Below are positions 1 through 64,000 of a stretch of DNA of 64,000 nt, in pieces (position 1 is the stretch's first letter; each line of letters opens with the position of its first letter). This stretch comes from Haloplanus aerogenes (GTDB taxonomy: Archaea; Halobacteriota; Halobacteria; Halobacteriales; Haloferacaceae). The stretch lies in contig NZ_CP034145.1 in NCBI RefSeq assembly GCF_003856835.1, forward strand, positions 248,001 through 312,000. The letters run 5' to 3'. Both the position numbers and the translations under genes were made by a program. Under the pieces are notes generated by a model. It ran no database searches and was not told where the DNA came from. It saw nothing but the letters and a program-made list of their open reading frames with translations.

Positions 1-479
1 CCGAGGGTGGCCTTGTGTTCCAGAATCGCTTCGGCGGCGCTCCGGGAGTCCACCTTCGCCATCAGGCGCCCCCACGAGCCGATGACGGGTTTGAGGACGC
101 AGGGGTAGCCGAAGGCCTCGATGGATTCGAGGGCGCTGTCGGTGGTGAAGGCCACGTCCGTGTTGGGCGTGGGGACGCCCGCGGCTTCGAGGACGAGGCT
201 GTTTTTCACCTTGTCCGCACAGAGTTCGGCGGTGTCCGCAGCGTTGACCACGGGGATGCCGTAGGCGTCGAGAAAGCGAGTCACGTACTTGCTCCGGCTG
301 GTCGCCAGACAGCGGTCGACCGCGATGTCCACGTCGTCGAACGCCGCAGGCGCTTCGCTGATGTTGAACCGCTCTTTCCGAACGTCGATTTTCGTCACCT
401 CGTGGTCGCGGTCCCGCAGCTCCGAGAGGAGGAGCTTCTCGTCGCGCCTGATCCGCGAGTAGAGGAGTCCGACGTGCAC
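1..479 (-). CDS. argX: LysX/ArgX-type ATP-grasp ligase (3' end outside window)
   Basis: Only the N-terminal 159 residues are in the window; the gene continues past base 1. The translation begins [20 protein letters not shown] and contains FNISEAP, a region with [20 protein letters not shown], and the ATP-grasp signature [15 protein letters not shown]. This matches the RimK-like ligases LysX/ArgX that join an amino-group carrier protein (LysW/ArgW) to glutamate or aminoadipate in archaeal arginine/lysine synthesis. The start is GTG at 479, two bases after the argG stop; no in-frame ATG lies nearby. The position directly behind argG favours the arginine role. Neither argH nor a lysW/argW gene lies between the two, which differs from the order I recall for related haloarchaea. 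The ArgX versus LysX choice is inferred from context. Confidence 0.85.
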
Positions 480-481
480 GG

Positions 482-1675
482 CTACTCCTCCTCTTTGGCC
501 TTCGCGAGCACCTTCGCCGCGAGGCGCTCCTGGAAGCCGTGGTACTTCGCGACGCCCGTCGCGTCGGCCTGCGTGATATCGCCCACGTCCTCCGTGTTGA
601 ACGAGGCGAAGCTCTCGTCGTAGACGGCGTACTTGCTGTCGCGGCCGACCGGGCGAGCCTGCCCGCCTTCGAACCGGATGGTGACCGTCCCCGACACGCG
701 GGTCTGCGTCTCGTCGATGAAGCCCTCCAGCGCCGCCATCAGCGGCGCGTCGACGAGGCCTTCGTAGCCCTTCTGGGACCACTCGTTGTCGACGAGTTTC
801 TTGAAGTCGCGCTCCTCTTTGGTCAGGACGAGCGACTCCAGCGTCTCGTGGGCGTTGAGGAGCGTCGTCGCCGCCGGGTGCTCGTAGTTCTCGCGAACCT
901 TCAGGCCGAGCATCCGGTCTTCCATCATGTCCGTGCGCCCGACGCCGTACTTCCCGGCCACCTCGTTGAGGTGTTCGATGAGGGCGATCGGTTCCATCTC
1001 CTCGCCGTCGACGGCGGTGGGATAGCCGTTCTCGAAGGTGAGTTCGATCTCCTCGGTGTCACCGGACGGGGCGCGCGTCCAGTCGTAGATCTCCTCGCCG
1101 GGGACGTGGCCGGGCTGTTCGAGGTCGCCGCCCTCGATGGAGCGACTCCAGAGGTTCGTGTCGATGCTCCAGACGCCCTCGTTGCCGCCCTCGACGGGCA
1201 GTTCCTTCTCCGCGGCGTACTCGATCTCCCACTCGCGGGTCAGGCCGAGTTCGCGCACGGGCGCGATGACTTCGAGATCGGAGGCGCGCCAGACGGCTTC
1301 GAACCGAAGCTGATCGTTCCCCTTGCCCGTACAGCCGTGGGCGACGGCGTCGCAGTCCTGCTCTTTGGCCACGTCGAGAATGGCCTCGGCGATGACCGGC
1401 CGCGCCAGCGCCGTCCCGAGCGGGTAGCCCTGATACGTCGCGTTCGCGCGCACCGAGTCGAGACACTGCTCGGCGAATTCGGCCTTGGCGTCCACGACGT
1501 AATGTTCCAGATCGAGCGCCTCGGCCGTCTCCGCGGCCTCCGCGAACTCGTCTTCGGGCTGTCCAACGTCGACCGTGACGCCGACGACCTCGTCGTACCC
1601 CCACTCCTCTTCGAGAAGCGGGACGCATACTGTCGTATCGAGGCCGCCGGAGAACGCGAGTGCCACACGTGTCAT
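482..1675 (-). CDS. argG: Argininosuccinate synthase
   Basis: 397 residues, the usual length. It joins citrulline and aspartate with ATP to give argininosuccinate in arginine synthesis (cytoplasm). The N-terminal PP-loop ATP motif AFSGGLDTT is at residues 7–15, followed by an ASS-type core ([29 protein letters not shown]) and the C-terminal [13 protein letters not shown] region. The ATG at 1675 has a TATA-like AGAATTTAAG 26–35 bases upstream, which suggests a leaderless transcript. The LysX/ArgX ligase follows after two bases, so both are probably in one arginine operon. Confidence 0.97.
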
Positions 1676-1700
1676 TACCGACTTCTCGACCCTTCAAAGA

Positions 1701-1710
1701 CTTAAATTCT
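1701..1710 (-). promoter_or_regulatory. TATA-like element of argG
   Basis: On the minus strand the bases read AGAATTTAAG, about 26–35 nt before the argG ATG. That is the spacing for a leaderless haloarchaeal transcript. No transcript data support it. Confidence 0.45.
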
Positions 1711-1946
1711 ACGTTTTTGTAATTGAAATAAAATGCGAAACGGGACGCTCACGGGAAGTCGCTGGTGTATCGGACGCACGGGGAGAGTGGGAGAAAGGTG
1801 GGCCTAACGGCCCCGTCGTCGCGGTCGTCGGACCGCGGGCGAGAGGCGGACGAGTTCGGACGAGTACGCCGATGTCCGGTCCATTGTCGCTAGAAATCGC
1901 GGCTCGCTACTAATATCTTGCGAACGGACGGCGGACGCGGCCGTTT

Positions 1947-2024
1947 CTACTCCTCTTCTTCGTCGTCGGGGACGACCCGCCTGTGCACCGTCCCACCAGT
2001 GAACCGCCGTCGGTCGTGGGGCAT
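1947..2024 (-). CDS. Possible 25-residue protein ending in an acidic tail
   Basis: An ATG at 2024 opens MPHDRRRFTGGTVHRRVV followed by PDDEEEE and a stop. A longer in-frame start (ATG 2051) would add MLSVVVYAS. The basic body and acidic tail look like a real haloarchaeal micro-protein, and it is the only coherent reading frame in the 1676–2074 gap. I do not recognise a family, and the promoter is weak. The rest of the gap (1711–1946) shows nothing I can name. Confidence 0.3.
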   Translation of the reverse strand: MPHDRRRFTGGTVHRRVVPDDEEEE

Positions 2025-2074
2025 GCTAGCATATACGACGACTGACAGCATAACCGTATCGGCGCTCTCTCGGC

Positions 2075-2692
2075 TCACTGGTGCCTGAGGCGCCGAAACT
2101 GTGTGATCGGATCGAGCAGCCAGGTGATGCTCGCGAGGACGACCAGTAACACCGCGGCGAACGGGAGCCCCACCGACGGCACGAGTGCGACGACGACGCC
2201 CACCGACAGCGACGCGATGCCGTAGATGATGGCGAGGATGGTCACCGTGATGAAGACACTCTGGCGCTGGTTCGCCCGCCGGTTCGCGTCGATCCAGTCC
2301 GCGTAGCCCGTGAGGAGGTCCGTGTGCAGACTGCGCCGGAACTCCCCGTCTGCGTAGCCCCCGTCGGCGATCCACCGGAGATCCTCGGCCCCGACGCCAG
2401 CGTGGTACTCGCCGGTCGCGTAGGTGATGGCCGCCGCCGCCATCGCTCCCACGAGGCAGGCCAGACCGGCCAGCGTGAAGGGGTTGAGCAACTCGACGGC
2501 TGTGGCCTCCCGCCCGTCGTACACGAACGAGAGCAGACTCAGCAACAGGCCGAGCAGAACGGTGACCACCTGAAACAGCTGGATCGCCTTCCCGTCGACG
2601 TTGTCGATGCTCGATAGCTGTTCGTCGAGAAAGCGCCGCGCTTCGGCCAGACTCGTCTCCAGTCCCCCGAGTTCGTCGTCCACGTCTCCCAT
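2075..2692 (-). CDS. Small integral membrane protein, function unknown
   Basis: 205 residues. After a short charged N-terminus (MGDVDDELGGLETSLAEARRFLDEQL) with helical, possibly coiled-coil character there are four hydrophobic segments: about residues 37–59, 70–93, 144–167 and 170–193. The segments come as two pairs separated by a soluble linker of about 50 residues. I recognise no catalytic motif. It lies 42 bases after the uroporphyrinogen methyltransferase on the same strand, so it could be cotranscribed with it, but nothing in the sequence links it to siroheme. Confidence 0.75.
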   Translation of the reverse strand: MGDVDDELGGLETSLAEARRFLDEQLSSIDNVDGKAIQLFQVVTVLLGLLLSLLSFVYDGREATAVELLNPFTLAGLACLVGAMAAAAITYATGEYHAGVGAEDLRWIADGGYADGEFRRSLHTDLLTGYADWIDANRRANQRQSVFITVTILAIIYGIASLSVGVVVALVPSVGLPFAAVLLVVLASITWLLDPITQFRRLRHQ

Positions 2693-2734
2693 CCGTAGTC
2701 GTACGTCGGCTCGGGAAATAGCAGTTCCCCGGCG

Positions 2735-3556
2735 TTACTCCGTCGGCACTGGCGGCTCGTCGCGTACCGGCCCGCCGGCCGACCGCGCCGTCCCCGCGGC
2801 CCGTAGATACTCCGAGACGCGGTCGCGCACGTCGACCACGTCGCCGACGACGGTGACCGCCGGCGGGTCGATTCCCACCTCGCGGGCACGGTCGGTGATG
2901 GTGTCGAGCGTTCCCGTCACCGTGAACTCGTCGGCACGGGAGGCGCGTTCGATCATGGCGACAGGCGTCTCGGGATCGACGCCGCCCGCGCGGAGCGCCG
3001 CCATGTTGTCGGGGAGACGGCCCACACCCATCAGGATCACCAGCGTCCCGCCGGCGGTGACGGAGCGGGCGAGGGCGCCCCAGTCGAGGGCGCTGTCCGC
3101 CTTCGTCGGGTCCTCGTGCCCCGTCACGACGGTCAGGCTGGACGCGTGGTCGCGGTGGGTCGGGGGAATGCCGGCGACGCTCGCGCCAGCGACGGCGCTG
3201 GTGATGCCGGGGACGATCTCGAAGGGGACGCCCGCCGCCGCGAGTTCCTCCGCTTCCTCACCGCCGCGGCCGAACACGCAGGGGTCGCCGCTCTTGAGGC
3301 GGACCACGTCGTCGCCGGCGGTCGCGTGCCGGACCATGCGGTCGTTGATCTCGGCCTGCGTCGTCCGCTCGCCGTCGCCGCGCTTGCTCACGTCGATCAG
3401 GTCGACCGACGCGGGCGGCAGATCGCGGATCGTCTCGCTCACCAGGCCGTCGTAGAGCACCACGTCGGCCTCGTCGAGCAAGCGACGGGCTTTCACCGTC
3501 AGGAGATCGGGATCACCCGGCCCGGCGCCGACGAGATAGACCGTGCCGACGCGCAT
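2735..3556 (-). CDS. cobA: Uroporphyrinogen-III C-methyltransferase
   Basis: 273 residues. It transfers two methyl groups from S-adenosylmethionine to uroporphyrinogen III, giving precorrin-2, the precursor of siroheme and cobalamin. The start shows the family signature YLVGAGPGDPDLLTVKA (residues about 7–23), then the second SUMT motif (VVRLKSGDPCVFGRGGEE) and VPFEIVPGITSAVAGASVAGIP. It lacks the CysG dehydrogenase/ferrochelatase half, so siroheme completion needs other enzymes. It lies 17 bases after the small gene that overlaps nirA. Nitrite reductase needs siroheme, so this gene probably supplies that cofactor. Confidence 0.95.
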   Translation of the reverse strand: MRVGTVYLVGAGPGDPDLLTVKARRLLDEADVVLYDGLVSETIRDLPPASVDLIDVSKRGDGERTTQAEINDRMVRHATAGDDVVRLKSGDPCVFGRGGEEAEELAAAGVPFEIVPGITSAVAGASVAGIPPTHRDHASSLTVVTGHEDPTKADSALDWGALARSVTAGGTLVILMGVGRLPDNMAALRAGGVDPETPVAMIERASRADEFTVTGTLDTITDRAREVGIDPPAVTVVGDVVDVRDRVSEYLRAAGTARSAGGPVRDEPPVPTE

Positions 3557-3573
3557 CTATCGGTCGCCTCCCG

Positions 3574-3876
3574 TCATCGTCCCCGCCCTCCCGGCACGTC
3601 CTCGCCGGCCTCGGCGTTCGCCGCGTAGCGCTCCAGTTCGGCCGCCAGCCCGCGTGCCTGGTCCGGCGAGAGCGTCAGGCAGTCGGCGTGGGGTTCGACG
3701 TGGTCGAGATCCGAGCCGTCGAACTCCATCCGGAGGCGGACCGTCCCCGGCGACTCCTTCGGCCGATCCACGTCGACGACGGCCGCCGACTCGTCGCGCC
3801 AGTCCGGCCCGACCGCGTGGCCTTCGACGAAATCGAAGGTCGTGTACGCCGTCACGTCGAGTAGTCTGATCGGCAT
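3574..3876 (-). CDS. Small conserved protein translationally coupled to nirA
   Basis: 100 residues beginning MPIRLLDVTAYTTFDFVEGH. The open frame extends further upstream, but the ATG at 3876 overlaps the nirA stop by one base (TGATG), so I take it as the start. The protein is acidic with a mixed strand/helix pattern and no cysteine pair or membrane segment. I recall similar uncharacterised haloarchaeal proteins (a DUF6360-like family) next to nitrite reductase; that name is from memory. The tight packing between nirA and the siroheme methyltransferase gene suggests a role in nitrite reduction or cofactor delivery. Confidence 0.8.
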   Translation of the reverse strand: MPIRLLDVTAYTTFDFVEGHAVGPDWRDESAAVVDVDRPKESPGTVRLRMEFDGSDLDHVEPHADCLTLSPDQARGLAAELERYAANAEAGEDVPGGRGR

Positions 3877-5642
3877 CAGTCCGACGAGATGGGGATGTCG
3901 TCGACGGTCGTGGGGGCGGGGCTCGGGTCGTCGGTGAACGGGTACCACGACTGCTTGGCGTCGTGCATGTACGGGTCCTCGTAGTCCGTCTCCTCGGGTT
4001 CACAGAGGTCGACGATTGGCTCGGTGCCGAAGTCCTCGACCCACTCGCGGAAGGTCTGGCCGTCCTCGCGGTGGGCGGCGAACGCTTCGACCAGACTCCG
4101 GATCGCGCCGGGCACCTCGTCGGCGGGCACGCGCTGGCTGACCCACTCGACGAACTCGGGGTGAGGGCCGAGGCCGCCGCCGACGCCGATGTCGAGCGCC
4201 TCGACGATTTCGCCGTTCTTCTGGGCGCGCATCCCCTGCAGGCCGATGTCGGCCGTGTAGGCGTGGCCGCAGTCGGCGGTACAGCCGGAGTAGTGAATCT
4301 TGATCGTGTCCACGTCGTCCGGCACCTCGACGTTCGTGTTCAGCCAGCGGAGCGTCCGCGTCAGGCGAAGTTTCGTCTCCGTGAGCGCCAGCCCGCAGAA
4401 CTCCGTGCCGGTACAGGCCATGCCGCCACGCTCGAACGGCGACGGTTCCGGTCGATGGGTGTCCAGCAGGGGTTCGTCGAGGAGGGCGTCGAGCGACTCC
4501 TCCTCGACATCCATGATCAGCGGGTTCTGGCGCCGGGTGAGTCGGATCTCGCCCGAGCCGTACGCCTCGGCCACGTCGCCGAGGGCGATGGCTTCCTGGG
4601 CAGTCATCCGACCGACGGGGACGTTCAGACCGACGTAGTAGTCGCCGCTCGGCTGTTCGTGGACGCCGACGTGGTCGGTCTTGCCCGCCTCCGGCGGCTT
4701 GCCCGCGTTGTACGTGTACTGCTCGCGGAAATCCCGCCCGGCACGGTGGAGGTCGATATCGACGTACTCCTCCTGCAACAGGTCGCGGATCTTCTCCGTC
4801 CCCCGGTCGTCGACGAAGAACCGACTCCGGTTCTTCTGGCGGTTGTCCCGCCGACCGTGTTCGTGGTAGAGTTCGACGAATCCACGAACCACCTCGTAGG
4901 CGTTCTCGGGCCGGACGAAGGTGTCGATGCTCCGCGCCCGACGTGGCTGGCGCCCGCCGAGGCCGCCGCCGATCCGGACGTTGAAGCCGGTGACGACTTC
5001 CCCATCGATCTCTTTCTCGGCGGGTTCGAGGCCAATCCCGTTGATCGCGTCTTGGGCACAGCCTTCCCGACAGCCGGTGACGCTGATGTTGAACTTCCGG
5101 GGCATGTTGGCGAGGTCGTTGTCGCCCCGGAGATCCTCTTGCAGGCGTTCGAGAAGGGGTTGTGTCTCGACGAGTTCCGCCTCGTCCTTGCCCGCGACCG
5201 GACAGCCGACGATGTTGCGCATCGTGTCGCCGCCCGAGGAGCGGGTCGTCACGCCGACCGACTCCAGTTTCTCCCAGATGGCGGGCACGTCCTCCAGGTT
5301 GATCCAGTGAAGCTGGATCGACTGGCGGGTGGTGAAATCGAGCCAGGCGTCGCCGAATTCGGGGTTGTCGACCGGGCCGGTGGCGTACTCGCGGGCCACC
5401 TCGCCGATGGCTCGGAGCTGTTCGCCGGTCATCTGCCCGTTGGCGTTCGTCAGCCGCATCATGAAGTACGACTCCTGCCCGTCGCGCTGGTGGAAGACAC
5501 CCCAGAACTTGAACCGCGAGAACCACATGTCCCGCTCCTCTTCGGGGATCGACTCCCACCCCTTCTCGGCGAACTCGAGAATCTTCTCGCGAACCTCGTC
5601 GCCGTACATTCCCTCCTTCCAGGTCTCTTTCTTGTTGCTCAT
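3876..5642 (-). CDS. nirA: Ferredoxin-dependent assimilatory nitrite reductase
   Basis: 588 residues, normal for ferredoxin-nitrite reductases. It reduces nitrite to ammonium with six electrons from ferredoxin. Two ferredoxin-like half domains are followed by siroheme/4Fe-4S binding segments (TGCREGCAQDAINGIG near residue 189; cluster cysteines C410, C416, C454 and C458 in ACTGTEFCG and GCTADCGHA). This arrangement is typical of siroheme sulfite/nitrite reductases; the nitrite assignment rests on the neighbouring FNT transporter. A GGAGG Shine-Dalgarno lies 7–11 bases before the ATG and a TATA-like AGATATTAGG about 40 bases before it. No assimilatory nitrate reductase gene is present in the window. 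Confidence 0.94.
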   Translation of the reverse strand: MSNKKETWKEGMYGDEVREKILEFAEKGWESIPEEERDMWFSRFKFWGVFHQRDGQESYFMMRLTNANGQMTGEQLRAIGEVAREYATGPVDNPEFGDAWLDFTTRQSIQLHWINLEDVPAIWEKLESVGVTTRSSGGDTMRNIVGCPVAGKDEAELVETQPLLERLQEDLRGDNDLANMPRKFNISVTGCREGCAQDAINGIGLEPAEKEIDGEVVTGFNVRIGGGLGGRQPRRARSIDTFVRPENAYEVVRGFVELYHEHGRRDNRQKNRSRFFVDDRGTEKIRDLLQEEYVDIDLHRAGRDFREQYTYNAGKPPEAGKTDHVGVHEQPSGDYYVGLNVPVGRMTAQEAIALGDVAEAYGSGEIRLTRRQNPLIMDVEEESLDALLDEPLLDTHRPEPSPFERGGMACTGTEFCGLALTETKLRLTRTLRWLNTNVEVPDDVDTIKIHYSGCTADCGHAYTADIGLQGMRAQKNGEIVEALDIGVGGGLGPHPEFVEWVSQRVPADEVPGAIRSLVEAFAAHREDGQTFREWVEDFGTEPIVDLCEPEETDYEDPYMHDAKQSWYPFTDDPSPAPTTVDDIPISSD

Positions 5643-5936
5643 GGCCGCCCTCCGAAGCTAGGCATTCGTCCAGCTTTACTCCTAATATCTTCAATAGGTG
5701 TAGTGTTTGTCACGTCAGATTATCTGTTAGTTCGAGATTATAAGCATAACCGTTTACAAACGGATATTTTAACATGGTTGGATCGATGCCTGTTCGGTTT
5801 ATTATGGAATATTCCGCATATAAGGTTGTATTTCGTCGACTCGCTCGCTATTGAGTGGACATTCGTTGTCCAAAATCCGGAAACGTCGTCGTCGAACGTG
5901 TCGGCGGCAGTCGTCGGATCGCGTCGGTCGCGCGCC
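5643..5936. promoter_or_regulatory. nirA upstream region with candidate operator palindromes
   Basis: An AT-rich region unlike its surroundings. It holds a TATA-like AGATATTAGG (minus strand, 5681–5690), a perfect inverted repeat CCGTTT-AC-AAACGG at 5750–5763, the palindrome GGAATATTCC near 5816, and GGACA-N5-TGTCC near 5865. No coherent reading frame is visible. A nitrogen-responsive regulator could bind one of these sites; that is inference. Confidence 0.45.
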
Positions 5937-6021
5937 TCATTCGGATTGTTGTAACTGTTTACCGGAGAGTCGTCGTGACGTGTCGACGACTCTCCGGTAA
6001 TGACTTACAACAACCGTATCA
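5937..6021. repeat. Dispersed palindromic element, copy 1 (85 bp), fused to the FNT gene stop codon
   Basis: Outer arms are TCATTCGGATTGTTGTAAC and, read from the other side, TGATACGGTTGTTGTAAG. Inside is a perfect 17-bp stem (5959–5975 with 5984–6000) around an 8-base loop. The TGA of the element is the stop codon of the upstream FNT transporter gene (minus strand). Copies 2 and 3 lie at 40082–40167 and 57224–57309. Possible roles are a terminator or mRNA 3'-end element between the FNT gene and nirA, or a small mobile repeat. I know no name for it. Confidence 0.85.
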
Positions 6022-6873
6022 GTCGTCCGCGCTGGCGATGTTCCCCTCGTCGCCGAAGGAGTCGTCGGCCGAGAGGTCGATCTTGTACGACTCGTTGATG
6101 TACCAGTACGCCGCGCCCATCATGACGACGCCGGCGAAGGTGTTGCCGACCGTGACAATGGAGATGTTGTAGGCCATGTTGACCCAGTTGATCGCCGCGG
6201 GGCCGGCCTGTCCGGTCGTGATCGTCAGGAAGTTCGCCAGCGAGAGCACGGTCATGTTGGCGACGCTGTGTTCGAAGCCCGTTCCGATGAACGCCAGCAG
6301 GCACCACCAGATCATCACGAGTTTGGCGATGGCGTTCTCGAGGCGGAAGTTGCTCCACACCGCGAGCACGACCAGCCAGTTACAGAAGATGCCCTGAATG
6401 AACAGTTCGAGTGGCGAGAGGGTCATCTTCGTCTCCGCGACGGCGTAGACCAGCGTCGGATCGGAGAAGACGCCACCCCAGGCCGCCATCGCGGCGACCA
6501 GCAGGGAGCCGAAGAGGTTGCCGATCCACGACCACACCCACACCTTGCCGAGTGCGCCCCAGCTAGTGCGCCCCTCCAGGGCACCGACGCCCATGATCAT
6601 CGCGTTGCCGGTGAACAGTTCGGAGCCGGCGACGATCACGAGGCTGAGTGCAATCCCGAAGGCACCGGCCATCACCACGCCGCGGAGGGGTTCCAGCGGC
6701 GTCCCGACCATCGGGGTCCCCAGTGCGAAGATGAGGAGGATCGCGAGACCGATGTACGCCCCCGCCATCCCCGCGTGGATGAGGTACGCCGGGAGTTTCT
6801 TGTCGATCAGTTCGATCTGTGCTGCTGCCGCCTCGCTGACACCGTCGAGCGTGTTGTCGTACACCTCACTCAC
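6019..6873 (-). CDS. Formate/nitrite transporter (FNT) family channel
   Basis: 284 residues with about six membrane helices: 30–55, 60–82, 106–135, 150–175, 183–210 and 230–255. The FNT signature AGSELFTGNAMIMGVG (about residues 80–95) and the later segment ANFLTITTGQAG are visible. FNT channels move nitrite, formate or hydrosulfide; the downstream nirA and siroheme gene point to nitrite. The longest start is GTG 6873, but a GGAGG lies right at it; GTG 6864, eight bases after that Shine-Dalgarno, may be the true start. The stop codon is part of a dispersed palindromic element. Confidence 0.92.
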   Translation of the reverse strand: MSEVYDNTLDGVSEAAAAQIELIDKKLPAYLIHAGMAGAYIGLAILLIFALGTPMVGTPLEPLRGVVMAGAFGIALSLVIVAGSELFTGNAMIMGVGALEGRTSWGALGKVWVWSWIGNLFGSLLVAAMAAWGGVFSDPTLVYAVAETKMTLSPLELFIQGIFCNWLVVLAVWSNFRLENAIAKLVMIWWCLLAFIGTGFEHSVANMTVLSLANFLTITTGQAGPAAINWVNMAYNISIVTVGNTFAGVVMMGAAYWYINESYKIDLSADDSFGDEGNIASADD

Positions 6874-7208
6874 CTCCCTCGTCTACTGCCGACCGCGTAC
6901 GTGGGACGTTCGCATCTATGCCGAGACTCGGCCGGAATGTTTGCTTTGGTTCCTTTTCAATAGACGATCGTCCGGGTATTTCGGAATGAAGGCCATTTTC
7001 CTTCATATTTCGTCGGATAGTCGATCTTACTGCCCGTATATAATCCTGATCATTAGGCCTCTAATTTTTTCCAAGGTATGCACCATGAATTGAGGAATAT
7101 CTCTGGCATATATAGTTCATATGTCCAAATATAAGGTCTCGAATCGGAGTTCTGACGGGCGACGCCCTCGCCCGACCGAGTGTCGGGCGACATCCCGGCC
7201 GCGAGGCG
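6874..7208. promoter_or_regulatory. FNT gene promoter region and operator-like inverted repeat
   Basis: No gene is seen here. A minus-strand TATA-like element (ATTATATACGG, about 7034–7044) could drive the FNT gene. Downstream of it, near the expected start site, is the inverted repeat ATGAAGG-N7-CCTTCAT (6986–7006). A stem CGCCCGAC/GTCGGGCG (7169–7176, 7182–7189) lies just beyond the stop of the next gene and may be its terminator, although no T-run follows. Confidence 0.45.
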
Positions 7209-7796
7209 TCACGCGCTCACGCGTAGCACGAGCCAGATTCCCAGACACGCAACCGGGGGGATGGTCAGGTTGTCGTCGAGGACGTAGCCGCGCACGACGG
7301 GTGTGAAGCCGTCGGCGACCGTCGCGCCGGCGCTTCCGACCGCCGCGGCGACGAGCGCCGGCGGGAGGGGGACGTGCGGCACCAGCACCAGCGCCGCCAG
7401 CGCGAAACAGACACCGAACATGACCGCGATGACGCTGGCGCGTTTGGCTCGCCCCGCCTCGTTCGATCCGAGGAGGCCGCTGATCGGATCGCCGAGCGTC
7501 AGCATCAGCATGCCGGGGACGGCGACCAGCGGGTCGAACACGAGCGCGACGCCGGCCATGCTGAACATGTAGAGCGCGTAGCCGGCGACGTTGTCCCGTT
7601 CGTACTCCCGCGTGAGCGTCTCGTAGATGGCCCAGTCGAGGCCGATCCAGAGTCGGATCGTCTCGAGCCCCGCGGCGACGCCGGCGCCGACGAGAAGGAG
7701 CCAGCGGAGCGTCGTCCAGTCGGCCAGTCCCAGCAGGTAGAGCGCCGGGAAACCGACGCCGCTGGCGTGGACGGCGCGCCGCCGGAGTTCGGCCAT
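7209..7796 (-). CDS. Dolichol kinase / phosphatidate cytidylyltransferase-like membrane protein
   Basis: 195 residues with about six hydrophobic segments. The motifs MLTLGDPISGLLGSN and the C-terminal VADGFTPVVRGYVLDDNLTIPP resemble the CTP-dependent lipid-kinase family (SEC59/DGK1/VTE5), in which GD and DDNL-type motifs contribute to catalysis. In archaea these proteins are thought to phosphorylate dolichol or other polyprenols for glycan carriers. One base separates it from glyS upstream, so it is probably cotranscribed with glyS. The exact substrate cannot be read from the sequence. Confidence 0.8.
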   Translation of the reverse strand: MAELRRRAVHASGVGFPALYLLGLADWTTLRWLLLVGAGVAAGLETIRLWIGLDWAIYETLTREYERDNVAGYALYMFSMAGVALVFDPLVAVPGMLMLTLGDPISGLLGSNEAGRAKRASVIAVMFGVCFALAALVLVPHVPLPPALVAAAVGSAGATVADGFTPVVRGYVLDDNLTIPPVACLGIWLVLRVSA

Positions 7797-7797
7797 G

Positions 7798-9621
7798 CTA
7801 CGAGCGCGTCACGTCCGTCTCGACCCGTTCGTACGTTTCCAGCAGGTCGTCGAACGCCGCCCGACCGTCGAGGATGGCGCCGAGTTCCGCCGCCAGCTCA
7901 GCGGTGGGAACCCGTACCTGTGCGGTCGTGTCTCGATCCCGAACCGTCACCGTTTCGTCCGCCGCTTCGACGCTCTCGTGATCGACCGTCACCGACAGCG
8001 GCGTGCCGACCTCGTCCTGCCGGCGGTAGCGGCGGCCGATGTTGCCCGAGTCGTCGTGGGCGACCGACAACCCCGCTTCGCGCAGGGCCGCCACCACGTC
8101 GTCGGCCAGCGTCTCCAGCGCGTCGTCGCTCACCAGCGGGAACACCGCCACGTCCGTCGGCGCCACCTCGGGCGCGAGCGAGAGATACGTGCGCTCCTCG
8201 CCGTCGATCACGTCGCTGTCGTACGCGTGCGCGATCAGGGTGTACACCGTCCGGTCGACGCCGAAGGAGGGTTCGACCACGTGCGGCGTGACGTGTTCGC
8301 CCGCCTCCGTCTGCTCCTCGATCCGGAAGTTCGTCACGTCGGTGTCGACGGTCACCGTCTCGCCGTCCACCTCGACGCGTACCTCGTCGCCGTCGAACGC
8401 GTCCGGGTTCCGTTCCGCGAGGTCACGCAGCGCGTCGGCCACGTCGCCCGCCTGCCCGCCGAACTCCGGGCCGAGGACGCTCATGTCGGGATCGACGACC
8501 GCCCGTTCGACCGTCCGGGGCTCGTCGTACTGTTCGAAGACGGTGAAGTCGTCGTCGCCGTGTTCGGCGTGCTTGGAGAGGTCGTAGTCGCCGCGGTAGG
8601 CGAAGCCGGCGATTTCGATCCAGTCGCCGGCGGTGGGGTCGTCGAGGTCCTCGTCCGCCACGGCGCCGCCCACCTCGCTCTCGGCGTCCCAGCAGTCCGC
8701 CGCGTAGTGGGCGCGTTCGCCCGGGAGATGCTGGCGGAACCGGAAGCGGTCGCCGTCGACGCCGATCCGCTCGTACCACTCGCGGGCGACGCCGAGGTAG
8801 TAGGCCACCCAGTCGCTCGCGACGATGCCCTCATCTACTGCCTCGCCGACCGTCGCCTCGACGTAGCCGCCGTCGGGATCCTCCTGCTCGTCGGCAGGGT
8901 ACAGTCGGAGCGACACGTCCGCCACGCGGTCGAGCGGCGGTTCGTCCGTGTCGGGGTTGACGAACTGTTCCAACTCGGCTTGCGTGAACTCCCGGGTGCG
9001 GACGAGGCCCTTCCGGGGACTGATCTCGTTGCGGTAGGCCCGACCGATCTGCGTGATGCCGAACGGAAGCTTGTTGCGCGCGTACTCCTTCAGCCGCGGG
9101 AACTCGACGAAGATGCCCTGTGCCGTCTCGGGGCGGAGGTAGCCCGACTGGCCGGAGCCGGGACCGATGGTCGTCTCGAACATGAGGTTGAACTCCTCGA
9201 CCGGCCGGCCGGCGAGGGGCGCCCCACACGAGGGACAGGCGATTTCGTACTCCGCGACCAGTTCCTCCACCTCGGGGATGGGCAGGCTCTCGGCCTCTTC
9301 GATGTCGCTCGCGTCCTCGATCAGGTGGTCGGCGCGGTGGCTCTCGCCGCACTCGCCACACTCGACGAGCATGTCGTCGAAGCCGTCGAGGTGGCCCGAC
9401 GCCTCGAACACCGCCTCGGGCGCGATGGTCGGCGCCTCGATCTCGTCGTTGCCCTCGCGGACGGTGAAGCGGTCACGCCACGCCGATTCGACGTTGCCCT
9501 TGAGCGCCGCGCCCTCGGGACCGAAGGTGTAGAAGCCGGCGACACCGCCGTACGCTTCGTTCGCGCCGAAGAAGAAGCCGCGGCGCTTCGCGAGTTCCGT
9601 GATCGCGCGCGCGTCGCTCAT
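7798..9621 (-). CDS. glyS: Glycyl-tRNA synthetase (class II, α2 type)
   Basis: 607 residues. It attaches glycine to tRNA-Gly. N-terminal catalytic signatures: RRGFFFGANEAYGGVAGFY, two zinc-type CxxC pairs (VECGECGESH and IACPSCGAPLAG), and class II motif 2 (IGRAYRNEISPRKGLVRTREF). The C-terminal anticodon-binding domain is visible in the last 100 residues (VAPTDVAVFPLV, LREAGLSVAHDDSGNIGRRY). Start ATG 9621 directly abuts the stop of the four-CBS gene, so these two and the dolichol-kinase-like gene form a likely operon. Confidence 0.97.
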   Translation of the reverse strand: MSDARAITELAKRRGFFFGANEAYGGVAGFYTFGPEGAALKGNVESAWRDRFTVREGNDEIEAPTIAPEAVFEASGHLDGFDDMLVECGECGESHRADHLIEDASDIEEAESLPIPEVEELVAEYEIACPSCGAPLAGRPVEEFNLMFETTIGPGSGQSGYLRPETAQGIFVEFPRLKEYARNKLPFGITQIGRAYRNEISPRKGLVRTREFTQAELEQFVNPDTDEPPLDRVADVSLRLYPADEQEDPDGGYVEATVGEAVDEGIVASDWVAYYLGVAREWYERIGVDGDRFRFRQHLPGERAHYAADCWDAESEVGGAVADEDLDDPTAGDWIEIAGFAYRGDYDLSKHAEHGDDDFTVFEQYDEPRTVERAVVDPDMSVLGPEFGGQAGDVADALRDLAERNPDAFDGDEVRVEVDGETVTVDTDVTNFRIEEQTEAGEHVTPHVVEPSFGVDRTVYTLIAHAYDSDVIDGEERTYLSLAPEVAPTDVAVFPLVSDDALETLADDVVAALREAGLSVAHDDSGNIGRRYRRQDEVGTPLSVTVDHESVEAADETVTVRDRDTTAQVRVPTAELAAELGAILDGRAAFDDLLETYERVETDVTRS

Positions 9622-10467
9622 CTACACGCCCCGTAGCAGATCCACGTCGCGGACGATGCCGGTGAGCGACCCGCCCTCGACCAGCGGCACCTGTTCGATG
9701 TCGTTCGAGAGCAGGAGCCGGGCGACCTCCTGAGCGGTCTTGCGACCGGAGACCGTCACCAGGTCGTCGGTCATGAAGGTCTCGACGGGTTCGCGCGGAA
9801 TCTCCACGTTCCGGGTCGGGAAGTAGCGGTTGCCGACCGCCTTGATCCCCTCCCACATCCAGTCGTCGTCCTCGTTGGCGATGCTCTCGCCGGTGTCGTC
9901 CTCGCCTTCGACCACGCGGGCCACCTCGATGATGTCGACTTCGGTGAGCATCCCCGTCATTTCGCCGTCGTCGTCGAGGACGATCGCGTAGGGGACGTTC
10001 GCGTAGTTGATCTCGCGCTCGGCCACGGTCAGCGGCGTCCCGCGGTGGGTGGTGTTGACGGCCGCCGTCGCCAGCGACGCGACCGGCGTGTCGCCGTCCA
10101 CGTCGCCGCGGGCGATCGCCCGAACCACGTCCGTCACGGTGAGGATACCCTCTAGGCCGTCGTCGACGACCGGCACTCGGCGGGCGTTCTCGGCGAGCAT
10201 CATCCTCGCCACCTCGACGAGGTCGGCGTCCACCGTCGTCGTCGGTACGTCCCGCATCAAGAGGGCGAGCTGGTCTTCGTCCGGGTTCTCGATGAGATCG
10301 TCTCGCGAGACGAGGCCGCGGTACGCTTCCCCGTCGTCGGTCTGTTTGACGACGGGAATCGACGAGAAGCCCCGCTCCTGGAGATACTCGAGAGCGTCGT
10401 CCCGGGTGCCCGGGAGGGCGACGGTGACGACGTCCGCGCGGGGCGTCATCGCGTCGGCTACTTGCAT
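9622..10467 (-). CDS. Protein with four CBS domains
   Basis: 281 residues from ATG 10467 (MQVADAMTPRADVVTVALPG), preceded by a GGGGGAC Shine-Dalgarno-like stretch. A longer start at 10488 would add seven Gly-rich residues. Four CBS units are seen: about residues 1–70, 71–125, 130–200 and 230–281, each with the (I/L)(P/V)VV-D-GxLxGIxTxxD pattern (e.g. RRVPVVDDGLEGILTVTDVV). CBS pairs usually bind adenine nucleotides or S-adenosylmethionine and act as sensors. There is no enzymatic domain attached; the partner is unknown. It abuts glyS. Confidence 0.88.
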   Translation of the reverse strand: MQVADAMTPRADVVTVALPGTRDDALEYLQERGFSSIPVVKQTDDGEAYRGLVSRDDLIENPDEDQLALLMRDVPTTTVDADLVEVARMMLAENARRVPVVDDGLEGILTVTDVVRAIARGDVDGDTPVASLATAAVNTTHRGTPLTVAEREINYANVPYAIVLDDDGEMTGMLTEVDIIEVARVVEGEDDTGESIANEDDDWMWEGIKAVGNRYFPTRNVEIPREPVETFMTDDLVTVSGRKTAQEVARLLLSNDIEQVPLVEGGSLTGIVRDVDLLRGV

Positions 10468-10548
10468 GTCCCCCGTTCCGCCGCCCACCCTCTAATACTC
10501 TGCGAAGGACACGCCCGGACCGTCCTCCCCACACCTCGTATCGACGTA

Positions 10549-10556
10549 TTTATATG
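10549..10556 (+). promoter_or_regulatory. TATA element of the 54-residue protein gene
   Basis: TTTATATG is 23–30 bases before the ATG at 10579, as expected for a leaderless or nearly leaderless transcript. Confidence 0.6.
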
Positions 10557-10578
10557 CGGGTGTTACTATCTAACATAC

Positions 10579-10743
10579 ATGGCGCCCGATGCGACGGCTG
10601 TGGGGGGACAGGGTTCGGATGTCATGGCTTCGGTGGATGACGGGACTGGGGCCCCGGAGTTCGTCATCGCCGACGTTTCCCGTGACGACGCCTGGGTATC
10701 GATCCAGCTTCGAGACGCATCCGGCCTCGACGACTGGCGGTAA
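10579..10743 (+). CDS. Conserved 54-residue haloarchaeal protein
   Basis: The start is ATG 10579 (MAPDATAVGGQGSDVMASV), not the upstream in-frame ATG, because a TATA box lies 23–30 bases before it. The C-terminus (PEFVIADVSRDDAWVSIQL, then GLDDWR) is the pattern I know from many short haloarchaeal proteins of unknown function. It is soluble and acidic, with no cysteines. It stands alone between the four-CBS gene (opposite strand) and the sulfatase-fold gene. Confidence 0.8.
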   Translation: MAPDATAVGGQGSDVMASVDDGTGAPEFVIADVSRDDAWVSIQLRDASGLDDWR

Positions 10744-10843
10744 CGCCCATCCTCCGCGAGACGCGCTCGCTCCCGACTTTTAGACGCGACTCTGCCGACG
10801 ACGATCCGCGGGCTTTATTCGCTCGACCAACACACTGAGGCCT

Positions 10844-12391
10844 ATGTCGAGCGACGCCCCCGGGAACGTCCTCTTCGTCGTCATGGACACGGTTCGGGCG
10901 GATCACCTCACCCCCTACGGCTACGACCGGCCGACCACGCCCGGTCTCGCCGACTTCGCCGCCGAGGCGACCGTCTTCGAGGAGGCGGTCGCCCCTGCGC
11001 CGTGGACCCTCCCCGTCCACGCCTCCCTCTTCACCGGCCTCTATCCCAGTCAGCACGGCGCCGACCAGGAGAATCCTTATCTGGAGGGCGCTACCACCCT
11101 CGCCGAGACGCTCTCGGCCGCCGGCTACGACACCGCGTGTTACTCTTCGAACGCCTGGATCACGCCGTACACCCATCTCACCGACGGCTTCGACGACCAG
11201 GACAACTTCTTCGAGGTGATGCCCGGCGACCTGCTCTCCGGTCCCCTCGCCCGCGCGTGGAAGACGATGAACGACAACGACCGCCTGCGGGCCATCGCGG
11301 ACAAACTCGTCTCCCTCGGCAACGTCGCCCACGAGTACTTCGCGGGCGGCGAGGGGGCCGACTCCAAGACGCCCGCCGTCGTCGACCGCACGCAGGAGTT
11401 CATCGCGGATTCGGAGGACTGGTTCGCCTTCATCAACCTGATGGACGCCCACCTCCCCTACCACCCGCCCGAGGAGTTCGCCGCGGAGTTCGCCCCCGGC
11501 GTCGATTCCGCCGACGTGTGCCAGAACTCCAAGGAGTACAACTCCGGCGCGCGCGACATCGACGACGACGAGTGGACCGACATTCGCGGCCTCTACGACG
11601 CCGAAATCGCCCACATCGACGCGCAACTCACCCGCCTGTTCGACTGGCTCAAGGCGGAAGGCGAGTGGGAGGACACGATGGTCGTCGTCTGCGCCGATCA
11701 CGGCGAACTCCACGGCGAACACGACCTGTACGGCCACGAGTTCTGCCTCTACGACCCGCTGATCAACGTCCCGCTGATGGTCAAACACCCCGCTCTCGAC
11801 GCCGACCGCCGGGACGACACCGTCGAACTCGTCGACCTGTACCACACGGTCCTCGACGCCCTCGACGTGGCGGGCGGCGAACCGGCCGCGTCGGGCGACA
11901 CCGCGGTCGCCCGCGACCCGACGCGCTCGCTCCTTTCGGCCGACTACCGCGCCTTCGACGCCGCGACCGACCCCGACCCCGGACAGGAAGCCGCCCCCGG
12001 CGGTAACTACGGCTTCGTCGAGTACTCCCGGCCCGTGGTCGAACTCAAGCAGTTGGAGGAGAAGGCCGCTGCCGCGGGCATCGACCTGCCGGAAGACTCC
12101 CGGTTCTACTCCCGGATGCGCGCCGCGCGCCGCCCCGACGCGAAGTACGTGCGGATCGACCGCATCGACGACGAAGCCTATCGCCTCGACGACGACCCCG
12201 CGGAGACGACGAATCTCGCCGACGGCGACGACGACGCCATCCGCGCCACCGAGGCGGCCCTCACCGACTTCGAGACCCACGTCGGCGGCGCGTGGACCGG
12301 CGCCGCCGACGCCGACGTGACCGACGACGCCGTCGCCGACATGGACGAGGACGCCCAGGAGCGCCTGCGCGACCTCGGCTATCTGGAGTAG
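10844..12391 (+). CDS. Sulfatase-fold (alkaline phosphatase superfamily) hydrolase
   Basis: 515 residues, cytoplasmic (no signal peptide). Metal-binding motifs of the superfamily are present: FVVMDTVRADHLTPYGY near the N-terminus, APWTLPVHASLFTGLYPSQHG around residue 60, and VVCADHGELHGEHDLYGHE around residues 283–301. The position that carries the formylglycine Cys/Ser of true sulfatases (CxPxR) reads TLPVH, so this is more likely a phosphotransferase or phosphodiesterase using Thr as nucleophile. Its substrate is unknown; related haloarchaeal proteins are often annotated simply as sulfatases. A CTTTATT element lies about 25–30 bases upstream of the ATG. Confidence 0.85.
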   Translation: MSSDAPGNVLFVVMDTVRADHLTPYGYDRPTTPGLADFAAEATVFEEAVAPAPWTLPVHASLFTGLYPSQHGADQENPYLEGATTLAETLSAAGYDTACYSSNAWITPYTHLTDGFDDQDNFFEVMPGDLLSGPLARAWKTMNDNDRLRAIADKLVSLGNVAHEYFAGGEGADSKTPAVVDRTQEFIADSEDWFAFINLMDAHLPYHPPEEFAAEFAPGVDSADVCQNSKEYNSGARDIDDDEWTDIRGLYDAEIAHIDAQLTRLFDWLKAEGEWEDTMVVVCADHGELHGEHDLYGHEFCLYDPLINVPLMVKHPALDADRRDDTVELVDLYHTVLDALDVAGGEPAASGDTAVARDPTRSLLSADYRAFDAATDPDPGQEAAPGGNYGFVEYSRPVVELKQLEEKAAAAGIDLPEDSRFYSRMRAARRPDAKYVRIDRIDDEAYRLDDDPAETTNLADGDDDAIRATEAALTDFETHVGGAWTGAADADVTDDAVADMDEDAQERLRDLGYLE

Positions 12392-12428
12392 CGGACGATT
12401 TTTTCGTGTTGGGAGACTATCATCTAAC

Positions 12429-12662
12429 ATGGAGCCCAACGTCGGCGGCACCGACCGCACCGTCCGAGTGATCCTCGGGACGCTCGCCCTCCTCTCGTCG
12501 ATGGCCGTCGTCGTCTACGGCGGCGGCCTGACCGGCGGCCGTCAGATCCTCGTCGCGGGCGTGATGCTCCTCTTCGCGGCCATCATGTTCGCCACCGTCG
12601 GCGCACGTCGCTGTCCCGTCAACGCCGCCATCGGCCGGAACACCTGTCGGAGCCGGAAGTAG
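12429..12662 (+). CDS. DUF2892-type small membrane protein
   Basis: 77 residues. The start MEPNVGGTDRTVRVILG is typical of the YgaP-membrane-domain/DUF2892 group, followed by two membrane helices (about 12–34 and 37–56) and a C-terminal RRCPVNAAIGRNTC with two cysteines. Family function is unknown; related domains are sometimes fused to rhodanese. It follows the sulfatase-fold gene by 37 bases. Confidence 0.8.
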   Translation: MEPNVGGTDRTVRVILGTLALLSSMAVVVYGGGLTGGRQILVAGVMLLFAAIMFATVGARRCPVNAAIGRNTCRSRK

Positions 12663-12668
12663 CCGCCC

Positions 12669-14147
12669 TCACTGCCGTCGAACGGCGACGAGCAAGCGGC
12701 CGACGATGACGGCCCCGACGGCCGTGAGTCCGGTCGACAGCGTCCCGTCCCCGCGCGTCGTCGGCTGTTCCCCGTCGTCCTCGCTCGCGGTCGTCGTCGC
12801 GGCGGGTGTCGACGCCGTCGTGGTCACCGCGGGTGTCGCGGTCACGGTTCGCGTGGGCACCGGGTCGGTCGGCGTCTCGACTCTCGGCGTCGCCAGCGTC
12901 ACCGATTCGCGGTGGTCCCGTCCGGCGGTGTCGACGGCGCGGATCACGACGGTCGTCTCGTCGCTCGCGGCCGCGAGCCGCTCATGGATCTCGACGCTGG
13001 AGGTTGCGTCCCCGTCGTAGGCTGTCCGGCTGTCGACCACGTCGCCGTCCGGGCCGACCGACTCGACCACCACCCGCGTCACTTGCCCGTTGGCGACGGT
13101 CCCCGCTACGTCGACGTGGCTTCCGTTCACCCGCGCGTCGGTGATCGTGATCCGTGGCTCCAGGTGACCCCGGTAGTCGAGTGGAACGGTCCACTCCCGC
13201 TCGTTCTCGTTCACGTCCGTCGCCTCGAGGACGATACCTTCGGTGCTGTCGCTGATCGGGACGGTGAACGCGAAGTCGACGGCGAGACGCGACCGCGTCG
13301 GTTCGGCCGACGTGGGGTTCGACACGAAGTTCTTCTGGGCCGTGCCCGCGACCCGATACGACAGCGTGTTCACTTTCACGTTGTCGCGGACGGTCCCCGC
13401 GACGTGGAGCGTGTCGCCGGTCCGTTCGAACCGGTTCAGATCGATCACCGGGCGCTGATCGTCGAGTACCCACACCGTGATGTCGTGTGTGCGTCGCTGG
13501 CCGTGCACGTCGACGGCGACGACGTGGAGTTCGTTTCTCCCGAGGCCGAACAGAATCGGCTGGGAGACGTTGTCGCCGGGATTCTCGATCCGGTACGTCT
13601 CCAGATCACGCCGCGACTGCCCCCCGAACCGCCACTCGTAGGTCCGTTCGATCCGCACCTCGCGGACGCCGCTCTGGTCGTCGAGGTCGGCCGCGAGCGT
13701 CGTCGCTCCCTCCCGGACGGCAATCTGCCCCGTCGGTGGCCTCCCGACCGACTCGAACGGTGACGTGAACGTCACCAGTGGTGCAGTCGAGTCTTTCAGT
13801 ATCGTCGCCGTCCAGCGCTCGGTCGAGTCGACGACGACGGCTACCTCGTGGTCACCGTCCGTGAGGCCGAGCGTGACGCGTTCCGAGAACGTCGTCGCGT
13901 TCGGCTCGAACGACCGGCGCGACTCCCCGTCGACGCGAATCGTCACCGACTCGATCGACTCGGCGCCCGTCACTTCGATATCGAGGACCGGATCGTCGGT
14001 GACGGTGCGCCGCTCGCCGCTCTCGGTCGGCGTGCCGTCGACGGCCACCTCGACCGTCGCCCGCGCCGTCGCCATCGTCGGGGCGAGCGCCGCCACGAGG
14101 ACGACCCCGACCAGCACGACGGCGAGCCGGTGGCGTCTCGGCTCCAT
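12669..14147 (-). CDS. Secreted, C-terminally anchored protein with Ig/cadherin-like repeats
   Basis: 492 residues. An N-terminal hydrophobic segment (RLAVVLVGVVLVAALAPTMA, residues 8–27) acts as signal peptide or anchor. The body is made of β-rich units with repeated phrases such as SIESVTIRVDGE, GVREVRIERTYEWRF and LHVVAVDVHGQRRTHDITVWV, as in cadherin- or Ig-like 'big' domains. A Thr/Pro-rich linker of about 50 residues (likely O-glycosylated) leads to a final hydrophobic helix and basic end (VGAVIVGRLLVAVRRQ). This is the usual shape of a haloarchaeal surface protein. Ligand and role are unknown. Confidence 0.75.
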   Translation of the reverse strand: MEPRRHRLAVVLVGVVLVAALAPTMATARATVEVAVDGTPTESGERRTVTDDPVLDIEVTGAESIESVTIRVDGESRRSFEPNATTFSERVTLGLTDGDHEVAVVVDSTERWTATILKDSTAPLVTFTSPFESVGRPPTGQIAVREGATTLAADLDDQSGVREVRIERTYEWRFGGQSRRDLETYRIENPGDNVSQPILFGLGRNELHVVAVDVHGQRRTHDITVWVLDDQRPVIDLNRFERTGDTLHVAGTVRDNVKVNTLSYRVAGTAQKNFVSNPTSAEPTRSRLAVDFAFTVPISDSTEGIVLEATDVNENEREWTVPLDYRGHLEPRITITDARVNGSHVDVAGTVANGQVTRVVVESVGPDGDVVDSRTAYDGDATSSVEIHERLAAASDETTVVIRAVDTAGRDHRESVTLATPRVETPTDPVPTRTVTATPAVTTTASTPAATTTASEDDGEQPTTRGDGTLSTGLTAVGAVIVGRLLVAVRRQ

Positions 14148-14176
14148 CCGTCACTCACGTTCGGCTCCGGCGCGAA

Positions 14177-14464
14177 TCAATCCTCCGTCCAGTAGTACAG
14201 ATCCTCGCGCGGCGCGTCACAGTCCGGACACGCGTCGGGCAGGTCGCCGAGTTCGCCGACCGCGCCACACTGCGAACACCGCCAGATCAGTTCCGCTCCG
14301 CCGAACTCGTGACCGGCGCGTTCGTGTTCGATCGAGAGCGCCTCGATTCCCTCCCGCGTCGTCACGAAGACGCCGTCCTCATCGAAGCCGCGGATGGTCC
14401 CGAGCGCCGTGCCGTCGGCGTCGTACACCGTCTGCCCGATCGTGAGTCGCGTCTCTTCGGTCAT
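14177..14464 (-). CDS. Rubredoxin-like zinc-ribbon protein
   Basis: 95 residues. The N-terminal half (LTIGQTVYDADGTALGTIRGF) looks like a PRC-barrel-type β domain; the C-terminal half has CSQCGAVGELGDLPDACPDC, two CxxC pairs that would bind iron or zinc as in rubredoxin. I recall haloarchaeal homologues of this two-part form. Electron transfer or a structural zinc site are both possible. It starts at ATG 14464 between two secreted-protein genes on the same strand. Confidence 0.8.
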   Translation of the reverse strand: MTEETRLTIGQTVYDADGTALGTIRGFDEDGVFVTTREGIEALSIEHERAGHEFGGAELIWRCSQCGAVGELGDLPDACPDCDAPREDLYYWTED

Positions 14465-14506
14465 GCCCCACCTTCGCGTTCGCGCCGCTTAAGTATAAGT
14501 GAGTAA

Positions 14507-15832
14507 TCAGGAACTCTCCGACGCCGTCCGGCTTCCGTCAAGGGCGTACACCGTCCCTCCGACGCCGACGAACGCGAGGTTTCCGGCGGTGGCCGGTCCG
14601 GAGGGCCGCGATTCGGGTGTGAACCGCCACCGTTCCGTTCCGTCTGCCGGGTCGAAAGTGTGGATCCGGTCGCCGCGGACGTCGGCAAAGACGGTGGTCG
14701 AGGCGTGGACGCCGACCTCGACTGCCGGCGGCGTGAACGACCACGCGCGCTCGCCGGAGACCGGATCGAGGGCGTAGACGCCCGGCCCACCCACGTACAA
14801 CCGCTCGCTCGTTCGAGCGACGCTCGGCCGGAACCCATCGGTGTCGACCGAGAGCGTCCACCGCGTCTCGCCGTCCAGCGGACTCACTGCCAGCAGCCGG
14901 CCCGCGCGGTCACCCACGAACACCGTCGTGCTCATCGCTTCGCGAGGGGTCACCACCCGCGACATCGTGAACTCGACATCGCGACGCCAGCGCTCGCGCC
15001 CGTCCCCGAGTCCCACCGCTCGCACCGCGCCGTCGTGGCCGACGAAGACCCGCTCGCCGCGGGAGTCGACGGCCGGGCCGTGGATTGCGGTCGAACTGTC
15101 GATCCGCCACCGCTCCGCGCCCGTCGCCGCATCGAGCGCTCGAACCCGCGCCGGCGTCCGCACGAGGAGCGTCTCCCGTCGGACCGCGTGGCCGCTCGGA
15201 AGCGCGTCGCCACTCTCCACACGCCACCGCTCGTGGCCGTCCCCGGCGGCCAGCGCGTACACGGTTTCGCCGCTCCGTGACACGTCGTCGTCCCGCGTCC
15301 CCACGAACACCGTGTCCGCGGTCGTACCGAGCGGGTAGAACCGCCGTCGCTCGGGGGCGTCGAACTCCCAGACACGCGTCCCGCGAGTGGGGTCGATCGC
15401 GTGTAGTTCCGCTGCGCCGTCCGTCACCCGCGTGGCGACGTAGAGGCGCGGCCCCGCTTCGCCCTCGGCGTATATCGGTTCGGTCACCGCCGGGGCCGGG
15501 AGCGACACGCGCCACTGCTCGGTGCCGTCCGCCAGTCCGACGGCGTGGAGGGCGTGGCCGCCCTCGCCCGCGCCGCCGCCGTCGCTCCCGACGCACACCA
15601 CCGGCCCGTCGGCGCCGGGGGCGAGTGCTACGACGTCGAGCGCCTCGTGTGGCGTCTCGTGGCGCCAGCGAACGGGGACCGTGCCGTTCGTGGGCGTCGC
15701 CGTCGCCGTTGCCGTCGCACTCGACGCGGTGTCGGTGGCGCTCCGTCTCGACGACTCCGTCGACTCGCTCGACCGATTCGTACAGCCAGCGACTGCCGTC
15801 AGTGCGGCGAGAAACGCTCGTCTGGAGGGCAT
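14507..15832 (-). CDS. PQQ-type β-propeller lipoprotein
   Basis: 441 residues. N-terminal MPSRRAFLAALTAVAGCTN combines a twin-arginine-like start (SRRAF) with a lipobox (VAGC), so it is probably exported and lipid-anchored. A Ser/Thr-rich stretch (about 18–50) links to seven or eight repeated blades with phrases like RLYVGGPGVYALDPVSGERAW, ERVFVGHDGAVRAVGLGDGRERW and TVFVGDRAGRLLAVSPLDGETRW, typical of PQQ/BamB-like propellers. Whether PQQ is bound cannot be told; many such propellers are scaffolds. Confidence 0.88.
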   Translation of the reverse strand: MPSRRAFLAALTAVAGCTNRSSESTESSRRSATDTASSATATATATPTNGTVPVRWRHETPHEALDVVALAPGADGPVVCVGSDGGGAGEGGHALHAVGLADGTEQWRVSLPAPAVTEPIYAEGEAGPRLYVATRVTDGAAELHAIDPTRGTRVWEFDAPERRRFYPLGTTADTVFVGTRDDDVSRSGETVYALAAGDGHERWRVESGDALPSGHAVRRETLLVRTPARVRALDAATGAERWRIDSSTAIHGPAVDSRGERVFVGHDGAVRAVGLGDGRERWRRDVEFTMSRVVTPREAMSTTVFVGDRAGRLLAVSPLDGETRWTLSVDTDGFRPSVARTSERLYVGGPGVYALDPVSGERAWSFTPPAVEVGVHASTTVFADVRGDRIHTFDPADGTERWRFTPESRPSGPATAGNLAFVGVGGTVYALDGSRTASESS

Positions 15833-15884
15833 CGTTCGCCCATGGCTAACGACCGCCCCCGATATGTGTACTTCGCTCGCCGCG

Positions 15885-18800
15885 CTACATGAAGTCGTCC
15901 AGCCGCGACGGCTTGTTGTGGTCGTCCTGGAACACGCTCTCCAGACTCTTCTCCAGTACTTCCAATCGCTGTTTCGTGTACGGCCGGCAGTCGAACTCGT
16001 CGGCCACCTGGATGGCGGTGTCCATGTACTTGTTCACCGACCCCTCGTGGACGGTCAGGTTCACGCGGCCGCCACACTCCCGACAGTCGCCCGAGAGCGG
16101 CATCCGTCGGTACGACTCGCCGCAGTCCAGACACCGGGTCTCCTGCCGCGAGAAGGCACGGAGGTTGCCGATCAGGTCCGGCAGGAAGTGGTACTCGATG
16201 ACCCGCTCGGCCACGTCCGTCTCGTCCACCGCGCGGAGTTTGCGGGCCAAGTTTAGCTGCGCGTCCATCTTCTCCATCATCGACCCGAGCGTCTTGTACG
16301 CCGACAGATCGGGTCCGAGCGCGATGTTCGAGGTGTCGTGGGTGTGGTCGAAGCCGTGGTACTCCGTCTCCGTGTCCAGCGACTCCTCCGCGATTTCGAT
16401 GTCCACGTCCTCGGGGTCGGCCATCTCGCGGGTCGCCTCGTAGAAGTCGAGGGGATACTCCCGCACCACGTCGACGTTGTGCGCCTCGTCGTCGATTTCG
16501 GTCGGGTCGATGCGCGAGGACATGACGAGGGGGGCGTCCATCGAGTTGTGAGCGTACAGCCAGTTCGCGGTGAAGATAGGTTCACCGCCGACCTGGAGGT
16601 CGTAGAGGTGGCCCTCGTACTCGACCGCTTCGATTCCCTGGATCCGGAGGTAGGAGAGGTCACCGTCCACGAGCGGTCGGAGGTCCGCGAGTCGCGGTTC
16701 TGCGGCTGCCGGCAGGTTGCGACTCTCCAACTCGGCGACTATCTCCCGTAATTTCTCCAGCGATACGTTCTCGCGTCGCCGGAGATACTTCGGAATCAGT
16801 TGCTTGATTCCCTCGATGTCCATCTCGCGGATTTCCATCAGTGCGTCCGGGATCGGGACGACGAGACTCTTCGGCTGATACGGTTGCTCGCCGTCGAGAA
16901 TCCTGCGTAACGGATTGTCGGTCGCGCCTCCGGACACCGTCACCGTGTATATGTCCTGCCTGTTCCCGTCGCGTTCCGTCCTCGCCGAGACGTTGGCGAC
17001 CAGTCCGAGGCGGTGGAGTAGGAACACGAGGCCATCCTTGACGTCCTCGCTGGTCGAGTGGAACGCGATGGTCGTCGCGTTGTCGTCCGTCTTCTCGCTC
17101 CCGTCGCCAGCGATGAAGCCGCGAAGGAACGAAAGCGCAACCTCGCGTGGTGCCCGCAGGATGCACTCGGGGATCACTTTCTCGCTGGAGTCGTACGACT
17201 CGGCGTCGACGAATCCGAGTCCGTAGAGCACGTCGCGGAAGACCGTCGGAAGCCGTATCTCGTACGCGCGGTTCGACCACCTGATCGAGGGATCGTGGCC
17301 CAGCGTCGACTCGACGTGCGAACGCGCTCGTTCGATAATCGCTTCGTCGCTGTTGTGGATCGCCGGATACGTACCCGACAGCGTCCCCTCGGCGACGAAC
17401 AGGCCGAGAAGCCACGCGAACTCCTCGTCGACCGCAATCTCGCGGTCGATTCCGGTCTCGGATCCCGGTAATCCGACCGTCACGTCGGTCGGAACGCCCT
17501 CGAAGCCTCCCGCATCGAGGATGCGTTCGAACCGGTCGTAACCGATCTTGCGCTTGGCGAGACGGTACGAGAGCCCCCGCATGAACTCGTCGTGGGCGTC
17601 GCTCCCGTGGCCCGTCGACTCCCAGACGGTTCGGAGCAGGTCCTCGACACGATCGTCGATGAAGATGTACGGATCGTCGACCGCCTCGGTGACGTTGATG
17701 GTCGTCTCGACCGGGTCGATATCGAGTTGTCGCGGTGCGAGGACGAGATCTCCCTCCTGCAGGTCCTCGCCGGCGACTTCCTCGATTCCGTCGTCGTAAC
17801 GGAAGAGGCTGTGATCGGCGGTGATGTCAAGTGACCGGCCGAACTGCGTCTCGACGCGCAGGAGCGTCTCGTTCTCGTCGGCCGGATACCGGATCGCCTT
17901 CTCGATCGGTGCGAGCGATGCCCGATGATCGTCGTCGAAGACGTACGTCTGCCATCCTTCCGAGAGACACGGCTTCTTGCGGAATTTCCCGTCGCGTACG
18001 ATTTCGCTATCGAGTTCGTCCCAGAACGACTCGACAGTCAGGAAGCGGACCTCGCCTTCGGGCGAGACGGCAACCAGTCGTGAATCGGCGGCGACGCTCC
18101 CGCCTCGCTGGTCGGGCAAATACTCCCGACTGAAGTTGAGGAGGCCGTCCATGAGGAGCATGACGCAATCTTCGTCTCCATCGCAGTTGCGACGCTTCGC
18201 TGCATGAAAATAAGGGTGCGCGTACCCCACCGCCGCCGACGTGAATCCCACGACCCGCCCGACCACCGCCGCCGACGTGTGCGGCGCCATCCCGAAGACG
18301 AGTTCGCCGACCAGATCCTCCCGCTCCTCCACCTCGTAGAAGGCGGGCAGGTCGTAGAACTCCGTCAGCAGGTCGTCGACGAAGTCGGCGGTCTTCAGCA
18401 GATGCTCCGCGGCGCCGTCCGAGAGGACGATGTCCTGCACCCTGAGTTCGACCAGTTGGTCGTCGAATCGGAGCGGTTCGCCGTCGATATCGGTCTCGTA
18501 GCCGAGTTCGCGGAAGTCCTCGGCGGTCACGTCCAGTTCCTCCGGTTTGACCGCCGTCACCGGCAGGTCCGTCATGTCGTAGCGGACCGTGCCGTCCTTG
18601 AACGCGCTGACGCCGTGTTTCGCCCGGAGGACGCCCTTCTCCATCGGTTCGGGCGTCTTGTCCGCCGAGGTGAGCCCCTTCACGCCCTTGAGTATCTCGA
18701 ACGCCGCCTCGCGTTCGCCCACGTGGTCGAGCGCCTCCTGATAGCGCTCTCCGAGGTCGATCCGCTGCCACTCGGCGCTGGTCACGTCCCGCTCACAGCG

Positions 18801-21011
18801 GTCGCAGTACACCCGCCCGGACTCGTCGGGGTCCACGATCCGTTCACAGGATTCGCACTCGTAGACGGGTTCGGTGTGGGCGCCGCAGTCCGGACACTGC
18901 GTGCGGTGGGTGGTCGCGCCGCAGTCGCCACACACCCGGCGACCAACCTGCACGTTCACGATACCCCGGCCCGCGTCGGTGCGGGCGCGGGCCGCACTCC
19001 CCACGTCGCGCTGGCTCCCCCCCGCTTCACCGATCGGAAAGAGCGTGTGGACCGCGGGCGAGAGGTCGCGGCGCTCCGATTTCTCTGGTCGGCCCATCCG
19101 GTTGCCGATCCGGGTGGGGGCGCGCTCCCGAACGGTGAAAGGCGCCACCTCGTTGATCGCGCGGATGGCGTTGTCGCCGTCGGCGTACTCGCGGGCGGCG
19201 GACGGGAGGTCCGCGAGGGTCCACGTCCGGTCGAGGTCGGTCGTCACGCCGAGCGACCGGGCGAGCGGCCGCCAGTCCGCGATTCGAAGACCCTCGTCGG
19301 TCGCCACGTGTTCGACGAGGAGGGTTTCGAGCGTCCGTCGAACCCCTTCCGTCGCCTCGACGAGGAGTTCGTCCGCCGTCTCGCCTGCGCCTTCCGGCGC
19401 CAGTCCGACCCCGCCATCGCTCTCGACGGCCACTACGTCGCCGTCGGCAACGGCCCCGGCCAGTTCGTCCACCGCCTCGACGCTCACGTCGTGCCAGAGG
19501 TAGGTGTACGCCGGGTGGAGCGGGCAGTCGTACTCCGTCGCCCACCGGAGCGCCGCCTCGACCGTCGGATCGTCGAGGGCGACACGGGGGTCGTCCCGGA
19601 GCGCCTGCACGTCCGCGCCGCTCGCTTCGAACTCCTGTATCCACCACTCGACCGTGTAGGAGGCGGGGGCGAGCGGGTGGTTGTTCTCGACGAACTCGCC
19701 GTAGTTGACGAGATACTCCCCGAGGTCGAGAATCTCCTCGACGCCGTTGCGAATCTCTAACGCCTCCGCGGGGTCGTCGATCCGGCGGACCTCACCGTTC
19801 GCGAGGCGGACCGTCGGGCCCTCGATGGTGTCGACGGGTACGACCCCCGCGGCTTTCCCCGGACGCTCGGTCTTGATCTGCGTGCCCGTCGCGAGGAAGT
19901 CGTCGACGAGGTGCATCGTCGCGGGGTGGACGCCCGCGGTGGCGAACCCGTGATTCCTGGCGCGGCCGTAGCGGAGGCGGAAGCCGCCGTCCTCGGAGGG
20001 GTGGCCGAACACCGGGCGGCCGGCGATCAGGTCGCGCAGGAACTTGGTCGACGGGTCGACGCGCGGGGGACCGGCCGGGGTCTCGTCCGCAGGTTCGTCG
20101 TCGGCTGCGTCCGTCTCGTCCTCGTCGTCGGCGTCGTCGCCGTCGTCGGCACTTTCGTCGCCCTCGTCTTTCCCGATGGTGCCGTCGATGAGGTCCTGGA
20201 GCCACGGCCACTCCACCTCGTCCAGATCCCGGGTGTAGCGCTGGATCTTCGGTGCCTTCAGCGCGATCCCCTCCGCGAGGACGAGACACATCCCCCCACG
20301 GGCGGAGTTGGTGTCGATCCGTTCCAGATCCCGGAAGCCCGACACCTCCTCGTCGCCCGTCGCCTCGCCGTCCAGCATGATCGGTATGTGCTCGGCGATG
20401 AACTTCGTCTCCTTGTCCTTCGGCGTGTACTGGAGGCCCGTCTCGGAGTCGTAGAGGCTGATCTCCTCGGCGTAGCGCTCGATCTCGTCGTCTCGGGGTT
20501 TGAACTCGTCGATGCCCAACAGGGAGCGCGCGTAGTCCGCAACGAGGACGGAGAGCGCCTGTGCCGTGCCGCCGGCCGAACGGATCGGCCCCGCGTAGTA
20601 GACGTTGACGAACTCGGTGCCGTCGTCGTTCTCCAGCACTTCGACGCGATCGATCCCCTCGATCGGGGCGGCGACGACCCCCTCGGTCAGGAGGGCGACG
20701 GCCGTCCGGACCGCACCCTCCACCTTTCCCGCGTTCGTGTCGTAATCCCCCACCTCGCCCTCGACGAAGTCCGTGACCAGCGCCAGCGCCGCCTCCTCGC
20801 GGCTCATCTGCCCGTCGAGTTCCCGCACGCGTTCGGCCACGCCGTCGATGCCGAGGATGTTCTCTACCCGGTCGGCCATGTCGCGCGCGACCGGTATCTC
20901 TACTTCCTCGGTGGGATCGGCGCCCCGCGACCGCGCCAGTTCGGCGCGCTCGAACGCCTCGTCGAGTCGGTCTTCCATCCGCTCGAAGTACGCCTCGTCG
21001 TCCGGTGTCAC
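15885..21011 (-). CDS. polC: DNA polymerase D large subunit (DP2) containing an intein
   Basis: 1708 residues in total; removing a 518-residue intein leaves about 1190, normal for DP2, the catalytic subunit of archaeal replicative polymerase D. The start is GTG 21011 (MTPDDEAYFERMEDRLDEAF), overlapping the stop of the PPC gene by three bases (GTGA). Visible features: YYAGPIRSAGGTAQALSVL, a very acidic insert (about residues 280–315), zinc-finger cysteines (CGDCGATTHRTQCPDCG; CESCERIVDP…YCDRC), FSREYLPDQRGG at the insertion point and, after the intein, MDAPLVMSSRIDPTEIDDEAHN, ending with another zinc finger (RCLDCGESYRR…CRECGG). Confidence 0.96.
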   Translation of the reverse strand: MTPDDEAYFERMEDRLDEAFERAELARSRGADPTEEVEIPVARDMADRVENILGIDGVAERVRELDGQMSREEAALALVTDFVEGEVGDYDTNAGKVEGAVRTAVALLTEGVVAAPIEGIDRVEVLENDDGTEFVNVYYAGPIRSAGGTAQALSVLVADYARSLLGIDEFKPRDDEIERYAEEISLYDSETGLQYTPKDKETKFIAEHIPIMLDGEATGDEEVSGFRDLERIDTNSARGGMCLVLAEGIALKAPKIQRYTRDLDEVEWPWLQDLIDGTIGKDEGDESADDGDDADDEDETDAADDEPADETPAGPPRVDPSTKFLRDLIAGRPVFGHPSEDGGFRLRYGRARNHGFATAGVHPATMHLVDDFLATGTQIKTERPGKAAGVVPVDTIEGPTVRLANGEVRRIDDPAEALEIRNGVEEILDLGEYLVNYGEFVENNHPLAPASYTVEWWIQEFEASGADVQALRDDPRVALDDPTVEAALRWATEYDCPLHPAYTYLWHDVSVEAVDELAGAVADGDVVAVESDGGVGLAPEGAGETADELLVEATEGVRRTLETLLVEHVATDEGLRIADWRPLARSLGVTTDLDRTWTLADLPSAAREYADGDNAIRAINEVAPFTVRERAPTRIGNRMGRPEKSERRDLSPAVHTLFPIGEAGGSQRDVGSAARARTDAGRGIVNVQVGRRVCGDCGATTHRTQCPDCGAHTEPVYECESCERIVDPDESGRVYCDRCERDVTSAEWQRIDLGERYQEALDHVGEREAAFEILKGVKGLTSADKTPEPMEKGVLRAKHGVSAFKDGTVRYDMTDLPVTAVKPEELDVTAEDFRELGYETDIDGEPLRFDDQLVELRVQDIVLSDGAAEHLLKTADFVDDLLTEFYDLPAFYEVEEREDLVGELVFGMAPHTSAAVVGRVVGFTSAAVGYAHPYFHAAKRRNCDGDEDCVMLLMDGLLNFSREYLPDQRGGSVAADSRLVAVSPEGEVRFLTVESFWDELDSEIVRDGKFRKKPCLSEGWQTYVFDDDHRASLAPIEKAIRYPADENETLLRVETQFGRSLDITADHSLFRYDDGIEEVAGEDLQEGDLVLAPRQLDIDPVETTINVTEAVDDPYIFIDDRVEDLLRTVWESTGHGSDAHDEFMRGLSYRLAKRKIGYDRFERILDAGGFEGVPTDVTVGLPGSETGIDREIAVDEEFAWLLGLFVAEGTLSGTYPAIHNSDEAIIERARSHVESTLGHDPSIRWSNRAYEIRLPTVFRDVLYGLGFVDAESYDSSEKVIPECILRAPREVALSFLRGFIAGDGSEKTDDNATTIAFHSTSEDVKDGLVFLLHRLGLVANVSARTERDGNRQDIYTVTVSGGATDNPLRRILDGEQPYQPKSLVVPIPDALMEIREMDIEGIKQLIPKYLRRRENVSLEKLREIVAELESRNLPAAAEPRLADLRPLVDGDLSYLRIQGIEAVEYEGHLYDLQVGGEPIFTANWLYAHNSMDAPLVMSSRIDPTEIDDEAHNVDVVREYPLDFYEATREMADPEDVDIEIAEESLDTETEYHGFDHTHDTSNIALGPDLSAYKTLGSMMEKMDAQLNLARKLRAVDETDVAERVIEYHFLPDLIGNLRAFSRQETRCLDCGESYRRMPLSGDCRECGGRVNLTVHEGSVNKYMDTAIQVADEFDCRPYTKQRLEVLEKSLESVFQDDHNKPSRLDDFM
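16545..18098 (-). other. Intein in PolC with LAGLIDADG homing endonuclease
   Basis: 518 residues inserted between …DQRGG and SMDAPLV of the polymerase. First residue Ser (SVAADSRLVAVSPEGEV), block B ITADHSLF (His at 97), endonuclease motifs LLGLFVAEG (about 229) and LRGFIAGDG (about 325) with both acidic residues kept, block F YDLQVGGEPIF and the C-terminal LYAHN followed by Ser. These are all the residues needed for protein splicing with serine at both junctions. The gene is therefore expected to give an intact polymerase after splicing, and the endonuclease may still be active. Confidence 0.95.
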
Positions 21012-21421
21012 GGGTCGGTCGGATCGTCGGTCGGTCGGTCGAACGATGCCCCGTCCTCGAAAGCACGGAGATGCACGGTGCCTTCGACGGCCGTCGCGGC
21101 GTTGAGGTAGCCGCCGACCGCCTGCCCGCTCGGTCGCGTGAGAACGGCGTGGGGGCGGGCGACCGCCTCGCCGTCGTCGACGGTGACGCCGCCGATGCAG
21201 GCCGCGACCGACAGCGGTTCGTCGAACCGAACCGCGCGGTGTTCGGCGGCCGTCGGATCGTAGTGCCACACGTCCGCGTCGCTGACCGTCCCCACTCCGG
21301 TGAACCACGCCGACGCGACCCCCTCGGCGTCGGCGGCGTGCTCGATGGCCTCCCGCCAGTCGTCGCCTTCCTCGATGGCGACGCGGTACTCCGCACTCAC
21401 GGCGAGTTCACGAGCGTCCAT
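21008..21421 (-). CDS. PPC-domain (DUF296) protein
   Basis: 137 residues. The core with WREAIEHAADAEGVASAWFTGVGTV and later RPHAVLTRPSGQAVGGYLN matches the PPC/DUF296 fold, found in plant AT-hook proteins and as stand-alone bacterial and archaeal proteins that form trimers. DNA binding is often presumed but not shown for the short forms. It overlaps the polC start, so it is cotranscribed with the polymerase. ATG 21421 is the only good start. Confidence 0.85.
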   Translation of the reverse strand: MDARELAVSAEYRVAIEEGDDWREAIEHAADAEGVASAWFTGVGTVSDADVWHYDPTAAEHRAVRFDEPLSVAACIGGVTVDDGEAVARPHAVLTRPSGQAVGGYLNAATAVEGTVHLRAFEDGASFDRPTDDPTDP

Positions 21422-21527
21422 AGACGCGACACGGACGGGGCCGGATTAAACCTAACCTTCGGCCACTCGGCGTCGGTCGACGGTGCCGCCGCTGGCGAGG
21501 TGAACAAACACCGCGGCGACGTGCCGT

Positions 21528-21908
21528 TTAGAAGGGAGCCTGCGGGCCTTCGTCGCTCGTCTCGCCGTCGTCGCTCGTCTCGCCGGGGAACGAGGGCTCC
21601 ATGCCGCCGTGGCCGCCCTCGCCGCCCATACCTTCCATGCCGGTGTCGGCGTGGACTTTCGTGATCTCGGGAATCTCTTTGACCATCCGGCTCTTGATCG
21701 CCTGAATCGTCATCGGGGAGATGCCACAGCCGGAACAGGCGCCGCCGAGCTGGATGCTCACTTCGCCCGTCTCCGTGTCGATGTTCTGGATGGCGGCGCT
21801 GCCGCCGTGCATCTGGATCTGCGGGAAGTTGCGTCGCAGGAAGTTCGTCACGCGCTCGCGGAGGTCGTCCTCGGCGTCGCCGTCGGTGTCCTGAGCGTCA
21901 GTACTCAT
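21528..21908 (-). CDS. Nfu/NifU C-terminal-domain iron–sulfur scaffold protein
   Basis: 126 residues from ATG 21908 (MSTDAQDTDGDAEDDLRERV). The NifU-C domain is clear: FPQIQMHGGSAAIQNID, then GGACSGCGISPMTIQAIK with the cluster-binding CxxC. The C-terminal tail is rich in Gly, Met and acidic residues and looks disordered. It likely carries or transfers 4Fe-4S clusters. An upstream ATG would add 16 residues with no family match. Confidence 0.92.
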   Translation of the reverse strand: MSTDAQDTDGDAEDDLRERVTNFLRRNFPQIQMHGGSAAIQNIDTETGEVSIQLGGACSGCGISPMTIQAIKSRMVKEIPEITKVHADTGMEGMGGEGGHGGMEPSFPGETSDDGETSDEGPQAPF

Positions 21909-21933
21909 GCGCGGTGATTGGATTCCGACGGGC

Positions 21934-22269
21934 TTAGGCCTTTGGTTCGCCGCCACTGTCGACCCCGAACACGCTCCGCAGTTCCGCCTCGATTTCGTCG
22001 ACGTAGCGCTCGAGCGTCGCCTCCAGTTTCTCGTCGTCGACGATCACCGCCGTTACCCGCTCTTTCGGGTTCTCGGGCAGTTCGACCCGGAAGTCGCCCT
22101 CCTCGTAGAAGGGTTCGGACTCGTTCAGTACCTGCTGGTCGATGGCGTGGACGAGTTCGGAGTCGAACTGGTCGTTCATCGTCTCGAAGGCGTTCTTGTA
22201 CGCCCGCTGGAGTTCGGTGAAGTAGTTGGCGTACTTGTCCTCGAACTTCTCGGGATCGAAATCGACCAT
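21934..22269 (-). CDS. Conserved haloarchaeal protein of unknown function
   Basis: 111 residues from ATG 22269 (MVDFDPEKFEDKYANYFTEL). Mostly helical and acidic, with EPFYEEGDFRVELPENPKER in the middle and a helical C-terminus (LEATLERYVDEIEAELR). I recall this as a widely conserved haloarchaeal DUF (DUF5783-like), but the number is from memory. It lies 25 bases before the Nfu gene on the same strand, so they are probably cotranscribed. No catalytic motif is visible. Confidence 0.8.
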   Translation of the reverse strand: MVDFDPEKFEDKYANYFTELQRAYKNAFETMNDQFDSELVHAIDQQVLNESEPFYEEGDFRVELPENPKERVTAVIVDDEKLEATLERYVDEIEAELRSVFGVDSGGEPKA

Positions 22270-22345
22270 GCCCGCCCGTACCTCGCCGTCCGGCAAAAGT
22301 CGGACGGTTATAGGCAGTATCGGAACTCGCGATAGAGTCACCCTA

Positions 22346-24367
22346 CTACCCGTCCTCGACCCGAATCTCGTTGACGCTGATGTGCAGGAACGTGACTGGC
22401 GCGCCGCCGCCGCCGGTGAGCACCGGTTTCTGGTCCGCGAGCACCGTGTCGTAGTGGACGGCCGTCCCACCCTGCACGTCGCTCACGCCGCCGACGACGC
22501 CGCCGTACACCTCCGCGCCGCCGCGCACGGCGACGTCCTGGTTCCCGGGGGCGTAGATCACGCCGTAGAAGTTCGCGCCGCTTTGCACCGTGACCGTCGA
22601 CTCGCTGGTGCCGTAGAGCCAGATCTGGTCGCCGCGGTCGCCCACGCTCGTCCAGTCGGTCCGAATCTCGTAGTCGCCGGTGGCGTAGACGTGGACCCTG
22701 TTCGACCCGGTCACGTCGACCGGCGACCCGCCCGTGGTCGACACGTCGCCGTCGACGACGAGATAGATCGGCCCGCCGCTGGTGTCGAACGTGAGGTGGT
22801 CGCCGCCCGAGAGCGCCATCTCGTCGAGGTAGTAGGTGCCGTTGGTGAGCGTACAGTCGGCGTACGCGCCCCCGCAGTTCCCGGCCTCGATCCGGTCGGC
22901 GTCGCTCCCCGCGTTGTCGTTCGTCGCCGCGGCGGTGGAGAGACGCGTCTCGATGGTGTGGTCGATGGGCTGGAGGGTCGGTGGCTGCAGATTCCGCGCC
23001 ACCGACACCGCACTCAGATCCGGTTGCGGACCGTTCTCCACGACGTTGCCGTTGACGTTCGGCCAGACGCCGCTGTCCTCGAACGTCCCCGCCATCGTCA
23101 GGTCGCCGTTGATGTTCTGCCCGTTCGCCGGGTAGAAGTCGCCGCCGACGTGCACGTCGCCGTTGACCGTCCCGGAACTGCTCGCGTAGTCGCCGCCTGC
23201 CTTCACGTCCTCGTTCACCGTGACGCCGCCGCCCGTCTCGACCACCCGCCCGCTGACGACGGCCGGGCTGTCCAGATTCCCGCCGCCGCCGAGGAAGAGG
23301 TCGCCGTCGGCGACGATCTTCTCGTCGACGCTGACGCCGCCGCCCGAGAGGTCCGCGTCGCCGTCGACGATCAACTGTCCCTCTACGTCGATGCCGCCGC
23401 CGGCCTCGAAGTCGCCGTCGACGCGCATGTCGCCGTAGATGGTCCCCCCGCCAGCGTTGACGAGGTCCTCGCCCACGTAGACGCTCCCGTTCTCACCCCG
23501 TGTCGCGGGGTAGGTCCCCTCGGAGGAGTTGTAGCTGTCGACGGTCGCGCCACCCTGCACCGTCACCGTCGGCGACCGGGCGGCGATGGAGTTCCGAATC
23601 TCCCGCCCCCGCGTCGGGACGCTGAGGACGACTTCGACCGACCGATTCGCGTCTATCACGGTCACCGAATCCGCGTCGGTCCGCGTCTCGAAGTAGTCGG
23701 CCCACGCCCGGTAGTAGTCGCTCCGGATCGTCACACGCACACTGCCCGCGTCCAGCGGGTTCTGCCGCCCCGCGCTGGCGTTGGGGAACGCGGCCCGCGT
23801 CGGCCCGTCGGAGAACCGCAACGCCTCCGACGAGGACGCCGACCCGCGGAGGACGACCAGCGGGAAGGTCAGGGTCGGATCGCCGCCCGTGCTCGTGCCC
23901 CAGCGATAGTGGAACTCCGGGGGCGAGATCATGCGCGCCTGCCCCGACTCCTCGCGCCAGACGCCGCCGCCCTGATACGCGACGGTCGTCCCTCCGGTTC
24001 GGTACGTCACCGCCCCCATCGTCGTGTTCACGAGCGGCGGCCCGGTGGCGTTGGCGCCCATCCGCTCGATGGTTATCCGCCCCGCGGACTCGTCGACCGC
24101 CGCCTGTCCCTGCCCGCCGAGGGATACGCGCCGCGTCTGGGCGTATCCGAGTGCGACTTCACTGACTTCGGAGTCGACCGTCGACATGGCGAGTTCGGCC
24201 TGGCCGGCGCTCGCCTGATCCCGAACGTCCTGGAGCGCACTGCCGCCGACCACCAGCACGGCTGTCGTCCCGGCCACCGCGAGGCCGATAACGAGCACCA
24301 CGCCGATGACCGTACTCTGGGCGCGGCGGGCTTCTGGAGGGCTCACGTAGGGGGGACCGGACGTCAT
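22346..24367 (-). CDS. Pilin-like surface protein with polymer-forming (bactofilin-like) repeats
   Basis: 673 residues from ATG 24367 (MTSGPPYVSPPEARRAQSTV). The N-terminus RRAQSTVIGVVLVIGLAVAGTTAVLVV resembles type IV pilin-like haloarchaeal proteins: a basic residue pair before one long hydrophobic helix. A globular region follows (residues about 70–330), then a run of short β-repeats such as NAGGGTIYGDMRVDGDFEAG, GGVSVDEKIVADGDLFLG and GGGVTVNEDVKAGGDYASS, as in bactofilin/polymer-forming solenoids, and a final region with another set (about 500–673). An AT-rich promoter with CCTATAAATATC lies about 100–140 bases upstream. Probably assembled on the outside of the cell; no experimental role is known to me. 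Confidence 0.8.
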   Translation of the reverse strand: MTSGPPYVSPPEARRAQSTVIGVVLVIGLAVAGTTAVLVVGGSALQDVRDQASAGQAELAMSTVDSEVSEVALGYAQTRRVSLGGQGQAAVDESAGRITIERMGANATGPPLVNTTMGAVTYRTGGTTVAYQGGGVWREESGQARMISPPEFHYRWGTSTGGDPTLTFPLVVLRGSASSSEALRFSDGPTRAAFPNASAGRQNPLDAGSVRVTIRSDYYRAWADYFETRTDADSVTVIDANRSVEVVLSVPTRGREIRNSIAARSPTVTVQGGATVDSYNSSEGTYPATRGENGSVYVGEDLVNAGGGTIYGDMRVDGDFEAGGGIDVEGQLIVDGDADLSGGGVSVDEKIVADGDLFLGGGGNLDSPAVVSGRVVETGGGVTVNEDVKAGGDYASSSGTVNGDVHVGGDFYPANGQNINGDLTMAGTFEDSGVWPNVNGNVVENGPQPDLSAVSVARNLQPPTLQPIDHTIETRLSTAAATNDNAGSDADRIEAGNCGGAYADCTLTNGTYYLDEMALSGGDHLTFDTSGGPIYLVVDGDVSTTGGSPVDVTGSNRVHVYATGDYEIRTDWTSVGDRGDQIWLYGTSESTVTVQSGANFYGVIYAPGNQDVAVRGGAEVYGGVVGGVSDVQGGTAVHYDTVLADQKPVLTGGGGAPVTFLHISVNEIRVEDG

Positions 24368-24489
24368 CGTCGATTCTCGTCGCGACGATACGGCGAGAAT
24401 CGACGGACAGTTACGATCCCCCCTAACAGCCGCCTCGATCCGTTGGTCGCGCCGCCCGATCCGACGCGTCGATCCGGCCCTGTTCTCAT

Positions 24490-24545
24490 CTGTGATATTT
24501 ATAGGGTCCGAACGGGTTTTTATCTTTATATTTTTATCTGATAGG
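24490..24545 (-). promoter_or_regulatory. AT-rich promoter of the pilin-like gene
   Basis: On the minus strand the stretch contains a run of ATAAAAATATAAAGATAAAA followed by CCTATAAATATC. Either TATA-like motif would give a 5' leader of roughly 100 bases. Confidence 0.5.
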
Positions 24546-24624
24546 TGTCGGGAGCGGGGGAAGCGAGTCGCCACACGACCGCATTCGCCTCCCGTTGGCG
24601 TCTCACGGGTGATACTCGGTGTCG

Positions 24625-25545
24625 CTACTCCGCGTCGAACAGGTCCGTCGAGAGGTAGCGCTCGCCGCTATCGGGGAGGACGACCACCGTCGTCTCCTCC
24701 GGGTGTTCCGTCGCGTACTCGGTCGCCGCCGCCAGCGCCGCCCCCGAGGAGATGCCGACGAGCAAGCCTTCCTCTCGACCCAGTCGTCGGGCGGCGTCGC
24801 GCGCCGCGTCGCCCGTGACCGCTCGCACCTCGTCGAGCAGGTCGGTGCGCAACACTTCGGGGAGAAAGCCCGGGCCGATTCCCTGGATGTCGTGCCCGTC
24901 CGCGCACTGTTCGGAGATGGTCGGCGACTCTGCGGGTTCGACGGCGACCAGCCGCACGTCCGCGCCCCGGTCCGCGAAGAACTCCCCGACGCCGGTGATG
25001 GTTCCGCCGGTTCCCACCCCAGCGACGACGGCGTCCACGTCGCCGCCCGTCGCCCGCCAGATTTCCGGCCCGGTCGTCTCCCGGTGGGCGCGCGGGTTCG
25101 CCTCGTTCTCGAACTGCCCGACGAGGACGGCGTCGTCGGCGTCGGCCAACTCCGCCGCCCGCCGGTTCGCGCCGCCCATCCCCTCCTCGGCCGGCGTCAG
25201 TTCGAGTTCGGCGCCGAGGGCGGCGAGCATCGTCCGGCGTTCGACGGACATGGACTCGGGCATCGTCAGGACGCAGTCGTAGCCGCGGGCGGCCGCCACC
25301 GTCGCCAGCCCGATGCCCGTGTTCCCGCTGGTCGACTCGACGACCGTTCCGCCCGGCGGCAACTCGCCCGACGCCTCGGCGGCGTCGATCATCGCCTGTG
25401 CGATCCGGTCTTTCACCGAGTACGGGTTCGCCGCCTCTACCTTCCCGAGGAGGCCATCGGCGAAGCCGTCCAGCCGGAGCAGCGGCGTCTCGCCGATCAG
25501 TCCCTCCACTGAGTCGACGACGTTCCGCTGGATCGTCTCGCTCAT
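24625..25545 (-). CDS. cysK: Cysteine synthase (O-acetylserine sulfhydrylase)
   Basis: 306 residues from ATG 25545 (MSETIQRNVVDSVEGLIGET). PLP enzyme making cysteine from O-acetylserine and sulfide. Seen: the PLP lysine in NPYSVKDRIAQAMI, the substrate loop ESTSGNTGIGLA, the PLP-phosphate loop GVGTGGTITGVG, and GIGPGFLPEVL. No CBS domain is attached, so it is not the cystathionine β-synthase form. It lies 51 bases after the DHH gene and may share its transcript. Confidence 0.94.
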   Translation of the reverse strand: MSETIQRNVVDSVEGLIGETPLLRLDGFADGLLGKVEAANPYSVKDRIAQAMIDAAEASGELPPGGTVVESTSGNTGIGLATVAAARGYDCVLTMPESMSVERRTMLAALGAELELTPAEEGMGGANRRAAELADADDAVLVGQFENEANPRAHRETTGPEIWRATGGDVDAVVAGVGTGGTITGVGEFFADRGADVRLVAVEPAESPTISEQCADGHDIQGIGPGFLPEVLRTDLLDEVRAVTGDAARDAARRLGREEGLLVGISSGAALAAATEYATEHPEETTVVVLPDSGERYLSTDLFDAE

Positions 25546-25596
25546 AGCTGAGGCTACCCCGGTGTGGGGCGTGAGCCTTCGCCCGCACATATTCGC

Positions 25597-27054
25597 CTAC
25601 TCCAACTGCGCCGCGACGAGTTCGTCCGCCGCGGCGACGAACGCCGCCTGCTCGCCGGCGGGAATCGTCGCCCCCGCGGCCACGTCGTGCCCGCCGCCGT
25701 CGCCGCCGACCGACCGCGCCGCCTCGCGCATGACGGTCGAGAGGTCGAGTCCCTGTCGGACGAGGGTGTGCGACCCGCGGGCCGACACCTTCACTTCTCC
25801 CTCGTCGTCGGCCTCCGGCCGACTCTCCGTGGAGCGTGGCTCCACGCTCGCGAACGCGACGATCGGTCGGTCCCGCCGGACGCCGTCCGCCCCCAGCGCC
25901 ATCCCCGCCACGATACCGACGATGGTTTCCCGAATTTTCGTCCCCGCGTCGAACCACTGCACGTGATCCTCTATCGTCACGCCCTCCGATTTCACGAGTT
26001 CCAGCCCCTCCGAGAGGTTCTTGCGGTGGTTGCGAAGGAGCGTCCGGGCACGATCCAGCGCCGCGCCGCGGTCGCCCAGACACACCGCGAGGCCGACATC
26101 TGCGCGCTCGTACCGTGCCGTCGCGTTCAGGAGCGTCGAGAACTCGCTCACGTCGCGTAGTTCCGTCCCTTCCTCTTCGGCGGTGAGGGTGTAGGTCGTC
26201 CCGATCAGGTCGTTTACCCGACTCGCGGGGACGCCGCTCGCCACCGCCCGCTTCAGGAGGGCGCTCGCCACCGTCTGCCGTTCGTCGGCGGTCAGATCGA
26301 CCCACCGCTTCCACTCGCCGTCCGCTCGGAGGTCGGCGTCGAGGTCGGAGAGAAAGCGCACAGCACCGGATTCGTCGCCCGTGATCCCCGGAATCCGCAC
26401 GTCGCTCGCGTACTCCAGCAGTTTCGGGAGCGGACGCGTCTGCCGGCCGTACATCGCCAGATCCGTCCCCTCCTGTAGGACGCCCGCGTCGACGCCCTCG
26501 GCCACGATGCCCTCGTTGGCGCCGGTGAGGCCGTCGACGCCCGCCTGCATATCGCCCACCGCGCCGACGACGGCGAGCGCCGCGAGGTCGCGGTTCTCGT
26601 CCCCGCCAAGCGCCCGCGCGAGACAGTACGCCGCCCCGGCACCCGAGAGTTCACTCGCGCCGTTCAGCCCCTCTAACAGGGGGTTGCAGTGGTAGTCCGT
26701 CTCCGCGTCCGCTGGCTGGTGATGGTCCGCGATCACGGGGGTGAAGGCGTCGGCGTAGTCGACGATCACGTCGAGTTGGCCGCTCCCGAAGTCGGTAAAG
26801 AGGACCGTCTCGTGCTCCGTCGCGACGATACGCGCGATAGCGGGCTCGTCGAGTTGTTTCTCGAAGACAGTGTCGAAGGGAATCCCCGCTCGCTCCAGTG
26901 CCGTCGCGGCGACGGCGGCGCTCGTCAGGCCGTCGGCGTCGATGTGGGAGGCCAGCAGGACCGAGTCGGCGTCGCGGAGGCGGTCGGCACACGCCGCCGC
27001 CCGCGCGGCCAGTTCGGGGACGGGTCCGTCCATCGTCGTCGAGTCGGTCGTCAT
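25597..27054 (-). CDS. DHH-family phosphoesterase (RecJ-like)
   Basis: 485 residues from ATG 27054 (MTTDSTTMDGPVPELAARAA). The DHH motifs are clear: LLASHIDADGLTSA (motif I), VLFTDFGSGQ (II) and VIADHHQP (III), then GAVGDMQAG; the C-terminal DHHA1 part ends with RSVGGDGGGHDVAAGATIP. Archaeal homologues act as single-strand nucleases or GINS-associated factors, but members of the superfamily also cleave small nucleotides, so the substrate is uncertain. An upstream frame extension of 50 residues is rejected because it is Arg-rich shadow-like sequence. Confidence 0.88.
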   Translation of the reverse strand: MTTDSTTMDGPVPELAARAAACADRLRDADSVLLASHIDADGLTSAAVAATALERAGIPFDTVFEKQLDEPAIARIVATEHETVLFTDFGSGQLDVIVDYADAFTPVIADHHQPADAETDYHCNPLLEGLNGASELSGAGAAYCLARALGGDENRDLAALAVVGAVGDMQAGVDGLTGANEGIVAEGVDAGVLQEGTDLAMYGRQTRPLPKLLEYASDVRIPGITGDESGAVRFLSDLDADLRADGEWKRWVDLTADERQTVASALLKRAVASGVPASRVNDLIGTTYTLTAEEEGTELRDVSEFSTLLNATARYERADVGLAVCLGDRGAALDRARTLLRNHRKNLSEGLELVKSEGVTIEDHVQWFDAGTKIRETIVGIVAGMALGADGVRRDRPIVAFASVEPRSTESRPEADDEGEVKVSARGSHTLVRQGLDLSTVMREAARSVGGDGGGHDVAAGATIPAGEQAAFVAAADELVAAQLE

Positions 27055-27079
27055 CGCTGATAAACCTTCGACCCGCTCC

Positions 27080-27820
27080 CTACCGCTCGCGTAGCGCGGC
27101 GACCGTCTCGCGGGCCAGCGCCTCGAACGTCGCCTCGGCGGGCACCACGTCAACCTCGATGCCCAGCGATTCCGCCGTCTCCCGCGTCGGCTCTCCGATG
27201 ACACCGACGACGGCCGCGTTCAGGCCCACGATTGCTGCGGATCGGATGCCGCGCTCGTCCGCCGCATCGAGGAAGTGTTCGACCGTCAGAGAGGAGGTGA
27301 AACAGGCGGCGTCGAGGTCGCCCGCCGCGGCGAGGACGGCCGACTCGCCCGCGCCCTCGGGTCGGACGAGACGATAGAGAACCGTCTCGTGCACGTCTGC
27401 ACTCGCGTCCCGCAGGCCGTCGAGCAGAACCGGGCTGCCGTGGTCGCTCCGGGCTACTTCGACGCTCGCGCCCTCGGTGCGGTCGGCCAATAGATCGACC
27501 AGCCCGGTCGAAGAGTAGTCGTCGGGAACCAGATCGACCGCGTAGCCCGCCGATTCGAGGGCGTCGGCCGTCTTCGGCCCGATGGCGACGACCGTCGCGT
27601 CGCCGGGTTTCCACTCCCCCGCGACGAGTTCGGCACCCGTCTTGCTCGTGAATACGACGTAGTCGGCGTCCTGCGGGTGCTCGCCCGTCGGCTCGACCGC
27701 GAGCATCGGATCTGCCACTGGCTCGATGCCGAGGTCCGTCAAGAGCGACCGGGCCGCGTCGAGACGGTCGTCGTCGGGGCGGAAGACGGCAACGCGGGGG
27801 GCGTCCTCGCTCGCGCTCAC
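27080..27820 (-). CDS. hemD: Uroporphyrinogen-III synthase
   Basis: 246 residues. It closes and inverts ring D of hydroxymethylbilane to give uroporphyrinogen III. Typical weak-consensus features are present: VAVFRPDDDRLDAARSLL at the start, DYVVFTSKTGAELV near residue 56, AIGPKTADALESAGY, and in the second domain AACFTSSLTVEHFLDAA. The ATG overlaps the hemC stop by four bases (ATGA), so translation is coupled. Its product feeds both heme and, through the methyltransferase at 2.7–3.6 kb, siroheme. Confidence 0.93.
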   Translation of the reverse strand: MSASEDAPRVAVFRPDDDRLDAARSLLTDLGIEPVADPMLAVEPTGEHPQDADYVVFTSKTGAELVAGEWKPGDATVVAIGPKTADALESAGYAVDLVPDDYSSTGLVDLLADRTEGASVEVARSDHGSPVLLDGLRDASADVHETVLYRLVRPEGAGESAVLAAAGDLDAACFTSSLTVEHFLDAADERGIRSAAIVGLNAAVVGVIGEPTRETAESLGIEVDVVPAEATFEALARETVAALRER

Positions 27821-28926
27821 GCGTCGGCCTCCTCACCCTCGTCCTCGTCCGCCTCCTCGCGCGCCCGATCGATCAACTCCGCCGCCCCCTCCGCTCGCAG
27901 GTCGGCTGCGAGGTCGGCCGCCGCGTCGGCGTGATCCGTGATCGGGAGGTCGGCCGTCCGCTCGATTGCCTCCGTCCCGTCGAGCGAGAGGACCTGCACC
28001 GCCACGTGGACGTACTCACCCTGCACGACGGCGTAGACGCCGATAGGGGCGATACAGCCGCCGCCGAGTTCCGCGAGTATCGTCCGCTCGACGGTCGTCT
28101 CGACGCGCGTCACGGGGTCGTCGACGAGGTTGCGGATCGTCTCCGTCGCCTCCGCGTCCCCGCGGGCCGTCACCGCGATGGCGCCCTGTCCCGGCGCGGG
28201 GACGAACGCGTCTTTCGGGAGGCGCGTCGTCTCGACGCTATCGAGCAACCCGCTTCGCCGCAGCCCCGCCTCTGCGAGAACGATGGCGTCGTACTCCGTC
28301 TCGACCGCGCGCTCCATCGCCTGCCGCTCCAGTTCGGTCAGGCCGTCGAACCACTCCTCGACCGGTTGGTCGAAGTTGTCGGGATGTTCTCCCTCGTCCT
28401 CGTCCTCGGCGTCCATCCGCCGCTGGTGTTCGCGCTGGAGTCCCGGCGCCAGCAACTTCTCCAGTCGGGTGTCGACGTTGCCCCGGAGGGGTTCGACCTG
28501 CAGGTCGGGTCGCGCCCGCCGCAACTGCGCGCCCCGTCGGAGCGACGAGGTGCCGACGACGGCGCCCTCCGGCAGGTCGTCCAGTTCGGCGCCGTCGGGC
28601 GTCACGAGTACGTCGCCCGCTGGCGCGCGTTCGGGAACGCCCGCGACCACTAACTCGGGCGGCGACTCGGTCGGCATGTCCTTCATCGAGTGGACCGCGG
28701 CGTCGACGTCGCCGTCGAGTACCTGTTCGTCGAGCGCCCGAACGAACGCGCCCGTCTTCCCGAGGCGGTGAATGAGTTCGTCCCGAATCTCGTCGCCGCG
28801 GGTCGACACCTCGACCGTCTCGACGTCGAGGCGTCGGGCGGAGAGGCGGTCGCGGACGCTCGCCGTCTGCCGTCTGGCGAGGTCGGACCCGCGCGTCGCT
28901 AGCCGTATCGTCCCGCGCGTGCTCAT
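27817..28926 (-). CDS. hemC: Porphobilinogen deaminase (hydroxymethylbilane synthase)
   Basis: 369 residues, somewhat longer than the bacterial enzyme because of an acidic insert (about residues 172–190, AEDEDEGEHPDNF) and an acidic tail. It polymerises four porphobilinogens. Seen: IRLATRGSDLARRQT at the start, DAAVHSMKDMPTESP, VGTSSLRRGAQLRRARPDL, and the dipyrromethane-binding Cys in LAELGGGCIAPIGVYA. It is first in a hemC–hemD pair and divergent from the nitrilase-fold gene, with 119 bases between them. Confidence 0.97.
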   Translation of the reverse strand: MSTRGTIRLATRGSDLARRQTASVRDRLSARRLDVETVEVSTRGDEIRDELIHRLGKTGAFVRALDEQVLDGDVDAAVHSMKDMPTESPPELVVAGVPERAPAGDVLVTPDGAELDDLPEGAVVGTSSLRRGAQLRRARPDLQVEPLRGNVDTRLEKLLAPGLQREHQRRMDAEDEDEGEHPDNFDQPVEEWFDGLTELERQAMERAVETEYDAIVLAEAGLRRSGLLDSVETTRLPKDAFVPAPGQGAIAVTARGDAEATETIRNLVDDPVTRVETTVERTILAELGGGCIAPIGVYAVVQGEYVHVAVQVLSLDGTEAIERTADLPITDHADAAADLAADLRAEGAAELIDRAREEADEDEGEEADA

Positions 28927-29045
28927 ATCCGAGCCGTCGCCCCCGAGCGTGAAAAGCCCACCAGTTCCGCCGTCAGCGGCGTCAGAGGTGACTACACGAC
29001 GGCGCGGGGGAAGCTATTCCCGTCGTCCCGGAGTAGCCGCCACCG

Positions 29046-30137
29046 ATGTCGAAGATCCCGACGTACAACGCGGTCGGCCTCTCCCCGACGGTGTGGGGAG
29101 CCGAGGAGCGTAGCGACATCGAGAAGAATCTGGAGCACATCCACGAAGCCCTCTCCGCGGCCACGTGGCTCAGCGGCCTCGAACTCCCCGTCAAACTCGC
29201 CGTCCTCCCCGAGGGCGCCCTCCAGGGGTTCACCGACGAGGTGTTCGACATGGACCACGCCACGTACCGGGAGGAGATCGCCATCGACATTCCCGGCCCC
29301 GAGACCGAGACGCTCGGGGAGTACGCCAAGGAGTTCGAGGTGTACCTCGTCGCCTCCGCGAAGGAGAAGGCGCCGGAGTACGACGAGAAGTTCTACAACA
29401 CCGCCTTCGTCATCGACCCCGACGGCGACATCGTCCACACGCACCGGAAGGTGACCCCCCTGTTGCCTGTGGAGCGCTCGGTTTCGCCTCACGACGTGTG
29501 GGACGACTGGCGGGAGAATTACGGCGACGACCTCGACGACATCTTCCCAGTCGTCGACACCGATATCGGCCGCATCGGCATCTCGCTCGCCATCGAGGGG
29601 GCCTACCCCGAGTACGTCCGCGGCCTCGCCATGAACGGCGCGGAGGTGATCTGCCGGATCGCGTGTCCCGAACCGCTGGTGGCGAACGATAGCTGGGAGA
29701 TTCAGAACCGGGCGCGGGCGCTCGACAACACGTGTTACGTCGTCGCGCCGAACCTCGGCACCTACTACGTCACGCCCGACGCCGAGACGCCGGTCGACAC
29801 CTTCGGCGGCGGGTCGATGGTCGTCGACCACCGGGGCCAGATCCTCGCGGAACACGAGTATGGCGCTGGCTCCTCCTACTGCGCTGCGCCCGTCGACGTG
29901 GAGGGCCTGCGCGAACACCGCACCGAGTCGCCGCTCACGAACTGGATCAAGGACCTCCGCACCGAACTCATCCGGCCCATCTACGACCGGGAGATCTACC
30001 CCAAAAATCTGTGGCTCGACCGCCAGCCGGTCGATCACGAGACGTACGCCGAGGAGGTGACGGAGCGACAGATCGAGAAGATGGTCGAGGCGGATATCTT
30101 CGTCCCGCCGTATCACGAGCGGGCAGACGAGGGGTGA
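29046..30137 (+). CDS. Nitrilase-superfamily protein lacking the catalytic cysteine
   Basis: 363 residues. The C–N hydrolase fold is clear: Glu56 in AVLPEGALQ, Lys135 in HTHRKVTP and the typical VVDTDIGRIGISLAIEGAYPE, which normally carries the nucleophilic Cys before an acidic residue. Here that position (about 182) is Ala (codon GCC). Further conserved regions are present (CRIACPEP, WEIQNRARALDNTCYVVAPN, FGGGSMVVDHRGQILAE), closest in look to AmiF-like amidases. A C-terminal helical extension of about 70 residues follows. Either it is a pseudoenzyme or another residue acts as nucleophile. Confidence 0.85.
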   Translation: MSKIPTYNAVGLSPTVWGAEERSDIEKNLEHIHEALSAATWLSGLELPVKLAVLPEGALQGFTDEVFDMDHATYREEIAIDIPGPETETLGEYAKEFEVYLVASAKEKAPEYDEKFYNTAFVIDPDGDIVHTHRKVTPLLPVERSVSPHDVWDDWRENYGDDLDDIFPVVDTDIGRIGISLAIEGAYPEYVRGLAMNGAEVICRIACPEPLVANDSWEIQNRARALDNTCYVVAPNLGTYYVTPDAETPVDTFGGGSMVVDHRGQILAEHEYGAGSSYCAAPVDVEGLREHRTESPLTNWIKDLRTELIRPIYDREIYPKNLWLDRQPVDHETYAEEVTERQIEKMVEADIFVPPYHERADEG

Positions 30138-30146
30138 CCGCGAACA

Positions 30147-30581
30147 TCACTCCGGCTGATAGGGATCGGTCGCCGTGTCGAGGCGGTAGACATCCGTGGC
30201 GGCGTCGAAGTCGTCGTCGAACGCGTAGAGGTAGCCGAGCCCCTCCGCTTGCATATACGCCACGATAGCGGCGTCGACGAACGAGAACTGCTCGTGCTGT
30301 CGGAAGAGCGCTTTCGCCGTCGCGAACTCGTCCGCGGTCAGGGCGTCGATGTGGAAGCGCGCGTTCTCCTCTATTCGGTCGAGAAAGTCGACGGCAGCCG
30401 CGTGTCCGGCGTGGGTTGTCAGTCCGTTCAGCGTTTCTGCGAGCACGTAGTCGAGAATCACTGCCTCCGGAAGGTCGGCGGTATCGATGCCCGTGAGGAT
30501 GGCGAGGGCCTCGTCGTGTGCCTCGTCACGACGGTACGCAGCGGCGAAGAGAACGGTCGTATCGAGGAGTGCTCGCGGCAT
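30147..30581 (-). CDS. PIN-domain ribonuclease toxin (VapC-like)
   Basis: 144 residues. The PIN acidic set is visible: D at residue 7 (LLDTTVLFAA), E in LAETLNGL, D in FSFVDAAIVAYM, and D in YLYAFDDDFD. VapC toxins cleave tRNA or rRNA when not bound by their antitoxin. Its ATG directly follows the AbrB-like antitoxin stop, so they are one transcript. The last gene of the pair ends nine bases from the convergent nitrilase-fold gene. Confidence 0.9.
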   Translation of the reverse strand: MPRALLDTTVLFAAAYRRDEAHDEALAILTGIDTADLPEAVILDYVLAETLNGLTTHAGHAAAVDFLDRIEENARFHIDALTADEFATAKALFRQHEQFSFVDAAIVAYMQAEGLGYLYAFDDDFDAATDVYRLDTATDPYQPE

Positions 30582-30833
30582 CTATTCCGTGTCGACGCCC
30601 CACGCGTCGTGGTCGGTCGTGACTGCGGTCTCCTGCTCACCGTCGTAGCCGTCGAAGTCGCTGAACGTGCCGCTTCGCTGCTGAACGACCCGGACGCGGA
30701 GCGTGCCGTCGTCCTCGATGTGCCAGCGGAGCGTGTCGCCGTCGTCGATGTCGAGTTCCCGGCGGATGCGAGCGGGGATGTTCGCTTGATTCCCCGACAC
30801 TTTGCTCTCGGAGTCGACGTTCTCACTGCTCAT
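30582..30833 (-). CDS. AbrB/SpoVT-type antitoxin (VapB-like)
   Basis: 83 residues from ATG 30833 (MSSENVDSESKVSGNQANIP). The swapped-hairpin motif VSGNQANIPARIRRELDIDDGDTLRWHI is typical of AbrB DNA-binding domains; the acidic C-terminal half would contact the toxin. A TATA box (TTTATGC, 24–30 bases before the ATG) fits a leaderless start. A perfect inverted repeat sits right behind the TATA box (30867–30884), suggesting autorepression by the antitoxin. Confidence 0.88.
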   Translation of the reverse strand: MSSENVDSESKVSGNQANIPARIRRELDIDDGDTLRWHIEDDGTLRVRVVQQRSGTFSDFDGYDGEQETAVTTDHDAWGVDTE

Positions 30834-30866
30834 GCCTACGAGTAGGTGATCACCCTGCATAAATCG

Positions 30867-30884
30867 TAGTGTGCGCTCACACTA
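30867..30884. promoter_or_regulatory. Operator-like inverted repeat of the vapBC-type pair
   Basis: TAGTGTG-CGCT-CACACTA: 7-bp arms with a 4-base spacer, immediately upstream of the TATA element (30857–30863), i.e. over the BRE position. AbrB-type antitoxins commonly bind such repeats in their own promoters. Confidence 0.6.
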
Positions 30885-30942
30885 TCCGCCCCGATTGGTA
30901 ACGGCCGTCTCTCGTGTCGCACACTGTCGAGCGGTGCTCGGC

Positions 30943-32277
30943 CTACAGCGCTTCCTGATACGCGTCCAGCGTCCGCTGGATGTCCTCTTCGGTGTGGGCG
31001 TAGCTGACGAACTGCGCCTCGAACTGGTTGGCGGTGAGGAAGATCCCGCGCTCTTTCATCTCCTGCCAGAACACGCGTTCCCAGCGGTTGGTCTCGGCGG
31101 CGGCCACGTCCGCGCCCGTCTTGGGACAGGCGTCGTAGTTCGGGCAGTCCGTGCGCTGGCGACAGCCCGCCTCACAGCGACCCTCGCCGCCCTCGCCGTG
31201 CCGGGTGAAGATGGTCTTGAAGATGCTCCCGGTGCCGACGACGGTGTACTCGGGCGCGCGCTCCTCCAGAATGTCCGTGATGCCCGCGCGCAGTTGCTCG
31301 CCCAGCGCGTTCACGTGGTCGTACACGTCGTTCTCGGCGGCGTAGCGCAGGGTTTCGAGGCCGGCGGCCATCGTCACCGGGTGGCCCGAGAAGGTGCCCG
31401 ACTGGAACACGTCGCCGCCGGGGGTGAGGTGTTCGACGATTTCGGCCCGGCCGCCGACGGCGCCGACGGGGAAGCCACCGCCGACGATCTTCCCCAGCGT
31501 CGTCAGGTCGGGTGTGACGCCGAACTCGCTCTGGGCACAGCCGAGGCCGCCGACGCGGAAGCCCGTGATCACCTCGTCGAAGATCAGGAGCGAACCGTGT
31601 TCGTCACAGAGTTCGCGGAGCGTCTCGTGGAAGCCGTCGACGGGCATCACGACGCCCATGTTGCCGAGGATGGGTTCGGTGAGGACGGCCGCGATTTCGT
31701 CGCCGTGTTCCTCGAACACGTCGGTCACCGTCTCGGGATCGTTGAACGGGACGGGGAGGGTGTGCTCAGCGAAGGAGTCGGGGATGCCGGGCGAGGAGGG
31801 CTGGGCGCCCTCCGGTCCGCCTTCGACGAGTGTCGACTCCTGGGCACCGTGGTAGCCGCCCTGCATGACGACGATCTTGTCGCGGCCGGTGTACGCCCTC
31901 GCGAGGCGGACCGCCGAGACGGTCGCCTCCGTCCCCGAGTTGACGAAGCGGATCATCTCGACGGATGGGACGTGTCGCGCGACGAACTCGGCGAGGTCGA
32001 CTTCCACCTCGGTCGGCGCGCCGTACATCGGCCCGGAACTGACGTGTGACTGGACCGCCGCCTCCACCGAGTCGGGGAGGTCGTGGCCGTACAGCAGGGG
32101 ACCGTAGCCCATCACGTAGTCGAGATAGCGGTTGCCGTCGGCGTCGATAACGTGCGCGCCGTCGCCGCGTTCGACGAAGAAGGGGTACGGCATCGACGCC
32201 CGCACCGACGAGTTGACGCCACCGGCGAGCACCGACAGTGCTCGGTCGTACAGCTCCCGCGATTCGTCGTGGCTCAT
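30943..32277 (-). CDS. hemL: Glutamate-1-semialdehyde 2,1-aminomutase
   Basis: 444 residues. PLP enzyme forming 5-aminolevulinate in the C5 tetrapyrrole route. Seen: [46 protein letters not shown], the cofactor Asp in [14 protein letters not shown], and the PLP lysine in [17 protein letters not shown]. An insert near residue 355–385 ([18 protein letters not shown]) carries four cysteines, which could bind a metal and is not part of the usual enzyme. It sits between the VapBC-type pair and the Amt–PII gene, away from hemC/hemD. Confidence 0.96.
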
Positions 32278-32374
32278 AGCTACCGCTGTGTGCCACTGGG
32301 GAAAGAATGTACGGGGTTTCGTCGAAAAAGCCGCGTGGTGCTCCGGGGCCGTATCGCGCCGAGAGGTCCGTCGA

Positions 32375-34018
32375 TCAGACCGCGTCCGGACCCGTCTTGC
32401 CCGTGCGGACCTGAATCGCGTCGTCGACGGGCATGATGAAGATCTTGCCGTCGCCGGGTTCGCCAGTGTTGGCGCTCTCGCGGATGGCGTCGGCCACGTC
32501 CTCGGCCGGCACGTCCGCGACGACGCACTCGATTTTCACCTTCTGGTGCAGGTCGACGGTGTACTCCTCGCCGCGCCACTGGCCCTTCTTCGCGGGCTGG
32601 GAGCCGCGGCCGGAGACGTTCGTCACCGTGATCGAGGGCGCACCGACTTCCGCGATGGCCTGTTTCACGTCACCGAGTTTCTCCGGGCGGAGCATGGCGA
32701 CGACCATCTTGATGTCGCGCTCGCCGCCGTCCGTGCGGATGATCTGGTTGTCGCCGCCGTCTGCCATCACGTCGGGTTCGCCGAATTCGGGGTAGGTGTT
32801 GACACCGTGTTCGGCCACGTCGAGACCTTCACGCTCGTGTTCGGGGTCGACACGAGCCTGACCCAGCATCTTGAGGACGCCGAACACCAGCGCCGTCGCG
32901 ACGATGGTCCAGCCGGCGATGACCGCGACGCCGGCGATCTGGCCGACGAAGCTGACCGAGTAGCCGGGGATGGCAAAGAGCGGGAAGAGGATCGCACCGA
33001 GCACGCCGGCGGAGCCGTGGACCGGGAACACCGCACACACGTCGTCGATCTTGAGGCGCTTCTCGACGAACTCGAAGACGATGGGGAGCTGCGCGCCGGC
33101 GAGGCCGCCGATCACGAGGGCACCGACCCACGTGATCGCGTTGGTGTTGCTCGTGATGCCGACGAGGCCGGCGAGCATCCCGTTCGCGACGTACAGCGTG
33201 TCGACCTTACCGGTCTTGCCCAGGGCGGCGGTGCCGGCGCCGATGGCGCCTGCGGCCATGCCGAGGGTGGTCGTCAGCGCGACGCGGCCGACCGTGTCGG
33301 CGAAGGCGCCGAGGGCGACGGAGCCCTCCTCGACGACGAACACCGAGGCCGCCGTGCCGACGTTGAAGCCGTACCAGCCGAAACAGAGGATGAGCGTCCC
33401 CAGCACCGCGAAGGTGAGCGAGTGACCGGGGATGATGTTCACCGAGCCGTCCTCGTTGTAGCGGTCCATCCGGGGGCCGAGCACCCACGCGGCCGTGAGG
33501 CCGGCGATGCCGCCCATGCCGTGAACGATCATGCCGCCCGCGAAGTCTTGGAAGCCCGGTCCGATAGTGGTCAGGAAGCCGCCGGCCCAGGTGAGACCGG
33601 TGACGACCGGGTAGATGACCGCCGACAGGAGAATGGTGTACGTGACGTACGCGCGGAGTTTCGCGCGTCCCGCCACGGCCCCGCTGACGATGGTCGCCGC
33701 CGTCATGGCGAACACCGCACCGAAGAGCCAGCCGATCCACGCGTCGGAGCCGCCGGCGATGTAGCCGAACGGATCGGCGTTGCCGCCGACGATGCTGGAG
33801 ACGCCCGCACCGACCAGGAAGTAGACGATGACGCCCACGCTCCAGGTCAGCATGTTCTTCGTCAGCTGGTTCGCCACGTTCTTCGAGCGTACCTGCCCCG
33901 CCTCGAGCATGGCGAAGCCGGCGTGCATGAAGAAGATCAGGAAGGTGACCGTCAGGACCCAGACGTTGTTGACGCCCGAGGCGAGCGCCGACGGGTCGAT
34001 CTGGAGCGGCGTCAGCAT
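32375..34018 (-). CDS. Ammonium transporter fused to a PII (GlnK) signalling domain
   Basis: 547 residues. Residues 1–400 are an Amt channel with eleven likely helices, the pore twin histidines at about 166 (MIVHGMGG) and 335 (PVHGSAG), and the AmtB-type entry segment. A hydrophilic linker (about 400–433) leads to a complete PII domain ([18 protein letters not shown] … T-loop [18 protein letters not shown] with the modifiable Tyr at about 486 … [19 protein letters not shown]). In E. coli and most archaea GlnK is a separate gene. An internal ATG (Met418, at 32767) at the sequence GTGATG could still start a free PII. The TATA-like CCTTATATTATG is about 115 bases upstream. Confidence 0.95.
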
Positions 34019-34310
34019 ACGGCCCCCTCCACCGCTACTCCGCTATCGTTACTTGGACAGACGTTCGTGTTTCCGGTTTCTTCTTCCATGTTCGTTCTCC
34101 GTGTTGCGATAGAACGTACCGTTACGACATAATATAAGGATTGGCGTTGACAAATGACTAAATAGGCGGCCTACCGTGGATGTTCGTCCGATTTAATAGT
34201 AGATAAGGGTTGTATAAGGACGTAAATTGGCCAGCCTCTCGACCAATCCTGCCGGATAAGTGGACGAACGTTGTGTAAAAAATCCAACTATTTCGTTCGG
34301 CTGTGCGTCC
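34019..34310. promoter_or_regulatory. Amt–PII promoter region
   Basis: AT-rich, with no gene. On the minus strand CCTTATATTATG (about 34127–34138) is the best TATA for the amt gene, giving a leader of roughly 90 bases. The rest holds the downstream part of the hemB terminator. Confidence 0.5.
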
Positions 34311-34333
34311 GGCCGCGCCGCTCGTTCGCGGCG
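34277..34333 (-). terminator. hemB terminator
   Basis: On the minus strand a perfect stem GCGCCGC/GCGGCGC with a six-base loop (34315–34334) lies just after the hemB stop, followed about 30 bases later by a T6 run (34277–34282). Archaeal RNA polymerase stops at T-runs, so the T6 is the likely stop site. Confidence 0.55.
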
Positions 34334-34347
34334 CTCCAGACGGCCGA

Positions 34348-35328
34348 TCAGCAGTTGGGCGCGACGTCTTCGGCGAAGTACGTCACGATCATGTCGGCCC
34401 CGGCACGTTTGAGCGCGAGCAGCGATTCCGTCGCTACCGCGTCCAGATCCAGCCACCCTTTCTCCGCCGCGGCGTGGAGCATCGCGTACTCGCCGCTGAC
34501 GTTGTAGGCCGCCACGGGACGGTCGAACTCCCGGCGGACGGCGCTCACCACGTCGAGGTAGGGGAGGCCGGGTTTCACCATCAGCACGTCCGCGCCCTGT
34601 TCCACGTCGAGGCGGACCTCCCGGAGCGCTTCGCGGCCGTTCGCGGGGTCCATCTGGTAGTGTCGGCGGTCACCGAAGGCTGGGGCGCCGTCCGCGGCGT
34701 CACGGAACGGGCCGTAGAACGCGCTCTCGTATTTCGCGGCGTAGGACATGATCGCCACGTCCTCGAAGCCGGCGTCGTCGAGGGCGGTCCGGATGGCGCC
34801 CACCATCCCGTCGGTCATGCTGGAGGGGGCGACCATATCCGCCCCGGCTTCCGCCTGCGAGACGGCCGTCCGCGCCAACAGGTCGAGCGTCGCGTCGTTG
34901 TCGACGGTCAGCGTCGGGTCCTCCCGTGCGTCCGGTTCCAGTACCCCGCAGTGCCCGTGGTCGGTGTACTCGCAGAGACACACGTCGGTGATGACCGTCG
35001 CGTCCGTCTCGGCGGTGATGGCGCGGGTCGCTCGCTGGACGACGCCGTTCTCGGCCCACGCGCGTGACCCCTCGGCGTCTTTCGATTCGGGGATGCCGAA
35101 GAGGATGATGGCTTCGACGCCCGTCTCGAGCACTTCCTCGACGCGGGCCACCGCGTCGTCGACGGGGACGCGTTCGTGGCCCGGCATCGACTCGATTGGG
35201 ACGCGTTCGTCGGTCGTCGCGTCGACGAACACGGGGGCGACGAGGTCGGTCGCGCGGAGTTCGGTCTCGCTGACCAGCGAACGCACGCCGTCGCGGCGGA
35301 GCCGGCGCGGTCGGTCGGTCGAATGCAT
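34348..35328 (-). CDS. hemB: Porphobilinogen synthase (δ-aminolevulinate dehydratase)
   Basis: 326 residues. It condenses two aminolevulinates. Seen: the metal site [16 protein letters not shown] with the zinc cysteines, Schiff-base lysines in [18 protein letters not shown] and [14 protein letters not shown], and the closing [14 protein letters not shown]. The cysteine-type metal site indicates the zinc form. With hemL, hemC and hemD it covers the common tetrapyrrole path to uroporphyrinogen III except glutamyl-tRNA reductase. Confidence 0.97.
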
Positions 35329-35414
35329 ACCCTACGCGTCGGCGGGCACGCTCAAAACCCCGTCGTTCCCGCGGATGAGTAACCGATTTGTCCCCACGGG
35401 TCGGACGGACGGAC

Positions 35415-35936
35415 GTGCTCTCCCCGCTCCAGGTCTCGCAGCTACCCACCACGCTCCGGGATCTCCTCGCCGCCGACTACGGACTTCTCGTCCTCCTCGG
35501 CGTGTTCGTCCTCGAAGGGGCGATGTTGCTGTACGTCGTCCCGAGCGAACTCGTCGTCCCGGGAGCGCTCGCCCTCCTCGGCGGCACTCTCACGAACGCC
35601 GTGCTGATCGTCGCCGTCGCCGTCGTCGGCGCGACGATCGGCCAGTACGCGCTCTTCACGGTGGCCAAGCGGGCCGGCCGCGAGCGCCTGCTTCAGTCGC
35701 GGTGGTTCCGCGTCAGCGACGACGCCCTCGACCGGTTCGAGGGGTGGTTCGACCGGTGGGGACCGGTGGTCGTCCCGGTGAGCAACACGCTCCTGTTCAC
35801 GCGTGGGATGGTGACGGTCCCCGCCGGTCTCGCCGGCATGGACGACCGCCGGTTCGTCGTCCTGTCGGCACTCGGCACGCTCTCGTTCGAGTCGATCCTC
35901 GCGGGCCTCTATCTCTGGTTCGGGACCGTATTGTAG
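35415..35936 (+). CDS. DedA-family membrane protein
   Basis: 173 residues from GTG 35415; an in-frame TTG at 35388 would add nine residues. The DedA/SNARE-associated pattern is present: GVFVLEGAMLLYVVPSELVVPGALALLGG, a second hydrophobic stretch with VVGATIGQYALFTVAKRAGRERLL, and FDRWGPVVVPVSNTLLFTRGMVTVPAGLAGMD. About four to five membrane segments. DedA proteins are tied to lipid flipping and membrane potential. The start is uncertain because no ATG and no strong TATA precede it. Confidence 0.75.
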   Translation: MLSPLQVSQLPTTLRDLLAADYGLLVLLGVFVLEGAMLLYVVPSELVVPGALALLGGTLTNAVLIVAVAVVGATIGQYALFTVAKRAGRERLLQSRWFRVSDDALDRFEGWFDRWGPVVVPVSNTLLFTRGMVTVPAGLAGMDDRRFVVLSALGTLSFESILAGLYLWFGTVL

Positions 35937-35954
35937 GGGGGACCGAAGAAGGGA

Positions 35955-36119
35955 CTACTCGGTGCGGTCGATATCGATCTTCTCGCGCAGGGCGGCAAGA
36001 TCGTCGGATTCCGCGAGTTCCTCCAGACGCTCGCGGAAGTGGCTCTCGCAGAGGCCGACGCGGATGCCCTCCTTCTCGGCGGCGTAGGCGGCCTCGCGAT
36101 CACAGTAGTGGCAGTTCAT
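35955..36119 (-). CDS. Small zinc-finger-like protein
   Basis: 54 residues from ATG 36119 (MNCHYCDREAAYAAEKEGIR). A CxxC near the N-terminus and CESH later (MNCHYC … GLCESHF) form a likely zinc site; the C-terminal half is a charged helix. I recall this as a conserved haloarchaeal small protein (DUF6757-like, name from memory). The longer upstream frame is shadow sequence of the PHP gene. No function is known. Confidence 0.8.
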   Translation of the reverse strand: MNCHYCDREAAYAAEKEGIRVGLCESHFRERLEELAESDDLAALREKIDIDRTE

Positions 36120-36144
36120 AGGTTCACTTGGTACTCCCACCGGT

Positions 36145-36936
36145 TTAACCCTGCGCATCCGGCAGACGAGACGCGATCCGGGCGTACGCTGCCGCCGAGA
36201 GGCCGGTGACGCCAAGCCGTCGGTCGTGCGCGTCACTCCCTCCGGTCGCCAGCAGGTCGTACCGCTCGATCACCGCGTCGAGCCGCGTCTCGTCGACCTC
36301 CCGGCCGTACGGATAGTACCGCTCGATGGCGTCGAGGTCGGGCGCGAGCGCCAGCGCCGCGTCGGGGTCGGCGTACCGGAACGGGTGGGCGAGCGAGACG
36401 ACCGGCGACGCGGCCGACAGGAGATCGATCCCCTGCTCGACGCTCGGCACGTCCCGCGAGACGTAGCAGGGGCCGTCGTCGCCGATGAACCGGTCGAACG
36501 CGCCCGCGTAGTCGCAGTCGGCCTCGCTCTCGTCGACGGCGCGGGCGACGTGTGGGCGTCCGACGCCGGGTTCGAACGCCACGTCGAGGTCGACGTCTAG
36601 CCGGTCTTCGATCCGGCTGGCCATACGGCGCGCGCGCTCGATCCGGTCGGTCTGGATGCGATCCAGTTCCGCCCGGAGCGCCGGCGTCTCCTCGACGCCG
36701 TACGCCAGCAGATCCACCCGCCCCGTCGCCGTCTCCACCTGCAGTTCGACGCCGCGGATCACCGTCACGCCGTCCAGCGTGGTCACCGGCGCGTCCAGCC
36801 CCGGATGCAGGCGGTCGTGATCGGTCACGGCGACGACGTCGACACCGCCCCGTCGCGCCGCAGCCGGGAGGTCCGCGAGGGTCAGCCGACCGTCCGAAGC
36901 CGTCGTGTGTACGTGCAGGTCGGCCACCACGTCCAT
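36145..36936 (-). CDS. PHP-domain phosphoesterase
   Basis: 263 residues. The metal motifs are all present: DLHVHTTASDGRLT (residues 6–19), AVTDHDRL, a middle GVELQVE, SLAHPFRYADPDAAL and the last SDAHDRRLG. Such stand-alone PHP proteins hydrolyse small phosphates (for example nucleoside 3',5'-bisphosphates) or histidinol phosphate; the substrate is not clear here. Confidence 0.88.
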   Translation of the reverse strand: MDVVADLHVHTTASDGRLTLADLPAAARRGGVDVVAVTDHDRLHPGLDAPVTTLDGVTVIRGVELQVETATGRVDLLAYGVEETPALRAELDRIQTDRIERARRMASRIEDRLDVDLDVAFEPGVGRPHVARAVDESEADCDYAGAFDRFIGDDGPCYVSRDVPSVEQGIDLLSAASPVVSLAHPFRYADPDAALALAPDLDAIERYYPYGREVDETRLDAVIERYDLLATGGSDAHDRRLGVTGLSAAAYARIASRLPDAQG

Positions 36937-37080
36937 ACTCGCACCTCACCGCCACCCCCGAAAGACCTTGCGACCACGTCTCGTGTGAGCAATTCTCAAT
37001 TAAGGATGATTAAAGACTCCTGTCGGACTAAGGTCGTACATGGAAAACCATTATAGTTATCGAACGTGTGGAACCTAGTG

Positions 37081-37365
37081 ATGAAGTTCAACGGCACTGG
37101 CGAAATGATCGACGCCCTCGAATTCCCGATTACCACCGACGAAATCATCGCCGACCACGGCGACCACGAACTCGAACTCCAGCGCGGAACCGAGCGCGTC
37201 GGCGACGTGCTCGCCCGTCTCGGGACGGAGGAGTTCGAGGGGCCGGAGGACGTGCGTCTCTCCGTTCGCTCCGCCGTCGGTCACAAGGCCATCGGTCGGC
37301 GCTTCTACAGCGACCGCGACCCGACGGCCCTCGGCGAGTCCGGTCCGACACCGCTGTCGCTCTGA
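37081..37365 (+). CDS. Small conserved haloarchaeal protein
   Basis: 94 residues from ATG 37081 (MKFNGTGEMIDALEFPITTD). A TATA-like ATTATAGTTA lies about 25–32 bases upstream, so a leaderless start is likely. The sequence (ITTDEIIADHGDHELELQRGTERVGDVLARLG) is of the type I recall as the DUF5789 family; function is unknown. It has an acidic, mixed fold with no cysteines. Confidence 0.82.
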   Translation: MKFNGTGEMIDALEFPITTDEIIADHGDHELELQRGTERVGDVLARLGTEEFEGPEDVRLSVRSAVGHKAIGRRFYSDRDPTALGESGPTPLSL

Positions 37366-37468
37366 TCGGCCGTCTCGTCGCCAGCCGACGATTTCGAAGC
37401 GAGTGTCTCAGCGGTGCGACCCATTTCGCATCCGACAACGACGATTTTCCGCGGCTACCGTTACCGCG

Positions 37469-38470
37469 TCAGTCGAGAATCGAGCCCAGTTCTAGCGGCA
37501 CCGAGCCTTTCGTGTACCCGGCGACGTGCCCGTCCGGCCGGACGCGATAGACGACGGCGGGCCGGTGTCCCACGTCCGGCATCGCGTCCCTGACCGCGAA
37601 CCAGTCGTCGTCCGGGAACGACGAGCAGTCGACGAACAGGACGACCCCGCCGGCGTGGGCGGAAAGCTGACCGTTCGTCTTCGTCTGTGCCGTGTCGCGG
37701 ACGGCGGCGACGGGCGTCCCCGCCGACCGGCGGTTGGGCGGAAGCGGCCGTGTGACCTCCACCAACGGCTGCTCGCCCTCCCGACTCCGCGCCTGGAAGT
37801 CGATAGAGTGTCCGGTCGTCACTTCTACCTCGGGCACCACGTCGTAGCCCGCGTCGTTGAGGAGTTTCGCGGCGTGGAACTCGCCCATCGTCGCCGCCAT
37901 CCGCGTCAGATCGAGTCGTTCCGAGGTGCCGAGTTTGCCCGCCATCGTCTCGCGATAGTCGTCGAGGACGCCGGCCGACAGGAAGGATTCGTAGAACGCC
38001 AGCGCGTCGTCGGCGTCGGCGTCCGGGAAGCCCGCCGCGTGTTCGTCGAAGAACTCGCGGGTGGTCCAGCGGCCGTCCTTCGAGAGGAAGACGGGGAGGA
38101 AGAACCACGAGAGATGGGGGTAGGCTTCCAGCCACGGCGACTGTTCGTGGAGTTCCGCGCGGAGTTCGCGTTCGGCCCACTCCGCGACGGGTGTGGGAAC
38201 CTCGTCGAAGCCGTACTTGTCGGTGCGCCAGAGGCTCGACGGCGTCTCGGTGTTGCCCAGCCAGTACGCCTCGCCGTCGGTCCAGCAGAAGAGTGCGGTG
38301 TCGCCGTTGTCCATGTCGAACCGCCGGGAGTCGTAGCCCTCGGGCGGTTTGAACCACGGCTGATTCCAGGTCGCGCCGAGGTTGGCGTCGAGCGGGTCGA
38401 ACACCTCGGCGCGGACGCGGCCCTCGGTCCAGCGACCGGGGGCGTGTCGAAAACGGAGCGGTCGTGCCAC
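37469..38470 (-). CDS. Uncharacterised haloarchaeal protein, possibly nuclease-like fold
   Basis: 333 residues. I recall close haloarchaeal relatives as a DUF5784-type family. A segment HSIDFQARSREGEQPLVEVTRPL resembles the core of PD-(D/E)xK nucleases (ID … VEV), though the usual lysine is Thr. The N-terminal part (RFRHAPGRWTEGRVRAEVF, WNQPWFKPPEGYDSRRFDMDNGD) is distinctive but unassigned. No membrane or signal segment. The function is unknown. Confidence 0.78.
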   Translation of the reverse strand: MARPLRFRHAPGRWTEGRVRAEVFDPLDANLGATWNQPWFKPPEGYDSRRFDMDNGDTALFCWTDGEAYWLGNTETPSSLWRTDKYGFDEVPTPVAEWAERELRAELHEQSPWLEAYPHLSWFFLPVFLSKDGRWTTREFFDEHAAGFPDADADDALAFYESFLSAGVLDDYRETMAGKLGTSERLDLTRMAATMGEFHAAKLLNDAGYDVVPEVEVTTGHSIDFQARSREGEQPLVEVTRPLPPNRRSAGTPVAAVRDTAQTKTNGQLSAHAGGVVLFVDCSSFPDDDWFAVRDAMPDVGHRPAVVYRVRPDGHVAGYTKGSVPLELGSILD

Positions 38471-38602
38471 GGCGGCGATAGGCGCCGGGGCGATTTACGC
38501 CTTCCGTGTCGGCGGCACCCGACTGGCTGTGGCTTACGGATCGTCCTGCCAGTCACCTCAATCGATACGTCTATGGCCGTGGTTGGTGAACGCACGCCAC
38601 GG

Positions 38603-40084
38603 ATGAGCGACCGGCGGGAAGCCATCGTCGACGGATCGATTCCGCGGACGCTCGTGGGCCTCGCCCTCCCGCTGGTCGCCCAGAACGTCGTCCGCGTCGC
38701 CCAGCAGGTGATCGACACCTTCTGGCTCGGCCGCCTCGGCGAGACGGCCGTCGCCGCCGTCGGCCTCACTATCCCCGTCCTCGGTCTCCTCTTCGCCCTC
38801 CTCGTGACGCCCTTCGTCGGCACGCAGATTCTCGTCTCCCAGCGCGTCGGCGCCGACGACGATGCCGGCGCCCGCCGCATGGTCGTCCACGGGTTCGCCC
38901 TCGCTGTCGTCGTCGGCGCCCTCGTCGGCGGCGCCGTCGCCCTCGGTGCCGACCCCATCGTCCGCCTCGTCGGCGCCGGTCCCGACGTGGCGCCCGGTGC
39001 CGCCCTCTATCTCGGGGTCGTCGCCCTCGGCCTTCCCCTCGCGGGTGCGAGCGACGCGCTCGAAGCCGGCTTCGTCGGCCGCGGTGACTCCCGCGCTTCC
39101 CTCTGGATCAACATCGCCACCGTCGCCGTCAACGTCGTCCTCGACCCGTTCCTCATCTTCGGCTGGTGGATCTTCCCGCAGTTGGGTATCGAGGGTGCGG
39201 CGCTCGCCACGGTCGCCGGCTACGCCGCCGGCCTCCTCCTCGCACTCGGCCTCGCGCTCGGTCCCCGCATGAACCTCTCGCGTCGCCACCTCTCCCTTAC
39301 CGCCGCCGACTTCCGCGAACTCCTCTCGGTCGGGGCGCCGATCACGGGCCAACAGGTCGTCAGCCAGAGTGTCCGCGTCCTGCTGGTCGGTGTCGTCGCT
39401 ATCGCCGGCGGTGCGGCCGGCCTCGCCGCCTACACCGTCGGCGCTCGCGTCGCCAGCGTCGCCGTCCTCCCCTCTCGCGGCCTCGGACAGGCGGCACAGA
39501 GCATGGTCGGCCAGAACGTCGGCGCCGACCGCCCGACGCGCGCCCGGCGCACCACCCGCGTCGGCGTCGCCGTCGCCGCCGGCTCGCTCGCCCTCCTCGG
39601 CGTCGTCCAGTGGTTCGTCCCCGGTCCAGTCGCCCGCATCTTCGTCCCCGACCTCGCCGGCGACGGCTACGCCCTCACCGTCCAGTATCTCACCATCCTC
39701 GCGTACGGTTACCCCGCCATCGGCGCCGTCGACCTCCTGCTCGCGGGGTTCAACGGCGCGGGTCGCACCCGCACGAGTTTCGTCGCCGACCTGCTGAAAT
39801 ACTGGGCGGTGCGCCTGCCCGTCGCCGCCCTCGCCCTCCCCGCGACGGCGTCGGTGTCCGTGCTGGGCGTGGCCGTCGCACCCGGCCTCGACTGGGGGAT
39901 GCCCGCCATCTTCTGGGCGGTCACGGGATCGAACGTCGTCGCCGCGGTCGGAGTGGGGGCGTACTACGCTGCCGCCGTCCGCGGTGGATTGTTCGCGGAC
40001 GCGGCAAAGGGCGTGGAGACGGACACGGCCCCGCCCGACGACGCGGACACCGATTCCGACGCCACCGCCGACCCGACCGACTGA
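38603..40084 (+). CDS. MATE-family multidrug/sodium exporter
   Basis: 493 residues from ATG 38603 (MSDRREAIVDGSIPRTLVGL); an ATG at 38573 would add ten residues. Twelve membrane helices in two halves, with the MATE phrases VAQQVIDTFWLGRLG and, in the second half, GLGQAAQSMVGQNVGAD. It would export organic cations using Na+ or H+. An acidic tail (about 470–493) is typical of haloarchaea. The stop codon TGA is the first triplet of a dispersed palindromic element. Confidence 0.92.
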   Translation: MSDRREAIVDGSIPRTLVGLALPLVAQNVVRVAQQVIDTFWLGRLGETAVAAVGLTIPVLGLLFALLVTPFVGTQILVSQRVGADDDAGARRMVVHGFALAVVVGALVGGAVALGADPIVRLVGAGPDVAPGAALYLGVVALGLPLAGASDALEAGFVGRGDSRASLWINIATVAVNVVLDPFLIFGWWIFPQLGIEGAALATVAGYAAGLLLALGLALGPRMNLSRRHLSLTAADFRELLSVGAPITGQQVVSQSVRVLLVGVVAIAGGAAGLAAYTVGARVASVAVLPSRGLGQAAQSMVGQNVGADRPTRARRTTRVGVAVAAGSLALLGVVQWFVPGPVARIFVPDLAGDGYALTVQYLTILAYGYPAIGAVDLLLAGFNGAGRTRTSFVADLLKYWAVRLPVAALALPATASVSVLGVAVAPGLDWGMPAIFWAVTGSNVVAAVGVGAYYAAAVRGGLFADAAKGVETDTAPPDDADTDSDATADPTD

Positions 40085-40167
40085 TACGGATTATTGTAAC
40101 TGTTTACCGGCGGGTCGCCGGACCGTCTCGGCGACCCGCCGGTAATGACTTACAATAAACCGTATGA
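40082..40167. repeat. Dispersed palindromic element, copy 2 (86 bp), fused to the MATE gene stop codon
   Basis: It starts TGATACGGATTATTGTAAC, where TGA is the MATE stop, and ends TTACAATAAACCGTATGA. Inside is a perfect 17-bp stem (40104–40120 with 40129–40145) and an 8-base loop. Three stem positions differ from copy 1, and all three are matched on the other arm. The inner arms are in the opposite orientation to copy 1 relative to the gene. Confidence 0.88.
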
Positions 40168-40430
40168 GAGGGTCTGATGGCTCCGTTGGATTCCGCAGTC
40201 GGTGATCGGTTCCGGATCCCGCGCTGAATAGCCGAGTCCGGCGAGTCTACGGCGCCAGTCTGACCACGTTGGAAGCTGAGACTACAGCGGATTCCGCGGG
40301 CGTATCGCGAACTCGCGAAGGACGCAGCATGTCGCCAGTATCGAGACAGCACTCCTCGATGTGCAGGAGTACGTTTAACCGGTCCGTCGGAGTGGTTACG
40401 TGGTCGGGACCGCCCGTACCTGTTGGTCAG
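40168..40430. other. Intergenic stretch without a recognisable gene
   Basis: Between the palindromic element and arsM. Short frames exist, none convincing. One plus-strand frame ends with QHVASIETALLDVQEYV and stop near 40379, which might be a leftover of a decayed gene; I cannot name a source. No promoter or terminator stands out. Confidence 0.3.
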
Positions 40431-41276
40431 TCAGGTGTCGTGCGCTGGTTTCCGGGCCTCGATAGTGGCGGAGACGAGGTAGTCACCGAGGTCGCGGTCA
40501 GCGTCCCAGTCGCTGATGAACTCGGTGCTCTCGTCCTTGGGCGCTATCTCGATTGCTTCGAAGCCGGCACTGTCGAGCATCGATTCAAGGGCGTCGACGG
40601 TTGACGCACCGGCGACACAGCCAGTTAACGAGTCCGGGTCCATCTTGACGTCGTCGGGGAACGGCGCGGTTTGGACGACGTCCGAGATGGCGACGCGGCC
40701 GCCGGGCGTGAGGACACGGTAGGCGTCGTCGAACACGCGTTGTTTTTCCGGGGCGAGGTTGACGACGCAGTTCGAGATGACGACGTCGACGGTTGCGTCG
40801 GCAACGGGAAGGTGACTGATCTCGCCGAGGCGGAACTCGACGTTGTCGGCGCCGTTCTTCGCCACGTTCTCCCTCGCTCTCGAGACCATCTCTGGTGTCA
40901 TGTCGACACCGATGACGTCGCCGTCCGGGCCGACCTCCTGTGCAGCGAGGAAGCAGTCGAAGCCCGCACCGGAGCCAAGGTCGAGCACTGTCTCGCCGGG
41001 CGCCATCTCGGCGAACGCCTTCGGGTTTCCACACCCGAGGCCGAGGTCTGCACCATCGGCGACCGACGCGACATCGTCCGCGTCGTAGCCGAGGCGTTCG
41101 CTTCCGGTCACGTCCGTGTTGCCGTCACAGCATCCACCGTCGTCGGTGACATCGATGCCGACATCGCCACAGCAGTCCAGACCGTCCGAAGCGATAGTCC
41201 CGTAGCGTTCGCGCACCATCTTGCGGGTCTCCTCGGGGTCGCGGTCACCGGCCACCGTGTCAGTCTCGTTACTCAT
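40431..41276 (-). CDS. arsM: Arsenite S-adenosylmethionine methyltransferase
   Basis: 281 residues from ATG 41276 (MSNETDTVAGDRDPEETRKM). Seen: ArsM-type early LGCGNPKAFAEMAPGETVLDLGSGAGFDCFLAA with the SAM loop, ISNCVVNLAPEKQRVF with a catalytic cysteine, and SLTGCVAGA with another. N-terminal CC pairs (DCCGDVG, GGCCDGN) are additional likely arsenic ligands. It methylates As(III), so detoxifies or volatilises it. The start overlaps the stop of the ArsR gene by eight bases, so both are cotranscribed. Confidence 0.93.
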   Translation of the reverse strand: MSNETDTVAGDRDPEETRKMVRERYGTIASDGLDCCGDVGIDVTDDGGCCDGNTDVTGSERLGYDADDVASVADGADLGLGCGNPKAFAEMAPGETVLDLGSGAGFDCFLAAQEVGPDGDVIGVDMTPEMVSRARENVAKNGADNVEFRLGEISHLPVADATVDVVISNCVVNLAPEKQRVFDDAYRVLTPGGRVAISDVVQTAPFPDDVKMDPDSLTGCVAGASTVDALESMLDSAGFEAIEIAPKDESTEFISDWDADRDLGDYLVSATIEARKPAHDT

Positions 41277-41628
41277 GGGTACCTCGCAGGTCGTCGAGTG
41301 TTTCGAGGAGGGCCGCGGCCGTTTCAGTCGGTTCGTAGTACCGCCAGGACCCTTCCTTGCGGCGCGTGACCAGCCCTGCGGTGTACAAGCGGGAGAGCGC
41401 TTGGCTGACGGCACTCTGACTGACGCCGACTGCGGCTTCGAGATCGCAGACGCAGACGCCGTCGTCGGCGTTCGCGATTCGGCGTAGCAGTTCGTATCGC
41501 GTGTCGTTCCCCATCGCGGTCAGCACTTGGAGGTCCGCCGCCATCGCGTCCGAGTTGACGTCACCGGACGGTGCACAGCAGGTCCCAGCGCCTTCCGCAG
41601 GTCCGTCGGCGATCGCGTCCTCGTTCAT
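41269..41628 (-). CDS. arsR: ArsR-family transcriptional regulator
   Basis: 119 residues. Winged helix: LQVLTAMGNDTRYELLRRIA, the metal-site phrase DGVCVCDLEAAVGVSQSAVSQALSRL with the CxC arsenic ligands on the helix, and wing GLVTRRKEGSWRYYEPT. A further CC pair sits near the N-terminus (AGTCCAP). It probably represses itself and arsM until arsenite binds. An imperfect inverted repeat in its promoter (41635–41660) is the likely operator. Confidence 0.92.
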   Translation of the reverse strand: MNEDAIADGPAEGAGTCCAPSGDVNSDAMAADLQVLTAMGNDTRYELLRRIANADDGVCVCDLEAAVGVSQSAVSQALSRLYTAGLVTRRKEGSWRYYEPTETAAALLETLDDLRGTHE

Positions 41629-41634
41629 ATCAGC

Positions 41635-41660
41635 ATTAGCTTATACAAGTAAATACTAAT
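41635..41660. promoter_or_regulatory. arsR promoter with operator-like inverted repeat
   Basis: ATTAGCTTATAC-AA-GTAAATACTAAT: arms match at nine of twelve positions. It covers the region 7–32 bases before the ATG, where TATA box and start site must lie, in an AT-rich patch unlike its surroundings. Repression by ArsR at this site is inferred. Confidence 0.5.
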
Positions 41661-42077
41661 ATGTTTCCCTCGATGGGACCATTCGCAACTTCGGACTCAA
41701 CCTGAACCCTCAACTCCGCCGCGTTGATCCCCGACTCAGCGCGCTAGAAAAACGAGTACACCGACGAAACTGTCTGCAATGACATCCACGTTCGGGATTG
41801 TGTGCTCAATATGTATGCAGTGAGAGTGCCAGTGTCAACGTTAGGACGACGTCCTCCGTAGTCACCATTCGAGTCCTGTCCGTTGCGGAGGGTTTCATCG
41901 AAGCCGGTCTGCTGGAACTGAGTCCCGTTCCGCCGCTCGAGCGTGACGGCGACACGCCGGTCCTGACACACCGCAACGACGACCGTCGCCCCCGACGGAA
42001 ACGCCTTTGACGCCCCGGCCCCGCGACTCTCCTATGCTTCTGTCCGGCGCCCACACTCTCCCGGAGGTGCCGACCGC
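41661..42077. other. Intergenic stretch before the helicase gene
   Basis: No confident gene. A minus-strand frame (about 41744–41971) contains VTLERRNGTQFQQTGFDETL and might be a decayed gene, but has no start signal. Just before the helicase, an ATG at 42034 opens a 15-codon frame whose TGA overlaps the helicase GTG; a CGGAGGTG Shine-Dalgarno lies 9–16 bases before that GTG. Confidence 0.35.
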
Positions 42078-44417
42078 GTGAAGGTCGCCGACGCCGTCCC
42101 GGAATTCGCAGACGCCTTCGACTTCGAGGAGTTCAACGCGATGCAACGGGAGGCGCTGCCCGTCATCGTCGAGACGGATCACAACGTCGTCGCGTCGGCG
42201 CCCACCGCCAGCGGCAAGACTGCGCTCGCGGAACTCGCCATCTGCAAGACGCTGAGCGAGGGGGGTACTGCGCTCTTTATCGCCCCCATGCGCGCCCTCA
42301 CCAACGAGAAGGAGAGCGAGTGGGAGCGGTTCGAGGACCTCGGCTACTCCGTCTACGTCGTCACCGGCGAACGCGACCTGAACCCGCGCCGCGCCCGCCG
42401 CGCCGACGTACTGGTGATGACGCCCGAGAAACTCGACTCGGCTACCCGCAAACACGACTCCCGGCGCTACGACTTCGTGACCGACGTGGACTGCGCCGTC
42501 ATCGACGAAGTCCACCTCCTCGACTCCGAACGCCGCGGCGGGGTGCTGGAGGTCACCGTCTCCCGCCTCCGTCGGCTCTGTGACCCTCGCTTCGTCGCCC
42601 TCTCCGCGACCATGCCCAACGTCGAGGACGTGGCGGCGTGGCTCGACGCCCCGCCCGAGGCCACCTTCGCCTTCGGCGACGAGTACCGCCCCGTCGACCT
42701 CCAGACCGGCGTCAAGACCTACACGCACGGTGAGAACTCCTTCGCGGACAAGTACCGCCGGCTCTACCGCGCCCTCGATCTCGCCGAACCCCACGTCCGC
42801 GAGGACGGGCAGGCGCTCGTCTTCGTCGCCTCCCGACAGGACGCGGTCAGCGCCGCCGCGAAGACCCGCGACGAACTCGCCGAACGCGACGTGCCCGTCG
42901 GCGCTCGCGGCGACTACGACTTTCACCAAGTGGCGAAGGAGTTGAGCGACGACCGCCTCCACAAGGCCGTCCTCGACGGGGTCGCCTTCCACCACGCCGG
43001 CCTCTCGAAGGACGACCGCGACCGCATCGAGCAGTGGTTCAAGGAGGGGAAGATTGCCGTCCTCTTCTCCACTTCGACGCTCGCGTGGGGCGTCAACCTC
43101 CCCGCCCGCTGTGTCATCGTCCGCGACACCAAGTACCACGACCCGCTGGAGGGCGAGGTGGACATCAGCCCCCTCGACCTCCTGCAGATGCTCGGCCGCG
43201 CCGGGCGCCCCGGCTACGACGACGTGGGCTACGGCTGGGTCGTCTGCGATCGATCCGACGCCGACCGCTACCGTCGCCTCCTGCGCGAGGGGACCGAAAT
43301 CGAGTCCCATCTCGCGGCCGACCTCGACGCCCACCTCAACGCCGAAGTCGCGATGGGAACCATCGACGACCTGGACGACGTGCTCTCGTGGCTGGAGACG
43401 ACGTACTACTACGTCCGCGCCGCCTCCGAACCCGCCGCCTACGACTTCGACGGGCTCCGCGACCGCGTGCGCGACACGCTCGAATCGCTGGTCGACCGGG
43501 GATTCGTCGAGATGGGGTCGGATCTCGCCATCGAGTCGACGGCGCTCGGCCGCCTCGCCTCGAAATACTACCTCCGTCTCTCCACGGCCGAAGCGTTTCA
43601 CGCCCTCGCGGGCCGCGACCGCATCGACGCCGACGCCATCCTCCGGACCGTCGCTGGCGCCGCCGAGTTTCACTCCGTCTCCGCGCGCCAGTCGGAGGCC
43701 GACGCCGTCGACGCCGTGTTAGGTAGCGAGGCCGACCAACTCGACGACGGCCCGCGCAAAGTCCTCGCCATCCTTCGTGCCTCGACCAGCGACTCCGTCC
43801 CCGCCGACCTGCGCAGCGACGCGTGGATCATCCGCCGGAACGCGCTTCGCCTCCTCGCCGCGCTCCGCGAGTTCCTCGCCCGCTTCGCCGGTCCGCGGGC
43901 CGCCAACCTCGCTCGCCGCCTCGAAGCCCGGATCGAACACGGCGTCAGCCGGGACGCCGTCTCGCTCACCGCCGTCGACGGTATCGGCGCCGGTCGCGCG
44001 CGAAACCTCGCCGCCGGCGGTCTCTCCCGCCCCGCCGACGTCGTCGACGCCGGCGCGACCGAACTCGAACGCGCCGGCCTCTCGGCGGGTGTTGCGGAAC
44101 GTGTCGTCTCCGCGGCCGCCGACCTACCCGTCATCTCCGTCGACTGGGGCGACGTGCCCGACGCCGTCGCCGCCGGCGACAGTCAGATGTGCGAGGTCCG
44201 GGTGCGAAACACGGGCGGTGGCGCTCGCGTCGGCGTCCACGTCACCGTCAACGGCGTCGAGATGCACGAGAAAGAGACCTATCTCTCCGACGTGACGACG
44301 GTGCCGGTCGGAGTCTTTGGGGCAGACGCGGACGAACTCGACTTTCGTGTGGAGGTGACGTTTCCGGAATTGCCGATTCGGGCGTTCGTGGGGGAGCGGA
44401 CGGTGCGAGTGGAGTAG
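42078..44417 (+). CDS. Ski2-type (Hel308-like) ATP-dependent helicase
   Basis: 779 residues from GTG 42078, supported by the GGAGGTG Shine-Dalgarno. Helicase motifs: Q region FNAMQREAL, I APTASGKT, Ia APMRALTNEK, II DEVHLL, III LSATMPN, V STSTLAWGVNLPARCVIV, VI QMLGRAGRPGYD. A winged helix and a helix-hairpin-helix region (about residues 630–690, VDGIGAGRARNLAAGGL) follow, then a C-terminal β-rich segment like a Sec63/Ig module. Its order is that of Hel308, which works at stalled forks, but it may be a paralogue. Confidence 0.9.
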   Translation: MKVADAVPEFADAFDFEEFNAMQREALPVIVETDHNVVASAPTASGKTALAELAICKTLSEGGTALFIAPMRALTNEKESEWERFEDLGYSVYVVTGERDLNPRRARRADVLVMTPEKLDSATRKHDSRRYDFVTDVDCAVIDEVHLLDSERRGGVLEVTVSRLRRLCDPRFVALSATMPNVEDVAAWLDAPPEATFAFGDEYRPVDLQTGVKTYTHGENSFADKYRRLYRALDLAEPHVREDGQALVFVASRQDAVSAAAKTRDELAERDVPVGARGDYDFHQVAKELSDDRLHKAVLDGVAFHHAGLSKDDRDRIEQWFKEGKIAVLFSTSTLAWGVNLPARCVIVRDTKYHDPLEGEVDISPLDLLQMLGRAGRPGYDDVGYGWVVCDRSDADRYRRLLREGTEIESHLAADLDAHLNAEVAMGTIDDLDDVLSWLETTYYYVRAASEPAAYDFDGLRDRVRDTLESLVDRGFVEMGSDLAIESTALGRLASKYYLRLSTAEAFHALAGRDRIDADAILRTVAGAAEFHSVSARQSEADAVDAVLGSEADQLDDGPRKVLAILRASTSDSVPADLRSDAWIIRRNALRLLAALREFLARFAGPRAANLARRLEARIEHGVSRDAVSLTAVDGIGAGRARNLAAGGLSRPADVVDAGATELERAGLSAGVAERVVSAAADLPVISVDWGDVPDAVAAGDSQMCEVRVRNTGGGARVGVHVTVNGVEMHEKETYLSDVTTVPVGVFGADADELDFRVEVTFPELPIRAFVGERTVRVE

Positions 44418-44427
44418 TCGTCGCGCT

Positions 44428-45066
44428 TTACTGTTCAGCCATCACCTCGTCGAGTACCCTCCGGAGCGCCTCGGGATCGGCCGCCTCGTGATCCGCCAGA
44501 TCGACCGCCTCCGGATCACCACCGTAGGCAATCGTCAGAATCCCGGCCCGCGTCGCCGCTCGGACGCCGTTCGGGGAGTCCTCGACGGCCACGCAGTTCT
44601 CGGGTGCGGCACCCACACGCTCCGCGGCGATGGCGTACACGTCCGGCGCCGGCTTGCCCGGGCCGTCCACGTCCTCCGTGCTCAACAGCACGTCCACGTC
44701 GAGGTCGAATCGCTCGACGACGCGTTCGATCCACTCCCGTGGGCTGGAGGAGACGATGGCGATGCCACAGCCCCGCTCCCGCAGGTCAGCGAGCAAGTCC
44801 TCGAACCCCGGCATCAGGTCGGCCGACTCGTAGAGGTCCTCGGCCGCCGACTCGTAGAGGTCGAGAAACTCCTCGCGGCTCAGCACCACCTCGTAGTTGT
44901 CGGCGAGGTAGTCGTAGGTCTCGCGGTAGTTGATGCCCCGAATCTCGTCCTGTTCGGGGGGATCATCCGGAACCGCCGCGGGCAGGATCACCTCTCGCTC
45001 CCGGGCGCGCCAGAAGTCCTCGGTGTCGACGATCACGCCGTCCATGTCGAACAGCACCGCGTCCAT
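44428..45066 (-). CDS. HAD-superfamily phosphatase (β-phosphoglucomutase-like)
   Basis: 212 residues from ATG 45066 (MDAVLFDMDGVIVDTEDFWR). HAD motifs: FDMDGVIVDTE (I), VSSSPREW (II), KPAPDVY (III) and VEDSPNGVRAA (IV). The helical cap between motif I and II is of the subclass I type. Substrate unknown; phosphoglycolate or sugar phosphates are typical. It is convergent with the helicase gene, ten bases apart. Confidence 0.9.
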   Translation of the reverse strand: MDAVLFDMDGVIVDTEDFWRAREREVILPAAVPDDPPEQDEIRGINYRETYDYLADNYEVVLSREEFLDLYESAAEDLYESADLMPGFEDLLADLRERGCGIAIVSSSPREWIERVVERFDLDVDVLLSTEDVDGPGKPAPDVYAIAAERVGAAPENCVAVEDSPNGVRAATRAGILTIAYGGDPEAVDLADHEAADPEALRRVLDEVMAEQ

Positions 45067-45141
45067 ACGCACCGACCGCTCGCCATCGCTGAAAGGGCTT
45101 CGTCCGAGACTTTTCACCCGGAGCCGCGGCCACGCCGTCCC

Positions 45142-45861
45142 ATGGCAGACGCCATCCGCGCTTTCGCCGGTGACTGCACCGTCGAGACGGACGACCGCAC
45201 CCACCGCGGCCGGGTGCTCGTCCTCGTCAAACCCGACCGGACCGTCCTCGTCCACGACGCCGACGGCTACCAGCCCGTCGCGTGGCTCACTCGCGCCGAC
45301 AGCGTCGCCATCCAGTCCGACGACGGCTTCGGCCTCACTGCCCACCTCGACGACCGCACGCTCCGCGTGACCGCCGACCGCATCCGCCGCTCCGTCTACC
45401 CCGTCACCGAGGCGGGCGTCCCCGTCGGGACCAGCCTCGACACCGGCGGACCGCTGATCCGCACCGGCGGCGCGGTGGTCGACCTCGACGCGGGCACGCG
45501 CTACCCGCTGGTCGCCGGCGCGACGGTCCTCGACGAGCGCTGTCCGGACTGCGGGCTTCCGAACATGCGCGTCGACCGCGGTGCCGCCTTCGAGGTGTGT
45601 ATCGACCGCGCCTGCGACCCGCTGGACGACGCAGTGCGCGAGCGGTTCGACCGCGCGTGGGCCTGCCCGGACTGTGGATCGGACCTGCGGATCATCCGCC
45701 GACGTGGCCGCCTGCTGGCGGGCTGTGACGCCTATCCCGACTGCGAGACGGCCTTCACGATCCCCGCCGGCGTCGTCGTCGACGACTGTTCCTGTGGACT
45801 CCCCGTCTTCGAGACGGCGACGGGACAGCGGTGTCTGGACGGGACCTGTGACCGGCAGTGA
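45142..45861 (+). CDS. NucS-N-like domain joined to topoisomerase-type zinc ribbons
   Basis: 239 residues from ATG 45142 (MADAIRAFAGDCTVETDDRT). The first half (RGRVLVLVKPDRTVLVHDADGYQPVAWLTRADSV) looks like the N-terminal DNA-binding domain of NucS/EndoMS (DUF91). The nuclease half is absent; instead there are two or three zinc ribbons (RCPDCGLPNMRVDRG … CIDRACD; ACPDCGSDLRII … CDAYPDC; CSCGLPVF … CLDGTC) of the topoisomerase C-terminal type. Likely binds DNA; no catalytic residues seen. It is followed by endA after 75 bases. Confidence 0.8.
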   Translation: MADAIRAFAGDCTVETDDRTHRGRVLVLVKPDRTVLVHDADGYQPVAWLTRADSVAIQSDDGFGLTAHLDDRTLRVTADRIRRSVYPVTEAGVPVGTSLDTGGPLIRTGGAVVDLDAGTRYPLVAGATVLDERCPDCGLPNMRVDRGAAFEVCIDRACDPLDDAVRERFDRAWACPDCGSDLRIIRRRGRLLAGCDAYPDCETAFTIPAGVVVDDCSCGLPVFETATGQRCLDGTCDRQ

Positions 45862-45936
45862 GTCTCCCAGCTACCGCCCCGCACCACCCCGAACCGCACC
45901 GCAGGCCCTTTACCGCCGCCCCGCCCCCACACGGGT

Positions 45937-46983
45937 ATGCAAGGGACGTTCGAGGGCGGGACCGTCCGGGTCGGTGGCGACGCCCGCCAGCGCTTCTACG
46001 ACGCCCGCGGCTACGGCCGGCCGCTCGACGGCAACCGGATCGAACTCGCGCCCGTCGAGGCCGCCCACCTCCTCTTCCGGGGTGACCTCGACGCCGTCGT
46101 CGACGCCGAGGGCGAGCCGCTGGATTTCCGCGCCTTCCTCGTCGCCACGGACGCCGCCCTCGCGTTCGTCGTCTACAAGGACCTCCGCGACCGGGGCTTC
46201 TACCTCTCGCCCGCTCGCGATGGGTGGGTCGACGACCCCGACGGCGCCGACTTCGTCGTCTACCCGCGTGGGAAGGGGCCGGCCGACGACGCGGTCGCCT
46301 ACCGCGTCCGCGTCGCCGGTGAACGCGAGACCATCGCCGCCGCCGCCCTCGGAGACATCGTCCTCGCCGTCGTCGACGAGGAGGGTGAACTCACCTACTT
46401 GGAGACGGAGCGAGTGGGTGTCGAGGGCGAGATGGAGGCCGACGAGGAATCGTACTACGATCCCCCGACCGACCTCGACGCCGCGCTCCTCGCGGACCGG
46501 GCGGTGGTGTGGGAGCCGCCGGCCGCCCTCCACGATCGGGGCTTCTACGGCCAGCGACTCCACGGCCGGAACGCCGAGTCCGGCCCGCTCCAGCTATCAC
46601 TCGTGGAGGCGGCGTATCTCGCCCGTCGGGGCGCGCTCGCACTCGACGAACCTCGCGTCGTCGAGCGCGGACGCGCGGTGGAGGGCGAGCGCTTCGACCG
46701 CCGCCTCCGCGCCTACGCGGCGCTCCGGGCGGCGGGTAGCGTCCCCAAGAGCGGGTTCAAGTTCGGCGCCGACTTCCGAACCTACGACACCTTCACCACC
46801 GTCTCGGAGATGGACCACTCGACCCGCCTGATCCGCGTCGTCTCGCCCGATCACACCTTCCTCCCGCGGGACCTCTCCCTGGACGTGCGGCTGGCGGGCG
46901 GGGTCCGGAAGCGAATGGTTTTTGCGCTGACCGACGTGAACGAGGGGATAGACTGGCTCTCGGTCGAGCGACTCACGCCCTAA
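45937..46983 (+). CDS. endA: tRNA splicing endonuclease
   Basis: 348 residues, the duplicated two-unit form found in haloarchaea. It cuts tRNA introns (and rRNA precursors) at bulge–helix–bulge structures. Both halves begin with similar units (GNRIELAPVEAAHLLFRGDL and GPLQLSLVEAAYLARRGAL). The catalytic triad is in the second half: Tyr in FGADFRTYD, His in MDHSTRLIRVV and Lys in VRKRMVFAL. It ends two bases before trpS, suggesting an endA–trpS operon, and it may process the rRNA stems found downstream. Confidence 0.95.
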   Translation: MQGTFEGGTVRVGGDARQRFYDARGYGRPLDGNRIELAPVEAAHLLFRGDLDAVVDAEGEPLDFRAFLVATDAALAFVVYKDLRDRGFYLSPARDGWVDDPDGADFVVYPRGKGPADDAVAYRVRVAGERETIAAAALGDIVLAVVDEEGELTYLETERVGVEGEMEADEESYYDPPTDLDAALLADRAVVWEPPAALHDRGFYGQRLHGRNAESGPLQLSLVEAAYLARRGALALDEPRVVERGRAVEGERFDRRLRAYAALRAAGSVPKSGFKFGADFRTYDTFTTVSEMDHSTRLIRVVSPDHTFLPRDLSLDVRLAGGVRKRMVFALTDVNEGIDWLSVERLTP

Positions 46984-46984
46984 C

Positions 46985-48586
46985 ATGACACGAGACGACT
47001 CAGGAGACGCCGATTCGGCGTCCGACGACGATCCGCGAGACCCGACGACTGTGACCGACGGTGGCAACACTGCCGCCGGCGCCGACGATGTCGCGCTCGA
47101 CCCGTGGGGCTCCTCGACCGTCTCCGACTACCGCAAACTGTTCGAGGAGTTCGGCATCGAGACGTTCGACGACGTGCTCGACGAGGTGCCCAACCCACAC
47201 TATCTGATGCGCCGGGGCGTCATCTTCGGCCACCGTGACTACCGCCCCGTCGCACGGGCGCTCCGCGAGGGCGAGGACGCCGCCGTCCTCTCGGGCTTCA
47301 TGCCCACCGGCGACCCACACATCGGCCACAAACTCGTCTTCGACGAGATCATCTGGCACCAGCAGGAAGGCGCGGACGCCTACGCTCTCATCGCCGACTT
47401 GGAGGCCCACAGCGCCCGCGGCCTCTCGTGGGACGAAATCGACGAACACGCCCGCGACTACCTGCTCTCCTTGCTCGCGCTGGGGTTCGACCCCGAGGAC
47501 GGGGAGCTGTATCGGCAGTCCACGAACCGCGAGGTGCAGGATCTCGCGTTCGAACTCGGGTCGAACGCCCGCTTCGCGGAGTTCGAGGGAATCTACGGCT
47601 TCGACGGCGAAACTTCCGTCTCCCACATGCAGTCCGTCGTCACGCAGATGGCTGACATCCTCTATCCCCAGCTCGAGGAGCCGAAGCCGACGGTCATCCC
47701 CGTCGGCCCGGATCAGGACCCACACATGCGCCTCGCGCGCGACGTGGCCGCGCGGATGCGCTACTTCAAGGTGACCGAGGCCTACGCGAGCTTCGAGGCC
47801 GACGCCGCGGAGCGCGACCACCTCGCGGCCGCCTACGCGGCACTAGAGGACGACCTCGACACCGTGCGCTGTGAGGACGCCGCCGACTGGCTGGAGGCGG
47901 AGATGGCGCCCGACGCCGTCCGCGACACGGTGATAGAGAAACTCCGCGCGGCGGGGAAGGAGCCGCTCCGTCCCCGGGTTCGCTTCCTCGACCGCAACGC
48001 CACCGACGAGGCCTTCGACGCCCTGATCGACGCCGTGCCGGGCGAGAAGCGCCGCTACGACGAACACATCGACGCGTTCGACATGGACCGCGAGGCGGCC
48101 GAGGAGTTGGCCCGCGAGGTGGAGGTCGACCACGGCGGCTACGGTTTCCTCCCGCCCTCTTCCATCTACCACCGGTTCATGACGGGGCTGACGGGTGGGA
48201 AGATGTCCTCATCCGTCCCCGCGTCTCACATCTCCCTCCTCGACGACCCCGAGGACGGCTACGACAAGGTGAAGTCCGCGACGACGGGCGGGCGCGAGAC
48301 GGCGGAGAAACAGCGCGAGTTGGGCGGCGAGGCCGACGAGTGCCCCGTCTACGAACTCTACGCCTACCTCCTCTCCGGCGACGACGACGAGTTCGCCACC
48401 GAGGTGTACGAGGAGTGTGTCGGCGGCGAGCGCCTCTGTGGCGGCTGCAAAGAGCAGGCGGCGGAACTCATGCGCGAATTTCTGGAGGAACACCAGGAGA
48501 AACGCGACGAGATGGCGGAAGTGCTGGACGACCTGGATATCGACCTCGACTCGGATCGCCGAGGCGTGCCCGGTAGTGGGCACTAG
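46985..48586 (+). CDS. trpS: Tryptophanyl-tRNA synthetase
   Basis: 533 residues. Class I signatures: TGDPHIGHKLVFDE (HIGH) and GGKMSSSVPAS (KMSKS). An acidic N-terminal extension (about 1–35) and an extended C-terminal segment (EECVGGERLCGGCKEQAAELMREFLEEHQ) are usual in archaeal forms. Pre-coupled to endA upstream. A T-run (TTTTTT at 48600–48605) lies about 14 bases after the stop and may end the transcript. Confidence 0.96.
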   Translation: MTRDDSGDADSASDDDPRDPTTVTDGGNTAAGADDVALDPWGSSTVSDYRKLFEEFGIETFDDVLDEVPNPHYLMRRGVIFGHRDYRPVARALREGEDAAVLSGFMPTGDPHIGHKLVFDEIIWHQQEGADAYALIADLEAHSARGLSWDEIDEHARDYLLSLLALGFDPEDGELYRQSTNREVQDLAFELGSNARFAEFEGIYGFDGETSVSHMQSVVTQMADILYPQLEEPKPTVIPVGPDQDPHMRLARDVAARMRYFKVTEAYASFEADAAERDHLAAAYAALEDDLDTVRCEDAADWLEAEMAPDAVRDTVIEKLRAAGKEPLRPRVRFLDRNATDEAFDALIDAVPGEKRRYDEHIDAFDMDREAAEELAREVEVDHGGYGFLPPSSIYHRFMTGLTGGKMSSSVPASHISLLDDPEDGYDKVKSATTGGRETAEKQRELGGEADECPVYELYAYLLSGDDDEFATEVYEECVGGERLCGGCKEQAAELMREFLEEHQEKRDEMAEVLDDLDIDLDSDRRGVPGSGH

Positions 48587-48595
48587 GGGTTGCAG

Positions 48596-48606
48596 AACGC
48601 TTTTTT
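48596..48606 (+). promoter_or_regulatory. T-rich element between trpS and the pheS leader
   Basis: The run of about six T lies 24–30 bases before the leader ATG at 48630. It is at the right place for both a trpS terminator and a weak TATA (CTTTTTTG) for the pheS leader. Confidence 0.4.
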
Positions 48607-48629
48607 GCCACCGCACGAATCGAACCCAC

Positions 48630-48716
48630 ATGGCGACCGAACCCGCCACGACCGACTCGCTCGCCCGCGAAGCGACCGCGTTCGGGTTCGGCTTCGGTTT
48701 CTTTTCCCACCGTTAG
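48630..48716 (+). CDS. Phe-rich leader peptide upstream of pheS
   Basis: 28 residues starting MATEPATTDSLAREATA, then F-G-F-G-F-G-F-F and ending SHR. Five phenylalanines fall in the last eleven residues (codons at 48681, 48687, 48693, 48699 and 48702), directly upstream of the genes for the phenylalanyl-tRNA synthetase, as with bacterial pheM leaders. It begins 24–30 bases after a T-rich element, so could be a leaderless transcript. The stop TAG (48714–48716) is followed by strong hairpins. A control role, by ribosome stalling at the Phe codons when charged tRNA-Phe is short, is inferred. Confidence 0.75.
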   Translation: MATEPATTDSLAREATAFGFGFGFFSHR

Positions 48717-48719
48717 GTC

Positions 48720-48788
48720 GGCGGACTCCGCCCGCGGCGGGCGGACGAAATCGACCCGCTCGGCCGGCCACGCGGCGGGCGTGGCCGG
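48720..48788 (+). promoter_or_regulatory. Attenuator-like hairpins between leader peptide and pheS
   Basis: Three stems: A GGCGG-ACT-CCGCC (48720–48732), four bases past the leader stop; B TCCGCCCG/CGGGCGGA (48727–48734 with 48738–48745); C a 10-bp perfect stem CCGGCCACGC/GGCGTGGCCGG-like (48764–48773 with 48779–48788). A and B cannot form together because they share 48727–48732. A ribosome at the stop would cover A and allow B; stalled at the Phe codons it would leave A free. No T-run follows C. Confidence 0.6.
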
Positions 48789-48840
48789 AAGCCTTCGGAA
48801 CTGCTAACTGGCCAGCTTGGATGAACGTGGACAAGAGAGA

Positions 48841-50346
48841 ATGCGACTCCCGGAATCACAGGTCGCGGTGTTGGAAGCCGCGAGCGCGACGGAGGAACGG
48901 ACGATCGAACAGTTGAGCGACGACACGGGCCTGAAACCCGAGACGGTGACGGGCGCGGCCTTCGATCTCGAAGACGAGGGATTGGTGTCGGTGTCGGCCG
49001 CCGAGACGGTATCCTACGCCGTCACGGACGAGGGCGAGACGTACGCCGACGCGGGCCTGCCCGAGGTGCGCCTCTACCGCGCCGCCGTCGACGCCGGCGC
49101 CGACGATGCCCCCGTCTCGATGGGCGAAGTCATCGGCGCGGCCGACCTCGGTGGCCCCGCGGTGGACATCGCCCTCGCCAACTACGCCCGGAAGGGGTAC
49201 GGCGAGGTGAAGTCGGGACAGATTACCGCCGACCCCGACGCGGACCCCGACGCAGACCCCGAGGCGGCGGCGCTGGCTGCGCTGGTCGACGGTGAGGACG
49301 GCGCGGACGAGGACGCCCTCGACGAACTCGTCCGCCGTGGGCTCGTCGAACGGAGCGAGGGCGCCGTCCGCTCGGTGACGCTCACCGACGCGGGCGTGAC
49401 CGCCCTGATGGAGGGCGTCGAGGTGGCGGCAACGGTCGACCGCCTCACGCCCGAGATGCTCGCTTCCGGCGAGTGGCAGGACGTAGAGTTCGCGGCGTAC
49501 AACGTCGAGGCCGACGCGCCGGAGACCCGCGGCGGCAAGGTCCACATCCTGCGCCAGACCGCCGAGCGCGTGAAGGACACGCTCGTCGGCATGGGCTTCC
49601 GGGAGATGGATGGCCCCCACGCCGACTCGGAGTTCTGGATCAACGACTGCCTGTTCATGCCGCAGGATCACCCGGCGCGCACCCACTGGGACCAGTTCGC
49701 GCTCGACGTGCCGCCGATGCGGGACATTCCGGAAGACCTGCTGGATCGCGTCCGCTCGGCCCACCTCGACGGCGTCGGCGAGGACGGCGACGGCTACCAC
49801 TCGCCGTGGACCGAGGCGGTGGCCCGCGAGGTGGACCTCCGGGGTCACACCACGTCGCTCTCGATGCGCTACCTCTCCGGGCACGAAATCGGGGAGCTCG
49901 AACCCCCGGAACGCTTCTTCAGCGTCGAGAAGGTGTACCGCAACGACACGCTCGATCCGACGCACCTGCTGGAGTTCTTCCAGATCGAGGGGTGGGTGAT
50001 GGCCGAGGATCTCTCCGTCCGTGACCTGATGGGCACGTTCGAGGAGTTCTACGAGCAGTTCGGCATCACCGACCTGCAGTTCAAGCCCCACTACAACCCC
50101 TACACCGAGCCGTCGTTCGAACTGTTCGGCACGCACCCCGAGACGGGTGAGTTGATCGAAATCGGTAACAGCGGCATGTTCCGCGAGGAAGTCCTCCGCC
50201 CGCTCGGCGTCGAGTGCAACGTGATGGCGTGGGGACTGGCGCTCGAACGACTCCTGATGCTCATGTACGGCTTCGACGACATCCGCGACGTGCACGGGAC
50301 GCTGTGTGATCTGGACCTCCTGCGGGAGACGGAGGTGCTTCACTGA
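48841..50346 (+). CDS. pheS: Phenylalanyl-tRNA synthetase α subunit
   Basis: 501 residues from ATG 48841 (MRLPESQVAVLEAASATEER); a TTG frame extension is rejected. N-terminal winged helices typical of archaeal PheS, then class II motif 2 (FSVEKVYRNDTLDPTHLLEFFQIEGWVM) and motif 3 (GLALERLLMLMYG). Works as α2β2 with PheT; its TGA overlaps the pheT ATG by one base. Regulated, probably, by the Phe leader upstream. Confidence 0.97.
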   Translation: MRLPESQVAVLEAASATEERTIEQLSDDTGLKPETVTGAAFDLEDEGLVSVSAAETVSYAVTDEGETYADAGLPEVRLYRAAVDAGADDAPVSMGEVIGAADLGGPAVDIALANYARKGYGEVKSGQITADPDADPDADPEAAALAALVDGEDGADEDALDELVRRGLVERSEGAVRSVTLTDAGVTALMEGVEVAATVDRLTPEMLASGEWQDVEFAAYNVEADAPETRGGKVHILRQTAERVKDTLVGMGFREMDGPHADSEFWINDCLFMPQDHPARTHWDQFALDVPPMRDIPEDLLDRVRSAHLDGVGEDGDGYHSPWTEAVAREVDLRGHTTSLSMRYLSGHEIGELEPPERFFSVEKVYRNDTLDPTHLLEFFQIEGWVMAEDLSVRDLMGTFEEFYEQFGITDLQFKPHYNPYTEPSFELFGTHPETGELIEIGNSGMFREEVLRPLGVECNVMAWGLALERLLMLMYGFDDIRDVHGTLCDLDLLRETEVLH

Positions 50347-52064
50347 TGCCCGTCGTCGACGTCGACCCCGACGAACTCCGGCGGCTGACGGGCCACGAGG
50401 AGAAAGACGACGACGAGTTGATCGACGACCTGTTCGCGCTCGGCCTCGAATTCGAGGGCGAGACGGAAGAGGGCGAACTCCAGTTGGAGTTCGGCCCCGA
50501 CCGACTGGACCGCCTCTCCGTCGAGGGCGTCGCCCGCTCCCTGCGGTACCAGTACGGCGACGACCGGGGCGTCTACGTCCCCAACACGAACGACCCCGAC
50601 TGGACCATCGAGGTGGACGAGTCGGTGCCCGACGAGCGGCCGTACGTCACCGGCGCGGTGATCCGCGGCGTCGACCTCGACGAGACGGCGCTCGACTCGC
50701 TGATCCAGTTGCAGGAGAAACTCCACGCGACGATGGGGCGGAAACGAGAGAAAGGCGCCATCGGGATTCACGACCTCACGATGCTGAAAGGCGAGGTGCT
50801 GAGCGAGGACGCCCGGGACGGCCACGCCATCACTTACCGCGGCGTCGACCCCGAAGGCGACCGGTTCGTCCCGCTCGACTCGGACCAGGAGATGACGCCC
50901 GCACAGGTGCTGGACGAGCACCCGACCGGCGAGACGTACGCGCCCATCGTCCGCGACTACGAGCGCTACCCCGCCATCTACGACGAAATCGGGCTGTTCT
51001 CGTTCCCGCCGGTCATCAACGGCCGCCGGACCGAGGTGTCGACCGATTCGCGTGACCTGTTCGTCGAGTTGACTGGCACCGACCAGTGGACCATCGACCG
51101 GATGTGTAACGTCATCTGCTACGCCCTCGACGCCCGCGGTGCGACCATCGAGGATGTCGAGGTGGTCTACCCCGACGGGACGCTCCCGCGTCCCGACTTC
51201 GAGGTGGAGACGAAGACCGTCTCTCACGAGCGTATCGAGGGGATGCTCGGTGTCGATCTGGATATCGAGGAGACGGTCGACCTGTTCGAACGGTCGGGGT
51301 TGGACACCGACGTGGACACGGGCGGCGACGCCATCACCTACGAGGTGTCGATCCCGCCGTACCGCACCGACGTGCTCCACCCCCTCGACCTGGTGGACGA
51401 CGTGGGTCGCGCCTACGGATTCAACGACCTCGAACCCCGGTATCCTGACGTGGCCACCGTGGGCGGGCGGCACGACCGCTCGAAACTCGAGGCGGCGGCC
51501 CGCACGTCGCTCGTCGGCCTCGGCTTCGAGGACCTGCTCAACTTCCACATGATCTCGGAGGACGAGAACTACGAGCGGATGGGTGTCGAGCCCGGTACCC
51601 CCGTGGTCGGCGGCGGCGACCCCGTGACGATCACCGAACCTTACAGCGAGGACTACACCATGCTGCGGACGTGGGCGCTCCCCTCCCTGCTGATGGTGCT
51701 GGAGAACAACACTCACCGGGCGTATCCGCAGGACCTCGCGGAGATTGGGCTCGCCGCCGAGGCGGACGACGACGAGAACACGGGCGTCGCGGAACACCGC
51801 ACCGTCGCGGGCGTGGTGGCGCGTCACGACGCCACCTACGAGGACGCCAAGTCGCGGCTGGCGGCGCTGTGTCACGACTTCGATGTCGACCTCGAAACCC
51901 CCGCGACCGACCACCCGACGTTCATCGACGGCCGCGCGGCCGAGGTGGTGATCGACGGTCAGTCCGTGGGCGTGATCGGCGAGGTGCATCCCCGGGTGCT
52001 GGTCGAACACGACCTCGAACTGCCGGTGGCGGCGTTCGAATTCCGGCTGGACGCGCTGGAGTAA
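50346..52064 (+). CDS. pheT: Phenylalanyl-tRNA synthetase β subunit
   Basis: 572 residues, the archaeal/eukaryotic-like shorter form without the bacterial EMAP tail. Seen: the start with MPVVDVDPDELRRLTG, the B3/4 editing region (SFPPVINGRRTEVSTDSRDLFVELTG) and B5 region (YEVSIPPYRTDVLHPLDLVDDVGRAYGF), and the class II-like C-terminal (LRTWALPSLLMVLENNTHRAYPQDLAEIG). Start overlaps the pheS stop (TGATG), so translation is coupled. Confidence 0.97.
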   Translation: MPVVDVDPDELRRLTGHEEKDDDELIDDLFALGLEFEGETEEGELQLEFGPDRLDRLSVEGVARSLRYQYGDDRGVYVPNTNDPDWTIEVDESVPDERPYVTGAVIRGVDLDETALDSLIQLQEKLHATMGRKREKGAIGIHDLTMLKGEVLSEDARDGHAITYRGVDPEGDRFVPLDSDQEMTPAQVLDEHPTGETYAPIVRDYERYPAIYDEIGLFSFPPVINGRRTEVSTDSRDLFVELTGTDQWTIDRMCNVICYALDARGATIEDVEVVYPDGTLPRPDFEVETKTVSHERIEGMLGVDLDIEETVDLFERSGLDTDVDTGGDAITYEVSIPPYRTDVLHPLDLVDDVGRAYGFNDLEPRYPDVATVGGRHDRSKLEAAARTSLVGLGFEDLLNFHMISEDENYERMGVEPGTPVVGGGDPVTITEPYSEDYTMLRTWALPSLLMVLENNTHRAYPQDLAEIGLAAEADDDENTGVAEHRTVAGVVARHDATYEDAKSRLAALCHDFDVDLETPATDHPTFIDGRAAEVVIDGQSVGVIGEVHPRVLVEHDLELPVAAFEFRLDALE

Positions 52065-52076
52065 TCGGCCGGCGCG

Positions 52077-52184
52077 CTACGCCCCCTGCACGTCATCGGA
52101 GTGGTCGAATTTCTCGTGCCGTCGCTCCTCGACCGCCTTTCGGAGCGCGTCGGCTTCCTCGGAGAGCCGGATGCGCTTCGACAT
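52077..52184 (-). CDS. 35-residue small protein, antitoxin-like
   Basis: MSKRIRLSEEADALRKAVEE, then RRHEKFDHSDDVQGA. ATG 52184; a TATA-like CAAAAAATG lies about 30–37 bases upstream on the minus strand, shared region with the divergent valS. Charged, helical; the RIRLSEEADALRKAVEE phrase resembles small haloarchaeal ribbon–helix or VapB-type antitoxins, but no toxin gene is next to it. Too short to be sure; I consider it a real gene from its promoter and composition. Confidence 0.55.
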   Translation of the reverse strand: MSKRIRLSEEADALRKAVEERRHEKFDHSDDVQGA

Positions 52185-52310
52185 ATGTATGCGGTCGTAC
52201 GTGGGACGACGAGACATTTTTTGCGGCTATCGTCCGCAAGCCGTGGTTTCGCGCTCTCCCCGCTAACCGAGTCGTTTAACATCGGTCCCTCCGGTAGCGT
52301 CAGGCGAGCA

Positions 52311-54923
52311 ATGCCGAGCGGAGAATACGACCCGGAGACGGTCGAACGACAGTGGCAGGAGCGGTGGGTCGAGGAGGATCTGTACGCCTACGGAGATGGG
52401 GCTGTAGATCCGGACACCGTCTTCTCCATCGACTCGCCCCCGCCGACGGTGTCGGGGAGTCTCCACTGGGGCCACGTCTACGGCTTCACCCTGCAGGACT
52501 TCGTCGCCCGGTACAACCGGATGCAGGACAAGGACGTGTTCTTCCCGTTCGGCTACGACGACAACGGCATCGCCTCCGAACGCCTCACGGAGGACGAACT
52601 CGACATCCGCCACCAGGACTACGGGCGCCGGGAGTTCCAGGAGAAATGTCGTGAGGTCTGCGCTCGGTACGAGGAGGAGTTCACCGAGAAGATGCAGAAC
52701 CTCGGCATCTCCATCGACTGGTCGGAGACCTACCAGACCATCTCACCGGAGGTCCAGCGAACCTCCCAGCTCTCCTTCGTCGACCTCTACGAACAGGGGC
52801 GGGAGTACCGCCAGCGTGCGCCCGCCATCTGGTGTCCGGAGTGCGAGACGGCCATCTCGCAGGTCGAGACCGAGGACGACGAACAGGACAGTCACTTCCA
52901 CGACATCGCCTTCGAGGTGGTCGAGGACGACGAGCACCTCCCGGAGACGTTCACCATCTCGACGACGCGACCCGAACTCCTCCCGGCCTGCGTCTCGGTG
53001 TTCGTCCACCCCGACGACGACGCGAACGAGCACCTCGTCGGCAACCACGCACGGATTCCCCTGTTCGGACAGGAGGTGCCCATCATCGAGGACGAACGCG
53101 TCGACATGGAGACGGGATCGGGCGTCGTGATGTGCTGTACCTTCGGAGACCAGACCGACATCGAGTGGTACCAGGCGCACGACCTCGACCTGCGCATCGC
53201 CATCGACGAGTCGGGGACGCTGACCGACGTGGCGGGGGAGTACGAGGGACTCGACCGCGACGAAGCCCGCGAGGCCATCGTCGAGGACCTCGACGACGCG
53301 GGTGCCCTGCTCGACCGGCGGGCGATCACCCACACCGTCAACGTCCACGAACGCTGCGGTTCGAGCATCGAGTTCCTCGTCACGGAACAGTGGTACATCG
53401 AACTGCTCGACAAGAAAGAGGAGTACCTCGAAGCGGGCCGGCAGATGGAGTGGTATCCGGAGAAGATGTTCACGCGGTACCGCAACTGGATCGAGGGGCT
53501 CCAGTGGGACTGGTCCATCTCCCGCCAGCGCTCCTCGGGCATCCCCTTCCCGGTCTGGTACTGCGCCGAGTGCGACGCGGAAATCGTCGCCGACCGCGAG
53601 CAACTGCCGGTCGACCCGCTCTCGGACGACCCGCCCGTGGATCACTGTCCCGCGTGCGGCCACGACGAGTTCGTCCCCGAAGACGACGTGTTCGACACGT
53701 GGGCCACCTCGTCGCTGACGCCGCTAATCAACGCGGGGTGGGACTGGGACGCCGAGGCCGAGGAGATGGTGATCGAACGGCCGGAACTCTATCCGATGGA
53801 TATGCGCCCCCAGGGCCACGACATCATCTCGTTCTGGCTGTTCCACACCGTCGTCAAGTGTTACGAGCACACCGACGAGGTGCCGTTCGACAGCGTGATG
53901 ATCAACGGGATGGTCCTCGACGAGAACCGGGTGAAGATGTCGAAGTCACTCGGGAACATCGTCACGCCCGACGAGGTGCTGGAGAAGTACCCCGTCGACG
54001 CCGCGCGCTACTGGGCCGCCGGGAGCGCCGTCGGCGACGACCTGCCGTACAAGGAGAAGGGCCTGCGCGCGGGCGAGCGCCTGATGCGTAAACTCTGGAA
54101 CGCCTCGAAACTTGTCGACGACCTCACGCCGGAGAAACGGCTCTCGCAGCCCGAACTCCGCGAAATCGACCGCTGGATGCTCGCGGAACTCGACGATCAG
54201 GTCGAAACCGTCACCGGCTACTTCGAGAATCGGGAGTTCTCGAAGGCGCGTGACAGCCTCCGCTCTTTCTTCTGGCACACGTTCTGTGACGACTACCTCG
54301 AAATCGCCAAACAGCGCCTCCGCGACGGCGACGACCCGTCGGCGGCCTACACGCTCCAGACGGCCCACCGGCGCTTCTGTAAGCTGTTCGCGCCCATCCT
54401 CGCCCACGTCACCGAGGAACTCTGGCGGGATATGTACAGCGACGGGAGCGTCCACACGGCCGACTGGCCCGACCCGCTCGGTATCGAGGCGGACCTCCCG
54501 GCCGGCGAGCGGGCGATGGACGTGGTCGGCGCGCTCCGGAAGTACAAGACGGATCACCAGCTCTCGATGAACGCCGATGTGGACGCCGTGCGGGTGTACG
54601 GCGACGTGTCCGCGTTCGCCGACGACATCGAGCGCGTGATGCACGTCGACGAACTGGAGTCGGTCGACGAGGAACCGCCCGTGGAGTCCGTCGTGACCGG
54701 CGTCGACCTCGACTACTCGCTGGTCGGCCCCGAGTTCGGCAGTCAGGTGGGCGACATCGAGGCCGCTATCGGTTCGGGTGACTACGAAGTGGTCGACGGC
54801 CGCCTCCACGTCGCGGACGTGGAACTCGACGCCGAGATGTTCGAAATCGAGGAGGAACGGCGGTACACCGGCGATGGCGAGATGGTCGAAGCGGGCGATA
54901 CCGTCGTCATCGTGCGGAACTGA
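52311..54923 (+). CDS. valS: Valyl-tRNA synthetase
   Basis: 870 residues from ATG 52311 (MPSGEYDPETVERQWQERWV). Class I: PPPTVSGSLHWGHVYGF (HIGH) and NRVKMSKSLGN (KMSKS); the editing domain carries TISTTRPELLPACVSVFVHP; ends with an anticodon domain. The PPPTVSGSLHWGH pattern is that of ValS rather than IleS. Upstream in-frame ATGs (52185, 52188) would add over 40 residues without family support; GTTTAACA 30–37 bases before 52311 is a reasonable TATA. Confidence 0.96.
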   Translation: MPSGEYDPETVERQWQERWVEEDLYAYGDGAVDPDTVFSIDSPPPTVSGSLHWGHVYGFTLQDFVARYNRMQDKDVFFPFGYDDNGIASERLTEDELDIRHQDYGRREFQEKCREVCARYEEEFTEKMQNLGISIDWSETYQTISPEVQRTSQLSFVDLYEQGREYRQRAPAIWCPECETAISQVETEDDEQDSHFHDIAFEVVEDDEHLPETFTISTTRPELLPACVSVFVHPDDDANEHLVGNHARIPLFGQEVPIIEDERVDMETGSGVVMCCTFGDQTDIEWYQAHDLDLRIAIDESGTLTDVAGEYEGLDRDEAREAIVEDLDDAGALLDRRAITHTVNVHERCGSSIEFLVTEQWYIELLDKKEEYLEAGRQMEWYPEKMFTRYRNWIEGLQWDWSISRQRSSGIPFPVWYCAECDAEIVADREQLPVDPLSDDPPVDHCPACGHDEFVPEDDVFDTWATSSLTPLINAGWDWDAEAEEMVIERPELYPMDMRPQGHDIISFWLFHTVVKCYEHTDEVPFDSVMINGMVLDENRVKMSKSLGNIVTPDEVLEKYPVDAARYWAAGSAVGDDLPYKEKGLRAGERLMRKLWNASKLVDDLTPEKRLSQPELREIDRWMLAELDDQVETVTGYFENREFSKARDSLRSFFWHTFCDDYLEIAKQRLRDGDDPSAAYTLQTAHRRFCKLFAPILAHVTEELWRDMYSDGSVHTADWPDPLGIEADLPAGERAMDVVGALRKYKTDHQLSMNADVDAVRVYGDVSAFADDIERVMHVDELESVDEEPPVESVVTGVDLDYSLVGPEFGSQVGDIEAAIGSGDYEVVDGRLHVADVELDAEMFEIEEERRYTGDGEMVEAGDTVVIVRN

Positions 54924-54963
54924 GCGCAGGCACACTTATCATTTCAGCGAACTAAGGTGTCCT

Positions 54964-55393
54964 GTGCCACGACACCTTCTCGTCCCGTTCGACGACTCGG
55001 AGCTGTCGGACCGGGCGCTGACGTTCGCCTGTTCGACGTTTCCCGAGGACCGCATCACGGTCATGTACGTCATCGACTCCCACTCCGACGACACGGCGGC
55101 GATTGGGGGGGAACACGACCGACCAGTACGAACGCTGGATCGCGTCCCGACGCGAGTTCGCGGACGAACTGCTCGATCACGCCCACGCCATCGCCGACGA
55201 ACACGGCGTCACGCTCGACACCGCTGTCGCCTTCGGAAAGCTGACCGATACCATCCGGGAGTACTGTGAGCGGGAAGCGATCGATACGGTCATCCTCGGC
55301 AGCACCGACCGCGGCGCGTTCAGCTCGTACGTCGTCGACGACGACGTGACGCGGATCGCCAACACCGCACCGGTCCCGGTCGTCGTCGTCTGA
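54964..55393 (+). pseudogene. Universal stress protein gene with a frameshift in a G7 run
   Basis: The frame starts at GTG 54964: VPRHLLVPFDDSELSDRALT, … VMYVIDSHSDDTAAIGG. At a run of seven G (55105–55111) the reading frame leaves the family pattern; one base on, NTTDQYERWIASRREFADEL … VILGSTDRGAFSSYVVDDDV continues the UspA fold with its ATP-binding GSxxxG end. Deleting one G restores a 142-residue UspA. It may be a true pseudogene, a phase-variable gene, a slippage site, or a sequencing error. A TATA-like CACTTATCATTT is about 25–30 bases upstream. Confidence 0.8.
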
Positions 55394-56449
55394 TCACAGA
55401 TCCGCGCCGACCGCCGCTTCAACCGACTCGAAGCCATCGCGCTCCAGCAAGTCGAGCAGGCCGCGGTTGATGTCGCGCGCGAGGCTCGGCCCCTCGTAGA
55501 CGAGGCCCGTGTACAACTGGACGATACTCGCCCCTGCGCGAATCTTGCGGTAGGCGCCCGCAGCGTCCGTGATACCGCCGACGCCGACGACGGGCACGTC
55601 GGTACGTTCGGCGATGAACTTGATCGTCCCAGTCGCGCGTTCCTCGATGGGCTTGCCCGAGAGGCCGCCGCGTTCCGCCCGGTTCGGGTTCCGGAGTCCG
55701 GATGGGCGCTCGACCGTGGTGTTGGTGGCGACGACGCCGTCGAGATCGAGGTCGTCGACGACGGCGAGGGCCTCCTCGATGGCCGGCGCGGCGAGGTCCG
55801 GCGAGAGTTTGACCAGGAGTGGGTCGGCACCGGCGTCGACGAGGCCACCGAGAATGCGCTCCAGCGACTCGCGGTTCTGGAGTTCGCGCAGGCCCGGCGT
55901 GTTCGGGCTGGAGACGTTCACGACGAAGTAGTCGCCGGCGTCGGCCACGCGGTCGTAGGTGTAGCGGTAGTCGTTCGGTGCCTCGTCCAGGGGTGTGGAT
56001 TTCGACTTGCCGATGTTGATGCCGACGGGCGCGTCCGGGAGGTCGGCGTCGTTGAGGCGGGCGCCGATCCGGTCGGCGCCCTCGTTGTTGAAGCCCATCC
56101 GGTTGATGAGCGCGCCGTCCTCGGGGAGGCGGAAGAGTCGTGGGCGCGGGTTGCCCGGTTGGCGTTCCGCGGTGACGCCGCCGACTTCGACGTGGCCGAA
56201 GCCGAGTGCGGTGAGGACGGTGGGGAGTTCGGCGTTCTTGTCGAAGCCCGCGGCGACGCCGACGGGGTTGTCGAACTGGTGGCCGAACGCCTCGGTGCGG
56301 AGGCGGTCGTCGTCGACGGTGTACCGGTTGCGGAGGTAGTCCTCGACGGGTGTGTGCTGGACGCTCTGGAGGAGACGGTGGGTGGCCCGGTGGGCCGTCT
56401 CGGCGGGGAGCGCGAACAGGAACGGCTTACAGAGGTCGTAGCCGTTCAT
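55394..56449 (-). CDS. pyrD: Dihydroorotate dehydrogenase (quinone)
   Basis: 351 residues. Oxidises dihydroorotate to orotate in pyrimidine synthesis. Class 2 form: hydrophobic helix at the start (MNGYDLCKPFLFALPAETAHRATHRLLQ), FDNPVGVAAGFDKNAE, INIGKSKSTPLDEAPNDY, the Ser base in VNVSSPNTPGLREL, and VGVGGITDAAGAYRKIRAGASIVQLYT. The N-terminal helix and serine indicate a membrane-associated, quinone-linked enzyme. It is convergent with the stress protein gene; their stops abut. Confidence 0.95.
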   Translation of the reverse strand: MNGYDLCKPFLFALPAETAHRATHRLLQSVQHTPVEDYLRNRYTVDDDRLRTEAFGHQFDNPVGVAAGFDKNAELPTVLTALGFGHVEVGGVTAERQPGNPRPRLFRLPEDGALINRMGFNNEGADRIGARLNDADLPDAPVGINIGKSKSTPLDEAPNDYRYTYDRVADAGDYFVVNVSSPNTPGLRELQNRESLERILGGLVDAGADPLLVKLSPDLAAPAIEEALAVVDDLDLDGVVATNTTVERPSGLRNPNRAERGGLSGKPIEERATGTIKFIAERTDVPVVGVGGITDAAGAYRKIRAGASIVQLYTGLVYEGPSLARDINRGLLDLLERDGFESVEAAVGADL

Positions 56450-56514
56450 CGGGTGCGCTCCGAGCGGCCGTGACGCATCCGTTCGTCCCCCTCGCGGTCG
56501 CGGACGGTCATCGG

Positions 56515-56712
56515 TTAGAAGTCGTGTTCGACGTCGTCTGGGTCGGCTTTCTGGATGATGATCTTCCCGTCGCGCACTCGGACGAACACCTCGTCGCCGA
56601 TATCCATCCCGGCCACGGCGAGTTCGTCTTCGTGCAGATTCACGTGGACGTTGTGGTATTCGCCGTTTTCGTCCTTGGCGCCGCTTGGACTGAGCTTCTT
56701 TTTCCGGACCAT
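56515..56712 (-). CDS. AbrB/SpoVT-like small protein
   Basis: 65 residues: MVRKKKLSPSGAKDENGEYHN then VHVNLHEDELAVAGMDIGDEVFVRVRDGKIIIQKA. The second part is a swapped-hairpin (AbrB-like) unit with the usual GD(E)V(F)VRV…GKIII pattern. No toxin partner is next to it. Probably a small DNA-binding protein, and it is conserved in haloarchaea as far as I recall. Confidence 0.82.
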   Translation of the reverse strand: MVRKKKLSPSGAKDENGEYHNVHVNLHEDELAVAGMDIGDEVFVRVRDGKIIIQKADPDDVEHDF

Positions 56713-56864
56713 CGGGGGTGTCTAGCCGTGTTTCGCCCTAGGACACACATAAGGTTGTCTACTGTCGAACGCGTGTACTTCTCCGACCGTCATTCACGTT
56801 GGTGGTATTGCGCCGCGCTGTCGCTCATTTATAGGTTTTCGGCCAACTGAGCCCTCGTTTTGCC

Positions 56865-56876
56865 GATATATTTATG
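56865..56876 (+). promoter_or_regulatory. TATA box of the MC1 gene
   Basis: GATATATTTATG lies about 40–50 bases before ATG 56915, so the transcript should start near 56895 with a leader of about 20 bases that contains the Shine-Dalgarno GAGGTG. Confidence 0.6.
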
Positions 56877-56914
56877 TTGTGCCATGTGTTCGATTCGCAT
56901 AGAGGTGCAAAATC

Positions 56915-57226
56915 ATGGTACGAGAGGACGGTAAGCGGAACTTCGTGATGCGCGAGGACGGTGACGAGGACAGCGTGTTCTCGGGGAACATGCCACGGCA
57001 GGCTGCGCTCAAGGCGGCCCGTCGGCTGGACCCGGATAGTTCGGAGAGCGAGGCCGAATCGAACCCGACGGAGATCCGGCTCCGGGAGAAGGGGACGGAC
57101 AAGGTCCACATCTTCGACGCGTGGGCGTGGGAGGAGGAGGCACCGAACGACAAACCCGACTGGATGGGTAACCAGATCACGAAAGGCAACGTCTCGAAGA
57201 AAGGAATCGAACACCTCGAGGAGTGA
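56915..57226 (+). CDS. MC1-family chromosomal protein
   Basis: 103 residues: MVREDGKRNFVMREDGDEDS with the MC1 pattern in FSGNMPRQAALKAARRLDP, EIRLREKGTDKVHIFDAWAWEEEAP and NDKPDWMGNQITKGNVSKKG. MC1 is the monomeric DNA-bending protein of methanogens and haloarchaea. The haloarchaeal form is more acidic, as here. Its stop TGA is the first triplet of the third palindromic element. Confidence 0.93.
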   Translation: MVREDGKRNFVMREDGDEDSVFSGNMPRQAALKAARRLDPDSSESEAESNPTEIRLREKGTDKVHIFDAWAWEEEAPNDKPDWMGNQITKGNVSKKGIEHLEE

Positions 57227-57309
57227 TACGGACTGTTGTAACCGTGTCCCGGCCGTTCCCGTTCCCGAGGCCCGCGATGGCCGGTACCGGCTTACAACGA
57301 TCCGTATGA
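57224..57309. repeat. Dispersed palindromic element, copy 3 (86 bp), fused to the MC1 gene stop codon
   Basis: Outer arms are TGATACGGACTGTTGTAAC and TTACAACGATCCGTATGA, like the other copies. The inner part has drifted: only CCGGCC (57249–57254) and GGCCGG (57279–57284) still pair well. The length is the same 86 bp as in copy 2. Confidence 0.75.
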
Positions 57310-57962
57310 CGCCCGCCCCCGCTGGGGTGCACCGCTGATCAGTGCCGACAGGGCTTTGTCCGTTCGCAGGCCACGTTCGCCTGCGCGGCCGCTCCCCGGC
57401 GAGACCGACCGTGCGAGCGAGGGATGATCGACCGGCCTCCAGCCGCGCGACACCGTTCTCTCGACCTGTAACCGTCTCCCGTGGAATCCATTGACGTGGG
57501 GCGTTCTACTTCGACGGCCTTATCTATCATACCGGCCTGCGTTGTAGTACACGCGTCGCCGGCGCCGAGAGGTGCCAACCGGACCCAGTTCGGTTGGTGT
57601 CAAATCGACGGCCGGCGACGGGACGCTTCCGACGCCCTTAAGTAAACGAGGGCGTTCGGTGGTAATGCGAACGCGGCGAGGGCGACGATGCCCTCGGCGT
57701 CCCGGACCACACGCTCCGATGGGAGATCCCCCGGGCCCGATCAACGGGCTTATATGGGTCGCTCTCGTCGGTTCAAGTCCGGACGAAACATGAGGATTCC
57801 CCCCCTGCGGTCCGCCGTAAGACGGAATCTGATGTGAGCCTCGGTGGGTCGGTGTCACCCGGTCGCTCGGGTGGACCGATCCACCACCTTGGACCTCAGT
57901 GGTCTTTACGACGCGGAAACATTACGTTTCCCGCCACCCCTCACTCCCTCTGGAGTGAGCCC
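57310..57962 (+). promoter_or_regulatory. rRNA operon promoter and leader region
   Basis: No gene. Three promoter-like sites, as in known haloarchaeal rRNA leaders: TTCGACGGCCTTATCTATC (57510–57528), TTCCGACGCCCTTAAGTAAA (57627–57646), and CGGGCTTATATGGG (57745–57758). The first two share TTC(C)GACG before the TATA. The leader then carries the 5' arm of the 16S processing stem (57834–57851). Confidence 0.7.
57834..57851 (+). other. 16S processing stem, 5' arm
   Basis: GTGAGCCTCGGTGGGTCG pairs perfectly over 18 bases with 59530–59547, enclosing the 16S gene. This should form the bulge–helix–bulge substrate for the endA-type endonuclease. Confidence 0.75.
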
Positions 57963-59433
<1,471 letters not shown>

Positions 59434-59529
59434 ACTGACCGGGACCTCCCGCTTCCACACGGGAGGCCCACCACGTAGCGACCACTCGTCCAAGGAATCG
59501 GATCGCCCACTCGAACGACCGGGCACCTA

Positions 59530-59547
59530 CGACCCACCGAGGCTCAC
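59530..59547 (+). other. 16S processing stem, 3' arm
   Basis: CGACCCACCGAGGCTCAC, complementary to 57834–57851. Confidence 0.75.
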
Positions 59548-59578
59548 ACACCATCACCCAGCGTCCCACTTTGGGACC

Positions 59579-59650
59579 GGGCCCGTAGCTCAGCGGTAGA
59601 GCACCTCCTTTGCAAGGAGGACGCCCTGGGTTCAAATCCCAGCGGGTCCA
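59579..59650 (+). tRNA. tRNA-Ala (anticodon TGC) in the rRNA spacer
   Basis: 72 bases: acceptor GGGCCCG pairs with CGGGTCC (one G·T), anticodon arm CCTCCTTTGCAAGGAGG, T arm GGGTTCAAATCCC. Alanine tRNA between 16S and 23S is usual in archaea. No intron. Confidence 0.97.
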
Positions 59651-59674
59651 TGCCAGCCCACCGTCGCCGAAACG

Positions 59675-59690
59675 CACTGCTTAAGTGCAT
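59675..59690 (+). promoter_or_regulatory. Possible internal rRNA promoter before 23S
   Basis: GCACTGCTTAAGTGC is palindromic and its CTTAAGTG resembles the TATA of the second leader promoter. An internal promoter at this place is known in Halobacterium; here it is inferred. Confidence 0.4.
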
Positions 59691-59788
59691 GACGGCGCTC
59701 GGTTGGGCTACGCAAGACCGATGCACCATCCCGTGTGAACGCGGATGGGAAGGGTCGAACGCCCTCGCGTCCACGAGAGCGTAATGAC

Positions 59789-59810
59789 ACCGTATGTACG
59801 TGCGATCCAG
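59789..59810 (+). other. 23S processing stem, 5' arm
   Basis: 22 bases perfectly complementary to 62825–62846, enclosing the 23S gene. Confidence 0.75.
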
Positions 59811-59863
59811 GCGTCCACTGGACCCGAACAGTCATATCCGGGTCACTAGTGTGACAACCATCA

Positions 59864-62775
<2,912 letters not shown>

Positions 62776-62824
62776 ATCTGATTCGCACTGTGACCTGATC
62801 TGACTGATCGGGTCCAGGCGTTAA

Positions 62825-62846
62825 CTGGATCGCACGTACATACGGT
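62825..62846 (+). other. 23S processing stem, 3' arm
   Basis: Complement of 59789–59810. Confidence 0.75.
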
Positions 62847-62898
62847 AGTTCGACCCACCGACAGTGGTCTGATGACGGTTCGATTCCGTCGGTCGGCA

Positions 62899-63020
62899 TG
62901 AAGGCGGCCAGAGCGGCAGGGACACACCCGTACCCATCCCGAACACGGACGTTAAGCCTGTCTGCGTATCGGCCAGTACTGGAGTGCGCGAGCCTCTGGG
63001 AGACCCGATTCGCCGCCTCA
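62899..63020 (+). rRNA. rrf: 5S ribosomal RNA
   Basis: About 122 bases. Terminal helix AAGGCGGC/GCCGCCT; core CACCCGTACCCATCCCGAACACGG and GTACTGGAGTGCGCGAGCCTCTGGGAGA. Ends within about two bases of those given. Confidence 0.93.
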
Positions 63021-63152
63021 CCATTCATACTTCATTTCATTCACTCGGCGAGCGACGGCCATCCGTCCACTCGTCGCCGTTCAGCACCCGCGAGCGACGG
63101 CGTCATCGCCGACCGCTAGGCTTAAGCGCCGGACACCGATACTATCGAACGC

Positions 63153-63228
63153 GCCAAGGTGGCAGAGTTCGGCCTAACGCAGCGGCCTGCAGAGCCGCCC
63201 ATCGCCGGTTCAAATCCGGCCCTTGGCT
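63153..63228 (+). tRNA. tRNA-Cys (anticodon GCA)
   Basis: Acceptor GCCAAGG pairs with CCTTGGC; anticodon arm GCGGC-CTGCAGA-GCCGC; T arm GCCGGTTCAAATCCGGC. It ends the rRNA operon. A CTTAAG TATA-like site at 63121–63126 could give it its own promoter. Confidence 0.95.
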
Positions 63229-63260
63229 CTTCTGTTCGAGCAACACGAGAACGAAGAGCC
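63225..63260 (+). terminator. Hairpin overlapping the tRNA-Cys 3' end
   Basis: GGCTCTTC-T-GTTC (63225–63237) pairs with GAACGAAGAGCC (63249–63260), one bulged T. The first four bases belong to the tRNA. It may end the operon transcript or mark a duplicated site; there is no T-run. Confidence 0.4.
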
Positions 63261-63357
63261 ATCCGGCTGCGATTTGAAGCGGGGAACGGAGCGGAGTGGC
63301 GTGACCGAGGTTCGAATCCAGTCCGTTGATCGATGAGCGATGTCACCGCAGGCGACC

Positions 63358-64000
63358 CTACTCCGCGTCTCCCTCGTCTGCCATCCACCGTTGCCCGTAG
63401 GAGCGGTAGCCGTCGAACTCTCCGCGAGAAATCTCGCGCTCGATCTCCTCGCGTGTCTCGTCGCTGATGCGGACGAGGTGGCAGATCGGGTGCCCGGGTA
63501 GCGCGACCGGGTTTTCGAGGACGCCGACGATGAGGCCGGTAAAGGGTGCCTCGACGACGCGTTCCTCCGTATTGAAGTGATCCGTGATCGTACAGATCGC
63601 CTCGCCGTCGTGAACGAGGGGGTTCGGTCCCCACTCCATCTCGACGAGGCCGCCGGTGTCCGCCCGGAGCCAGCGTTTCTCCTCGCCGGGACCCATCACT
63701 TTCCGCCACTCGGGCTCGATCACCGTCCCTTCAGGGTAGACGCCGTACTCCGCGAGAACGCTCTCGACGCCGGTCCGCGCCTTCTCGATCAGGCCGGGCT
63801 GGAAGCGGTGCGCTTTCCCCATCTCGACGGTGATGGTCGGAATCCCGTTCCGGGAGGCGACAGCGCGGAGCGATCCGGCGTCGCCCTCGCCCGAGAGGAT
63901 CACGTTCGTTCCGAACGCCTCCGCGAGACGCTCCGTTTCGGGGTTGCCGATGTCGGCGCGGGCGTGGTACATCGTCGTCCGGTTGCGGGTCGAGGTGTGG
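63358..64000 (-). CDS. Succinylglutamate desuccinylase/aspartoacylase-family protein (5' end outside window)
   Basis: The frame stays open to the window end, upstream of the ATG at 63972: the residues before it read HTSTRNRTTM, matching the family motif DLHT … R.N, so the gene begins outside. Inside: FGTNVILSGEGDAGSLRAVA, PTITVEMGKAHRFQP with the catalytic Glu, then a C-terminal β-domain (APFTGLIVGVLENPVALPGHPICHLV). M14-like zinc hydrolase/deacylase; haloarchaeal members have no fixed substrate. It is convergent with the rRNA operon. Confidence 0.88.
   Translation of the reverse strand, partial: HTSTRNRTTMYHARADIGNPETERLAEAFGTNVILSGEGDAGSLRAVASRNGIPTITVEMGKAHRFQPGLIEKARTGVESVLAEYGVYPEGTVIEPEWRKVMGPGEEKRWLRADTGGLVEMEWGPNPLVHDGEAICTITDHFNTEERVVEAPFTGLIVGVLENPVALPGHPICHLVRISDETREEIEREISRGEFDGYRSYGQRWMADEGDAE

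Follow-up and report, generated by a model that had tools for sequence, protein, structure and literature searches.

A conserved Phe-rich leader with an internal covarying helix upstream of pheST in Halobacteria: a probable ribosome-sensing attenuator

The window considered here, a stretch of 64,000 nucleotides from the haloarchaeon Haloplanus aerogenes, carries in front of pheST a short ORF that ends in a cluster of Phe codons and whose start-proximal codons pair with that cluster in a covarying helix, here termed S1. Both features recur across the Halobacteria, and a comparison of the sequences suggests that, on a leaderless mRNA, they probably form a ribosome-sensing attenuator that would control pheST by the supply of Phe-tRNA. 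The sensing logic is the firmest part of this reading and appears highly probable, and S1, which lies inside the ORF, is most likely the regulated helix; factor-dependent termination as the output of the sensor is proposed only tentatively. A second tryptophanyl-tRNA synthetase of these organisms has a leader of the same layout with Trp codons.

The leader in the window and across the Halobacteria

The original prediction of a Phe-rich ORF with a stop codon, followed by pheS, agrees with the sequence as read here (Table 1), Phe standing at codons 18, 20, 22, 24, and 25. Three features had been absent from it, namely the leaderless promoter, the intra-ORF helix S1, and the promoter-like motif before pheS. 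When both strands of the window were scanned generically for short ORFs that have a promoter and a helix joining the region near their start with a later part, the pheS leader was the clear best, with a promoter score of 18.3 and only two others, at 8.7 and 8.3; together with its recurrence upstream of pheS, this places the leader ORF far beyond chance. No match was found between the leader region and plasmid DNA. The leader lies in a one-direction cluster of synthetase genes at 46985-54923 (trpS, pheS, pheT, and a class I synthetase, probably valS). Between pheT and the last of these, the minus strand holds a short ORF, MSRRPTYDRIHMSKRIRLSEEADALRKAVEERRHEKFDHSDDVQGA, at 52077-52217, possibly a small protein gene, and a complete rRNA operon (16S, tRNA-Ala, 23S, 5S, tRNA-Cys) occupies 57963-63229.

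Table 1. Positions of the leader, its helices, and the neighboring genes in the window
Feature	Position	Strand	Remarks
trpS	46985-48586		Neighbor upstream of the leader
Leader promoter, BRE/TATA, CAGAACGCTTTTTT	48593-48606	+	Spacing puts transcription start at or next to the leader ATG
Leader ORF, MATEPATTDSLAREATAFGFGFGFFSHR*	48630-48716	+	28 codons, stop TAG
S1, 5' strand, CCGAACCCG	48637-48645	+	Codons 3-6
S1, 3' strand, CGGGTTCGG	48683-48691	+	Gly-Phe codons
U-rich Phe/Gly codons, CTTCGGTTTCTTTTC	48692-48706	+	Behind S1
Hairpin H2	48716-48756	+	Begins at the stop codon
H2, P1	48716-48721 with 48751-48756	+	
H2, internal loop CGGAC/CGAAA	48722-48726, 48746-48750	+	
H2, P2 (inner helix)	48727-48745	+	
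Second promoter-like motif, CGGAACTGCTAAC	48796-48808	+	Before pheS; probable basal promoter
pheS	48841-50346	+	Phenylalanyl-tRNA synthetase alpha chain
pheT	50346-52064	+	Beta chain; start overlaps the pheS stop; assigned from sequence and gene order

The 110 pheS loci fetched from Halobacteria (30 from relatives of the genome and 80 named) have 103 distinct upstream regions, and a short ORF with a Phe cluster lies upstream of pheS in 83 of them; the automatic pick at locus L108, beyond these 83, proved not to be a leader, and the one at L030 is atypical. The peptide typically reads MASEP...GFGFFFAA*, with MxxE(P/S)...GFGFFF(A)A* as its general form over 23-30 codons. A covariance model of the leader region has matches in 201 of the 243 genomes of the order, representing 69 of 77 genera, and the second matches in the genome of H. 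aerogenes itself are the antisense of the first match plus weak ones. A lack of the ORF or of its Phe cluster in related species, which would have spoken against the original prediction, is not what is seen, as both are conserved across the order. The leader is absent from about a fifth of the loci, and 20 pheS upstream regions from outside the Halobacteria contained no comparable leader. Its upstream neighbor is trpS in 30 loci and another gene in 53, and because the leader is kept in either case, it belongs with pheS.

Some loci show altered versions of this region. The promoter and the Phe region are present in L009 and L016 with the ATG gone, and these are apparently decaying leaders; the leader of L047, from a metagenome assembly, is frame-shifted and apparently a decaying or damaged copy. 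The leader of L110 has 48 codons and contains ERRTCSGV twice, an internal duplication that preserves both the frame and the Phe end, and two loci with the leader missing (L023 and L081) have instead a short Cys-rich ORF, MWMDIVPVQRFAILEAF...CPVCGG..., which ends 85 nt before pheS.

The reading frame was examined in 72 of the 103 loci, chosen by leaderless promoter, ATG, and start-proximal helix without any Phe criterion. Frame 0 meets its first stop at codons 18-32 in 71 of these, each of the other two frames is stop-free through 40 codons in 52, and Phe codons number 267 in frame 0 versus 65 and 69 in the other frames. The loop between the S1 strands ranges from 27 to 45 nt, mostly 33-39, and is always a multiple of three, although leaders were picked as in-frame ORFs and the Phe-free frame test is the fairer one. 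Substitutions that ignore the frame had been named as a reason to give up the original prediction; the frame is kept. Within the loop, substitutions show no third-position preference (45/29/36 by codon position, p 0.17), and the run of loop codons varies in length among leaders. The middle of the peptide thus appears free while frame and Phe codons are kept, as would be expected of a leader peptide, and S1 pairing accounts for the conserved N-terminal residues. An arrest peptide of the TnaC/SecM type was considered and rejected, as no conserved peptide lies upstream of the stall site and the middle varies.

Codon choice in the Phe cluster differs from that in the synthetase gene, in that TTT makes up 75 of 307 Phe codons (24%) in leaders versus 67 of 1497 (4.5%) in pheS. 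A T-run of five or more occurs in 48 of 81 leaders, and owing to the TTT enrichment U-runs are confined, within this region, to the Phe cluster. The enrichment would be accounted for either by UUU being decoded slowly or by aCPSF1 requiring a U-tract; in Methanococcus, aCPSF1 binds U tracts, needing U4 or longer (PMC8716108).

Upstream of the ORF, CRNAACGYTTTT stands in fixed register to the leader ATG, with A at -34 in 80 and T at -28 in 81 of 82 loci. With a BRE/TATA element of the haloarchaeal consensus (PMC4983044) located ~26-37 nt from the start codon, the leader mRNA is predicted to be leaderless. Table 2 of the Haloferax volcanii dRNA-seq study gives pheS (HVO_2948) a 5'-UTR of 150-250 nt that holds a 26-aa uORF, and no additional TSS is listed at pheS (PMC4983044); pheS transcripts starting after the leader, a further outcome that would have told against the original prediction, are therefore not what this species presents. 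Leaders of 26 aa, starting 212 nt upstream of pheS and so inside the 150-250-nt class, are found in five Haloferax species. The H. volcanii uORF product has a mass of 2772 Da and a pI of 5.9 (PMC4983044), and the nearest leaders in our set compute to 2792-2850 Da and pI 4.4-5.9. Taken together, conservation of the ORF and its Phe cluster, the frame, and the H. volcanii 5'-UTR support the idea that a Phe-rich leader peptide is positioned for control of pheST.

The second promoter-like motif occurs also in loci without a leader, and its distance to the pheS ATG is never below 25 nt, as for a TATA box. It may supply a basal level of pheS, and no TSS is listed there in H. volcanii. Such a promoter could bypass the leader, a point that counts against the attenuator reading.

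Helices in and behind the reading frame

S1 is a covarying helix of about 8-12 bp that joins codons 3-6 with the Gly-Phe codons. In the RNA of the window its pair probabilities are about 0.96-0.97, and those of P1 of H2 about 0.87. Paired changes include GAACCC/GGGTTC and GAATCC/GGATTC; GAACTC is paired with GAGTTC in L011, CTCGAACGCG with CGCGTTCGAG in L074, and GACCCC with GGGGTC in L017, where pairing is kept at the cost of a Phe to Val change. The Glu codon at position 4 is GAA in 67 leaders and GAG in 3, whereas pheS prefers GAG, which indicates a constraint on the RNA beyond the amino acid alone.

On 61 aligned sequences, 89.5% of the cells of S1 and H2 are paired, and double changes number 181 versus 68.4 +- 5.8 in shuffles, with slid controls all far below. 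Unguided RNAalifold folding of the same sequences gives a consensus of S1 and H2 only. Counted as independent row pairs on the PheS tree, almost all informative changes run in the compensating direction (for example, by 4 to 0 at columns 8-77 and likewise at 120-156), with no single column pair significant on that tree, the aligned sequences being related. The stability of whole-region folding is ordinary (z -0.31), and the structural case is one of covariation, not of whole-region stability.

In 57 of the 61 loci, no more than 5 nt separate the start of H2 from the last base of the stop codon, and the last Phe codon lies mostly 9-14 nt upstream of it. Its internal loop, YGGAC/CGAAA, is almost invariant across the aligned loci inside covarying helices. 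This hairpin accounts for much of what the original prediction had drawn as two mutually exclusive arms: hairpin B is real, although not as a separate switch arm, being P2 of the larger conserved H2, and hairpin A (48720-48732), which can be drawn in the window, lies inside the conserved P1 and internal loop and is not predicted by RNAalifold on the 61 sequences. Stem C (48764-48788) likewise folds in the window, but related loci hold unrelated sequence there. The observation that no U-run follows B or C holds more widely, as the stretch from the leader stop to pheS contains no T-run longer than three in any of 81 loci; nor was any conserved terminator or alternative helix found there, by T-runs in those loci or in the consensus fold.

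Other candidates were also rejected. Pairing of the Gly-Phe codons with H2 (GGUUCG/CGAAACC), judged by eye, fails to follow the change from GGGTTC to GGATTC. No Rfam 15 family reaches its gathering threshold in the window or the related loci, and a T-box riboswitch is rejected in that neither the window nor the related loci match the curated family model.

A tryptophan counterpart

Since a 23-aa uORF is listed for H. volcanii before the tryptophan--tRNA ligase HVO_A0127, again with a 5'-UTR of 150-250 nt (PMC4983044 Table 2), the family of this second TrpRS was fetched. Genes of the paralog carry leaders with a Trp cluster (WRW), for example, MVSTSHANCWRWHAFREVDSIAV and MRSALRTWRWQTPGERTVS. 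Such leaders, which are leaderless, lie upstream of the paralog at loci L111-L118 and L192-L221, and for 32 sequences RNAalifold predicts the start-proximal helix alone, exemplified by GTCCGCTCTCCG with CGGAGAGCGGAC. Compensatory changes are seen at its pairs (GC 21/AT 11; CG 21/TA 10; CG 18/TA 12/AT 1), and the Trp leader differs from the Phe leader in sequence and shares its layout. The 32 sequences lack H2, and no U-tract follows directly on their S1; neither is therefore essential to a common mechanism. In all likelihood, the H. volcanii uORFs before pheS and HVO_A0127 are the two leaders described here; that study lists them, as far as the portion of PMC4983044 considered here goes, only as small proteins in long 5'-UTRs, with no mention of cognate codons, helices, conservation, or regulation.

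At L113, L198, and other loci of the TrpRS paralog, a strongly conserved, pyrimidine-rich stretch resembling GCTCACTCGCTTTCTC is found 60-110 nt ahead of the synthetase gene and may be a site of termination or processing.

When the generic scan was applied to both strands of a fetched set of about 2 Mb, enriched for these loci, it gave 129 matches: Phe leaders made up 115 and Trp leaders 12, and of the remaining two one was a Phe leader with a broken frame and the other was unrelated. No other recurring leader of the S1 type was found among the synthetase loci of the H. aerogenes genome (three Pfam families), 15 strict promoter matches, and the trp biosynthesis loci of relatives.

Proposed mechanism, alternatives, and known systems

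We infer a chain that leads from leader translation through stalling on cognate codons when charged tRNA is scarce, and exclusion of S1, to higher synthetase expression. The S1 loop (mostly 33-39 nt) would be about the size of one ribosome footprint, so that S1 would close only in a leader free of ribosomes. With ample Phe-tRNA, the ribosome would finish and depart, and S1 would close over the start region; because nt 7-18 of a leaderless mRNA are part of S1, closure would block initiation and stop further ribosome loading on an mRNA that is initiated from its 5' end. The untranslated RNA ahead of pheS, with its U-rich Phe codons exposed, would then be lost to termination (probably by aCPSF1/FttA) or to decay. 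When Phe-tRNA is scarce, a ribosome stalled on the Phe codons would keep S1 open and cover the U-rich tract, and transcription would continue into pheST; transcription-translation coupling has been reported in H. volcanii (PMC8576121). With H2 9-14 nt past the last Phe codon, a ribosome translating the Phe codons would run into the hairpin with its front edge and could be slowed. The TrpRS paralog would follow the same plan with Trp codons.

These considerations might point to an archaeal class of attenuator, in which an initiation-region helix on a leaderless mRNA is held open only by a ribosome on cognate codons and the mRNA locks itself when the amino acid is plentiful, serving at least Phe and a Trp synthetase without a terminator hairpin and through a CPSF-like factor or decay. 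We offer this generalization with some reserve.

The output may be questioned more readily than the sensor. It is conceivable, although somewhat unlikely, that the same sensor acts post-transcriptionally, a stalled ribosome and open S1 protecting the mRNA from decay or altering pheS translation. No terminator lies between leader and pheS, and S1, the element that the Phe and Trp leaders have in common, covers the 5' end on closing, the site of both initiation and 5'-end decay; the U-runs made by TTT, however, fit a termination factor better, though slow decoding explains them too. An improbable reading takes S1 and the U-rich Phe codons for an intrinsic promoter-proximal terminator within the ORF, which any closely following ribosome would prevent from acting, so that general translation rather than Phe would be reported. 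The position of S1 directly before UUY UUY UUY and the T-runs of five or more in 48 of 81 leaders are as such a terminator would have them, but polymerase would pass the tract before the ribosome decodes it, which would make cognate codons useless, and in the Trp leaders cognate codons are present although no U-tract follows S1.

Hardly more promising is a structured RNA bound by a protein (e.g., PheRS) or a ligand, with the ORF secondary. The nearly invariant internal loop of H2 within covarying helices would suit such binding, whereas the retention of frame, Phe cluster, and leaderless start, a Trp system that does without H2, and the lack of an Rfam match speak against it. That the ORF is an independent small-protein gene standing before pheS by chance, a reading that PMC4983044 offers for uORFs in general, is very improbable given that the peptide middle is not conserved, that the leader stays with pheS despite differing upstream genes (trpS in 30 loci, another in 53), and that RNA pairing constrains its codons. 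The least probable reading is the switch between hairpins A and B of the original prediction, for although the two overlap in the window, conservation is lacking for A, B forms part of a single constitutive hairpin, related loci do not share C, and RNAalifold (61 sequences) and pair counts favor P1 and P2 of H2 over A.

Ribosome-mediated attenuation is a textbook bacterial device, and E. coli pheM-pheST and trpL/pheL are cases of ribosome-mediated transcription attenuation. The halobacterial ribosome-sensing leader resembles this type in its short cognate-codon ORF before the gene, its covarying helices, and a stalled ribosome that would exclude a helix; as with trpL and pheM, clustered cognate codons stand directly before the cognate gene, for both Phe and Trp. 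It differs in being archaeal and leaderless, and in that its helix joins the start region of the ORF to the cognate codons. Between the halobacterial leader and pheS there is neither a terminator hairpin with a U-run nor an antiterminator (81 loci; consensus fold), and because this defining pair was sought and not found, the leader is not classed as a bacterial-type attenuator. In tnaC-type attenuation, which uses Rho, stalling depends on the nascent TnaC peptide and on free Trp. The proposed output is similar in that a stalled ribosome would mask the site of a termination factor, but at pheS the factor would be aCPSF1/FttA and its site the U-rich Phe codons, and the leader peptide shows no conservation in its middle part.

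We know of no S1-type helix in trpL of Sinorhizobium meliloti. The attenuator leader mRNA of that gene is leaderless, its transcript likewise beginning at the AUG of the leader ORF, but it is bacterial, stands before trpE(G), and yields an attenuated RNA that acts also in trans (PMC7298713). No archaeal ribosome-mediated attenuator was found in the open-access papers searched, and priority is not certain.

Finally, an order-wide covarying pheST leader with a Trp counterpart would mean, if true, that archaea too sense amino acids via the ribosome. Haloarchaea have leaderless mRNAs and a CPSF-like terminator, and for this reason such a leader would be a natural, testable reporter for archaeal transcription-translation coupling. 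Both leaders are very probably present in H. volcanii, a genetically tractable species.
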